Shown: one piece after another, positions 1 to 37,645 of the stretch
Layout: each line of letters opens with the position of its first letter
How positions within the stretch are numbered: the stretch's first letter is position 1
IMG/VR virus record: IMGVR_UViG_3300034061_001837
Span: 1 to 37,645 of that record
Strand: one strand, 5' to 3'
Length of the DNA: 37,645 bases
Source of the DNA: a virus
Notes under the pieces: model-generated
Database searches by the model: none
What the model saw: the letters and a program-made list of their open reading frames with translations, nothing else
What the model was told of the DNA's origin: nothing
Made by a program: the position numbers and the translations under genes

Positions 1-2
1 AA

Positions 3-284
3 GAAAAGATTGGTAGAACTATTAAGTGGGAACTTCAGTTCTCCAAAACCTCTCCAGGGTTCCAGTCTGGTGAGTACGATTTTTATTTTAGAGGTGACGA
101 CATTGGTCTTGATACCATTGGTGATTTAGTTACTACCGCAGAACTAAACGGTATTGTAGAACGTACAGGTGCCTGGTACATACTTCCTGATGGAACAAAA
201 GTGCAGGGCAAGGAAGCGTTTGTTAATCGTGTAAGAGAGGATCTTGACTTGCAAGAATCAATCAAGGCTAAACTAAATGGCTAA
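3..284 (+). CDS. recA: RecA recombinase, C-terminal fragment
   Basis: The open frame enters from the left edge of the window and ends at TAA, so only about 93 C-terminal residues are seen. They match the end of the RecA core and its C-terminal domain: a GRTIKWELQFSK segment, a DIGLDTIGDL stretch and the characteristic G-A-W-Y block followed by a charged helical tail. RecA promotes strand exchange during phage recombination and repair. The ATP-binding core is not in the window, so activity cannot be judged. The next gene starts inside its last codons, as in a translationally coupled operon that leads into resolvase and exonuclease genes. Confidence 0.75.
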   Translation, partial: EKIGRTIKWELQFSKTSPGFQSGEYDFYFRGDDIGLDTIGDLVTTAELNGIVERTGAWYILPDGTKVQGKEAFVNRVREDLDLQESIKAKLNG

Positions 285-453
285 CTATAGTATATATCCA
301 GGTAAGTTTCTTTGTAAAACTTGCAAAAAAGAAGTAAAGACCATGAGAGTTTATTTGGATACTGGAATGGCTTCTTGGATGTGCAATGAAAAACACTTGT
401 CAGAAATTATGCTGTTTAAAAAGGGATATAAGAAAGTAAAACAAGATGACTGA
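277..453 (+). CDS. Small zinc-ribbon-like protein (58 aa)
   Basis: A short ORF that begins with ATG overlapping the end of recA and ends with an ATGACTGA overlap onto the next gene, so it is read as part of the recombination operon. It has a CKTC pair near residues 13-16 and a C-x3-H near residues 36-40, a spacing compatible with one zinc site. The rest is basic. No family is recognised and the function is unknown; a nucleic-acid-binding accessory is only a guess. Confidence 0.6.
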   Translation: MANYSIYPGKFLCKTCKKEVKTMRVYLDTGMASWMCNEKHLSEIMLFKKGYKKVKQDD

Positions 454-733
454 GAAAAGCGAAAGCAAGAGAATAGGTGCCAAGCAGCACAAGAACTCTG
501 GTCGTAACACCCAAAAGGGAGATGCTTCCTGGAAAAATTTTGTTGTAGACTTTAAAGAAGTTGGCAAGTCTTTTACATTAAACAAAGAGGTTTGGGCTAA
601 GGCTACCACAGATGCCATGAAGAATGGAAAGGACCCAGCCATCGTGGTCGTAATTGGCGAGGGCAATTCAAAGGTCAGACTTGCTATAATTGAGATGAGT
701 ATTTTAGAACAAATTTCAGAGGATGGTGTATAA
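446..733 (+). CDS. Holliday junction resolvase-like / PD-(D/E)XK-fold nuclease candidate
   Basis: A 95-residue basic protein with the pattern N-S-G-R then K-G-D-A, a beta-strand FVVDFKE and a helix NKEVWAKATTDAMKNG, followed by AIVVVIGEG. This order (glycine-rich start, acidic residue, strand carrying D/E and K, helix, strand) resembles small phage proteins annotated as Holliday junction resolvases of the restriction-endonuclease fold. It overlaps the upstream gene by eight bases and sits between recA and a Cas4-like exonuclease, which fits recombination. A second, RuvC-type resolvase lies 2 kb downstream, so the two may act on different substrates. The assignment rests on motif order only. 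Confidence 0.5.
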   Translation: MTEKSESKRIGAKQHKNSGRNTQKGDASWKNFVVDFKEVGKSFTLNKEVWAKATTDAMKNGKDPAIVVVIGEGNSKVRLAIIEMSILEQISEDGV

Positions 734-740
734 TAGTATT
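729..740 (+). promoter_or_regulatory. Leaderless promoter of the 741 gene
   Basis: A perfect TATAAT -10 box (729-734) is followed by six bases and then ATG at 741. The box overlaps the stop codon of the upstream gene. The spacing implies transcription starting at or within a base of the A of ATG, and it selects 741 over the in-frame codon at 723 as the start. Confidence 0.65.
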
Positions 741-1436
741 ATGAACACAGGACATGAGCCAAAAAATAAAATAGTTCCACATATCATTAAAAACTTTTTT
801 TCTGATGAAGAAATAGAGGTTTTGCAAGCAATCATAAAGTATCAAAAGAGTGCTAAAGATTTAGATGCCTTTTATGCACCAATGATTCTGCCTGACCTAT
901 CAAGAATGCAGATAGAGGTAATGTACCCAGAACATATAAGAAGAAAACTTGAAATTTTTGCTTCAGAGATGGTCGGGGAAGAAGTCTTTATGTACCATAA
1001 CAGTTACCTAAGTTACAATAAAGAACACAACACTGGGTCAAACCCAAAGTTACCAGTACACTATGATTCAGATAATTATTTTTCTAAACTAACAATTGAT
1101 TATCAGTTAGGGGCTAATATAGATTGGCCCATAGTGATTGAAAATGAAAGTTTTAACCTTCAGTATGGAGATCTTCTTGTATTCTGGGGTGCTGGTCAAG
1201 TGCATTGGAGAGAGCCTGTATTGTTTAAACAAGGAGATAACACTGAGGTTTTGACAATGCACTTTTCAACAAAAGAAGATTTTGAAAAGTTAAACATTGC
1301 TGCTCGTGATCCAGAAAAAAGAAAACAGAGATTGGCGACTTGGCAGGCAGATCCATTATTTGCACAATACAATAAAGATTTTTTTGAAAAAGAAGATGCG
1401 CTATTAAACTTTAAAGTTCTTAAAAAAGGAAACTAA
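741..1436 (+). CDS. 2-oxoglutarate/Fe(II)-dependent oxygenase family protein
   Basis: A 231-residue protein with the double-stranded beta-helix iron site: H107-x-D109 (VHYDSD) and a distal His in GQVHWRE (H155). The segment QYGDLLVFWGAGQVHW matches the G-D-L-x-x-F-P-x-x-x-x-H strand pair of prolyl-4-hydroxylase-like enzymes. The usual Arg or Lys ten residues after the distal His is not clear; K163 is a candidate. Substrate unknown. The start at 741 is chosen because a TATAAT box sits six bases upstream. The C-terminal 50 residues are charged and helical, an addition to the oxygenase core. Confidence 0.7.
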   Translation: MNTGHEPKNKIVPHIIKNFFSDEEIEVLQAIIKYQKSAKDLDAFYAPMILPDLSRMQIEVMYPEHIRRKLEIFASEMVGEEVFMYHNSYLSYNKEHNTGSNPKLPVHYDSDNYFSKLTIDYQLGANIDWPIVIENESFNLQYGDLLVFWGAGQVHWREPVLFKQGDNTEVLTMHFSTKEDFEKLNIAARDPEKRKQRLATWQADPLFAQYNKDFFEKEDALLNFKVLKKGN

Positions 1437-1742
1437 ATGCAAAATGAAGTTACAACAATAGACATGGTAAATGGTTTGTCAGAGATTGCAGACTATATGG
1501 AAGATGAGGAGTTGACCACAGCACTCACATTCATTGCTAAGATAATCATTAAGCCTGATATACCGCTTAATGTGGCTACAGTAGAGATTGTACGGCTACA
1601 GGCAATCGCTGCTAAGATGGCTTTTAAGGCGACATGGATGGCCAATGTGGATAAGTCAGATCGTGGTAAAAAGAATCTTTATTATACGGCAGCAGAATCC
1701 ATTAACAATCTAGTGTCTGCATTAAAATATATAACTCGATAG
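1437..1742 (+). CDS. Hypothetical helical phage protein (101 aa)
   Basis: It starts immediately after the stop of the oxygenase gene (TAAATG), so it is co-translated. The protein is acidic at the N-terminus and basic at the C-terminus, predicted all-helical, with no cysteines, signal peptide or membrane segment. It lies just before the Cas4-like exonuclease. No family is recognised; a partner or scaffold for the recombination proteins is conceivable but not shown. Confidence 0.6.
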   Translation: MQNEVTTIDMVNGLSEIADYMEDEELTTALTFIAKIIIKPDIPLNVATVEIVRLQAIAAKMAFKATWMANVDKSDRGKKNLYYTAAESINNLVSALKYITR

Positions 1743-1747
1743 TCTGC

Positions 1748-1753
1748 TATACT
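1748..1753 (+). promoter_or_regulatory. Probable -10 box (extended, TGCTATACT)
   Basis: A TGC-TATACT extended -10 lies 25 bases before the ATG of the Cas4-like gene, giving a leader of roughly 19 bases. A second TATACT directly follows, so the exact start is unclear. Confidence 0.4.
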
Positions 1754-1778
1754 TATACTAATAGAAACGAGAAAATTA

Positions 1779-2594
1779 ATGACGAAAAATTTACTGCACA
1801 CTGTTATGATTAAGCCAGAAGAAAAACCAGTTCATCGTATGGATATCGCTGGACTTGAAGCAAAGATTAAAGAAGGATACACGATTACTCGTGTAGATAA
1901 GCATACAACCAAGAAGACTTTTGCTCCATCCACCATTGCTTATGGTCACGGAGAGTGTGCAAGATATTGGTACCTTGCATTTGATGGTCAGGTTTTTGAA
2001 GATAATGCAGACGCATACGCATCAGCAAATATGACTGCTGGTACTTTATCACATGCAAGAATTCAAAACGCAATGCTAAATGCTGGTATTGTTAAGGTTT
2101 TCCGTGATGAAAATAATGAAGCAACAACAGAGTTTAAGATTATAAATGAAGATCCTCCTATCTTTGGGTATGGGGATGTCATGTTTAATTGGCAAGAAGA
2201 AGAACTCATTGGTGAAATTAAAACAATGATGAACGAAGGGTTTGAATATAGAAAGGCATCTGGAAAAGCCAAGACTGGTCACTTGATGCAACTACTTATC
2301 TATATGAAGATCTTAAAGAAACCAACAGGTGTCATGATTTATGAAAATAAAAATAATCATGAACTTCTTTTGATACCTGTAGATGTAAACGATCATTACC
2401 GTCGGTGGGTAGACCAGGCATTTGATTGGATGAGACTAGTTCGAAAGACATGGGAAGATAGAACCCTGCCAAACAAAAACTATAGATCAAATTCCAAGAT
2501 ATGCAAGTCATGCCCAATTAAAAAAGCATGTGAGTCTGCAGGTCCAGGCGTACTAAAAATAGCGCCCTTGGAGATTCTCGGTGAAGAATTGTAA
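1779..2594 (+). CDS. Cas4/RecB-family exonuclease with Fe-S cluster motif
   Basis: A 271-residue PD-(D/E)XK nuclease. Visible motifs: a Cys in GHGECARYWY, a His in LSHARIQ, Asp in IFGYGDVMF, the E-x-K core in GEIKTM, a Gln-Tyr motif in LMQLLIYMKIL, and a C-terminal ICKSCPIKKAC cluster. Together with the N-terminal Cys this gives the four cysteines that bind a 4Fe-4S cluster in Cas4 and AddB-type nucleases. Phage Cas4-like proteins resect DNA ends in recombination. The neighbours (RecA, resolvases) fit that role; no CRISPR genes are present. Confidence 0.82.
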   Translation: MTKNLLHTVMIKPEEKPVHRMDIAGLEAKIKEGYTITRVDKHTTKKTFAPSTIAYGHGECARYWYLAFDGQVFEDNADAYASANMTAGTLSHARIQNAMLNAGIVKVFRDENNEATTEFKIINEDPPIFGYGDVMFNWQEEELIGEIKTMMNEGFEYRKASGKAKTGHLMQLLIYMKILKKPTGVMIYENKNNHELLLIPVDVNDHYRRWVDQAFDWMRLVRKTWEDRTLPNKNYRSNSKICKSCPIKKACESAGPGVLKIAPLEILGEEL

Positions 2595-2865
2595 ATTTTG
2601 TGATAACAACTTTAGTCAATCAGTATCTTACCAAATATACTGTTCTCCAGAGTGTAGAGATCTAGCAACAAAAGAAAAGATTGCTGAGAGGTATTTACAT
2701 TCAAAAAGACAAAAAAGAAGGGGGAAGACAAGACTTTGCAGATCTTGCTCTTCTCCACTCTCTATATATAACGATGATGCAATATGCTCTTCTTGTGCAA
2801 TAAATCCAGACGCAGTTAAAAAAGCAATTAAACAAATAAAGGGTAAAACAAATGGTAAAGAATAA
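2581..2865 (+). CDS. Double zinc-ribbon protein (94 aa)
   Basis: It starts with GTG inside the end of the exonuclease gene (14-base overlap) and ends overlapping the RuvC-like gene. It carries two cysteine sets: CKFC with YCSPEC in the N-terminal 30 residues, and CRSC with ICSSC in the second half, separated by a very basic linker (KRQKRRGK). This looks like two zinc ribbons joined by a DNA- or RNA-binding patch. Function unknown; the position between two recombination nucleases suggests an accessory role. Confidence 0.65.
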   Translation: MKNCKFCDNNFSQSVSYQIYCSPECRDLATKEKIAERYLHSKRQKRRGKTRLCRSCSSPLSIYNDDAICSSCAINPDAVKKAIKQIKGKTNGKE

Positions 2866-3430
2866 GTGGGGGCTAGAACTAAAGCCACAAAGAATTTGTG
2901 CTATTGATGCCAGCACTAATAGCCTTGCTTTCGCCCTGTTTAATGGAGATGAACTTGAGTCCATCGGCAAGATAAATTTTGAAGGAAATGATGTCTATGA
3001 AAAAGTTATGGATGCTGGTAAAAAAGTAAAAGCATTTTTTGATATATATGGTGGGTTTGAAGCAATCATTATTGAGCACACTGTATTTATGAATAGCCCC
3101 AAGACAGCAGCGGATCTTGCATTGGTCCAAGGAGCAATTCTCGGATCAGCAGGACAAACTGGAACTAAGATTATAGGAAAAGTTTCTCCCATTACTTGGC
3201 AAAACTATATTGGTAATAAGAAAATATCAAAGGATGAGCAACTGCTTATTCGTTCGCAGCATCCAGACAAATCTGTTTCATGGTATAAAGGCTATGAAAG
3301 AAATCTAAGAAAAGAAAGAACTATTAGGTTTATCAATACTATTTATGATAGGTCTATTACTGATAACGATGTAGCAGATGCTTGCGGTATTGGACATTGG
3401 GCAATCAAGAATTGGGAGAAGGCAATATGA
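2852..3430 (+). CDS. RuvC-like Holliday junction resolvase
   Basis: A 192-residue RNase H-fold nuclease. The catalytic acidic residues are visible: D19 in ICAIDAST, E75 in AIIIEHT, and the C-terminal pair D173/D176 in DNDVADACG. The order and spacing match RuvC-type resolvases, which cut four-way junctions symmetrically. In phages these enzymes debranch replicating DNA before packaging. It overlaps both neighbours (14 bases upstream, ATGA downstream), so it belongs to the recombination operon. Confidence 0.8.
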   Translation: MVKNKWGLELKPQRICAIDASTNSLAFALFNGDELESIGKINFEGNDVYEKVMDAGKKVKAFFDIYGGFEAIIIEHTVFMNSPKTAADLALVQGAILGSAGQTGTKIIGKVSPITWQNYIGNKKISKDEQLLIRSQHPDKSVSWYKGYERNLRKERTIRFINTIYDRSITDNDVADACGIGHWAIKNWEKAI

Positions 3431-4482
3431 CAACACTAGTATCAATAATTTCTTACAAAGAGGGAGACCTATTAGGGACAGTGCTTGACTGCTACTCTAA
3501 AGCAAAAGACAAGGATAGTCTATTCTTTTCTATAGTTGAAGAGCATTTTCCAGAATTTTATTCAGATCTTAGTTTTATACCAGAAGACCAGTTGCTATAT
3601 AGAAAGTTTGACTTATCTGAGTACAGGGGTATACTGTGGGCAAGAGACCTAACAACAAAAGATTTACCAGTTGAATTTGATCATGTTTTGTTTATATGTG
3701 GGCATACCAGGTTTGAGCAAGATTGGGATGTAACATGCCTAGAAGAATATGCAAAAGCAAAAGCAAAATCTGAAACAGGGAAAGCCATTCTAACACTTTG
3801 TCCTCCAGATTTTGAGTACAACGAAGACTGGTCTATTAGATATAAAGATAAGGTAAAAACAAACTTGTACCACCCATCAATAACTGGCTGGGACCCACGA
3901 CTACAAAAAGTCACAGACTTTATTCCAGGGTACTGGTTCCCAGTTGGAAGTGTACCACCTGAAGATGGAGATGTTCATGAAAACTATTGGGTACATTTTA
4001 CCTGGTGCTTTTCAGAAAAATCATATGTTGATGAGGTTCCTTTAGATCCAGAGATGAACTTTAACGGAGAAGAGCCTTATGTTTCCTTACAGTCTTGGGG
4101 TAGAGGTTGGAGAATGTTTGCAACATCAAAAATATTTGCCTACCATCATCTTTCAAGAAAGTATCCAGGGGAGAGATTAAGCAGATATAACACTGCAAGA
4201 CCATGGGCAGACGATAAAAAGAAAGATCACTGGGAGCACTCAAGAAAGGCAATGTTAAAACTTAACTTGCTTTTTTCTGGAAGACTGACTGGTATGCACG
4301 GAGATATCTCTTTGGATGTTGTTCAAGAATATTGCAGAAGAAGTGGCATTAATTTAAGAATGACAGAATACAATCCAGAATATGATAAGGTTGATGGGTA
4401 CCAGCACATGATGGGCATCAGAGATCAAGAGCCAGTAAAGAGAGAAGATCTTGACTGGAAGGTCCCAGGAGTTGACAAATAA
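3427..4482 (+). CDS. GT60-like (Skp1 hydroxyproline GlcNAc-transferase type) glycosyltransferase
   Basis: The protein (351 aa) follows the pattern of the PF11397 GlcNAc transferase family. It has SIISYKE at the N-terminus, a Y-R-G-I-L-W-A-R-D-L segment (66-75), LFICGHTRFEQDWD (88-101), then VPLDPEMNFNGEEP (204-217) and FAYHHLSR (237-244). In characterised eukaryotic members the enzyme adds GlcNAc to hydroxyproline of Skp1 made by a prolyl-4-hydroxylase. The metal-binding triad, usually D-S-H, reads C-G-H here, so catalysis or metal binding may differ. The ATGA start overlaps the RuvC-like stop. Several prolyl-hydroxylase-like genes in this window make the pairing notable. Confidence 0.75.
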   Translation: MTTLVSIISYKEGDLLGTVLDCYSKAKDKDSLFFSIVEEHFPEFYSDLSFIPEDQLLYRKFDLSEYRGILWARDLTTKDLPVEFDHVLFICGHTRFEQDWDVTCLEEYAKAKAKSETGKAILTLCPPDFEYNEDWSIRYKDKVKTNLYHPSITGWDPRLQKVTDFIPGYWFPVGSVPPEDGDVHENYWVHFTWCFSEKSYVDEVPLDPEMNFNGEEPYVSLQSWGRGWRMFATSKIFAYHHLSRKYPGERLSRYNTARPWADDKKKDHWEHSRKAMLKLNLLFSGRLTGMHGDISLDVVQEYCRRSGINLRMTEYNPEYDKVDGYQHMMGIRDQEPVKREDLDWKVPGVDK

Positions 4483-4486
4483 CATC

Positions 4487-4642
4487 ATGGCTGCTAAACT
4501 ATATACAAGTGAAACCTTTATGCGTAAGAGATATCTTATGGATAAGAAGACACCAGAAGAAATTGCAAAAGAATGTGGGTGCTCCTTAGAGACCATCTAT
4601 GTTTACCTTGCTAAATTTGGATTAAGGAAATCAAAGCGATGA
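4487..4642 (+). CDS. Small helix-turn-helix protein (51 aa)
   Basis: Starts at ATG 4487, four bases after the glycosyltransferase stop. Residues 22-45 (TPEEIAKECGCSLETIYVYL) form a clear helix-turn-helix like those of sigma-70 region 4 or small resolvase-type DNA binders, preceded by a basic segment. It lies upstream of the terminase genes, so control of late genes or binding of a packaging site are both possible. Ends with an ATGA overlap onto the next ORF. Confidence 0.65.
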   Translation: MAAKLYTSETFMRKRYLMDKKTPEEIAKECGCSLETIYVYLAKFGLRKSKR

Positions 4643-4761
4643 AAAAGATTAAATATATTTTGTTTGTAGTGTCTTTAGTGGCAGCAGTTGGTGTTTCATA
4701 TGCAACAATAACCTTAAAGGGGATGCCAGATACTTTTGAAATGGAGGACGACGATGAGTGA
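4639..4761 (+). CDS. Small membrane-anchored peptide (40 aa)
   Basis: Begins in an ATGA overlap with the HTH gene. A lysine-rich start is followed by about 18 hydrophobic residues (ILFVVSLVAAVGVSYA) and an acidic tail EMEDDDE. This is either an N-in membrane anchor or a cleavable signal. The next start codon lies inside its last codons. Function unknown. Confidence 0.55.
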   Translation: MKKIKYILFVVSLVAAVGVSYATITLKGMPDTFEMEDDDE

Positions 4762-4996
4762 AAATTTAAACATAACAGTTGATCAAGTAAATAACCCAAG
4801 GCACTATACTTCTGATCCATCTGGTATTGAGTGTATCGAGATTACACGTCACCGTAATTTTAATATAGGAAATGCTTTCAAGTATCTTTGGAGAGCAGGA
4901 CTTAAAGATGAGGAAAAAACTATTCAGGATTTAGAGAAGGCAATTTTTTATATCAAGGATGAAATTAATAGACTAGAGGGCAAACATGTCAACTGA
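4754..4996 (+). CDS. DUF3310 family protein
   Basis: Start chosen at ATG 4754 because a GGAGG ribosome-binding site (4743-4747) lies seven bases upstream. The 80-residue protein shows the DUF3310 pattern: N-P-R-H-Y near the start, G-I-E-C-I-E-I, then FNIGNAFKYLWRAGLK and a DLEKAIFYI helix. This family is widespread in phages, often annotated as a nucleotide-kinase-like protein, with no settled function. It overlaps the terminase small subunit gene by eleven bases. Confidence 0.78.
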   Translation: MSENLNITVDQVNNPRHYTSDPSGIECIEITRHRNFNIGNAFKYLWRAGLKDEEKTIQDLEKAIFYIKDEINRLEGKHVN

Positions 4997-5522
4997 AGAT
5001 GATCTAGTCAAGCATCTTGACCAAGTTAATCAGGTTGTAGAGGAGTATCTAAAAGGAAATGATCCTACCGTAATCTCAAAGCAGTTATCAATTCCACGAC
5101 AAAAAGTTGTCACACTTATTAATGAGTGGAAGGTTATGGCATCTGCTAATGATGCTATTCGTGCTCGTGCCAAAGAAGCACTTGCTGCAGCAGACACACA
5201 CTACAGTAAGTTAGTTTCTCGTACATACGAAGTTATTGATGAGGCATCAATGACAAATAATCTTAGCGCAAAGACTGCTGCTATTAAACTTGTAATGGAT
5301 ATTGAGTCTAAGCGTATTGACATGCTACAAAAGGCTGGACTTCTTGAGAACAAAGAACTTGCAGAAGAGATGATGGAAATTGAAAAGCGTCAAGAAATCC
5401 TTGTTCTTATTCTAAAAGATATTGCTTCAGAATACCCACAGGTTCGTGATGAGATTATGCGTAGGCTTTCTTCATTTGCAAAAGACAACGAGGTGATTAC
5501 AGTTGTCCACGATGTTCAATGA
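4986..5522 (+). CDS. terS: Terminase small subunit (probable)
   Basis: A 178-residue protein directly upstream of, and overlapping, the large terminase gene. Residues 20-50 contain a helix-turn-helix-like segment (DPTVISKQLSIPRQKVVTLI), as expected for recognition of the packaging site. The middle is an alanine-rich helical oligomerisation region and the C-terminus is helical and acidic. Terminase small subunits diverge strongly, so the call rests on size, the HTH, the helical build and gene order. Confidence 0.7.
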   Translation: MSTEDDLVKHLDQVNQVVEEYLKGNDPTVISKQLSIPRQKVVTLINEWKVMASANDAIRARAKEALAAADTHYSKLVSRTYEVIDEASMTNNLSAKTAAIKLVMDIESKRIDMLQKAGLLENKELAEEMMEIEKRQEILVLILKDIASEYPQVRDEIMRRLSSFAKDNEVITVVHDVQ

Positions 5523-7299
5523 GTTTTTAGAAGCACTGCAAGATGATCATTTTCAAGAGATTCCAGTAGATGCAAGAACATTTGTTGAGGGTGAGGCATA
5601 CCTTGGACAGCCACCCCTGTCTGATATACAGTACGATATTGTAGAAGCCATGAGCCAGATCTATCGTAAAGAAGATTTGATAAATATTATGGGGGAAGAA
5701 AAAGGAACTCAGTACTACAGCAAGTACACTAAGAACGAAATCATTCTGCAACTTGGAAAGGGATCTGGAAAAGATTTCACATCAACCGTAGCATGTTCAT
5801 ATATAGTATATAAACTATTATGTCTTAAAGACCCAGCAAAGTATTTTGGTAAGCCCTCTGGAGATGCTATTGACCTTATCAATGTTGCTATTAACGCTCA
5901 ACAAGCAAAGAATGTTTTCTTTAAAGGTTTTAAGTCAAAGATTGAAAGATCCCCTTGGTTTGCAGGAAAGTATAACGCTAAGGCAGACTCAGTTGAGTTT
6001 GATAAATCTATTACGGTATACTCTGGTCACTCAGAGCGTGAGTCACATGAGGGTTTGAACTTGTTGCTTGCAGTTCTTGATGAGATTTCTGGTTTTGCAT
6101 CTGAAGTTGGAACAGGTAATGAACAGGGGAAGACTGCTGACAATATCTATAAGGCTTTTCGTGGTTCAGTAGACTCTCGCTTCCCTGACCTTGGCAAGGT
6201 TGTTTTGCTTTCATTCCCAAGATATCCAGGCGACTTTATTTCAGAAAGATATGATGATGTTGTTGCTGAAAAAGAAGTCATAGAAAGAACACACAAGTTT
6301 ACTATTAATCCATTGCTTCCAGAAGATAGCCCAGACAATACATTTGAAATTTCGTGGGACGAAGATCAAATCACATCATACAAATATCCAGGAGTGTTTG
6401 CACTAAAAAGACCTACATGGGAAGTAAATCCTACTCGGAAGATTGATGACTTTATGATTGCGTTCATGACAGACCTTGGAGATGCCATGATGCGTTTTGC
6501 ATGTGTCCCAACATTTGCTTCAGATGCATTTTTTAAGCAGGTAGAAAAAGTAAGAGCCTGTATGACATTAAGAAACCCAGTGGATACATTTAAAAGGTTT
6601 GATGAATCATTTAAGCCAGACCCAACAAAGAAATATTATGTTCATGCTGACCTTGCACAGAAACACGATAAATGTGCGGTAGCAATTGCTCACGTAGAAA
6701 AGTGGGTAAATATACAAGTAATCAATAACTATGAACAAGTAGCACCTATCGTAATAGTAGATGCAGTAGCATGGTGGGAGCCAAAAGTTGAAGGTCCTGT
6801 TAATCTTTCTGAGGTTAAGCAGTGGATTCAAAACCTTAGAAGGCTTGGGTTTGATATTGGAATGGTTTCGTTTGACCGTTGGCAATCTTTTGATATTCAA
6901 AATGAGTTAAAGCAGGTAGGAATGAAAACTGATACTGTTTCTGTTGCCAAGAAGCACTATGAAGATATGGCCATGCTTGTATATGAGGAAAGACTTGCTA
7001 TGCCTGCAATTGATTTATTATTTGATGAACTAACACAGTTAAAGATTATGAAAAATGATAGAGTTGACCACCCCCGCAAAAAGTCAAAGGACTTGGCTGA
7101 TGCTGTGTGTGGAGCAATATTTGGGGCAATATCACATACCCCAAAAAATATAGACACTGAAGTAGAGGTTCATACTTTTAAGGATAGACCAAAAACTCCA
7201 GAGGAGCAATTTGACTTAGAAAGTCGCAATGTGATACAATATAAACCTAGCCAAATAAAAGACATCGAAGATTATTTGGATGGACTAAAAACACTATAA
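5512..7299 (+). CDS. terL: Terminase large subunit (ATPase/nuclease)
   Basis: Start taken at ATG 5512 rather than TTG 5503. The 595-residue protein has an N-terminal motor with Walker A GKGSGKD (82-88) and Walker B AVLDE (187-191). The C-terminal RNase H-like nuclease shows acidic residues in YYVHADLAQKHD, in MVSFDRWQSFD and in KSKDLADAV. It drives DNA into the prohead and cuts concatemers. Its presence identifies the window as a tailed-phage genome. The downstream gene is not the portal, so the structural genes must lie elsewhere. Confidence 0.92.
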   Translation: MFNEFLEALQDDHFQEIPVDARTFVEGEAYLGQPPLSDIQYDIVEAMSQIYRKEDLINIMGEEKGTQYYSKYTKNEIILQLGKGSGKDFTSTVACSYIVYKLLCLKDPAKYFGKPSGDAIDLINVAINAQQAKNVFFKGFKSKIERSPWFAGKYNAKADSVEFDKSITVYSGHSERESHEGLNLLLAVLDEISGFASEVGTGNEQGKTADNIYKAFRGSVDSRFPDLGKVVLLSFPRYPGDFISERYDDVVAEKEVIERTHKFTINPLLPEDSPDNTFEISWDEDQITSYKYPGVFALKRPTWEVNPTRKIDDFMIAFMTDLGDAMMRFACVPTFASDAFFKQVEKVRACMTLRNPVDTFKRFDESFKPDPTKKYYVHADLAQKHDKCAVAIAHVEKWVNIQVINNYEQVAPIVIVDAVAWWEPKVEGPVNLSEVKQWIQNLRRLGFDIGMVSFDRWQSFDIQNELKQVGMKTDTVSVAKKHYEDMAMLVYEERLAMPAIDLLFDELTQLKIMKNDRVDHPRKKSKDLADAVCGAIFGAISHTPKNIDTEVEVHTFKDRPKTPEEQFDLESRNVIQYKPSQIKDIEDYLDGLKTL

Positions 7300-7315
7300 A
7301 CAAGGAGAATATCGA

Positions 7316-8455
7316 ATGAATTCATTCAAGAAAATCGCACTAGCCATGGTTGCAGCCATGACTTTGGGCACAATCGTAGCAACACCTGCAAGTGCTGCTG
7401 TAATGACAGTTGCTGTAGATCTTGCTGGAACGGCTAATACAACCGCTTCATCAATCTCAACACCTGCATCATTGCCAGTACCTGCAGACAACACAGTTGA
7501 CGCTGCTGACGCACTAAAGTTCGTCGCAACAGTTGACACAGGAACAGTCGTTTCTGTAGTAACAACAAACGCAACAATCGTGTCTGCACTACACACAACC
7601 GCTGCACCAGTAACATCGGCATCAGGCTCTTCAAGCCTAAGCATTGCAACTGGTACAGGAACAACTGCAACATTCTATGTCTATACAAAGACAACAGCAA
7701 TTGGCACAGTTGTAATCAACAACGGTGGAACAACTCTTACATACTATGTACAGGGAACTGCTGGTAAGATTAATAACCTAACAGTTTCTGCACCAGCATC
7801 AGGTGCTGCAGGAACAAAGCAAGACATTCTAGTTACAGCAACAGACGTATTTGGAAACAAGGTTTCTGGTAAGTCCCTTACTGCAACAGTATTTGCTGCA
7901 ACAGCAACACTTGATTCAGCAACAGCATCAACAGGTGCTACACTTTCAGACTTTGGAGTTGCAACATTTAAGGCAACACTTCCAACAGTTGGAACACGAG
8001 CACTAGTTATGTTTGCTCCAACAACATCAACAGATGCAGTTGCAGCAGCAGTTGTAGGCTTGACTGCTCCAACACTTGCTCCATTTGCAGAGATCACAGT
8101 TCGTGATCTTGTAGGAGAACTTGCTGCTCAGATTGCTGCTAAGGATGCAGCACTTGCTGCTAAGGCAATCGCAGATGCAGCAGTCGTAAAGGCTGCTTCA
8201 GATGCAGTTGCTGCTAAGGCTGCTTCAGATGCTGCACTTGCAGCAGAGAAGGCTGCTTCAGCAAAGGCACTAGCAGATGCAAAGGTTGCTTCAGATAAGG
8301 CACTTGCAGATGCAAAGATTGCAAACGATGCAGTTGTCGCTAAGTTAACAGCAGATAACGCTGCTGCACTTAAGTCTGTAAAGGCTGCATTCAACAAGTT
8401 GGCTCTTCAATGGAACAAGAAGAATCCAAAGGCAAAGGTTACTTTGCTTAAGTAA
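7316..8455 (+). CDS. Sec-secreted Ig-like/coiled-coil surface protein
   Basis: A strong AAGGAG ribosome-binding site precedes the ATG. The protein (379 aa) starts with a classical signal peptide: basic MNSFKK, a hydrophobic core, and an ATPASA cleavage site near residue 27. The middle is Ala/Thr/Val-rich beta-sandwich sequence; around residues 155-250 it looks like a bacterial Ig-like domain (ITVSAP-like strand, DVFGNKV). The C-terminal 110 residues are an almost pure alanine/lysine/aspartate coiled coil ending in a basic tail (KKNPKAKVTLLK). It resembles an actinobacterial S-layer or envelope protein more than a virion protein. A terminator follows. Host-surface remodelling or superinfection exclusion are possibilities. 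Confidence 0.65.
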   Translation: MNSFKKIALAMVAAMTLGTIVATPASAAVMTVAVDLAGTANTTASSISTPASLPVPADNTVDAADALKFVATVDTGTVVSVVTTNATIVSALHTTAAPVTSASGSSSLSIATGTGTTATFYVYTKTTAIGTVVINNGGTTLTYYVQGTAGKINNLTVSAPASGAAGTKQDILVTATDVFGNKVSGKSLTATVFAATATLDSATASTGATLSDFGVATFKATLPTVGTRALVMFAPTTSTDAVAAAVVGLTAPTLAPFAEITVRDLVGELAAQIAAKDAALAAKAIADAAVVKAASDAVAAKAASDAALAAEKAASAKALADAKVASDKALADAKIANDAVVAKLTADNAAALKSVKAAFNKLALQWNKKNPKAKVTLLK

Positions 8456-8469
8456 TTAGTCCAACATTA

Positions 8470-8501
8470 AAGGGGTTACCAATTACGGTAGCCCCTTTTT
8501 T
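8470..8501 (+). terminator. Rho-independent terminator
   Basis: An 11-base-pair stem (AAGGGGTTACC with GGTAGCCCCTT, one G-U pair), a six-base loop and a run of six T. It closes the transcript of the secreted protein gene. Confidence 0.9.
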
Positions 8502-8515
8502 GTGCAATAAAATGG

Positions 8516-8521
8516 TATAAT
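8516..8521 (+). promoter_or_regulatory. -10 box upstream of the PA14 protein gene
   Basis: TATAAT preceded by GG lies 15 bases after the terminator and 38 bases before the proposed ATT start of the PA14 gene. It would re-start transcription for the next operon. No good -35 is seen. Confidence 0.5.
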
Positions 8522-8559
8522 CATCCTATCAGACATGTCGTCTGCAAGGGGGAAAGGTA

Positions 8560-10701
8560 ATTAAACGACTACTAAGAATAGTAACAGCCACAGTTCTAGC
8601 CTTTGGCTGGCTACTTATAGCCCCCCAGGAAGCCCACTCTGATGATCCACTCACAGTAGCAGCCCAAGAAATACAGGAACTTAACGATAGCGTAGATGAC
8701 CTTGGCTATCAGGATAACTTTATAGATCTTATAGAAATAGCAGAAAATAAGTTTGCCTCAGCCACAAATGCGAAGGAACTTAAAGATGATGCCTATGATG
8801 CTCATGAAGATGCAGTAGAGGCAGAAGCCACAGCATTAGAAGCAAAGAACCTTGCTCAGTCAAATGTGGATGGACAGACAGTAACAGTAGCCCTTGCTCT
8901 TGAGAATAGGGACAATGCCTTTCAAGACAAGAATGATGCCCAGGATGCACTTAATATAGCCAACCTTAATCTTCAAACCACACAGTCTAATATGCAGGCT
9001 GCTGAAGGAACAGGTTTGGCATACACTGTTTATACTCTTGTTAGGCAGGGTAATGTTGCTACCCCAGGATCTGTTCTTTGTTCTGGCACCTGGAACTCAA
9101 GCCATATGAGTCTTCCAGTCTGCGGAAATAGATATGAAAACCTTATAGTTAAATTTACTGGACAGATAACAGTCCCTTCATGGTTTACACAAACCTACTT
9201 TGCAGGATATACGGATGATGGTTTTAGAATGTATGTTGACGGGCAACTTGCTGTTGATAACTGGGTAGAGCAAGGGACAACTTGGAGCGATTACTCTCCC
9301 GTATATGATGTTAGTGAAGACAAAACTTTAGATGTAGAAATATGGTGGTATAACGGTGGAGGACCAGGTTCCTATCATCTTGGCTGGGCTATACCTGGTG
9401 GATGGACTGGAGCAGGATGTGATTATGCTGGAAACCCAAGAGTATGGGGACAAAATTTTAGTTGTAATCTTAATACATTTTCTTCTGGATCAGGACCAAC
9501 TCAATCACAAATAAATGCTTACAATGATGCTGTTGCAGCACAGGCTATAGCACAAACAAACTATAACAATAAATTGGCAGTATACAATGACAAACTAAGC
9601 GTATACAACTCTGAGAATACAACACTGTCATCAATGAATCAGGTTTTGCAAACTAAGACACAGGAACATCTTGATGCCGTTGCAGATACAGAAGATGCTT
9701 TAGAGTTAAAGAATAGCAAAATACAAATATATAATCAATCAATAACTGATTTAAACAATGCTATTGATGATGCATGGCGTTACTATGATGAGCAACTACA
9801 AAGAGAAATTCAGTCTGCCATTGCTCAAGCAGCAGCCAATGCTGCAGCCAATCAGCCTACCCCAGAGCCTACACCAGAACCTTCTCCAGAACCAACTGAA
9901 GAGCCAACAGATGAACCAAGCCCAGAGCCCTCACCAGACCCTACAGATGAACCAACTGAAGAACCTACACCAGAGCCTTCTCCAGAGCCCACAGTAGACC
10001 CTACGGATGAGCCTACACCTGAACCTACCCCAGAAGTTACCCCAGATCCAGAACCAACTGAAGAGCCAGTTGTAGACCCAACTGAAGAGCCTACTCCAGA
10101 GCCTTCCCCAGAACCTGGACCAGATCCAGAGCCAGAAGATAATCCTTGGACTGAACCAGATGTAGAAATCAAAGATGAAGTATTAGCAGCCCTAATTCCT
10201 GAAAAGGGAACTGGAACTTCAGAAGATTTATCTGGAGTTATTGCTAACCTTACAAGCAAGGATAATAAGTTAGTTACTCTTTCCCCTGAACAAATTACGG
10301 CAGTAAGTCAAACACTCAAAGCATTGACGCAAGAAGCAAAAGTAGAAGTTGCAGAAGACCTTGGTATTAAGCCGTCAGAAGTTGCACAGATTGCTGAGCA
10401 GATGAAGTCTAACCCAGCACTTGCAGAAGCATTTGTTGAGTTCTCAGATAGAGCAGGGGATGCAGGAGAAACCCCAATGCCATTTACATTAGCAGATGCA
10501 GTAACAGAAGTACAGACAGAAGCATTTTTAGCAGATCCACTTGGTGCAGTATTTGAAGTGGATGTTACAGAACTCCTATCTAATTTCTCTGAATTAGGTA
10601 TGGACATGACAGACGATCAGAGAGAAAAAGCCCAAGAAGTCATTATCCCAGTAATCATTGTTTCACAGATTGCAAACGTAATGATTGGGATGAGGAGGTA
10701 A
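8560..10701 (+). CDS. Secreted PA14-domain protein with coiled coils and Pro-Glu repeats; ATT start
   Basis: The frame is open upstream of the first ATG (8866). Only by starting at ATT 8560 does the product gain a proper signal peptide: KRLLRIV, a hydrophobic core, then a cleavage site near EAHS-DD. A purine-rich AAGGGGG site lies seven bases before ATT, and no ATG, GTG or TTG is available in frame there. The 713-residue protein then has helical coiled coil (about 30-145), a PA14 lectin-like domain (about 150-305; DDGFRMYVDG), a second coiled coil, a Pro-rich tract (433-526) and a C-terminal helical domain with a hydrophobic end. PA14 domains bind carbohydrates. It may be a host-envelope protein or a fibre-like virion protein. 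Confidence 0.7.
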   Translation: MKRLLRIVTATVLAFGWLLIAPQEAHSDDPLTVAAQEIQELNDSVDDLGYQDNFIDLIEIAENKFASATNAKELKDDAYDAHEDAVEAEATALEAKNLAQSNVDGQTVTVALALENRDNAFQDKNDAQDALNIANLNLQTTQSNMQAAEGTGLAYTVYTLVRQGNVATPGSVLCSGTWNSSHMSLPVCGNRYENLIVKFTGQITVPSWFTQTYFAGYTDDGFRMYVDGQLAVDNWVEQGTTWSDYSPVYDVSEDKTLDVEIWWYNGGGPGSYHLGWAIPGGWTGAGCDYAGNPRVWGQNFSCNLNTFSSGSGPTQSQINAYNDAVAAQAIAQTNYNNKLAVYNDKLSVYNSENTTLSSMNQVLQTKTQEHLDAVADTEDALELKNSKIQIYNQSITDLNNAIDDAWRYYDEQLQREIQSAIAQAAANAAANQPTPEPTPEPSPEPTEEPTDEPSPEPSPDPTDEPTEEPTPEPSPEPTVDPTDEPTPEPTPEVTPDPEPTEEPVVDPTEEPTPEPSPEPGPDPEPEDNPWTEPDVEIKDEVLAALIPEKGTGTSEDLSGVIANLTSKDNKLVTLSPEQITAVSQTLKALTQEAKVEVAEDLGIKPSEVAQIAEQMKSNPALAEAFVEFSDRAGDAGETPMPFTLADAVTEVQTEAFLADPLGAVFEVDVTELLSNFSELGMDMTDDQREKAQEVIIPVIIVSQIANVMIGMRR
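9856..10137 (+). repeat. Proline-rich P-E-P/T-D-E-P repeat tract
   Basis: About 94 codons encode near-continuous tetrapeptides such as TPEP, SPEP, TEEP, TDEP and VDPT. Such tracts form extended, stiff spacers. The regular prolines flanked by Ser, Thr and acidic residues are the kind of sequence prolyl hydroxylases and O-glycosyltransferases act on. The DNA repeats are imperfect, so the tract has been kept by selection rather than by very recent slippage. Confidence 0.9.
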
Positions 10702-10702
10702 T

Positions 10703-10909
10703 ATGAAAATAATCAAAAAGGTTGTGAAGGGATTCTTCACATGGCTTAAAGATGCAGGGGTGGAAGTAATTGCACAGGCCTTTACTCTCCTTGGCTTCTT
10801 CATCGCATGGCTAACTTTGACGGGATCAGCAAGAGACATTGTTGGTATTGCAGTACTTGCAACTACGGTAATCTGGCTTATTACAATCCCACTAAGAAAG
10901 GAGGACTAA
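10703..10909 (+). CDS. Small membrane protein (68 aa), holin-like candidate
   Basis: GAGGAGG just upstream, within the end of the PA14 gene, serves as ribosome-binding site. A basic N-terminus (KIIKKVVKG) is followed by two hydrophobic segments (about 22-42 and 46-63) and a charged KED tail. The size and two-segment layout fit class II holins, but no family is recognised. It is paired with another small membrane protein directly downstream, a common holin/antiholin arrangement; the endolysin, however, is 4 kb away. Confidence 0.5.
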   Translation: MKIIKKVVKGFFTWLKDAGVEVIAQAFTLLGFFIAWLTLTGSARDIVGIAVLATTVIWLITIPLRKED

Positions 10910-10911
10910 AT

Positions 10912-11196
10912 ATGGCAACTAAAAAGGTAGTAGAGCCTCCTAAGAAGGAGCACCCACAAAAGGCAATCACTAATATCTTGATGCGTATAGTAGCAGTGTT
11001 TGCTGCTTCTGGTCTATCAGTACTTGGTGCTGGAGCAGTTGTTGGAATTGACACAGTTCAGGCAGTGTTCTTAGCAGGACTATTAGGCGTAGCAACAGTC
11101 ATTGAAAGACTGGCAAGGGCTTTTTTGGACGATGGAAAACTCACATTGGCAGAGATCAATGATGCGTTTAAAACGGTAGATAAAAAGGCTAATTAG
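10912..11196 (+). CDS. Small membrane protein (94 aa), holin-like candidate
   Basis: Start at ATG 10912, preceded by AAGGAGGAC, two bases after the preceding stop. A basic Pro/Lys-rich N-terminus of about 20 residues leads into two hydrophobic stretches (about 22-45 and 48-63), then an amphipathic, charged C-terminus (DDGKLTLAEINDAF). The build is that of a two-pass holin or a membrane accessory. No specific family is recognised. Confidence 0.55.
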   Translation: MATKKVVEPPKKEHPQKAITNILMRIVAVFAASGLSVLGAGAVVGIDTVQAVFLAGLLGVATVIERLARAFLDDGKLTLAEINDAFKTVDKKAN

Positions 11197-11212
11197 TCAT
11201 TATTGACGGTAG

Positions 11213-11268
11213 TTGACAGCCCTCTCTGGGCAATGGTATACTTGAGTATCACCTATCTGGAGAGGGCT
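11213..11268 (+). promoter_or_regulatory. Promoter inside an inverted repeat that can mask the RBS of the Ntn-hydrolase gene
   Basis: TTGACA (11213-11218), an 18-base spacer and TATACT (11237-11242) form a good promoter. The nine-base sequence AGCCCTCTC (11218-11226) is perfectly complementary to GAGAGGGCT (11260-11268). The right arm contains the ribosome-binding site GGAGAGGG, seven bases before ATG. Transcripts from this promoter start near 11249 and lack the left arm, leaving the site free. Read-through transcripts carry both arms and would hide it. Confidence 0.6.
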
Positions 11269-11273
11269 TTGTC

Positions 11274-11798
11274 ATGACCTGTATTGCTGTAGTAAAACAT
11301 GAAGATAAAATCTACATGGCTGGAGATCGTGGAGCATCAGACGATGGTACTATTCTAGCACTTGATGCACCAAAGGTTTGGAAGATAGGTCCTTATCTTA
11401 TTGGCTATGCTGGATCAATGGACGGAGAAAGAATCCGTTTTAACTTTAAGCCAAGTGCCCCTAACATTAAAGATACAGATAAGTTTATGCAGACAAGGTT
11501 TATTAAAGAACTCAAAGAATTTTATAATGAATTCTGGGTTGACACATCCAAAGACGGAGATCTTGGTTTGATTATTGCAGTTCGTGGAGAGATTTACGAA
11601 CATAGTTCTGGAGACATGTCTTTATCTAAGTATATGCTGCCTTATCTTGCTATGGGATCTGGAGCAGAGTATGCCTATGGGGTTTTATATGCAACAGATA
11701 AGCAGAAAAATGCAAGAAATAGAGTAGTCCAAGCAGTTAATGCTGCAATTAAATTTAACCCATCTTGTATGGGCCCAGTTGACGTAGTAAGCCTTTAG
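11274..11798 (+). CDS. Proteasome-beta/HslV-like Ntn hydrolase
   Basis: A 174-residue protein that, after removal of Met1, begins with Thr as N-terminal nucleophile. Counting from that Thr, the family's catalytic residues fall at their canonical places: T1, D17 (AGDRGAS) and K33 (DAPKVWKIG), followed by GYAGS matching the G47 region. The C-terminal half has LAMGSGAEYAYGVL, typical of HslV and proteasome subunits. It would act as an oligomeric peptidase in the cytoplasm; no unfoldase partner (HslU, Mpa) is visible. Expression appears controlled by a structured promoter/RBS region. Confidence 0.78.
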   Translation: MTCIAVVKHEDKIYMAGDRGASDDGTILALDAPKVWKIGPYLIGYAGSMDGERIRFNFKPSAPNIKDTDKFMQTRFIKELKEFYNEFWVDTSKDGDLGLIIAVRGEIYEHSSGDMSLSKYMLPYLAMGSGAEYAYGVLYATDKQKNARNRVVQAVNAAIKFNPSCMGPVDVVSL

Positions 11799-11813
11799 TA
11801 GTATACTTATTAT
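11779..11813 (+). promoter_or_regulatory. Complete leaderless promoter (-35, -10, N6, ATG)
   Basis: TTGACG (11779-11784), a 17-base spacer, TATACT (11802-11807), six bases, then ATG at 11814. It lies inside the end of the Ntn-hydrolase gene. This is the clearest full example of the leaderless pattern in the window. Confidence 0.75.
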
Positions 11814-12032
11814 ATGAGCGAAGAATTTGAAGAGATACTAAAAGATATTAAGAACATTGAGTCAGACTTTGACGAGTTTGAGATCTGGCTTGAAAATGGA
11901 ATTGAGCGGGGATGGATAACTGAACCGTTCTGTAATACTCATGAAGGAGATCCCTACATGACAGATGAAGAAGCAGCAGAATGGGAAGAAGGCGGAGACC
12001 CATGCCAAGTGGTTTTAAAAATCAAACAATAA
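11814..12032 (+). CDS. Small acidic protein (72 aa)
   Basis: No ribosome-binding site; ATG lies six bases after a TATACT box, so a leaderless start is expected. The product is strongly acidic (many Glu/Asp), with two cysteines near the C-terminus and no membrane segment. No family recognised. It ends 20 bases before the subtilase gene. Acidic phage micro-proteins often act as decoys or inhibitors, but nothing here proves it. Confidence 0.6.
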   Translation: MSEEFEEILKDIKNIESDFDEFEIWLENGIERGWITEPFCNTHEGDPYMTDEEAAEWEEGGDPCQVVLKIKQ

Positions 12033-12052
12033 CAACAAACAAGGAGAATAAA

Positions 12053-12928
12053 ATGAAGAAAGCACTACTAGCAATACTATCAATTGCAATTGCATTTACA
12101 GCAGTTGCCCCAGCACAAGCACAGGATGAGAGAGTCTTAGCAATCATTGACTCTGCCATTAACTCAAATAACTTTCCATCAATAATTCATGAAGTTTGTT
12201 TTACAACAGTAAAGAGCATGTCATGCCCTAATGGTCAGTTGTTTATGGAAGGACCAACGGCAGCATCAGCGCCATGGCCAATGCATAAGAATAAGACAAC
12301 TTTTGACCTAAACAATGCGACATTCCATGGTGATGCTATGGTTAAGTCCGCCTTGACAGTAAATCCAAACTTAAAGATTGTATTTATTCGATTTAACGAT
12401 GTCACAACTCTTGGAAACTCACGAGGAGATGCAAAAGCCCTGGCCTTGGCATTTGATTGGGTATCAAAGAATGCATCTAAGTACAGCATCGATGCTCTTT
12501 CAGTAAGTCAGTCCTCAGTAAGTGCAGGAAATCTTGCACTGTGTACAAGAGATACAGTTACCATTAATGCAGTAGCATCATTGAGTGCTAACAACATTCC
12601 AGTTTTTGTTGCAACTGGCAATGACCGTCGAACAGATGTTATCGGATTTCCATCATGCGTTAATGGTGTAATTCCTGTTGGAGCACTTGCAAATGCAACT
12701 CAACTTGAAAGAGCAACCAATACAGGACCTGGCCTTGCGATGGTTTCACCTGGTAAGGTAAGCATCACAAAGTATAATGGGTCTCCAACAGATACTGCTG
12801 GAAGTTCTGTAGCAACTGTAGTTTCTGCAGCATCCTATGTAAATCGCAACACCTTTAAAACTTTTGGAGAGTATCTATCATCTCTTCCAAAGATTTTAAT
12901 TGGTACAGCATCATACATTCGTAACTAA
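12053..12928 (+). CDS. Secreted subtilisin-like (S8) serine protease
   Basis: Start at ATG 12053 with AAGGAG seven bases upstream. A Sec signal peptide (MKKALLAI..., cleavage after APAQA near 23) opens a 291-residue protein. The subtilase triad is present: D33 in AIIDSAI, H92 in FHGDAM, S252 in TAGSSVATV, and the oxyanion Asn190 in VFVATGN. It is short for a subtilase and has no obvious propeptide or anchor. It should act outside the membrane, on host envelope proteins or on exported phage proteins such as the neighbouring PA14 protein. No homologous housekeeping role is evident. Confidence 0.8.
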   Translation: MKKALLAILSIAIAFTAVAPAQAQDERVLAIIDSAINSNNFPSIIHEVCFTTVKSMSCPNGQLFMEGPTAASAPWPMHKNKTTFDLNNATFHGDAMVKSALTVNPNLKIVFIRFNDVTTLGNSRGDAKALALAFDWVSKNASKYSIDALSVSQSSVSAGNLALCTRDTVTINAVASLSANNIPVFVATGNDRRTDVIGFPSCVNGVIPVGALANATQLERATNTGPGLAMVSPGKVSITKYNGSPTDTAGSSVATVVSAASYVNRNTFKTFGEYLSSLPKILIGTASYIRN

Positions 12929-12963
12929 ATAATAGTCCTAGGTATGACTTTAAACTGCCCCAT

Positions 12964-13036
12964 TGCCCTATAACTCAGTTGGTAGAGTGCCGAACTGTTA
13001 ATTCGGATGTCCCTGGATCGAGGCCAGGTGGGGCAG
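12964..13036 (+). tRNA. tRNA-Asn (GTT)
   Basis: A cloverleaf folds: acceptor TGCCCTA/TGGGGCA, D stem ACTC/GAGT with AGTTGGTA loop, anticodon stem CCGAA/TTCGG with loop CTGTTAA (anticodon GTT), T stem CCTGG/CCAGG. The T loop reads ATCGAGG, so the usual first T of TTC is A. The discriminator is G and CCA is not encoded. Just upstream, TGCCCCA (12956-12962) could pair even better with the 3' acceptor strand. Confidence 0.85.
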
Positions 13037-13047
13037 CAAGGATAGTG

Positions 13048-13053
13048 TATAAT
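13048..13053 (+). promoter_or_regulatory. -10 box after tRNA-Asn
   Basis: GTG-TATAAT sits 12 bases after the tRNA and 43 bases before the next ATG, giving a leader that includes a GGGAGA ribosome-binding site. Confidence 0.5.
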
Positions 13054-13096
13054 TGTTATAGCAATATCCAGCAATACAGAATAAGGGAGATAAACA

Positions 13097-13762
13097 ATGT
13101 TAAACACCAATGGTCCTGACACACAAAGTAACAGACCACATAAGTTTTTTGAAAGATATCTAGATAATGATTTAGATGAACTTGCTAAGTTTTTAGAAGT
13201 AAAGTACCAACTAATTAAGGACGCACAACTTCGTGGTGTAAGCACAATGGAAAATGACGAAGGATTCTGGTTAGAGTCTGGAAGTTTGTCAACTGTAAAA
13301 TGGAGAGAGTACAATGTGTTTCAACTTTATCATCCTTCTCTGCATAAGTTATACTCAGAATTATCAAATACAGTTAAAGAGGCATGTCTTTATTACGGAG
13401 TAGATTTTGAAAAACAACAATATTATGTTCAAGGTTGGTTTAATATTAATGAAGCAGGAAATGGAAAACTGAACTGGCATGATCATGGTGCTCCAGGGGC
13501 TCCTAATTTTCATGGATACTATTGTGTAAAGGCTGAACCATCAACCACCTATTACAGACTTTTTGGTGATCCAAACAAAGAAGTTGCAAACCATAATATT
13601 GACAATAGGATGATTGTTTCAGAAATGGGTCATCCACACGCCCAGGGTGATTGGGACTGGCCTGGATCAAGAATTACAGTTGCTTATGATATTCAGCCTC
13701 TAAGGTCTTTGCTGAATGCTGGTAAGCATACGATAGAACAGCATTGGATACCATTGCTTTAA
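13097..13762 (+). CDS. Putative 2OG-Fe(II) oxygenase (PF13759-like)
   Basis: 221 residues. The core WFNINEAGNGKLNWHDHG (114-131) followed by a GYYCV strand, then MGHPHAQG and SRITVAYDI (191-199), matches phage oxygenases in which an N-x-H-x-H segment, an S/G-x-Y-Y strand, a distal His and a final Arg (R192 here) line the iron/2OG site. H128 and H130 flank D129. Substrate unknown. It differs from the other oxygenases in the window, which have the compact prolyl-hydroxylase form, so it was probably acquired separately. GGGAGA serves as ribosome-binding site. Confidence 0.65.
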   Translation: MLNTNGPDTQSNRPHKFFERYLDNDLDELAKFLEVKYQLIKDAQLRGVSTMENDEGFWLESGSLSTVKWREYNVFQLYHPSLHKLYSELSNTVKEACLYYGVDFEKQQYYVQGWFNINEAGNGKLNWHDHGAPGAPNFHGYYCVKAEPSTTYYRLFGDPNKEVANHNIDNRMIVSEMGHPHAQGDWDWPGSRITVAYDIQPLRSLLNAGKHTIEQHWIPLL

Positions 13763-13763
13763 A

Positions 13764-13850
13764 ATGAAAAAAATAATTAAAGTTATAAGGTACTACATTA
13801 TTAAAAGAAGAATTAAAAAAAGTTCTACAGATAATGACTATATTTATTAG
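13764..13850 (+). CDS. Basic micro-protein (28 aa), possible
   Basis: ATG one base after the oxygenase stop opens a 28-codon frame with a very basic sequence (KKIIKVIRYYIIKRRIKKSS) and an acidic end. No ribosome-binding site of its own; coupling to the upstream gene could translate it. It fills the gap before the carbamoyltransferase. Function unknown and the coding call is tentative. Confidence 0.4.
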   Translation: MKKIIKVIRYYIIKRRIKKSSTDNDYIY

Positions 13851-13861
13851 TTTGGAGATCA

Positions 13862-15295
13862 ATGCTAATATTAGGTATTAATGAAACCACTCATGACGCA
13901 TCAGTCTCTTTAATTAAAGACGGCGAGATACTTTTTGCAGGGCATGCAGAAAGATACAGTAAGAAAAAAAATGATTGGTTTACTAACAAGGAACTAATTA
14001 AAGATGCTCTGCAATACGGGTATCCAGATAAAATTGCATACTATGAAAAGCCTTTACTTAAGAAACTTAGAGTAAAGACTAAGGGTGGATTCGGTGGCGA
14101 CAGTCCTTGGTTTGAGTCTACAGAATTAGGGAATCTGCCAAGAAAGAACTTTGGACATCACTATTCTCATGCAGCAGCAGGGTACTATACAAGTTCATTT
14201 AATGATGCCTGTATTGTGGTACTTGATGCAATTGGTGAATTCAATACCTCAACAATATGGGTTGGTGAAGGTGACAAGGTTAAACTTAAATATAAGCAAA
14301 ACTATCCAGTTAGTTTTGGATTATTCTATTCAGCCTTCACTCAATTAATTGGTCTTATGCCAAATCAAGAAGAATATATTATGATGGGTATGGCAGCCTA
14401 TGGTGACTGGAAGAAACATTATCTAAAAGTTAATAAATATTTTGAGTCAACATCACACCAAAAATATAACTTTCACAAGGGTATTCATGATTGGGGAGTT
14501 ATAGAAAATGATCAGGACAGGTTTGACATTGCAGCAGCAGTTCAATATGTTTATGAAAGAAGACTGTTAGAGTTTATGTCGTATGCTAAGTCAATTACTG
14601 GTAAGAACAACTTAGTATTTATGGGTGGTTGTGCCCTTAACTCTTCAGCAAACACATCTCTATGGAATATTTTTGATATGATTTGGATTATGCCTAACCC
14701 AGGAGACGCTGGTAGTTCTTTGGGTGCAGCAGCAGCCTTGTACGGAAAGCACCTTGACTGGAAGACTCCATATCTTGGCTATGATCTTGGAGGAGAGTAT
14801 CCTGTTCAGCAAATTGTGGACGGTATACTAAAAGATGGAATCGTAGCAGTAGCAACAGGAAGAGCAGAGTACGGACCAAGAGCACTAGGAAATAGAAGTA
14901 TCCTTGCAGACCCAAGAGATCCACTAATTAAAGACAAAGTTAATTTAATTAAACAGAGAGAACTCTTTAGACCATTTGCTCCAGTAGTTATGGAAGAGTG
15001 TGCCTCTAAATGGTTTGATATGGACTTTACAAGCCCATATATGCAGTATACGGTCAAGTGCCTTCAGCCTGAGAAGATACCTTCTGTTGTCCATGCAGAT
15101 GGAACATCAAGAGTTCAGACTGTAAATAAAAATCAGCACCGTGGGCTCTGGAGAGCAATCAATAAATTTTATCTTGAAACTGGTGTGCCAGTCTTACTAA
15201 ACACTAGTCTTAATATAAAAGGTCAACCACTTCTTAATGATGAAATTGATATTATTAAGTGGGAAAAGGAATACAATTTCAAGATCTGTAGGTAG
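13862..15295 (+). CDS. NodU/CmcH-family carbamoyltransferase
   Basis: A 477-residue enzyme with the two-domain layout of O-carbamoyltransferases. The N-terminal Kae1-like ATPase part has GINETTHDAS (5-14) and the metal-binding GHHYSHAAAG (98-107), later MGGCALNS and NPGDAGSSLGAA. The C-terminal YrdC-like part has GRAEYGPRALGNRSIL, RPFAPVV and VLLNTSLNIKGQP. Such enzymes move a carbamoyl group from carbamoyl phosphate via carbamoyl-AMP to a hydroxyl on a sugar, nodulation factor or antibiotic. It is somewhat shorter than NodU (about 550-600), ending soon after the NTS motif. A GGAGA site precedes ATG. Surface-sugar or nucleotide decoration is the likely use. Confidence 0.85.
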   Translation: MLILGINETTHDASVSLIKDGEILFAGHAERYSKKKNDWFTNKELIKDALQYGYPDKIAYYEKPLLKKLRVKTKGGFGGDSPWFESTELGNLPRKNFGHHYSHAAAGYYTSSFNDACIVVLDAIGEFNTSTIWVGEGDKVKLKYKQNYPVSFGLFYSAFTQLIGLMPNQEEYIMMGMAAYGDWKKHYLKVNKYFESTSHQKYNFHKGIHDWGVIENDQDRFDIAAAVQYVYERRLLEFMSYAKSITGKNNLVFMGGCALNSSANTSLWNIFDMIWIMPNPGDAGSSLGAAAALYGKHLDWKTPYLGYDLGGEYPVQQIVDGILKDGIVAVATGRAEYGPRALGNRSILADPRDPLIKDKVNLIKQRELFRPFAPVVMEECASKWFDMDFTSPYMQYTVKCLQPEKIPSVVHADGTSRVQTVNKNQHRGLWRAINKFYLETGVPVLLNTSLNIKGQPLLNDEIDIIKWEKEYNFKICR

Positions 15296-15305
15296 GTGCT
15301 ATAAT
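15277..15305 (+). promoter_or_regulatory. Promoter of the endolysin gene
   Basis: TTTCAA (15277-15282), a 17-base spacer, and an extended TGC-TATAAT (15300-15305) overlapping the end of the carbamoyltransferase gene. It gives a short leader with AAGGAGG before ATG 15332. Confidence 0.6.
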
Positions 15306-15331
15306 AGTATAAGAGAAAAAGGAGGCCACAC

Positions 15332-15985
15332 ATGGCAGCAAAAGGTAGTCTAGAAGCAATCATAGAGATTGCAAAGAAAGAAGTGGGCACAATCGAAGGC
15401 CCAAAGGATAATGAAACAAAGTACGGTGCATGGATCAAGGTAAACTTTCAACCATGGTGCCAGTCATTTGTTTCTTGGTGTGCATTTACTTCGGGAGTAA
15501 AATCATTCCCTAAGTCTGCATCAACAGTCCAAGCAGCAGATTGGTTTAAGAAGAATGAACGTTGGTCAGATGCTCGTAATGATGATCCAACTCCAGGAGA
15601 CTGGATTTATTTTGATTTCCCAGATGACGGTGTAAATCGTATTTCGCATGTTGGTCTTTGCATTAAGAACAATGGCGATGGAACTATTCAGGTTATTGAA
15701 GGAAACACTTCAGGAACTGCAAAGGGAGACCAGCGCAACGGCGGAATGTGCGTAGAGAAGACTCGTGCATATGTAAAGAATAACAAGAAGAAGTTAGTGA
15801 ATGCTGTAGTTGGTTGGGGTCGTCCAGTATACACTGGCGAAGAAAATGCTCCATTACTAAACAAGGTGGCAGCAACCGCAACAACACCAGCAAAGGCCAC
15901 ATCAGCAGATGCTGCGAAGAAGTCTGCAAAGCCTACTACAAAGAAGTCTTCTGGTGGCGGAGGAAAGGGTAGTGTGGCCCTATAA
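15332..15985 (+). CDS. CHAP-domain endolysin
   Basis: 217 residues. The CHAP Cys-His pair is visible: C43 in QPWCQSFVSWC and H106 in RISHVGLC, with a polar third residue in VIEGNTS (123-127). CHAP enzymes cleave peptidoglycan as amidases or endopeptidases. There is no signal peptide, so release should depend on a holin; candidates lie at 10703-11196 and 24149. The C-terminal 50 residues are a Lys/Ala/Thr-rich linker ending in KKSSGGGGKGS, a tail also found on the membrane protein at 24149. A strong AAGGAGG site and its own promoter suggest high late expression. Confidence 0.85.
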   Translation: MAAKGSLEAIIEIAKKEVGTIEGPKDNETKYGAWIKVNFQPWCQSFVSWCAFTSGVKSFPKSASTVQAADWFKKNERWSDARNDDPTPGDWIYFDFPDDGVNRISHVGLCIKNNGDGTIQVIEGNTSGTAKGDQRNGGMCVEKTRAYVKNNKKKLVNAVVGWGRPVYTGEENAPLLNKVAATATTPAKATSADAAKKSAKPTTKKSSGGGGKGSVAL

Positions 15986-16185
15986 TGGAATCAACCAAAA
16001 GAACACTACTTAAGACAGCAAGTTGGGAAACATTTCATCTTGTTGGTGTCGCTGGAGTAATATATCTGTTTACTGGTGAGTGGGAGTATGCAAGTCTTGG
16101 TGCTCTCATTTATATTGGATGGGAAGCACTTGGCTATTTCTTGCATGAAAGAGTATGGGTTAAGTTTGGAAAGAGTGTAAAATAA
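15985..16185 (+). CDS. DUF2061 membrane protein (66 aa)
   Basis: Start codon overlaps the endolysin stop (TAATG). The sequence follows the DUF2061 pattern: R-T-L-L-K-T-x-S-W near the start, two hydrophobic segments, and a C-terminal Y-F-L-H-E-R-V-W. A paralogue lies at 19434. The function of the family is unknown. Its coupling to the endolysin hints at a role at the membrane during lysis. Confidence 0.75.
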   Translation: MESTKRTLLKTASWETFHLVGVAGVIYLFTGEWEYASLGALIYIGWEALGYFLHERVWVKFGKSVK

Positions 16186-16295
16186 TGCGTATTAAAATAA
16201 TTAGAGCAGTGGTTAAACTACTTGGTTATGAGTGGGGTGGAGATAAACTCAATGCTCCTATCTGGACTGTAAAAGAAAAGAAAAACAAGAAGTAG
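16185..16295 (+). CDS. Micro-protein (36 aa)
   Basis: TAATG overlap with the upstream gene. Basic, one short hydrophobic stretch at the N-terminus (IKIIRAVVKLLG), then a W-rich middle and a KEKKNKK end. It stops two bases before the next ATG. No family; coding supported by tight packing only. Confidence 0.5.
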   Translation: MRIKIIRAVVKLLGYEWGGDKLNAPIWTVKEKKNKK

Positions 16296-16297
16296 TT

Positions 16298-16912
16298 ATG
16301 ACAACACAGGTGTCTCTAACAAAGCCAACATATTTGGCGGGTGGATCAGTTGCAGTATATGAAAATGCTTGGGAAGATGGATATACAACAATTAATGACA
16401 TCATTAAAATGACAAAAGATATTTCATTAAATGTAAAATTTTTTCCTTCACAGACAAACGCTGATCCTCTGAACACTCGTGAACAATCAATACGAACTAG
16501 CCATAGTCTATCAATAAGTCGATATGCAATTTTTAACAAAAAAATGCAATCTATTAATGATAAATGCTATAGTTTAATTTCTTCAGCAGTTGAGAACTAC
16601 AAAGAAATTTTTAAAATAGAGCAAGAAATAAAGAATACAGAGCCATACACCCTTTTAAGATATTCTGGTGGAGAACAGTACGGCTTTCACTATGATGGTG
16701 GAACGGGCAGCAAAAGAAGTATCTCTGTTTTAATATACTTAAATGATGATTACGAAGGCGGAGAAATTGAGTTTCCAAACTTTAATTTAAAAATTAAACC
16801 AAAGGCAGGAACGCTAATGTTATTCCCATCAAACTATGCATATGGCCACATTGCTCATCCAGTAACTTCTGGAACAAAGTATGTTGTAGTGACATGGCTA
16901 CACGATAGGTAA
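16298..16912 (+). CDS. Prolyl-4-hydroxylase-like 2OG-Fe(II) oxygenase
   Basis: 204 residues with the full set of motifs: H131-x-D133 (FHYDGG), a SVLIYLNDDYEGGEIEF strand block (143-159), IKPKAGTLMLFPS, distal His in GHIAHPV (H187) and a 2OG-binding basic residue K194 (Lys instead of Arg) in TKYVVVTW. This is the compact P4H form that hydroxylates free or peptide proline in known members. The N-terminal 110 residues are variable. Start codon two bases after the upstream stop. Confidence 0.85.
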   Translation: MTTQVSLTKPTYLAGGSVAVYENAWEDGYTTINDIIKMTKDISLNVKFFPSQTNADPLNTREQSIRTSHSLSISRYAIFNKKMQSINDKCYSLISSAVENYKEIFKIEQEIKNTEPYTLLRYSGGEQYGFHYDGGTGSKRSISVLIYLNDDYEGGEIEFPNFNLKIKPKAGTLMLFPSNYAYGHIAHPVTSGTKYVVVTWLHDR

Positions 16913-16916
16913 ATAA

Positions 16917-17102
16917 ATGGCAATATATGAATATGACTGTATGTCTTGTGCAAAAAGATATACAAAAGAAAGATCAATAAAGGACTCTGACCCAGGATAT
17001 AGTTGTTTAGTCTGTAATTCTTCGTTAGTTCGTGTATACTCTAGTGTTGGAGCAGTATTTAATGGAAGTGGATTTTATTCCACAGAAAATAGGAAAAAAT
17101 GA
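16917..17102 (+). CDS. FmdB-type zinc-ribbon protein
   Basis: 61 residues with the FmdB pattern: M-x-I-Y-E-Y-D-C-M-S-C at the start, a second C-L-V-C pair, and the terminal F-N-G-S-G-F-Y motif. The four cysteines form one zinc ribbon. Members are annotated as putative regulators, mostly on resemblance; real function unknown. Its stop overlaps the ATG of the next gene. Confidence 0.75.
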   Translation: MAIYEYDCMSCAKRYTKERSIKDSDPGYSCLVCNSSLVRVYSSVGAVFNGSGFYSTENRKK

Positions 17103-17713
17103 TAACAAGTATTCCAGAAGGACAAATATGTCAAGCGTTTGATCCAAGAATGATTAAAGATGAAAAAGCACTCAAAATGCACAATACAAATGAGCAGCCA
17201 AACACCTCCTGTTTAGCACCAGCATACGTTTATGTAGAAGGAAAACATGGGAAAAAATTCTTGTGTGACGGTCACTACTATTATGAGTTATACATGAATA
17301 GAATTTGTTATTCAGCCCCAAATCATTCTGTGAGAGAAATTTCACAATTTATAATAGATGAAACAGAAAGAGTTAAAGAAACTTTTGCAAAAAATGTAAC
17401 AAGTACAGAAACATTTGGTCACGAATGCTCTCTCACTAATTATTTTAACTTAGGTGGTAGCGGTTGCACTGCTGATGCTTTGGTAAAAGTAAACCCTATC
17501 AGGGTTCCTGTTGGGAAAATAAACTTTACCTCAACAGTAGACAGAGAAAATCTTTCAGCAGATATTTTTTATTGTAACTTTCATTATAGAAGAACTTATT
17601 ATAGATACGTAAGTAATGGTCTTGTGTTTGAAGATTATCATAAAGTGTTAGACGAAAGATATAGAATGACCATGACACTTGCTGAAGAGGCAGCAAGACT
17701 TAAATACGTATAA
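17099..17713 (+). CDS. Duplicated-module zinc-binding protein, copy A
   Basis: 204 residues, closely related to the next gene. It contains two similar modules. Each has a Cys, an A-x-V/A-x-V strand, then F-L/Y-C-x2-H followed by a tyrosine-rich helix and an E-x-x-x-V/M end: module 1 at about 38-95 (TSCLAPAYVYVEG, FLCDGHYY), module 2 at about 120-195 (CTADALVKV, FYCNFHY). The same pattern in single form is the DUF7455-type protein at 18380. Zinc binding is likely. Function unknown. Confidence 0.65.
   Translation: MITSIPEGQICQAFDPRMIKDEKALKMHNTNEQPNTSCLAPAYVYVEGKHGKKFLCDGHYYYELYMNRICYSAPNHSVREISQFIIDETERVKETFAKNVTSTETFGHECSLTNYFNLGGSGCTADALVKVNPIRVPVGKINFTSTVDRENLSADIFYCNFHYRRTYYRYVSNGLVFEDYHKVLDERYRMTMTLAEEAARLKYV
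17365..17412 (+). repeat. 48-bp direct repeat, copy 1
   Basis: Identical to 17990-18037. It encodes the ERVKETFAKNVTSTET segment linking the two modules in each paralogue. Flanking sequence has diverged much more. Confidence 0.9.
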
Positions 17714-17723
17714 AGAAAATAAA

Positions 17724-18296
17724 ATGATAACAAGTATTCCAGAAGGGCAGATCTGTCAAGCATTTGATCCAATGATGATAATGCCAGAAAAAACATCACA
17801 CATTACAAAATTTTTAAAAAAGCCTAGCACATCTTGTGTCGCTCCAGCATATGTATACATTGAAGGAACACACGGAAATAAGTTTCTATGTGATTATCAT
17901 TATCATTATGAAAAATTTAATGGAAACTATATTGACTATAGTGAGAATGGATTAATTGATAAAAGAGAGATAGTCCTTATTGATGAAAGAGAAAGAGTTA
18001 AAGAAACTTTTGCAAAAAATGTAACAAGTACAGAAACCACAGGGAAAACCTGTTTCCTAGGAAGCGATAGCGGAAGAACAACTAATACATCAAATAACTG
18101 TATTGCAGAAGCACTTGTTAAAGCAACAGACAAGAATGGCAATCCTGTGTTTTTTTGTAATTTTCATTTTAGAAAAATTTATTACAGGTATGCCAGCAAT
18201 GGCGAAAACTATGAAGATTTTTATGAGATTCTAGATGAAAGATACAGAATGACCAGCACAATTATTGAAGAATCCCTAAACCTAAAGTGCATATAG
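17724..18296 (+). CDS. Duplicated-module zinc-binding protein, copy B
   Basis: 190 residues. Start placed at ATG 17724, where the sequence resumes the same MITSIPEGQICQAFDP opening as copy A. It has the same two modules (TSCVAPAYVYIEG with FLCDYHYHYE; NCIAEALVKA with FFCNFHFRK). The shared start region and an identical 48-base internal block show a tandem gene duplication followed by divergence. Function unknown. Confidence 0.65.
   Translation: MITSIPEGQICQAFDPMMIMPEKTSHITKFLKKPSTSCVAPAYVYIEGTHGNKFLCDYHYHYEKFNGNYIDYSENGLIDKREIVLIDERERVKETFAKNVTSTETTGKTCFLGSDSGRTTNTSNNCIAEALVKATDKNGNPVFFCNFHFRKIYYRYASNGENYEDFYEILDERYRMTSTIIEESLNLKCI
17990..18037 (+). repeat. 48-bp direct repeat, copy 2
   Basis: Identical to 17365-17412; lies in the inter-module linker of the second paralogue. 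Confidence 0.9.
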
Positions 18297-18299
18297 CCT

Positions 18300-18328
18300 T
18301 TGACAAATTGCCTAATCTGGTGTATAAT
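18300..18328 (+). promoter_or_regulatory. Consensus sigma-70-type promoter
   Basis: TTGACA (18300-18305), a 17-base spacer and TATAAT (18323-18328), both boxes perfect. Transcription would start near 18335, leaving a leader of about 45 bases with an AGGAG site before ATG 18380. This is the strongest canonical promoter in the window. Confidence 0.85.
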
Positions 18329-18379
18329 TAAAGATGTAGTAAAATTTTATTCAACTATCAATCAAAATAGGAGTACAAT

Positions 18380-18622
18380 ATGTTTACAATGATTAAGGAT
18401 GAAGTAAAGCAAGAGTGGCAACTATCCCCAAAAGATCGCTGCGACAGATGCAACGCAGAAGCCCTGGTCCAGGTTACTGGAATAAGTGGAGATCTGTTAT
18501 TCTGTGGACACCACTACAACAAGATCATGGCTATCCCAGATGGATACAACAGCATGATGGCTTTTATGATTAGTATTGTTGATGAACGGGAAAAGTTAGA
18601 CAAGGACAGGCTAAAAGACTAA
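18380..18622 (+). CDS. DUF7455-like zinc-binding protein (80 aa)
   Basis: The core DRCDRCNAEALVQVTGISGD followed by LLFCGHHYNKI is the actinobacterial DUF7455 pattern: C-x2-C, a short beta-hairpin, C-x2-H, then a helix. It is a single-module relative of the two tandem paralogues just upstream. It is driven by a consensus promoter and followed after one base by the kinase/nucleotidylyltransferase gene. The family is common in actinobacteria and their phages, function unknown. Confidence 0.75.
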   Translation: MFTMIKDEVKQEWQLSPKDRCDRCNAEALVQVTGISGDLLFCGHHYNKIMAIPDGYNSMMAFMISIVDEREKLDKDRLKD

Positions 18623-18623
18623 A

Positions 18624-19385
18624 ATGATTATTCAAATTATTGGACTACCTGGTTCTGGCAAAACAGAACTAGCAAAGTCACTAAAAGAACGCATTAACGC
18701 TATTCATCTTAATGCAGATGAGGTTCGTGCAACAGTTAATTCAGACCTTGGGTTTACACCAGAGGATCGAATTGAGCAAGCACGACGCATGGGAGAAATG
18801 GCAAGACTCATATCCAAGCAAGGCGTTGCTCCAGTAATCGTTGACTTTGTATGTCCTACAGATTTAACTCGTGCAGCATTTGGGAAGCCAGACATCTTGG
18901 TATTCATGGATACAATTGCTGAGGGTAGATTTGAAGATACGAATAAAATGTTTGAACGACCAACCAATGCAGATGTTTCTTTCATTAGTCACAACTTAGA
19001 TGCAGAAGCAAAGGCATCTCACATCATTGATAAGTTTAGTCTTCATGATTGGTCTGCACCTACAACTCTCATGCTGGGTAGGTATCAGCCTTGGCACGAA
19101 GGTCACCACGCCCTTTACAAAGAGGCTGGTAGGAGAACTGAGCAAGTGCTTCTTGGAGTCCGTAATACCTACAACACAAGTGAGAAAGATCCACTTAAGT
19201 TTGATCAGGTAAAAGAGTATATTGCCAAAGATGAATTTATGGATGGTGCATTAGTATTAAGACTACCTAACATTACTAACATTGTATATGGCAGAGATGT
19301 CGGATATAAGATTGAACAAGTAGATTTGGGGGCAGACATTCATGCTATATCGGCTACGCAAAAACGTAAAGAGATGGGTATCTAA
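18624..19385 (+). CDS. P-loop kinase / nucleotidylyltransferase fusion
   Basis: 253 residues in two domains. The N-terminal half is an APS-kinase-like P-loop kinase: Walker A GLPGSGKT (7-14), a NADEVR motif (30-35) and IVDFVCPT. The C-terminal half is a cytidylyltransferase-fold domain: GRYQPWHEGHH (152-162) with the H-x-G-H signature and ISATQKRKE near the end, as in NMN adenylyltransferases. NadR has related parts in the opposite order. Possible products are NAD, an activated nucleotide or PAPS; a sulfotransferase on the minus strand would need PAPS. Substrates cannot be told from sequence. Confidence 0.75.
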   Translation: MIIQIIGLPGSGKTELAKSLKERINAIHLNADEVRATVNSDLGFTPEDRIEQARRMGEMARLISKQGVAPVIVDFVCPTDLTRAAFGKPDILVFMDTIAEGRFEDTNKMFERPTNADVSFISHNLDAEAKASHIIDKFSLHDWSAPTTLMLGRYQPWHEGHHALYKEAGRRTEQVLLGVRNTYNTSEKDPLKFDQVKEYIAKDEFMDGALVLRLPNITNIVYGRDVGYKIEQVDLGADIHAISATQKRKEMGI

Positions 19386-19433
19386 GGTTTGGAACATAAT
19401 CAGTAAAGGTCCTAAAAATATGGAGTGGCCAGC

Positions 19434-19637
19434 ATGAATGTATCTAAACAAAGATCAGCACTAAAGGCTATTACCTGGCGTATAATTGGAACAGCAGATA
19501 CATTTGCTATTGCTTGGCTTATAACCAAAGAGCCAGTTACAGCAGGCGCAATCGCAAGTTTCGAGGTAGTTACAAAAACAATCCTTTATTACTTCCATGA
19601 GCGTGGTTGGAATAAAGTTAAATGGGGGAGAAAATAA
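19434..19637 (+). CDS. DUF2061 membrane protein (67 aa), second copy
   Basis: Start at ATG 19434, with GGAG eight bases upstream, preferred to GTG 19425. Pattern: Q-R-S-A-L-K-A-I-T-W-R, hydrophobic segments, and Y-Y-F-H-E-R-G-W near the end. Related to the protein at 15985. Stop overlaps the nuclease start (TAATG). Function of the family unknown. Confidence 0.75.
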   Translation: MNVSKQRSALKAITWRIIGTADTFAIAWLITKEPVTAGAIASFEVVTKTILYYFHERGWNKVKWGRK

Positions 19638-20044
19638 TGTTTGAATATTATGTAAAGAAAGTAACAAAGGTCGTTGATGGAGATACCATTGATGTCGATA
19701 TTGATTTAGGGTTTGACATTTCTTTTAGTTCAAGAGTCAGACTGGCTGGAATTGATACACCTGAGTCTCGTACAGCAGACAAGGCTGAAAAGGCTTTAGG
19801 GCTGGAAGCAAAGGCTTATTTGAAGGCTGCCATTGAGAGTGCTAAGTCTGTAGTTATTAAGACAGAGAAGATGAACTCGTCTGAAAAGTTTGGTCGTATT
19901 CTTGGTTGGGTTTATCTTGATGGAGACACCGTTTCTATTAATGATAAGATGATCAATGATGGACATGCTTGGGGATACATGGGAGAAACAAAGGTCAAAG
20001 ATTTTGACGCTTTGAAGAAGGCCAGAGCAAAGTCTGGAAAGTGA
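19637..20044 (+). CDS. Staphylococcal-nuclease-like thermonuclease
   Basis: Start at ATG 19637 after a GGGGGAG site. The 135-residue protein shows the family's active site at nearly the same numbers as the staphylococcal enzyme: D21, R35, D40 and E43 in VRLAGIDTPES, and R87 in KFGRILGWVYL. No signal peptide, so it would act inside the cell, for example on host DNA or RNA, or be released at lysis. Stop overlaps the next start. Confidence 0.88.
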   Translation: MFEYYVKKVTKVVDGDTIDVDIDLGFDISFSSRVRLAGIDTPESRTADKAEKALGLEAKAYLKAAIESAKSVVIKTEKMNSSEKFGRILGWVYLDGDTVSINDKMINDGHAWGYMGETKVKDFDALKKARAKSGK

Positions 20045-20610
20045 TGACAGATTTTAAAATAAATGTAGTAGAAAATTTTATAACTTTAGAAGATGCCGAC
20101 ACACTTGTAAGTTATATAAAAAATAACTGTTTAGATAAAAACAAATTTTATGTACCCCTAAGACATAGAATTGAGAATAAGGTAAGGTATGAGTCACACA
20201 TACCAGAACGAAACACATTCTCAGATCACTCAGAAGTACTACATTTATTAAAAAAATACTCTGATAAATTTTTACTAGAGTGTAATCTTTTTTTTAAAGA
20301 TAGTGAAGAGATATACCTAGCATCACTTTTTATGCTAATGTTGGGACCAGAAAGCATTCTTACGGAGCATGCAGACAACCATAAGGGGGCAGAGCATTTA
20401 TTTAGAAGCGGGATTATTTATTTAAATGAAGATTTTGATGGAGGATATTTAAATTTTCCACATAGAAATCTTACAATTAAGCCAAAAAGGTTAAGTCTTG
20501 TTATTTTTGAGTCTACAGAGGTACACAAGATCACTGAGGTTTTATCTGGTGTAAGAATGTCAATGCCTATTTGGGCAACGAACATAAAAGAAAAAGAAAT
20601 ATCCTATTAA
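20044..20610 (+). CDS. 2OG-Fe(II) oxygenase, prolyl-hydroxylase-like
   Basis: ATG 20044 overlaps the nuclease stop. 188 residues with H109-x-D111 (TEHADNH), GIIYLNEDFDGGYLNFP, LTIKPKRLSLVIF, distal H161 (EVHKITEV) and R171 (GVRMSMPIW). All iron and 2OG ligands are present. Substrate unknown. Confidence 0.82.
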   Translation: MTDFKINVVENFITLEDADTLVSYIKNNCLDKNKFYVPLRHRIENKVRYESHIPERNTFSDHSEVLHLLKKYSDKFLLECNLFFKDSEEIYLASLFMLMLGPESILTEHADNHKGAEHLFRSGIIYLNEDFDGGYLNFPHRNLTIKPKRLSLVIFESTEVHKITEVLSGVRMSMPIWATNIKEKEISY

Positions 20611-20644
20611 GTTCAAAGAATGTCAAAGAGAGGTTGATTAAATA

Positions 20645-20866
20645 ATGAGCGCAAAAAGCGAGGCATTGGTAGAGCATTTAATTATGCAAGGGGCTATTGA
20701 GATGGCTGGTATTGATGACAAGGGAGAGATGCTTTATTCTATTACCGATAAACTTGAAGTAGTTAGTCCAGAACTATATTCAGAACTAACCGAACAATAT
20801 AAGCACCACATGTTTCAAATGATAAAACAAGGTCCTAAAGCCATGAACTGGAGACTAAGAGTTTAA
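20645..20866 (+). CDS. Hypothetical helical protein (73 aa)
   Basis: Preceded by GAGAGGTTGA. Predicted all-helical, no cysteines or membrane segment; contains EALVEHLIMQGAIEMAG and a LYSELTEQYKHHMFQMI helix. No family recognised. It stops just before a new promoter, so it probably ends the preceding operon. Confidence 0.55.
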   Translation: MSAKSEALVEHLIMQGAIEMAGIDDKGEMLYSITDKLEVVSPELYSELTEQYKHHMFQMIKQGPKAMNWRLRV

Positions 20867-20889
20867 ACAAATAGCGTTTATCAATTTGT

Positions 20890-20918
20890 TTTACATTCTG
20901 CGAGAAAAGTGATACAAT
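20890..20918 (+). promoter_or_regulatory. Promoter of the 20937 operon
   Basis: TTTACA (20890-20895), a 17-base spacer and TACAAT (20913-20918). Six bases after the -10 lies an in-frame TTG (20925), and GGGGG lies five bases before ATG 20937. Either a leaderless TTG or the ATG could be used; the ATG with its GGGGG site is preferred. Confidence 0.65.
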
Positions 20919-20936
20919 GGTTACTTGGGGGTATTT

Positions 20937-21350
20937 ATGAACAACTTGTACGGAGCATTGGCTTTAACTGTTCCTTTATTATTAATAATAGGATATGTAG
21001 TATTCTTTAAAAATAAAACAGTTTATGAGCCTATGATGACTCAGGCTATGATTCATAATCAATACTCTAAGCAAAAAAAATATATTGAAAAAATAAACAA
21101 AAAAAGTCAATCAAAAATTCGTCAAGAAAAAGAAAATGTTAAAGTAATTATTGTTGAAGATACTGCTTATTGGATAAAGGACAATGCTTTTTATACAGCA
21201 CCAATGGTAGATGACCTGATTAGCAAAGATTCTGCTGTACAAGTTGACACAAGCAACATGGATAGGGTACAATTAGACAAGATGTTGTTCATATTAGACA
21301 AACTAAGAGAAGGGATAAGCAATGATAGTAGGGGTGCAGGGAACGCCTAG
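20937..21350 (+). CDS. Membrane-anchored hypothetical protein (137 aa)
   Basis: One N-terminal hydrophobic segment (about 5-25, ALTVPLLLIIGYVVFF) anchors a long, Lys-rich helical region and a C-terminal domain predicted to face the cytoplasm. No family. Its end overlaps the SLOG-like gene by 29 bases, which indicates coupled translation. Confidence 0.55.
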   Translation: MNNLYGALALTVPLLLIIGYVVFFKNKTVYEPMMTQAMIHNQYSKQKKYIEKINKKSQSKIRQEKENVKVIIVEDTAYWIKDNAFYTAPMVDDLISKDSAVQVDTSNMDRVQLDKMLFILDKLREGISNDSRGAGNA

Positions 21351-21672
21351 TTTCAATAACTATAACATTTTTCTTAGAGCAATGGCAGTTGCCTTATCTG
21401 AACTAGAAGAAAGTGAAAAAGATTTTTACTTGTATACGGCTGGTCCAGGAAACATTAGCGCAATGGCATCTGAGTTTGTTAATCTTTCTGAAAGAGGAAT
21501 GAAGTCTAGAGGAAAGACTATCAAGTTATTCAGAGTTACACCTGAATGGATTGAAGAAAACATAGACAGTTTTAATCATTTTGCTTTTGTTTCTAATCCA
21601 AAAGAGCAGGCTTCTCGAATAGTAAATTTATCAAGATCAAAAAACATCAACACAAACGTATATAACTTCTAA
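21322..21672 (+). CDS. SLOG/Rossmann-like small protein, tentative
   Basis: 116 residues. The start IVGVQGTPSFNNYNIF and the middle FYLYTAGPGNISAMASEF resemble the first strand and the glycine-rich nucleotide-binding loop of SLOG (DprA/YspA-like) proteins, in which a G-x-x-G-x-x-x-x-A motif binds a nucleotide or nucleotide-derived signal. The fold call rests on two motifs. It overlaps the membrane-anchored protein and may work with it as a sensor, which is inference. Confidence 0.4.
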   Translation: MIVGVQGTPSFNNYNIFLRAMAVALSELEESEKDFYLYTAGPGNISAMASEFVNLSERGMKSRGKTIKLFRVTPEWIEENIDSFNHFAFVSNPKEQASRIVNLSRSKNINTNVYNF

Positions 21673-21684
21673 GGAGTACACACA

Positions 21685-21897
21685 ATGGTATCAATCAGTT
21701 CTCTTGAACAAATGGAAGCAATTGTTTCCAAGAGCAGCAACCTTTCCTGGGATGGATGGGATGTTGTAGAGATGACAAGGTCAGATAAGGCCTTTACATC
21801 AAAGCAAGGAGCATTAAAAAATAATGCTTGGCACTTAAAAAAGATTTTTGTCGTTTCTAGAACTGGATGGGAAATACCTGACAAGTATGTAAGGTAG
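21685..21897 (+). CDS. Hypothetical protein (70 aa)
   Basis: An AAGGAG site precedes ATG. The product has a Trp-rich middle (NLSWDGWDVVEMTRS) and a basic helix, no cysteines. It stops one base before the WhiB start, so the two are co-expressed; a WhiB partner is possible but no family is recognised. Confidence 0.55.
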   Translation: MVSISSLEQMEAIVSKSSNLSWDGWDVVEMTRSDKAFTSKQGALKNNAWHLKKIFVVSRTGWEIPDKYVR

Positions 21898-21898
21898 C

Positions 21899-22180
21899 AT
21901 GAATAGGTATGAGTGGAAAGATGATGCTGCATGCTTGGACTATGACACAAATGTATTCTTTGACAAGTACGAAGAAGATGAACTTCTAAGACCTGCAGTA
22001 GACCTAATGTGTTCTAATTGTTCTGTAAGAAAAGAGTGCTTTTCTGTAGGAATATCTGGGAAAGAATGGGGAGTTTGGGGTGGTGTATACTTGGAAAATG
22101 GAGAAGTCTCTAAAGAGTTTTCTAGCCACAAGAGTAAGACTGACTGGGGAAAAACTTGGCAGTCGTTAACAATGGAGTAA
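21899..22180 (+). CDS. whiB: WhiB-family Fe-S transcription regulator
   Basis: 93 residues. The four cluster cysteines are C12, C38, C41 and C47 (C-x25-C-x2-C-x5-C), followed by the GVWGGVY turn (58-64) that contacts sigma factor region 4. A short basic stretch follows. WhiB proteins are confined to actinobacteria and their phages, and actinophage members can alter host transcription or block superinfection. This gene is the strongest pointer to the host phylum. Confidence 0.9.
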   Translation: MNRYEWKDDAACLDYDTNVFFDKYEEDELLRPAVDLMCSNCSVRKECFSVGISGKEWGVWGGVYLENGEVSKEFSSHKSKTDWGKTWQSLTME

Positions 22181-22181
22181 T

Positions 22182-22421
22182 ATGTATACAGACCAAATGA
22201 GAAGAGCGTTCAGATCATTGCACTGCCCCAAGGGGTTTTCTTTACAGATCATTGACAATGATAGTTTCATTACTGTAAAAGCAAAAGAAAAAGACTTTAT
22301 GTCTTTAGAAACAGTTGAACTTAAAAAGCAGGCTGTAGAGTATATGATCCGTGTTAAAAAAGCACTAGAAGATAATGGAGCGATTGTTCTATTAGTAAGA
22401 GAGGGTGGAAAAGAACTATGA
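22182..22421 (+). CDS. Hypothetical protein (79 aa)
   Basis: Starts one base after WhiB and overlaps the next gene by four bases (ATGA). Mixed alpha/beta sequence with one Cys and a long C-terminal helix ending in IVLLVREGGKEL. No family recognised. Confidence 0.55.
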   Translation: MYTDQMRRAFRSLHCPKGFSLQIIDNDSFITVKAKEKDFMSLETVELKKQAVEYMIRVKKALEDNGAIVLLVREGGKEL

Positions 22422-22825
22422 TTGAGTTAATTTTTATATGTATCTTGTCTTCTTTAACCTTGCTTTTCTTATCCCTATATGTTCTACAAAAAAGGGCTAA
22501 CAAGGCTCTTATCGCTAAAACTTTAGAGGCTTTGTTGATGCAGCAATTAACCAGTAATATAAACAAAACAGACAAAGATCAGTCTAATGAGGATTTTTTG
22601 AAATTTGTTTCAGATTCTCGTGATTGGGCATACCAATATATAGAAGAGGTTCAAAAAGGATTAGATAATTTTATTACTGATATTGAGCCTGAGATATCCT
22701 ACTTTGATGAATATGGGGTGGTCGGATCAGCCTACCCACACTACCACTCAATGAAGAAAATTTCAGGAGCATATAAAGAATTAAAGAAACTACTGCCAGA
22801 AGATTATGGTAGAATAGATACATGA
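22418..22825 (+). CDS. Membrane-anchored hypothetical protein (135 aa)
   Basis: An N-terminal transmembrane segment (IELIFICILSSLTLLFLSLY, residues 2-21) is followed by a soluble helical domain with a Tyr/His-rich patch (VGSAYPHYHS). Overlaps both neighbours by four bases. Function unknown. Confidence 0.55.
   Translation: MIELIFICILSSLTLLFLSLYVLQKRANKALIAKTLEALLMQQLTSNINKTDKDQSNEDFLKFVSDSRDWAYQYIEEVQKGLDNFITDIEPEISYFDEYGVVGSAYPHYHSMKKISGAYKELKKLLPEDYGRIDT
22810..22821 (+). promoter_or_regulatory. Possible leaderless promoter (TAGAAT)
   Basis: TAGAAT, six bases, then ATG 22822, within the end of the upstream gene. One mismatch to TATAAT, so weaker than the others. Confidence 0.45.
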
Positions 22826-23424
22826 TTAAAAGTCCTTCAGAAAAAGATGAGATATATTTAGCAAATGTTGCAAAAATAGGAAACTCTACAGACAATATAC
22901 AGTATATAGAAAAAGTTTTGTCCGAAGAAGAGCACACAAATCTTCTTAATTACGTAAAAAATGCCAGATCTTGGGAAAAGCAACCATGGGAAGCCATAAC
23001 TATTGAATCAGAAAGTTTGCCTGAAGAAATTCTCACAACACTAAATAAAGTATTTCAACTTGTTTATAAAAAGTCTGTAGAACTTTATAATGTGGATATT
23101 AATCCTTTTCATAAGTCTGCAATACATCTGGTTAAGTTTGTAAAGGGTTTTTCTTTAGATCCTCATGTGGACACCCTTTCGTCTGAGGGTAATCATATTG
23201 CTTCAGTATATTATATTAACGACGACTATACTGGTGGAGAAATCAACTTCCCAGACCATAAGTTACAAATTAAACCAAAACCTAATAGTTTAATAATTTT
23301 CCCTGGAAATGAAAATTATTTGCACGAAGTGCTTGAAATTGTAGACAATGACAGATATAGTTCAGCCATGTGGTTTCAATTTACTGGCTCCAGTTTTAAC
23401 AAAAAAGCAGAATGGTATAATTAA
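22822..23424 (+). CDS. 2OG-Fe(II) oxygenase, P4H-like, tandem copy 1
   Basis: 200 residues with H115-x-D117 (DPHVDTLS), SVYYINDDYTGGEINFPDH, LQIKPKPNSLIIFPG, H168 (YLHEV) and R178 (NDRYSSAMW). All ligands present. The gene directly downstream encodes a clear paralogue with the same N-terminal pattern (LGNS/IGNSxDNI, LSxEEH), showing tandem duplication. Confidence 0.87.
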   Translation: MIKSPSEKDEIYLANVAKIGNSTDNIQYIEKVLSEEEHTNLLNYVKNARSWEKQPWEAITIESESLPEEILTTLNKVFQLVYKKSVELYNVDINPFHKSAIHLVKFVKGFSLDPHVDTLSSEGNHIASVYYINDDYTGGEINFPDHKLQIKPKPNSLIIFPGNENYLHEVLEIVDNDRYSSAMWFQFTGSSFNKKAEWYN

Positions 23425-23427
23425 TAT
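23416..23427 (+). promoter_or_regulatory. Leaderless promoter of tandem copy 2
   Basis: GG-TATAAT (23416-23421), six bases, then ATG 23428. The -10 is built from the last coding bases of copy 1. Confidence 0.6.
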
Positions 23428-23982
23428 ATGACAAATAAAAACTTAGGAAACTCTGTAGACAATATAAAAATCACAGAAAATGTTTTATCTAAAGAAGAGC
23501 ATAAGCAACTACTTGACTATGCTATTAATATAGATTCTTGGAATGTTCAGCCTTGGGGAGTTCAAACATTTTCACCAGAAAAAATGCCAAAAGAAATTTC
23601 TAAAATTCTGGATAAGGTTTTTATGCTTGCTTATCAAAAATGTATAGACTCCTACAATGTAGAACTTTATTCTTTTGAAAATGAAAGAACGCCTTTAGTT
23701 AAATTTGAAAAAAATTATAAAATGAACGAGCATGCAGATACCGCAGGAGATTTTGCAGTTATATACTATCTTAACGATGATTATGATGGAGGAGAAATAA
23801 ACTTTATGGATCATAACCTAAAGATTAAGCCAAAGTCTAACAGTTTTATTACCTTCCCTAGCAATTCAGACTACTGGCATGAGGTGCTTGAAAATACTTT
23901 AAAAGAAAGGTATTCTGCTACTCAATGGTTTAAGTATGCTGGATCCAGTGTGCAAAGACCAGCACTAGGTTTAGTCAGATGA
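23428..23982 (+). CDS. 2OG-Fe(II) oxygenase, P4H-like, tandem copy 2
   Basis: 184 residues with H102-x-D104 (NEHADTAG), VIYYLNDDYDGGEINF, LKIKPKSNSFITFPS, H151 (YWHEV) and R161 (KERYSATQWF). Paralogue of the preceding gene. It lacks that gene's N-terminal extension and has its own leaderless promoter, so the copies can be expressed separately. Confidence 0.87.
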   Translation: MTNKNLGNSVDNIKITENVLSKEEHKQLLDYAINIDSWNVQPWGVQTFSPEKMPKEISKILDKVFMLAYQKCIDSYNVELYSFENERTPLVKFEKNYKMNEHADTAGDFAVIYYLNDDYDGGEINFMDHNLKIKPKSNSFITFPSNSDYWHEVLENTLKERYSATQWFKYAGSSVQRPALGLVR

Positions 23983-24131
23983 TAACTTTTAAGTCATACG
24001 AAGATCTAGAGCACATTGCTTTTTATTATTGTCATGTGCTAGATTGTAAACTTGAAGCAGAAAAATTATATGCAACCGAAACACAGATTAGAGATGTCTG
24101 TATAAATCATTATACAGAACTAACAAAGTAA
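23979..24131 (+). CDS. Hypothetical protein (50 aa)
   Basis: Starts in an ATGA overlap with the oxygenase stop. Helical, with Cys at 18, 23 and 41 and several His; a metal site is conceivable. No family recognised. Confidence 0.55.
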   Translation: MITFKSYEDLEHIAFYYCHVLDCKLEAEKLYATETQIRDVCINHYTELTK

Positions 24132-24148
24132 TATCCTAGGAGGAAAAA

Positions 24149-24448
24149 ATGAACGAACAAATCAAAGCAGTACTAGCGTCATATGGAAGATCAGTTCTTG
24201 GTGCAGCAACAGCGTTGTATGCATCTGGAGTAACAGATCCACAGACACTTGCATACTCATTACTTGGTGCGCTTGTACCAGTTGTATTGAGAGCAGCCAA
24301 CCCTTCAGACACAGCATTCGGAAGAATGCCTTCAGTTGAAGAGGTTGATAAGGCAGTTAAGTCTGCAAAGGTTGTTAAGAAGACCGCAAAGAAGGCTCCT
24401 GTAAAGAAGTCATCAGGTGGCGGAAGAACAAATAGCCAAGTAAAGTAA
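24149..24448 (+). CDS. Holin-like small membrane protein with Lys-rich SSGGG tail
   Basis: AGGAGG precedes ATG. 99 residues: two weakly hydrophobic helices (about 8-27 VLASYGRSVLGAATALYASG and 31-49 LAYSLLGALVPVVLRAA) followed by a Lys/Ala-rich cytoplasmic tail that ends KKSSGGGRTNSQVK. The endolysin at 15332 ends in a very similar KKSSGGGG tail. Two membrane helices with a basic tail fit a holin; a structural peptide is an alternative. A terminator follows immediately. Confidence 0.5.
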   Translation: MNEQIKAVLASYGRSVLGAATALYASGVTDPQTLAYSLLGALVPVVLRAANPSDTAFGRMPSVEEVDKAVKSAKVVKKTAKKAPVKKSSGGGRTNSQVK

Positions 24449-24462
24449 TTTTGCTATAGACT

Positions 24463-24494
24463 AGCAGGCTTGTTATTTAGCAGGCCTGCTTTTC
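24463..24494 (+). terminator. Rho-independent terminator
   Basis: Stem AGCAGGC (24463-24469) pairs with GCCTGCT (24484-24490), then TTTT. It separates the plus-strand operon from the converging methyltransferase gene. The complementary strand lacks a T run after the hairpin, so it should act mainly in the plus direction. Confidence 0.8.
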
Positions 24495-24501
24495 TATTTC
24501 A

Positions 24502-25176
24502 TTACGAGTTTCTTTTAATATATATATCATGAAACCCAAGATTATGCAAAACTAATGCATCAACAGACCAGTTTGTATTAAAGTGTAAAAATTCATTTAC
24601 GCTTTGGTATATACCGACATGGCCTTCATACATTAGACTATCATAATTTATATAAGAGGTTAATCCTATAACCCCACCAACATTAACTAATTTTGCTGAA
24701 TCTGATATTAGTTTTCTTGTCATAAGTCTTTCTCTTCCGATGTCTAAAAGTATAAGGTCATACCTTTTATTTAAAATAGGAAGCACATCTATCGCATCTC
24801 CCTTTATAGTATTTACATTGGGGTAGTGAGAAAATTTATTTTTTATATGTTCTTCGTGAGTTATTGACTTATCTTCTGGAGCGTTGCCACCTGGGTGTAA
24901 AACTCCAGGAGCGTTATTGTACCAATCTAAAAGATCTGCACTTGTAGCATTTGTCTGGCCTATAAAAATATCAGCAGAGTTACCCCATCCAACACCAACT
25001 TCTAAATATACTATATTTTTATTTAAAGTTTTTGCGTATTCATATTTTGAAGTAAAGATTCTCGCATTATTTAGTTGATTTTGAGATATAGGTCTTGCTA
25101 TTTCTATTTCATTATACCCATATTCTTTTTCTTCATGATACTCTAATGGACCCTTTATAACTTTGTGACTATTCAT
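24502..25176 (-). CDS. Class I SAM-dependent methyltransferase
   Basis: 224 residues with a Rossmann methyltransferase core: YLEVGVGWGNSADIF as motif I, an acidic second strand ending TSADLLDW, NTIKGDAIDVLP as motif III-like, and YDLILLDIG followed by LVNVGGVIGL. The layout resembles small sugar or natural-product methyltransferases rather than a DNA methylase, since no target-recognition domain or NPPY motif is seen. A lone minus-strand gene between plus-strand blocks, with its own leaderless promoter, it looks like an independent cargo gene. Confidence 0.75.
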   Translation of the reverse strand: MNSHKVIKGPLEYHEEKEYGYNEIEIARPISQNQLNNARIFTSKYEYAKTLNKNIVYLEVGVGWGNSADIFIGQTNATSADLLDWYNNAPGVLHPGGNAPEDKSITHEEHIKNKFSHYPNVNTIKGDAIDVLPILNKRYDLILLDIGRERLMTRKLISDSAKLVNVGGVIGLTSYINYDSLMYEGHVGIYQSVNEFLHFNTNWSVDALVLHNLGFHDIYIKRNS

Positions 25177-25188
25177 ATTTTAATTATA
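25177..25188 (-). promoter_or_regulatory. Leaderless promoter of the methyltransferase
   Basis: On the minus strand GG-TATAAT (25183-25188) is followed by six bases and ATG 25176. It is back-to-back with the promoter at 25205. Confidence 0.7.
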
Positions 25189-25204
25189 CCATATGGGGAT
25201 ATGC

Positions 25205-25216
25205 TATAATTTAAGT
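25205..25216 (+). promoter_or_regulatory. Leaderless promoter of JmjC-like copy 1
   Basis: Extended ATGC-TATAAT (25205-25210), six bases, ATG 25217. It fixes the start eight codons inside the longest open frame. The -10 falls where the divergent minus promoter would need its -35. Confidence 0.7.
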
Positions 25217-25831
25217 ATGACCAAAATAACAAAGAATGACCTAATATTGGCAACAGAACAAAAAAGAATTCATGTATCAAGAAATTTTCTTACAAAGACT
25301 CCTTCTTGGTCAGACATATCAGATATATATGATTTAGATAAAAAGGTAGTGCATATGTCTTTTGGATCATTTCAGGCACAAGAAAAAGAAATTATATTCT
25401 ATTATTACAAAGATATACTCCATAGAATCAATGAAGTTTATAAAGGGTACTTTCTTTTTGGTATGGTAATAGTGCATTTTATAAATAGAAATAATAATAT
25501 TATTGGTGATCCCGATTGTTTAAGTTTGTTTAACAGGTTTCGTGAAAACAACCCTAAAAAAATTCCAGATAATATTACTATTAAAGATCATGGGATAGAT
25601 GGAGATTTTTGGAATCCTAAAGTACACTTTGATAGAGAAAACAGGTTCTTTGTACAAGGTGGTGGACAAAGCCTATGGAGACTTTTTGATGATTCAGAAA
25701 ATTTGATTGATGCAATTATCTTAAACCCAGGTGACCTAGCATATATTCCAAAAGGTGTAAGGCACAGTGTTGAGTCTGTAGGTCCAAGACACTCAATAAG
25801 TATAGCCTTTTCTGATGAACCTGTGCTATAA
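25217..25831 (+). CDS. JmjC/cupin-type Fe(II) oxygenase, copy 1
   Basis: 204 residues. The C-terminal part has the JmjC/cupin iron site H137-x-D139 (VHFDRENRF) and distal H183 (IPKGVRHSVES), with GGGQSLWRLF and NPGDLAYIP strands between. The pattern resembles ribosomal-oxygenase-type cupin_4 proteins that hydroxylate amino acid side chains, but this version is much shorter, with only an N-terminal helical region. A paralogue lies at 26831. No ribosome-binding site: leaderless. Confidence 0.72.
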   Translation: MTKITKNDLILATEQKRIHVSRNFLTKTPSWSDISDIYDLDKKVVHMSFGSFQAQEKEIIFYYYKDILHRINEVYKGYFLFGMVIVHFINRNNNIIGDPDCLSLFNRFRENNPKKIPDNITIKDHGIDGDFWNPKVHFDRENRFFVQGGGQSLWRLFDDSENLIDAIILNPGDLAYIPKGVRHSVESVGPRHSISIAFSDEPVL

Positions 25832-25832
25832 T
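25827..25832 (+). promoter_or_regulatory. -10 box of the hsp20 gene
   Basis: TGC-TATAAT overlaps the stop codon of the JmjC-like gene. It yields a leader of about 50 bases with GAAAGGGG before ATG 25890. Confidence 0.55.
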
Positions 25833-25889
25833 ATTAATACCTGCCCAAATGGGGGGTAAATTAACTTATTCGCTTGAAAGGGGAATAAC

Positions 25890-26294
25890 ATGGTAAAAAC
25901 AGCACTGGATCTTTTTAATGATCCTTTTTTCAACACCTTCTCAAATTTTCAGAAGGTAACAACAACAACAAACTATCCACCTTATAACCAGATTAAACTA
26001 AATGATAAAGAATATATTCTTTCATTTGCTTTGGCTGGATTCTCTAAGGATGATGTCTCAGTATCGCTAGACAATCGCAAACTTACAATCAAGGGCGAAA
26101 AGCAGGATGCTGAGTTACCAGAGGGTGCAGAGTATCTACACAAGGGAATTGCTGCTCGCAAGTTTACAGATATCTTTACCCTTCCTGAGTTCGTTGAAGT
26201 TATTGGGGCTGAATTTAAAGATGGTATCTTAGATGTCAAACTTGAAAAGCAGATCCCAGAAGACAAACTTCCAAAGACTATTGAAATTCAGTAG
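25890..26294 (+). CDS. Hsp20/alpha-crystallin small heat-shock protein
   Basis: 134 residues. The alpha-crystallin domain spans about 30-125: YILSFALAGFSKDDVSVSLDN, KLTIKGEK, FTLPEFVEV and the hallmark A-x-x-x-D-G-I-L motif (AEFKDGILDVKL). An I-E-I motif near the C-terminus fits the I-x-I anchor for oligomer assembly. ATP-independent holdase. Phage copies may protect replication or virion proteins. Unlike the neighbouring oxygenases it has a long leader and a ribosome-binding site. Confidence 0.9.
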   Translation: MVKTALDLFNDPFFNTFSNFQKVTTTTNYPPYNQIKLNDKEYILSFALAGFSKDDVSVSLDNRKLTIKGEKQDAELPEGAEYLHKGIAARKFTDIFTLPEFVEVIGAEFKDGILDVKLEKQIPEDKLPKTIEIQ

Positions 26295-26410
26295 TATAAT
26301 GGATAACATTCCGTCATGATACATGCAGTTGCTTTTAGCAACCTTATTGCTGAGTACGGATAAGCCAGGGTCGCACCCTGGGAGACCTGAGCAAGTCTAT
26401 AAACTGCTCC
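26295..26410 (+). ncRNA. Candidate structured RNA 1
   Basis: TATAAT (26295-26300) predicts a transcript start near 26307 in a 250-base gap without a gene. Downstream are GTTGC/GCAAC (26328-26332 with 26338-26342), CCAGGGT/ACCCTGG with a CGC loop (26365-26381), GAGCA/TGCTC (26389-26393 with 26405-26409) and a closing TCCGT/ACGGA (26310-26314 with 26356-26360). AGCAA and TTGCT segments alternate, so different hairpins exclude each other, as in switches. Function unknown. The 3' end is not defined. Confidence 0.45.
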
Positions 26411-26416
26411 ATTGAC

Positions 26417-26426
26417 ATGCTACAAT
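26417..26426 (+). promoter_or_regulatory. Extended -10 for candidate RNA 2
   Basis: ATGCTACAAT matches the decamer ATGCTATAAT seen at several leaderless genes. Six bases further is 26433, the first base of a long closing stem. Confidence 0.55.
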
Positions 26427-26432
26427 ATAATT

Positions 26433-26516
26433 GTCCCACACAGGACCTTAGTGATGGATTAGTTACCCATTGGATAGAGACCGTGGCGCAAGTCAGGTGA
26501 ATTGCCTGTGTGGGAC
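26433..26516 (+). ncRNA. Candidate structured RNA 2 with a 12-bp closing stem
   Basis: GTCCCACACAGG (26433-26444) is perfectly complementary to CCTGTGTGGGAC (26505-26516), enclosing 60 bases that contain smaller pairings (ATGG/CCAT, CAGG/CCTG). The left arm begins exactly at the transcription start predicted from the upstream -10, and TATTTTG follows shortly after the right arm. There is no plausible coding frame. It is not a tRNA: no T loop and no fitting anticodon arm. A small regulatory RNA is the best guess; a 6S-like RNA-polymerase decoy is a weaker alternative. Confidence 0.5.
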
Positions 26517-26530
26517 CTAATATTTTGCGG

Positions 26531-26543
26531 TATAATAATAACA
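26531..26543 (+). promoter_or_regulatory. Leaderless promoter of the HNH gene
   Basis: GG-TATAAT (26531-26536), seven bases, ATG 26544. One base longer than the usual six. Confidence 0.55.
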
Positions 26544-26810
26544 ATGACTGACAAAGAGTTAGACCATTATAATAAGCAGCAGTATAAGAAGATGCTTGCT
26601 AAGATAAAAGAGGATTCTGGCTGTGTGGACTGTGGTGTTGGTAACCACATAATCCTAGACTTTGATCACATAAGAGATAAGAAGTACAATATATCCAGAA
26701 TGATACACGATGGTTTTTCATGGAAGGCTATTAAAAAAGAGATTGAAAAGTGTGAGGTGGTTTGTGCTAACTGCCACAGGATAAGGACACATTATCGTTT
26801 AAATGGCTAA
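26544..26810 (+). CDS. HNH endonuclease (88 aa)
   Basis: Start fixed by the adjacent leaderless promoter. The protein has a zinc-binding C27-x2-C30, the HNH strand with D41-H42 (ILDFDHIRDKKYNIS), and C74-x2-C77-H78 (CANCHRIRTHYR). It is short and free-standing. Such enzymes are often homing endonucleases; the neighbouring structured RNA region might be its former target, though no intron splice sites are recognisable. Its stop is 20 bases before the next gene. Confidence 0.85.
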   Translation: MTDKELDHYNKQQYKKMLAKIKEDSGCVDCGVGNHIILDFDHIRDKKYNISRMIHDGFSWKAIKKEIEKCEVVCANCHRIRTHYRLNG

Positions 26811-26818
26811 GAGTATGC

Positions 26819-26830
26819 TATAATTTTTAC
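26819..26830 (+). promoter_or_regulatory. Leaderless promoter of JmjC-like copy 2
   Basis: ATGC-TATAAT (26819-26824), six bases, ATG 26831. The decamer is the same as at copy 1. Confidence 0.7.
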
Positions 26831-27472
26831 ATGACACTAATTACAAAAGAAGACCTGATCTCTGCTACGAAACAAAGAAGACTGCATGTTGTAGAAAATT
26901 TTTATAAAGATTTTCCTTCCTGGAAAGATATAGATGGTTTTTATGATAGTGCAAAAGAAACTGGAACTATAGACTATAACTCTTTTGGCACTATGGTTAT
27001 TGAAAAGGATACAAGAGTTTTAGAATATTACAAAAAAGCAGTAGCAGATATTTCTTTGTATCATAATGGACATGTAATTTTTTCAATGATGATCATTCAT
27101 TTCATAAATAGAAACAGGAATACGATGGCAGATAAGAATCTAGCCAACCTTTTTTCAAAATTTGTTAAAGATAATTCTAAAAAGATTCCAAAAGAACTTA
27201 CAGTTCATGATTATGGGGTGGACGGATGGCCAACTGAGTCTTGGGATCCTGAAGTTCACTCAGACCAGCAAGACAGATTTTTTATTCAGGGTAGCGGACA
27301 AAGTCTGTGGAAAATTTTTCATGAAAATAAAGATTTAAACTATGAAGTATTATTAAGTGAAGGAGATGCAGCCTATATACCAAAAGGGGTTGTCCATAGT
27401 GTTGAGTCCATGTGCCCAAGACATTCTGTAAGCATAGCCTTTTCTGACGACCCAGAGATTGCCCAGGCTTAG
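26831..27472 (+). CDS. JmjC/cupin-type Fe(II) oxygenase, copy 2
   Basis: 213 residues, paralogue of the gene at 25217: same opening (ITKEDLISAT), same HFINRN block, H143-x-D145 (VHSDQQDRF), GSGQSLWKIF, and distal H189 (IPKGVVHSVES) with the PRHSVSIAFSD ending. All iron ligands kept. The copies have diverged well outside the core, so the duplication is old. Hsp20, two RNAs and HNH lie between them. Confidence 0.72.
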   Translation: MTLITKEDLISATKQRRLHVVENFYKDFPSWKDIDGFYDSAKETGTIDYNSFGTMVIEKDTRVLEYYKKAVADISLYHNGHVIFSMMIIHFINRNRNTMADKNLANLFSKFVKDNSKKIPKELTVHDYGVDGWPTESWDPEVHSDQQDRFFIQGSGQSLWKIFHENKDLNYEVLLSEGDAAYIPKGVVHSVESMCPRHSVSIAFSDDPEIAQA

Positions 27473-27485
27473 TTTTAAGGCATGC

Positions 27486-27497
27486 TATAATAGTTAT
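27486..27497 (+). promoter_or_regulatory. Leaderless promoter of the 27498 gene
   Basis: ATGC-TATAAT (27486-27491), six bases, ATG 27498. It rejects the upstream in-frame ATG at 27459, which lies before the promoter. Confidence 0.7.
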
Positions 27498-28478
27498 ATG
27501 CTAAAAGAAGGCGACTTTGTCATGGGATCAACCTCTGAGGGGGTTGTACATGGTGTTATAGAGCACATCATGAACGAAGGTGGGATACTTGGTACCCCTG
27601 GATCAGAATATTCCTTAGTCTCAATGCCACCAGAAAATCCAGCAATGTCAGTCAGAATACATAAAGAAGAAAACGGTACATGGAAGCCAACAGCATACAG
27701 TATTGGCATGATGTACAAGGATGCTGAAAAAGCAGATATGGATAATCACACAATGGATTCAGAAACAGCAATGGCAATGTACGATTCACAGATGGGCAAG
27801 TCGTACAAGGAAGAAGAAGAAAAGATTAAAAAAGAATATGAGGGTTGTGGCTGTCCAATGTGTAAAGAACTAAATGTTGCATGCGAAGAATGCCCACAGT
27901 GTCAGGCTGGAGAAATGAAATCAGATTGTTGTGCTAATGTAAACAAGCAAGCACCTTGCTGGGATGGTTATGTACAGCGTGGTATGAAGCCAGGTGCAAA
28001 TGGTAGACCAGTTCCTAATTGTGTGCCTGATGCAAAAGCAGATGATCTATTTGAAGATGATGACACAGTTGAATATGAAACAGATTCAGTATCAAAGGCT
28101 GAAGGCTACTCACCACCAGCAGGAGCAAGATCTGCTGCTCGTAGAGCAATTAAGTTTAAAGAAGATGGTAAAGCAACTGGTGCAGGAACTGCAGTTGGTT
28201 GGACTCGTGCAGGGCAGTTAGCAAGAGGAGAAACTATTTCTCTTAGTACTGTCAAGAGAATGTATTCATACTTCTCACGCCATGAGGTAGATAAGAAGGG
28301 CAAGGACTGGGGTAACTCAGCAAATCCTTCTAACGGTTACATCATGTGGTTAGCATGGGGTGGAGACGCAGGTTTCTCGTGGTCGAGAGGAATCGTTAAT
28401 CGTGAAAAAGATAAGGCTTTGTTTGCTGATTTTGGCAAGGACTACACAAAGGTACAAACAGAAAGACACTCACTATAA
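27498..28478 (+). CDS. Phage protein with Cys-rich centre and conserved C-terminal domain
   Basis: 326 residues. The N-terminal 80 residues form a beta-rich KOW/SH3-like region (GDFVMGSTSEGVVHGVIEHI). The centre has a Cys-rich block (GCGCPMCKEL, CEECPQCQ, DCCANV) able to bind zinc, then YVQRGMKPGANGRPVPNCVP. The C-terminus has AGARSAARRAIKFK, GWTRAGQLA and GYIMWLAWGGDAGFSW, a module common in phage proteins linked to heads or to larger fusions. Function not established; this is the likeliest virion-assembly protein of the region besides terminase. Confidence 0.55.
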   Translation: MLKEGDFVMGSTSEGVVHGVIEHIMNEGGILGTPGSEYSLVSMPPENPAMSVRIHKEENGTWKPTAYSIGMMYKDAEKADMDNHTMDSETAMAMYDSQMGKSYKEEEEKIKKEYEGCGCPMCKELNVACEECPQCQAGEMKSDCCANVNKQAPCWDGYVQRGMKPGANGRPVPNCVPDAKADDLFEDDDTVEYETDSVSKAEGYSPPAGARSAARRAIKFKEDGKATGAGTAVGWTRAGQLARGETISLSTVKRMYSYFSRHEVDKKGKDWGNSANPSNGYIMWLAWGGDAGFSWSRGIVNREKDKALFADFGKDYTKVQTERHSL

Positions 28479-28606
28479 TGCCAAAGAAAAAAGCAACAGC
28501 GTTTAATCCTATTCAGATTAAAGATGGATGGATTGTTAGACTGTATAAAGATGGTAGAGTTAAGTCTAAGATAGCACCATACGAACCAAAGAATCCTAAA
28601 AAGTAG
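28478..28606 (+). CDS. Small basic protein (42 aa)
   Basis: TAATG overlap with the upstream gene. Sequence PKKKATAFNPIQIKDGWIVRLYKDGRVKS..., rich in Lys, likely a beta-hairpin. Its last 11 bases overlap the end of the converging minus-strand gene. Coding is supported by coupling and composition. Confidence 0.55.
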   Translation: MPKKKATAFNPIQIKDGWIVRLYKDGRVKSKIAPYEPKNPKK

Positions 28607-29630
28607 AGTACCCCTTAAATAATTCTGCTACGTGGTGTTGAAAATGAATTCCAGGATGTGGTGAGAAATTAAGTATTTTATCATAACTATAAACAACATC
28701 AGAACCTTGTTCCCAAGAAGGATGATCAACAAGTTTAGAATTATGTGATAAATTACAAAAACTAGTTGGAAATTTGCCATCGTCTGTGTGATAGTTATCA
28801 AACTCATCATCAGCAAACTTTATATAATTTTTTAGTTTAAAATTAGGAATTTTAACTAAAACATCCATTAACGCAGAACTTGCATTGTCCCATGTTGACC
28901 AATAAAAGTCTATTCCATGTGAATAACAAAAATTTTGTATTAGTGATATTGATTCAATAGAGTCAGATATCAACTGATGTGGTGAAAAAACATTTTCCAT
29001 GTAAGGTAAACTTTTTTCTTTTGAATTAAAAAAAAGAGAATAATTTTGTTTTTTAAAAAACATTTCTTTTCTAGTACGATTATAAACGATCAAAGGTTTA
29101 AAAGAAATCTGCCGATCCCTTTCTTCTTGTTTCCTTGGATCTATACTTTTGGTGTTATAATAAAAATCTGCATCTGATATTAAACTAGTTCTAAAAAATG
29201 GAGGAAATAGCGCAAAAATAGTTTTTGGTTTATTATATTTTGAAACATATTTAACTATTAATTCAGATGCTTGTCTTATTGTAATACCAGGAACCCCTAA
29301 ATTCAAAACATCTTGGTTTATTTCTGAACTTAAAATACTTGGCCAAGTTCCGCTTTCTGGCACCCCAACACCAAAGGTGTAAGAACATCCTACAGCAATA
29401 ATTTTAGCATCTTTTTTTAAGTTACCACGAAATCCCAACTCATTAATTGTATAATCATTGACTTCGTCGACTTGATTTACAGGACTATAAAATCCTTTAA
29501 GATCAAATGGGTTGTCCTGGTTTGGTAAAAAACAAGAGAGTTGTTGTGTGTCTGTAAAATTATTAAGTATGTAATTACTTTTTTGATAATTTTCATAAAC
29601 ATTTAAAATATTTTTATTCGATAAATCCAT
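28596..29630 (-). CDS. SGNH/GDSL-hydrolase-like protein, paralogue 1
   Basis: 344 residues. After NELGFRGN the first SGNH block reads AVGCSYTFGVG with nucleophile S83, followed by LNLGVPGITI as block II, and the C-terminal block contains FSPHPGIHFQHH with the catalytic His. Known family members are esterases or acyl-sugar (de)acetylases acting on glycans. No signal peptide. Two paralogues lie at 30876 and 33264; this one is the most diverged. It reads leaderless from 29630. Confidence 0.68.
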   Translation of the reverse strand: MDLSNKNILNVYENYQKSNYILNNFTDTQQLSCFLPNQDNPFDLKGFYSPVNQVDEVNDYTINELGFRGNLKKDAKIIAVGCSYTFGVGVPESGTWPSILSSEINQDVLNLGVPGITIRQASELIVKYVSKYNKPKTIFALFPPFFRTSLISDADFYYNTKSIDPRKQEERDRQISFKPLIVYNRTRKEMFFKKQNYSLFFNSKEKSLPYMENVFSPHQLISDSIESISLIQNFCYSHGIDFYWSTWDNASSALMDVLVKIPNFKLKNYIKFADDEFDNYHTDDGKFPTSFCNLSHNSKLVDHPSWEQGSDVVYSYDKILNFSPHPGIHFQHHVAELFKGYSTF

Positions 29631-29642
29631 TTTATAATTATA
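29631..29642 (-). promoter_or_regulatory. Leaderless promoter of SGNH paralogue 1
   Basis: Minus-strand TATAAT (29637-29642), six bases, ATG 29630. It lies 14 bases downstream of tRNA-Arg. Confidence 0.7.
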
Positions 29643-29655
29643 TCATCTTGTTGTG

Positions 29656-29728
29656 TACCCCTGGCAAGAATCGAACTTGCGACGCATGGCTTAGAAGTCC
29701 ATCGTTCTGTCCACTGAACTACAGAGGT
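29656..29728 (-). tRNA. tRNA-Arg (TCT)
   Basis: Acceptor ACCTCTG/CAGGGGT, D stem GTTC/GAAC, anticodon loop CTTCTAA (anticodon TCT) on a stem ATGGA/GCCAT with one mismatch at its base, and a perfect T arm GCAAG-TTCGATT-CTTGC. Discriminator A, no encoded CCA. It reads AGA, a frequent codon in these AT-rich genes. Confidence 0.88.
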
Positions 29729-29732
29729 ATGG

Positions 29733-29803
29733 AGCGAGTGACCAGAATCGAACTGGCACTACCAACTTGGAAGGATGGTGCACTACCATTATGCAACACT
29801 CGC
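29733..29803 (-). tRNA. tRNA-Gly (TCC)
   Basis: Acceptor GCGAGTG/CACTCGC, anticodon loop CTTCCAA (TCC), stem CCATC/GTTGG with one T-T mismatch, T loop TTCGATT. Discriminator T. It reads GGA, abundant in the phage genes. Confidence 0.85.
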
Positions 29804-29807
29804 TTTG

Positions 29808-29882
29808 TACACCAGGTAGGACTTGAACCTACGAATAGCCGAATTATGAGTTCGGTGCCTTAACCAACTTGGCTACTGGTGC
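29808..29882 (-). tRNA. tRNA-Met (CAT), elongator or Ile2 type
   Basis: Acceptor GCACCAG/CTGGTGT, D arm GCC-AAGTTGGTTAA-GGC, anticodon stem CCGAA/TTCGG with loop CTCATAA (CAT), T arm GTAGG-TTCAAGT-CCTAC. The anticodon stem lacks the three G-C pairs of initiator tRNA. If the host lysidinylates C34 it would read ATA as Ile. Confidence 0.87.
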
Positions 29883-29888
29883 TAGTCC

Positions 29889-30032
29889 TTATGATATGAG
29901 TATGCCAAAAAGTGTTCCTATGACAAAGGAGCCAAGGGCAACGGTTGAGTAGTAATATCTCTTCATATGCTCTTTGATAATGTAACGCTTTAGATCTTTT
30001 GATATTTCTTTTAAGTCGTCAGGATAAACCAT
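29889..30032 (-). CDS. Small tail-anchored membrane protein (47 aa)
   Basis: Preceded on the minus strand by AGAAAGG. A charged helix (PDDLKEISKDLKRYIIKEHMKR) is followed by one C-terminal hydrophobic segment (STVALGSFVIGTLFGILIS). Function unknown. It ends six bases before the tRNA-Met gene. Confidence 0.6.
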   Translation of the reverse strand: MVYPDDLKEISKDLKRYIIKEHMKRYYYSTVALGSFVIGTLFGILIS

Positions 30033-30046
30033 CGAACACAACCTTT

Positions 30047-30208
30047 CTATCGATTAATTACTGATAAGGCCCCAGAGATTATCTGCTGTCTAATAAATTC
30101 TTGCCTGCGTTCAAACTTTGACAGATGCGTCTTGTCTTGTATTCTTTTCTTATTTTTATTTGCTCTTTTGATCTTGTGTTGAGATACTTTATTGTTTGAT
30201 TTTTTCAT
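30047..30208 (-). CDS. Small basic protein (53 aa)
   Basis: ATGA overlap with the upstream zinc protein and a GGGATC site. Very Lys/Arg/Gln-rich helical sequence (KKSNNKVSQHKIKRANKNKK...), likely nucleic-acid binding. No family. Confidence 0.6.
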   Translation of the reverse strand: MKKSNNKVSQHKIKRANKNKKRIQDKTHLSKFERRQEFIRQQIISGALSVINR

Positions 30209-30342
30209 TTTGATCCCTGATCTTCTGCTACATTGTCACATGGACAAATAATTGATTCTGGAAGTTCGTGCACTCTTGTTATGATCGTAATCATTGTTTC
30301 ACAAGAAGAACACTTGTAAATCTTTTTTACTCTTTTATTCAT
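30205..30342 (-). CDS. Small zinc-binding protein (45 aa)
   Basis: Basic start (NKRVKKIYK), C-x2-C (CSSC), a beta-hairpin, then C-P-C near residue 34: enough for one zinc ribbon. Leaderless start at 30342; the stop overlaps the next ATG. Confidence 0.6.
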   Translation of the reverse strand: MNKRVKKIYKCSSCETMITIITRVHELPESIICPCDNVAEDQGSK

Positions 30343-30354
30343 AGTCTAATCATA
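30343..30354 (-). promoter_or_regulatory. Leaderless promoter (TATGAT)
   Basis: Minus-strand GG-TATGAT (30349-30354), six bases, ATG 30342. Heads a three-gene micro-operon (30342 down to 29889). Confidence 0.6.
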
Positions 30355-30373
30355 CCATTCTCTGTGGTGGAAG

Positions 30374-30823
30374 TCAATTCTTATTACCGTCCCAAGTTCC
30401 TATTTTTTTTGTAGGAATGTCGTGGTCTTCCCACAACCTTATCACATTAGGATTATCATCAACAGCATAGGTAACATCCCATAGTTTATTTATATTATCA
30501 AGCATGTCTTTCTTTGCTTCGTAATCTGGTCTATTGTCATCGTCTGCCCTCATAAACAACCCATGAGATCTAATGTTATTCTTAGCAAGCCACATAGACG
30601 TCAGCCCACGATACTTTTCTTTACGAGATGTGACAACCAGGATAGAGTGTCCATCACTAACAGAATTATTTAGCATCTCAACAACCTCTACATTTGGCAG
30701 GGCATCTATAGAAGCCTCATGAAAGGCGTTGTAGTCCCTATTAGAGCCACGAACATAGTGCAGGTATGGATCTACATTGGCTAGGGTTCCATCTACATCA
30801 TATATGTGTGCTGTTGGTTTCAT
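30374..30823 (-). CDS. HAD-family phosphatase (polynucleotide kinase 3'-phosphatase-like)
   Basis: 149 residues. HAD motif I is D9-V-D11-G-T (HIYDVDGTLA), motif II is VVTSRKE, and motif III/IV is in YAVDDNPNVI. The pattern and length match the stand-alone phosphatase domain of phage polynucleotide kinases (PseT type), which removes 3'-phosphates during nucleic acid repair; the kinase half is absent. A general nucleotidase is the alternative. Confidence 0.8.
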   Translation of the reverse strand: MKPTAHIYDVDGTLANVDPYLHYVRGSNRDYNAFHEASIDALPNVEVVEMLNNSVSDGHSILVVTSRKEKYRGLTSMWLAKNNIRSHGLFMRADDDNRPDYEAKKDMLDNINKLWDVTYAVDDNPNVIRLWEDHDIPTKKIGTWDGNKN

Positions 30824-30835
30824 TTTTTAAGTATA
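30824..30835 (-). promoter_or_regulatory. Leaderless promoter of the HAD gene
   Basis: Minus-strand GG-TATACT (30830-30835), six bases, ATG 30823. Confidence 0.7.
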
Positions 30836-30875
30836 CCTTAGATTTTTAGATTTGTCAAATAAAGGTTTGTTGATT

Positions 30876-31889
30876 TTATTTATCTTTATCATTATATAAA
30901 TTGTAAAAAAAATCTGCAATGTGCTCTTGAATGTGTATCCCTGGGTGAGTATTTTTAAATGTTTTTTCTCCATTTATAAAAGCATAATCAGAACCTATAT
31001 TCCAAGATGGATGATTTTTAAACTCGTGTTCATGGGTATGAGGACTACAAACAGAGTCTACTAGTTCACCAAGGCCCTTATTATAATATAGGCTAGGAGA
31101 GTATAAAGATGTAAAATTTTTTAATTTAAAATTTTCCATTTTGCTTAATTCGTCTAAAATATAAGAACTTGGTGAGTGCCAAGTTGTCCAATATAGTTTT
31201 ATGTTGTTTGATAAACAAAATGATTCTAAAATATAGATAAGGTTTAAGGAATTTAGAATTAATTGATGTGGAGAAGTATAATCTTCTATATATTTTTGAT
31301 TTTCTACTTCCATAAAAAATGATCTATTATCTTTAACTATAGTTGGGTTAGAGTATATATATTCTAGGCTATCTCTTGTTCCCATGTCTCCTCTATTGAC
31401 TTTTGATTTATAAAATTCTTTATCTACTACAACCATACTTCTAAAAAAATCTGGCATTAAACAAAAAATTTCTTTTGGCATTTTGTTGGTCATACAATAT
31501 TGAATAATATTAGTACAAATGCTTTCTACTGAGGCTCCAGGACTGCCCAAGTTTGTGACACTTTTGTTAATTTTTTTTCCTAGTAATTCTGTCCACATTC
31601 CGAATTCTGGAACACCAAGACCAAAGGTTATGGAGCAACCAGATGCAAAGATTTCTGAATCTTCATCAATCTTTCCTCTGCAACCAATAGAATTTGTTTC
31701 ATATGTATTGACTTCATCAATTGTTTCCACAACATTGTCTTTAAAATTACGCTGAGAACTCACAATATCTTTACGAAATGGCTTATGCAGCCCAACCTCT
31801 TTTGTATTTGAAAAAAACTTTTTTAAATACCAACTGTTTTCGTAATTTGATTTATAAAAACTTAAAATATCTCTTGTTAAAAATTTCAT
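30876..31889 (-). CDS. SGNH/GDSL-hydrolase-like protein, paralogue 2
   Basis: 337 residues. Block I is ASGCSITFGLG (nucleophile S86), block II VTNLGSPGASV, and the C-terminal HPGIHIQEHIADFF supplies the catalytic His. Close relative of the protein at 33264, with which it shares a 102-base identical stretch, and more distant from 28596. The N-terminal 70 residues (TRDILSFYKSNY..., SIGCRG) are conserved in all three and look like part of the family rather than a signal peptide. Likely substrate: acyl or acetyl groups on glycans. Confidence 0.68.
   Translation of the reverse strand: MKFLTRDILSFYKSNYENSWYLKKFFSNTKEVGLHKPFRKDIVSSQRNFKDNVVETIDEVNTYETNSIGCRGKIDEDSEIFASGCSITFGLGVPEFGMWTELLGKKINKSVTNLGSPGASVESICTNIIQYCMTNKMPKEIFCLMPDFFRSMVVVDKEFYKSKVNRGDMGTRDSLEYIYSNPTIVKDNRSFFMEVENQKYIEDYTSPHQLILNSLNLIYILESFCLSNNIKLYWTTWHSPSSYILDELSKMENFKLKNFTSLYSPSLYYNKGLGELVDSVCSPHTHEHEFKNHPSWNIGSDYAFINGEKTFKNTHPGIHIQEHIADFFYNLYNDKDK
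31386..31487. repeat. 102-bp perfect repeat, copy 1
   Basis: Identical base for base to 33771-33872. It encodes about 34 identical residues just after block II of the SGNH paralogues. The surrounding sequence is clearly more diverged. Confidence 0.92.
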
Positions 31890-31900
31890 AATTAATTATA
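31890..31900 (-). promoter_or_regulatory. Leaderless promoter of SGNH paralogue 2
   Basis: Minus-strand TATAAT (31895-31900), five bases, ATG 31889. Confidence 0.6.
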
Positions 31901-31932
31901 TCATAAAAAGAAAAATTTGGTATAAGTCCTTG

Positions 31933-32022
31933 TCAGTCTTGATTTACCTTGTATGTCATAATAAAATAGCATGCCACATAGCCAGCAATAAATGCTGGGA
32001 CTAAAAAAAATAAACTAATCAT
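31933..32022 (-). CDS. Single-pass membrane micro-protein (29 aa)
   Basis: ATGA overlap with the upstream ORF. Almost all hydrophobic (ISLFFLVPAFIAGYVACYFIM) with a short KVNQD tail. Coding is supported by coupling; function unknown. Confidence 0.5.
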   Translation of the reverse strand: MISLFFLVPAFIAGYVACYFIMTYKVNQD

Positions 32023-32192
32023 TCGAAATCCACCTGCCTCTCAAAAATAGTAGTCATATAATTATCTTCTCCCCTTGCAATCTTTGCTGCCTCTATACGC
32101 ATACCTAAAGCATTTGTAACTGATGGTTCAATAGGTATGGCCTCTATAGCCCTTGCAATTTCTTCTCGCAAGATCATATCGTCTATACTCAT
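32019..32192 (-). CDS. Hypothetical protein (57 aa)
   Basis: Overlaps both neighbours by ATGA. Helical, acidic-to-mixed sequence (DDMILREEIARAIEAIPIEPS). No family recognised. Confidence 0.55.
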   Translation of the reverse strand: MSIDDMILREEIARAIEAIPIEPSVTNALGMRIEAAKIARGEDNYMTTIFERQVDFE

Positions 32193-32509
32193 TCTTTATC
32201 CTCCCAATATGCTTTCCCAAACTCATCATAGTCATCCCAGCCAGAGTCAGACATGTCAATCTTAATCTTATCTAACTCTTCTTTCCAAGACTTCATATCT
32301 ATGGTGTAATAAGTTCCCCACCACTCGTAAGGCTTATTAAGGTACTTCCACATAAATGCGTGGTATTTATAGAGAAAACCATACTCTTCATCTTCATCCA
32401 TATTAACACACTTAACAATATGGTTGCCAGCAAACTCTCCACATATATTTCCTATCCATCGTAATGGAAGTATTTTAGTTCTTTCTGTCTTGGTTGAATG
32501 ATTTATCAT
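32189..32509 (-). CDS. Hypothetical Trp/Tyr-rich protein (about 106 aa)
   Basis: The open frame extends to 32653, but two other small genes occupy that stretch in other frames, so the start is placed at ATG 32509 (32533 is an alternative). The protein is rich in Trp, Tyr and acidic residues (HAFMWKYLNKPYEWWGTYYTIDMKSW). No family recognised. Confidence 0.55.
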   Translation of the reverse strand: MINHSTKTERTKILPLRWIGNICGEFAGNHIVKCVNMDEDEEYGFLYKYHAFMWKYLNKPYEWWGTYYTIDMKSWKEELDKIKIDMSDSGWDDYDEFGKAYWEDKE

Positions 32510-32600
32510 CTTTTTCCCACACCTTCTTTCCATCCTTATAAACTGGCCAATAGCCCAATGCTCTCCAGTCCATCTTCGTAATCTTAGGCTCTCTTGGCAT
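32475..32600 (-). CDS. Small basic protein (41 aa)
   Basis: Starts inside the last codons of the upstream zinc micro-protein and overlaps the start of the next gene. Sequence PREPKITKMDWRALGYWPVYKDGKKVW, probably a small beta/helix unit. Support comes from the operon's overlapping layout. Confidence 0.5.
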   Translation of the reverse strand: MPREPKITKMDWRALGYWPVYKDGKKVWEKDDKSFNQDRKN

Positions 32601-32691
32601 TTACACACCAGACCTTTCCATCCGACATTGTTTGGTGAGAATTCCAAAACCATTCTGATTCTTTAGATAGTCCACAGACATTGCATGTCAT
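32584..32691 (-). CDS. Zinc micro-protein (35 aa)
   Basis: ATGA overlap with the upstream gene. C-x2-C (TCNVCG) at the start, HQ in the middle and a Cys in VWCVN near the end could bind one zinc. Function unknown. Confidence 0.5.
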   Translation of the reverse strand: MTCNVCGLSKESEWFWNSHQTMSDGKVWCVNAKRA

Positions 32692-32810
32692 TGTCTATGC
32701 CGTTTCTTATTTCCAAACCTAGACTTAACTTCAGCCTTAGCCTGATTTACAATGGCGTTCGTAATGTCTTCAACACTAAACTCTTGATCGAAGTTTTGTT
32801 CAGTATCCAT
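32688..32810 (-). CDS. Small protein (40 aa)
   Basis: Acidic N-terminal half (TEQNFDQEFSVEDI), basic C-terminal half (KSRFGNKKRHRQ), helical. ATG overlaps the end of the upstream gene; the stop overlaps the next ATG. No family. Confidence 0.5.
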   Translation of the reverse strand: MDTEQNFDQEFSVEDITNAIVNQAKAEVKSRFGNKKRHRQ

Positions 32811-33009
32811 TAAGGCACTCGTTTCTTGTGTGGTATAGGCGTATCTTAGTTAAAATTTTGCGGGATGGAGCAAACAACTCTTCCTTACAACATCCACACT
32901 TCATATACCATTCTTTAGAAAAGAAATCATACACAGCACCCTTAGCGTTAGCATACTTCTTGGCGACAAAGGTTTGAAATGGATCGGGTATATCGTAATG
33001 TCTAGGCAT
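32800..33009 (-). CDS. Small Cys-containing protein (69 aa)
   Basis: Start at ATG 33009, with GGAG six bases upstream, rather than the longer frame to 33048. Contains MKCGCCKEELF and a late Cys, possibly a zinc site, and a basic C-terminus. Overlaps both neighbours. Confidence 0.55.
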   Translation of the reverse strand: MPRHYDIPDPFQTFVAKKYANAKGAVYDFFSKEWYMKCGCCKEELFAPSRKILTKIRLYHTRNECLNGY

Positions 33010-33232
33010 CTCGTCTCCAGTGTAGGTAAGATCTAATATAAACAGCACCGTAGGCTACTGCTGCAAAGATAAACCCGTATTGGTCTGTTACTAAAGCATA
33101 GGCTATCCACAAGCACTCATTGAACAATAGTACGAACCATCCCCATAGAGTCTTGCGACCTACAAAGTAAATACCAGATACGCCAATGCAGGCAAGCACC
33201 CAGTGTGCGTAATCAGCAATCCATTGAATCAT
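33002..33232 (-). CDS. Membrane protein (76 aa)
   Basis: The leaderless promoter fixes ATG 33232. Three hydrophobic, aromatic-rich segments (YAHWVLACIGVSGIYFVG, LWGWFVLLFNECLWIAYALV, FIFAAVAYGAVYI) and a basic tail SYLHWRRDA. No family recognised. First gene of a seven-gene overlapping operon of small proteins running to 31933. Confidence 0.6.
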   Translation of the reverse strand: MIQWIADYAHWVLACIGVSGIYFVGRKTLWGWFVLLFNECLWIAYALVTDQYGFIFAAVAYGAVYIRSYLHWRRDA

Positions 33233-33244
33233 ATATTTAGTATA
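33233..33244 (-). promoter_or_regulatory. Leaderless promoter of the micro-protein operon
   Basis: Minus-strand TATACT (33239-33244), six bases, ATG 33232. Confidence 0.65.
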
Positions 33245-33263
33245 TCCTAAACTGAGCAAAAAG

Positions 33264-34268
33264 TCAAACTATTGTATTATTTTGACTATATCGGCTATAA
33301 AAAAAATCTGCCACATGCTGATGAAAATGAATTCCTGGGTGATATTCTTTTGGCGCTTTTTTATAATTTATAACAGAATAGTCAGATCCTTTTGACCAGC
33401 ACAAATGATCCTTAAATTCAGATTCGTGAAATAAATCACAATGTTTCTCTATATTATCTCTAAAACTATCTGATTTGCTAAACATTATAAAAGGTAAAAA
33501 ATTTTTTAATTTGAAGTCTTTTAACTTTACTAATTCTTCCATAATTAAAGAACTCGGCCTATGCCAAGTTGTCCAATATAATTTTATATTATTTGATAAA
33601 CAAAATGATTCTAAGATATAAATATCATCTATAGCATCTAAAATTAATTGGTGTGGGGAAGTCGAGTCTTCTATATATTTTTGATCTTTTATTTGCATAA
33701 AAATATGATTTTCATAATACATAAGGCTAGGACTACAGTAGGTTAGTTCTAAAATCTCAGACTCTTTAAGGTCTCCTCTATTGACTTTTGATTTATAAAA
33801 TTCTTTATCTACTACAACCATACTTCTAAAAAAATCTGGCATTAAACAAAAAATTTCTTTTGGCATTTTGTTATTCATACAATATCGAATAGTATTATGA
33901 CAAATAGTTCGTACGGATGCTCCAGGGTTTCCTAGATTCATAACATTCTTATTGATTTTATCATTTAAAATGTTCGTCCATCTTCCATTTTCTGGAACAC
34001 CAATACCAAAAGTTATAGAGCAACCAGAGGCTAAAAAATCTGCATCTTTATAAACTTCTCCACGAAGACCAATTTCATTGATTTCATATGTGTTGTCCTC
34101 ATCAACTGTAGATATAAAAGCATTTTCGTTTGATTTATTATCAACAACTCCCACCTGATATGAATCATATCGTCCCACATGGCCCGTACCTGTAAAATAT
34201 TTATTTAGGTATCTACTATTTTTGCTGTTATTTTTATAAAAATGTAGAATGTCTTCTGTTAAATACAT
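33264..34268 (-). CDS. SGNH/GDSL-hydrolase-like protein, paralogue 3
   Basis: 334 residues. Block I ASGCSITFGIG (S84), block II VMNLGNPGASV, C-terminal EYHPGIHFHQHVADFF. Nearly the same layout as paralogue 2. It lies 12 bases after the sulfotransferase gene in the same operon, unlike the other paralogues, which have their own promoters. Sulfate and acyl/acetyl changes on the same glycan are a possible joint role. Confidence 0.68.
   Translation of the reverse strand: MYLTEDILHFYKNNSKNSRYLNKYFTGTGHVGRYDSYQVGVVDNKSNENAFISTVDEDNTYEINEIGLRGEVYKDADFLASGCSITFGIGVPENGRWTNILNDKINKNVMNLGNPGASVRTICHNTIRYCMNNKMPKEIFCLMPDFFRSMVVVDKEFYKSKVNRGDLKESEILELTYCSPSLMYYENHIFMQIKDQKYIEDSTSPHQLILDAIDDIYILESFCLSNNIKLYWTTWHRPSSLIMEELVKLKDFKLKNFLPFIMFSKSDSFRDNIEKHCDLFHESEFKDHLCWSKGSDYSVINYKKAPKEYHPGIHFHQHVADFFYSRYSQNNTIV
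33771..33872. repeat. 102-bp perfect repeat, copy 2
   Basis: Identical to 31386-31487, inside SGNH paralogue 3. Confidence 0.92.
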
Positions 34269-34280
34269 CTTAGAACTCTG

Positions 34281-34796
34281 TCACAGATCAATTCTTTTTG
34301 ATAATAGTTTTGTATATGGACCATAACAATCCTCTATATCATTTATATCAAAATGCTTTTCATTATACTTTTGAGAGATTTTGCTTGATCTTAAATATGT
34401 GTTTTCTTTATTGTCTTCTGTTATAGGCACAGGGATGTCTAATGGATCTATATCAAAGTTAAGATCACTGCAAATCCTTGATAATACTTTCTCTGGAAAT
34501 TCTACCAGATCTTCATACTTAATAACAATGTCTGCATTTTTATATAAAAAGTTACACATATCCCGATACTCGTTATTGTATCTTTTGCTATAATCTTCAT
34601 CTGGGTGATAATGCTTTCTCATGGTCACATGAGAGTGAATAGATTCAAAAGGATCTCGTACAACAGTTATAATAAACCTATCAGGCTTCTCTGGAATATG
34701 AAAATATTTTATATCTTTCCTACAGTTATTTAGTAGCAAATTTGACAGGTAGTTTGCCCCAGATCTAGGATATGTAACAATTACTATATTTGACAT
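34281..34796 (-). CDS. Sulfotransferase-family protein
   Basis: 171 residues. The 5'-phosphosulfate loop is TYPRSGANYLSNLL (8-21) and the 3'-phosphate site is VVRDPFESIHSH (45-56), with IVIKYEDLVEFPE further on: the usual order in PAPS-dependent sulfotransferases. It is short, lacking the C-terminal part of most members. It needs PAPS; the APS-kinase-like domain at 18624 could supply it. The acceptor is unknown, perhaps a glycan or hydroxylated protein. Confidence 0.75.
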   Translation of the reverse strand: MSNIVIVTYPRSGANYLSNLLLNNCRKDIKYFHIPEKPDRFIITVVRDPFESIHSHVTMRKHYHPDEDYSKRYNNEYRDMCNFLYKNADIVIKYEDLVEFPEKVLSRICSDLNFDIDPLDIPVPITEDNKENTYLRSSKISQKYNEKHFDINDIEDCYGPYTKLLSKRIDL

Positions 34797-34797
34797 A

Positions 34798-34923
34798 TTA
34801 TGATATAAGACCCATAGAGAGATGATCTAAACAAACATCTGCAACAATATAGTCAGAGTGATCTACAACTATGTCGTAATGAGTTGCATCTTTATTGCAA
34901 AAAAAACACTTAGATTTTTCCAT
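34798..34923 (-). CDS. Zinc micro-protein (41 aa)
   Basis: C-x2-C (KCFFCNKDATHYD) and a later C-L-D-H give a C2-CH zinc site like that of the DUF7455-type proteins. Leaderless start; its stop (TAA) is one base before the sulfotransferase ATG, so it heads the sulfotransferase/SGNH operon. Confidence 0.6.
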   Translation of the reverse strand: MEKSKCFFCNKDATHYDIVVDHSDYIVADVCLDHLSMGLIS

Positions 34924-34935
34924 TTAATAATTATA
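34924..34935 (-). promoter_or_regulatory. Leaderless promoter of the sulfotransferase operon
   Basis: Minus-strand GG-TATAAT (34930-34935), six bases, ATG 34923. Confidence 0.7.
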
Positions 34936-34938
34936 CCA

Positions 34939-36366
34939 TTAAACAAAATCAAACCATATTGGCATAATGTATCTTGAGCCATTTGCTGGGCCAACATGGT
35001 ACCAATAATGAGGATTCCCAGGGAATAGAATTAGATCACCAGCCTTTGGCTTAAGGGATAGTCCTTGATTAAAAAATGACAAACCACCACCATCGTAGTC
35101 ATCATTCAAATAAACCCATCCTGCTAAATGGTTTGAGTCTTTATGACCCATATCATCTATTGGAATAGTTTGACTATTATTATGAACCCATTGAGCAAAA
35201 CGAGAATTTCTTGGTTTTAGTTTTACATTAAATTCTTTTTCTACGATAGACTGAATACCAGGGATATATCTTTCTGAATACCTGAGTGAATCGTAATATA
35301 ATAAAGACAGTGTAGGATTTCCAGAATCGTCTGGTTGCAAGGGACGATTATTACTTGTCTCTGTATTATTTATAAGTCCTATAATATGGTCACATTCTTC
35401 TTTGCTTAAATAATTATTAAATACTTTTACATTTCTAGGATCACTTCCGATATTATTAAAGTTTTGTACCGTTAGGTCAGAGTAACCTATTACATTTCCT
35501 TCAGGCACTACAATATCATTAAAGTTTTTTACCATATCTAGCAACTTGCTAATATCTTCTTGATCAGTATGAATCATAAAGTCATAAATGCCAAACTTCT
35601 CAGACAGGTTTCTTATTTGTGCAACAACATCGACTAACTTTCCTTTTATTAAGTGGTTTTGTTGTCTAACTGGTGCATTCTTGTCATACTTAACATGCTT
35701 TTCATCGTCTGGATGGGTAGTAATAAGTGGGTCAATAATGACTATTGGCTTTACCTTATCCAGATCAATCTTTTTAAACTGGTCCTTAAACAATAGGTTG
35801 TCATCAACATATATATATTCGCAATGTTTGTTTGCTATACCAATTGTTGTATCTGAAGAGCCAACAACTGCCATGTGGGTTTTGTGCTCATGGGCACTCA
35901 TTAAATTCATAAATTTGTCCATCCAAACTGCAGAGATGGCAACCCTTTTTGCAAGAGTGTCAATAAGTGAAGGGTCGTGCATATAGTGGTCTATAACTAT
36001 CTTCTCAGACTTGTCGTTTCCTTCATCACCCCATCTTCCAGAAACTAGGTTTACGCCAATTCTTCCAGGTGCAAACTTATTTAACGTGTCAACAATCTTA
36101 GCAGCATAGTCAGGACTTGTTCCATATGCTGGCAGGGCAATTGTCATAATCAGTTGATTTGTTTTTTGTAATGCTTCTTGTATAACTAATGAAAAATCAA
36201 TACCTCCTGGGCCATAGGGAAGTAAAACAGATTTAACGTTAGCACCATCTAGTTCTTGTGCCATAGAAAGAATTCCCTTAAGGTCTAGGTTCTCAATGCT
36301 ATCGTTTATCTGCCAGTGTCTTCTCCACATCCAGTGAAATGTTATAGGCTTATTGGTATTATCCAT
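34939..36366 (-). CDS. Luciferase-like flavin monooxygenase fused to a 2OG-Fe(II) oxygenase
   Basis: 475 residues in two unrelated oxygenase domains. Residues 1 to about 310 follow the TIM-barrel luciferase-like family near alkanesulfonate monooxygenase SsuD: FHWMWRRHW, a KSVLLPYGPGGIDFS strand-loop, LIMTIALPAYGTSPDYAAKI, and FAPGRIGVNLVSGRWGDEGN. Residues about 320-475 are a prolyl-hydroxylase-like domain with H408-x-D410 (GHKDSN), GWVYLNDDYDGGGLSFF, LKPKAGDLILFPG, H457 and R465. The frame is uninterrupted. Start overlaps the upstream small gene. The first domain would need reduced flavin, the second iron, 2OG and oxygen; two successive oxidations of one substrate is the simplest reading. 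Confidence 0.82.
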   Translation of the reverse strand: MDNTNKPITFHWMWRRHWQINDSIENLDLKGILSMAQELDGANVKSVLLPYGPGGIDFSLVIQEALQKTNQLIMTIALPAYGTSPDYAAKIVDTLNKFAPGRIGVNLVSGRWGDEGNDKSEKIVIDHYMHDPSLIDTLAKRVAISAVWMDKFMNLMSAHEHKTHMAVVGSSDTTIGIANKHCEYIYVDDNLLFKDQFKKIDLDKVKPIVIIDPLITTHPDDEKHVKYDKNAPVRQQNHLIKGKLVDVVAQIRNLSEKFGIYDFMIHTDQEDISKLLDMVKNFNDIVVPEGNVIGYSDLTVQNFNNIGSDPRNVKVFNNYLSKEECDHIIGLINNTETSNNRPLQPDDSGNPTLSLLYYDSLRYSERYIPGIQSIVEKEFNVKLKPRNSRFAQWVHNNSQTIPIDDMGHKDSNHLAGWVYLNDDYDGGGLSFFNQGLSLKPKAGDLILFPGNPHYWYHVGPANGSRYIMPIWFDFV

Positions 36367-36610
36367 TTTTTATTACTCTTCCCTTTGTTTTAAACCAAGA
36401 ACCTATCTTAGCCTTTGCAACTTTGCTTCTTAAAAGTTCTCCAAATGTTTCATGAGATACGTCTGATCCAAGATATTCTTGTCCTGTTTCAAGGTCAATC
36501 AACTTCCACTTACCTGGTGCTTTTGTATGCAAAATTAAATCAATTGGATAATCGTAATCATTGACCTCAGAACCATCTAGAAGTTTTCTTTTTTTCATGT
36601 CATCTGTCAT
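36359..36610 (-). CDS. Hypothetical protein (83 aa)
   Basis: Lies between two oxygenase genes: it starts one base after the first's stop and overlaps the fusion gene by eight bases. Basic at both ends, with a beta-rich middle (GKWKLIDLETGQEYLGSD). No family recognised. Conserved coupling would suggest a partner of the oxygenases. Confidence 0.58.
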   Translation of the reverse strand: MTDDMKKRKLLDGSEVNDYDYPIDLILHTKAPGKWKLIDLETGQEYLGSDVSHETFGELLRSKVAKAKIGSWFKTKGRVIKNG

Positions 36611-36611
36611 T

Positions 36612-37226
36612 TTAAACTACCGTAAACCAAATAGGCAGAGTGTATCTATCACCAGATAAAACCTCTTTAACTTCATGAGCGTAGTGCATATTCCCAGGGA
36701 ATACGACTAAGTCACCAGTCTTTGGCTTAATACAAACATCATGTGTTTCAAACTTAATCTCTCCACCCTCATAGTTATCATTTAAATAAATAATAATTGG
36801 TAAGTGGTTTTCTGTTACATATCCAAGGTCATCCACATGTGTGTTTAAGTAAGATCCAGTCTCCCAGTGAACAACGCCCAAGAATTCTTCTTTTTCTGCT
36901 ATCTCAATATCTTCTAAGTTGTATGCTTTTTTTATTTCATCTTTAACTCTGCCTATAAGATTGGACTTATCTGGCAGACCATCATACTTACGCATGTAGG
37001 TTAATGGCTCTCCATTAGGACCTTTTTGAGAAACAAAACGGTGAGAGTGTCTATCTTCTAGACCATCCATAAGATAAGATATTTCTTCTTGTGTTAAAAA
37101 ATTAGGAATAGTTATAATGTTTTCTGCAGAGTTTCCTAATTTATTTAAAAATTTGTGATATGACTCAGTTCTTTCGATTGAGTCAGGATTATTTCCTACT
37201 GGCTTGTTGTTGATGGCATATGACAT
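36612..37226 (-). CDS. 2OG-Fe(II) oxygenase, prolyl-hydroxylase-like
   Basis: 204 residues with H130-x-D132 (NTHVDDLG), IIIYLNDNYEGGEIKF, IKPKTGDLVVFPGNMHY, H184 (AHEV) and R194 (GDRYTLPIWF). It is the first gene of the operon with the flavin/2OG fusion and resembles the fusion's C-terminal half (same PGN-HY and R-Y-x-x-P-I-W-F ends). Leaderless start at 37226. Confidence 0.87.
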   Translation of the reverse strand: MSYAINNKPVGNNPDSIERTESYHKFLNKLGNSAENIITIPNFLTQEEISYLMDGLEDRHSHRFVSQKGPNGEPLTYMRKYDGLPDKSNLIGRVKDEIKKAYNLEDIEIAEKEEFLGVVHWETGSYLNTHVDDLGYVTENHLPIIIYLNDNYEGGEIKFETHDVCIKPKTGDLVVFPGNMHYAHEVKEVLSGDRYTLPIWFTVV

Positions 37227-37238
37227 ATAACTATTATA
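37227..37238 (-). promoter_or_regulatory. Leaderless promoter of the oxygenase operon
   Basis: Minus-strand GG-TATAAT (37233-37238), six bases, ATG 37226. Confidence 0.72.
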
Positions 37239-37241
37239 CCA

Positions 37242-37367
37242 TCAATCAGATATGCAGATATTACAGACAAATGGTTCGTCGCTTGTCTGAGGGTATAGTT
37301 CGTCGCATTGAGTACAGGCTATCCTGTAGGCCATAAATTTGCTATATGATGAATCCAGTTTATTCAC
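37242..37367 (-). CDS. Zinc-ribbon micro-protein (41 aa), GTG start
   Basis: Starts with GTG 37367 six bases after TAAAAT, an apparent leaderless GTG. An in-frame ATG is eleven codons in. Two cysteine pairs (C-x2-C at 18-21 and 35-38) form a zinc ribbon. Function unknown. Confidence 0.5.
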   Translation of the reverse strand: MNKLDSSYSKFMAYRIACTQCDELYPQTSDEPFVCNICISD

Positions 37368-37379
37368 GGATATATTTTA
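37368..37379 (-). promoter_or_regulatory. Possible leaderless promoter for a GTG start
   Basis: Minus-strand TAAAAT (37374-37379), six bases, GTG 37367. One mismatch to TATAAT. Confidence 0.4.
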
Positions 37380-37444
37380 TCATATACTCTTTAAAGTTCG
37401 GCGCAAAATAGAAGTTCTACACCTCCCTATGCCCTATACGGGCA

Positions 37445-37549
37445 CTATGGTTTACAATCCTTCATATGCTTGTATAGACTTTCGTGAGCAAAACCTTTTC
37501 TAAAATCCCACTCTTTCTTGCAGACAGGACAGACTATAGTTCTACTCAT
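37445..37549 (-). CDS. C2HC zinc-finger micro-protein (34 aa)
   Basis: ATG overlaps the end of the upstream ORF. VCPVCKKEWDF, then HESLYKHMKDC: a single classical C2-HC finger. Likely binds nucleic acid or protein. After its stop lies a TGCCC/GGGCA mini-hairpin. Confidence 0.55.
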   Translation of the reverse strand: MSRTIVCPVCKKEWDFRKGFAHESLYKHMKDCKP

Positions 37550-37634
37550 CTATCCCCTTTTCCCAGATTAATCCACATTTAGTACACATAATTCCTGGCT
37601 CTCGCATATACCAGGTATGGCTACATTTTTCCAT
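37542..37634 (-). CDS. Zinc micro-protein (30 aa)
   Basis: ATG near the right edge of the window. Contains CSH and MCTKCG, a minimal C-H/C-C zinc pattern. Its end overlaps the next ORF. Tentative because of its size. Confidence 0.42.
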   Translation of the reverse strand: MEKCSHTWYMREPGIMCTKCGLIWEKGIDE

Positions 37635-37645
37635 TTACTTCCAAA

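Follow-up and report, generated by a model that had tools for sequence, protein, structure and literature searches.

A conserved fusion carried by phages

Can one phage protein unite two oxygenase chemistries? The question is raised by a single 475-codon frame in a virus record of 37,645 bases, which was analysed over its whole length (hereafter, the window). The initial annotation had read this frame as an SsuD-like flavin monooxygenase joined to a prolyl-hydroxylase-like 2OG-Fe(II) oxygenase, and had suggested either two oxidations of one substrate or sulfur scavenging coupled to hydroxylation. The frame lies on the minus strand, starts with ATG and is uninterrupted, as had been described (Table 1). 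A scan of IMG/VR yielded 133 relatives, of which the best 80 loci were retained for comparison. All 80 contain the full frame, with lengths of 464-480 aa, and three contigs with other metagenome numbers (L001, L002, and L041) carry a fusion 100% identical to that of the window. An assembly join or a frameshift is ruled out by these identical contigs and by the complete frame in every retained locus, and hence the fusion is real and conserved. The same domain order was found in the 80 retained relatives and in a second clade (n=17 contigs). Separate halves do occur among the relatives, as adjacent genes in 11 contigs, but most relatives are fused.

Close relatives were found in viral contigs only. 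When 84,980 genomes of bacteria and archaea were scanned twice with the same two peptide patterns (40 matches each), a search sensitive to close relatives only, no relative emerged. Among 50,697 records of named phages 83 match, none of them over 80% of the query, and all of the 40 matches listed (of 83) cover the C-terminal half only. With the LLM half we obtained four Acinetobacter phage records annotated as ssuD (E 0.01-0.7) and weak matches in 21 plasmid records (E 0.002-0.009). No description of an enzyme with this fusion was found in the open-access literature under phage and viral-metabolism terms, in agreement with the initial annotation; both folds are already known, as are DSBH domains free of a metal site. 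The fusion gene is carried by some bacteriophages from aquatic samples. The large terminase of the window, a phrog_2 match, is ~55% identical over its full length to those of Streptomyces phages such as Kenrey, Coruscant, and Yaboi, and from this likeness the window phage probably infects an actinobacterium.

Table 1. Features of the fusion gene and its neighbours in the window.
Feature	Coordinates	Strand	Basis
Fusion CDS, 475 aa: LLM barrel and probably non-catalytic 2OG-fold domain	34939..36366	-	ORF; relatives; AF2 model (pLDDT 78.6, pTM 0.62)
LLM domain, residues 1-287; eight barrel strands; SsuD lid and insertion segments missing	35506..36366	-	SsuD/MsuD similarity; fold; residue alignment
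Linker, residues 288-301; close to the stop codon and new start (ATG) of split relatives	35464..35505	-	Split contigs
Pseudo-2OG domain, residues 302-475; predicted prolyl-hydroxylase DSBH fold without iron triad	34942..35463	-	Alignments; model
Residues 402-404, P-I-D, at the H-x-D place	35155..35163	-	Alignments
Y456, at the place of the distal iron-binding His	34999..35001	-	Alignments
R465, at the place of the 2OG-site Arg of intact siblings; invariant	34972..34974	-	80/80 rows
Small protein, 83 aa; overlaps the start of the fusion gene	36359..36610	-	80/80 loci; phrog_4098 tail
Intact P4H-like 2OG oxygenase, 204 aa	36612..37226	-	H130, D132, H184, R194 in 81/81
Sulfotransferase-like gene; often, not always, beside the cassette	34281..34796	-	Pfam; neighbourhoods
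Possibly SGNH/GDSL-like gene; no Pfam match itself	33264..34268	-	Two paralogs match GDSL model below cut-off

The N-terminal half is a remote member of the LLM superfamily

Profiles place the N-terminal half at the margin of known families. Pfam PF00296 scores 12.6 bits against a cut-off of 27.9 (E 0.086), and two SsuD models of NCBIfam match at E 7e-7 and 9e-7, both far below their curated cut-offs (28.2 and 29.5 bits with TIGR03565, whose cut-off of 518.2 was not reached). A family profile, in turn, picks out MsuD and SsuD among PDB entries (E 2e-5). The AlphaFold2 model of the fusion was built from 44 sequences and has all eight barrel strands. Residues 4-287 match LLM enzymes with VIA Z values of ~20-22: CmoJ (6ask) 21.7, LadA (3b9n) 21.1, SfnG (8t0u) 20.9, MsuD 20.6, the F420-dependent KvPepI 20.6, and SsuD (1m41) 20.5, where rows within 1 Z were treated as ties. 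For CmoJ, LadA, SfnG, and SsuD the rmsd is 3.3-3.7 over 249-266 residues. By fold and profile only, the N-terminal half is a remote LLM superfamily member. Its nearest sequence relatives are SsuD and MsuD, group C two-component flavin monooxygenases that also rank with the best fold matches, and we describe it from these similarities as a compact LLM TIM barrel nearest to them. To this extent the SsuD-like barrel of the initial annotation stands, but the canonical sulfonate motif is not kept (see below). Two phage proteins annotated as 'luciferase-like domain' (BFVD A0A6J7WN64 and A0A6J7WQ01) are LLM barrels too, of 249 and 251 aa; they are stand-alone, with no fused domain, and in the structural match their identity is just 19% and 16%.

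For residue comparisons we aligned four bacterial SsuD/MsuD proteins from plasmids with nine family members using MAFFT. The plasmid proteins took the place of P. fluorescens MsuD, and MsuD numbering was transferred by motif; the oxygen-pocket, phosphate-site, and flavin-site residues are those published for MsuD in the excerpted text of PMC8234197. Two MAFFT modes are concordant to about residue 215 and divergent beyond, and the residue claims on the LLM half rest on MAFFT; hhalign misaligned the second half of the domain and was not used for them. The oxygen pocket is kept (MsuD L46, A75, N104, and V106 are L48, A77, N106, and V108 here) and the phosphate site partly so (MsuD H123, R126, S177, and S178 are H127, R141, S170, and S171). 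MsuD G108 has a counterpart, and G109 corresponds to a Gly following a two-residue insertion. Shared with SsuD/MsuD are the TIM barrel and, as aligned, the L, A, and NxV of the oxygen pocket and the H, R, and SS of the phosphate site. The phage LLM half differs from them in having no canonical sulfonate motif, lid or insertion segments, in being phage-encoded, and in the pseudo-2OG domain that comes after it, either in the same chain or as the next gene. The flavin-site residues T49, R77, and Y127 are not kept either: their places are Y51, P79, and V142, so that flavin binding is not assured.

The alignment and the fold suggest that the LLM half may be a flavin or an F420 enzyme, and because the Z values tie, FMN and F420 are not separable by fold alone. 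We hold it possible, if somewhat doubtful, that it is an F420H2-dependent oxidoreductase and not an FMNH2 monooxygenase. KvPepI, at 20.6, ties with the FMN enzymes at ~20-22 and shares the compact build of the barrel (TMt up to 0.72), and the probable host, judged by the terminase, is actinobacterial. Many actinobacteria make F420. A search for flavin reductases of family PF01613 in the window and in four relatives of 98-119 kb came up empty (0/5), a finding that also makes it probable that the reduced cofactor is supplied by the host. There is a viral precedent as well, since an F420-dependent LLM is listed among the putative viral genes on contigs from viruses of ammonia-oxidising archaea (excerpt of PMC11849493). 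Nevertheless, the sequence is nearest to the FMN-dependent SsuD and MsuD, the Ser pair of the phosphate site and the NxV of the oxygen pocket are kept, and a host reductase could provide FMNH2.

The C-terminal half probably lacks a normal iron site

The C-terminal half matches Pfam 2OG-FeII_Oxy_3 with 27.6 bits (cut-off 27), starting at residue 408, beyond the HxD place, and its PHROG matches are the P4H-like phage families phrog_2297 and phrog_61. Modelled alone from 57 sequences (pLDDT 92.3, pTM 0.88), it gave fold matches over its whole length to P3H1 (Z 15.5; rmsd 2.2 over 151), viral vCPH (15.2), and PHD2 (14.9). In this predicted model the half is a double-stranded beta-helix of the prolyl-hydroxylase type. 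Like the P4H-like Fe(II)/2OG oxygenases it is a DSBH throughout and has an invariant Arg (Arg465); unlike them, it has an incomplete facial triad in every aligned row. Structure prediction thus recovered both folds that the initial annotation had proposed to be joined in frame, but the iron triad of the second active site is absent in 80/80 rows.

The five sibling 2OG genes of the window served to locate the iron site. In the alignment, P402-I403-D404 takes the place of their H-x-D and Y456 that of their distal His, and in the HxD region the alignment between the C-terminal half and the neighbouring intact gene is free of gaps. In the AF2 model, residues 401-403 form a short strand, which we take to be the usual seat of the HxD motif in the DSBH fold, and residues 407-410 belong to a segment with pLDDT < 50. 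Conservation was counted over 81 sequences (80 clade-1 loci and the window, near-identical contigs kept). Position 402 is P in 65, S in 9, A in 4, and R in 3 of them and is never His (0/81); position 456 is Y in 78 and H in 3. The initial annotation had taken H408, D410, H457, and R465 for kept active-site residues. The letters are there, and D410 and R465 are invariant in 81/81, but position 408 is variable (H57/S16/R8), as is position 457 (H51/N16/D8/S6), and neither is a ligand position. H408/D410/H457 was rejected as an iron site on account of this variability, its misalignment with the ligands of the five siblings, and the low pLDDT at 407-410.

We extended the comparison to an alignment of 80 rows that covers both clades and the split forms. 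It holds the distinct C-termini (79) with the window added as a row, and omits three loci cut by a contig end as well as loci whose LLM match ends before query residue 270 (for example, L240 and L278). The H-x-D...H triad is found in none of the 80 rows. Of these, the combinations at 402/404/456 are P-D-Y (47), S-D-Y (9), R-D-Y (5), A-D-Y (4), P-N-Y (4), and P-N-H (2) in clade 1 and the split forms, and H-N-H (7), Q-D-H (1), and L-D-H (1) in clade 2. Arg465, by contrast with the triad, is present in 80/80 rows and aligns with the Arg of the intact neighbour, whose basic side chain serves the 2OG carboxylate. That the triad is lost is read here from the alignment and the predicted model, the fold search giving no residue-level superposition. 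The C-terminal half probably has no normal iron site, and for that reason it probably does no 2OG oxygenase chemistry.

A second clade, split versions, and selection

A divergent fusion (L391) was reached via the small protein encoded upstream, and led to 17 contigs 79-100% identical to it (contig numbers for this clade and for the split versions are hand counts from match listings). This clade 2 is ~60% identical to the clade of the window, and is fused in 17/17 contigs, with 483-492 aa. Its site reads H-x-N in 15/17, L-x-D in 1, and Q-x-D in 1; the distal His is present in all 14 (of 17) in which that segment was inspected. Both His are found in 7/9 aligned rows, with Asn replacing Asp, and so the two clades miss different iron ligands.

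In 11 contigs the protein is split: the LLM gene (283-286 aa) ends in a stop codon and the pseudo-2OG gene has its ATG at the same junction. In a twelfth candidate the LLM gene is cut by the contig end. The split pseudo-2OG genes have P or S at position 402 in all ten examined, the first His being absent. In our trees, split forms fall in more than one place among the fused forms, and the best trees need two or three fused/split changes (bootstrap 2-2 and 2-4), of which the well-supported branches alone force only one. Because the two halves are adjacent where they are separate and are fused elsewhere, the gene-fusion principle suggests that they act together; the split LLM and pseudo-2OG proteins can presumably act in trans.

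Within the fusion, median dN/dS was 0.069 (LLM half) and 0.101 (pseudo-2OG half); the small protein gave 0.074 and the intact 2OG gene 0.135 (Nei-Gojobori; 150 random related pairs each, clade 1 only; pairs 86-97% identical in the fusion, 80-97% in the small protein and the intact 2OG gene). Given these low values, both halves of the fusion are maintained and the pseudo-domain is not decaying. The low dN/dS in the clade tested, together with an iron site that is incomplete in two clades through different ligands, argues that the non-catalytic state is what is kept in the C-terminal half.

Two readings would nonetheless give this half a catalytic metal. The first, that it binds a metal through other residues (for example, D404, D410 or H413) as an unusual metalloenzyme, appears unlikely to us: invariance of K409, D410, N412, and H413 in 81/81 clade-1 sequences goes beyond the needs of a mere scaffold, but in clade 2 Asn stands in for both K409 and H413, only D410 and N412 of the four being kept, and H453 is His in 68/81. 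The second is the bifunctional enzyme of the initial annotation, in which one protein would oxidise a substrate with flavin and hydroxylate it with 2OG/Fe(II). Despite the presence of both folds, of Asp404 in 73/81 and Arg465 in all 81 sequences, and of both His in most clade 2 rows, we give this little credence: the full triad is missing from all 80 rows, the clades lack different ligands, and H408 (57/81) and H457 (51/81) vary and are out of register with the ligands of the five siblings.

Two irregular loci were also seen. The fusion of L123 (1696-3156) is a possible recombinant: its LLM half shares 87% identity with a clade-1 LLM (L245), and its C-terminal half is of the clade-2 type (Q-x-D...H). 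In L240 (3236-4605; same contig as L278) the LLM frame is interrupted at about codon 195 and the remainder lies in a different frame, through either a sequencing error or a real loss.

A small protein and an intact 2OG oxygenase accompany the fusion

The gene directly upstream of the fusion encodes a small protein (a family of ~85 aa) in 108/108 loci, two of them cut by contig ends: 80/80 in clade 1, 11/11 among the split forms (one partial), and 17/17 in clade 2 (one cut by a contig end). This protein is similar to the C-terminal ~45 residues of phrog_4098 (E 4.4e-8) and is 53% identical over 43 aa to the tail of a phage Ac42 protein, an NTP-transferase protein of T4-like phages. From its length and position, phrog_4098 would be the family of the ORF53_52c type; the RB69 homolog, ORF53_52c, is discussed in the excerpted text of PMC6024577 as a gene that might provide the sugar donor in DNA arabinosylation. 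What is a ~45-residue C-terminal tail in the Ac42 homolog is a free-standing gene in the cassette. The small protein is seen apart from the LLM gene as well: 24 of 35 newly fetched loci (of 80) have no LLM gene within ~3 kb. In another set of loci, an LLM gene was present in 78 of 79 newly fetched loci (of 80), the exception (L202) ending right after the small protein. In six of the 24 loci (L364-L367, L383, and L384), the small protein is directly preceded by a different 2OG-like gene, of 256 aa.

The separate P4H-like gene noticed by the initial annotation lies further upstream on the same strand, and no other paralog in the window scores as well against the fused domain (E 8.8e-27; the runner-up, 3.9e-17). 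Its H130, D132, H184, and R194 are kept in the 80 loci and the window alike. An intact 2OG oxygenase motif was found upstream of the fusion or its split halves in 103/108 loci (clade 1 80/80, split 9/11, clade 2 14/17); of the five others, four are near a contig end and one (L400) has a homolog that the search motif did not match. The intact gene is not always adjacent, as in L391, where a sulfotransferase-like gene lies between. By sequence, the fused domain and this neighbour look like an enzyme/pseudoenzyme pair. Downstream, the sulfotransferase-like and the possible SGNH-like genes follow the cassette often, though not always.

Several other genes of the window were noted. A short PnuC-like protein (33005-33259; PF04973 E 3e-4, below cut-off; phrog_2421 E 4e-22) is found near the cassette in many relatives, and a protein with a PNKP-type phosphatase domain (30374-30823; PF25109 E 1.2e-19) is downstream of it in some. 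Three similar genes (28596-29630, 30876-31889, and 33264-34268) encode proteins of 334-344 aa, two of which match a GDSL lipase model below cut-off.

A proposed multi-protein oxidation system

The gene set points to a multi-protein oxidation system and not to one enzyme with two working active sites. The reading we lean towards, with some confidence, is that of a compact LLM enzyme bearing a non-catalytic 2OG-fold domain for docking or substrate binding, which works with the intact 2OG oxygenase. The phage-encoded LLM half would carry the chemistry of the fusion, with flavin or F420 as a cofactor that probably comes in its reduced form from the host. The pseudo-2OG half would be a docking or substrate-recognition module. 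Through it the LLM enzyme would be tied to the small protein and the intact 2OG oxygenase, its likely partners, or else to a substrate common to them. A substrate would then be oxidised by two proteins, not twice by one.

A recognition or docking role of this kind has been proposed for OGFOD1/Tpa1p, in which two DSBH domains stand in tandem and the metal-free C-terminal one is suggested to bind partners or substrate (excerpt of PMC4396695); by analogy, we infer it for the pseudo-2OG half. The likeness lies in a non-catalytic DSBH retained beside a catalytic domain. OGFOD1/Tpa1p, however, combines a catalytic and a non-catalytic DSBH in one chain, its partner domain being a 2OG oxygenase, whereas the fusion pairs its DSBH with an LLM barrel and the intact 2OG oxygenase has a gene of its own.

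A more elaborate version, which we put forward tentatively and would not bet on, is a phage modification machine of a new kind. In it the LLM enzyme, with flavin or F420, would be docked via a repeatedly inactivated 2OG paralog onto the intact 2OG oxygenase, along with the small protein as a carrier or recognition factor related to an NTP-transferase tail of phages. The two oxygenase chemistries would then modify a single phage or host macromolecule one after the other. In either form, the simpler docking model or this one, two oxygenase classes would be coupled through an enzyme/pseudoenzyme pair, and the natural fused and split versions make such coupling directly testable. If the partner model is true, the cassette would encode a phage oxidation pathway.

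Candidate substrates

Candidate substrates under the docking model would be a phage or host protein, a glycan or a nucleotide. The initial annotation had offered a sulfur-scavenging step as one option. The sulfonate motif of MsuD consists of W195, R225, and R296 in the RGGA loop (excerpt of PMC8234197). In our MAFFT alignment the W195 place is a variable F/V/Q/Y position in the fusion family, the R225 place is an invariant Lys (K206), and the R296/RGGA loop is deleted in both modes, with an invariant R234 near the place of the missing loop. As aligned, the LLM half is without a canonical alkanesulfonate site, and sulfonate chemistry was dropped as the default reading. An alkanesulfonate monooxygenase that scavenges sulfur during infection is accordingly very improbable, for although SsuD is the closest curated family (E 9e-7) and K206 and R234 are invariant at or near the places of two motif residues, the match reaches 28 bits against a cut-off of 518 and the Trp and the RGGA loop are not kept.

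We looked as well for a T4-like route to DNA hypermodification. No gene of PF00303, which we take to be the family including dCMP hydroxymethylase, was found in the window or the four large relatives (0/5; all five records may be fragments), and this weakens the idea of such a route. Apart from the fusion, five 2OG genes stand within the 37.6 kb (16298-16912, 20041-20610, 22822-23424, 23428-23982, and 36612-37226), all with the HxD...H triad in the alignment. A NodU/Nol-like carbamoyltransferase gene (13862-15295; PF16861 E 5.5e-51, PF02543 E 1.5e-36) has an 81% identical homolog in a relative of 119 kb.
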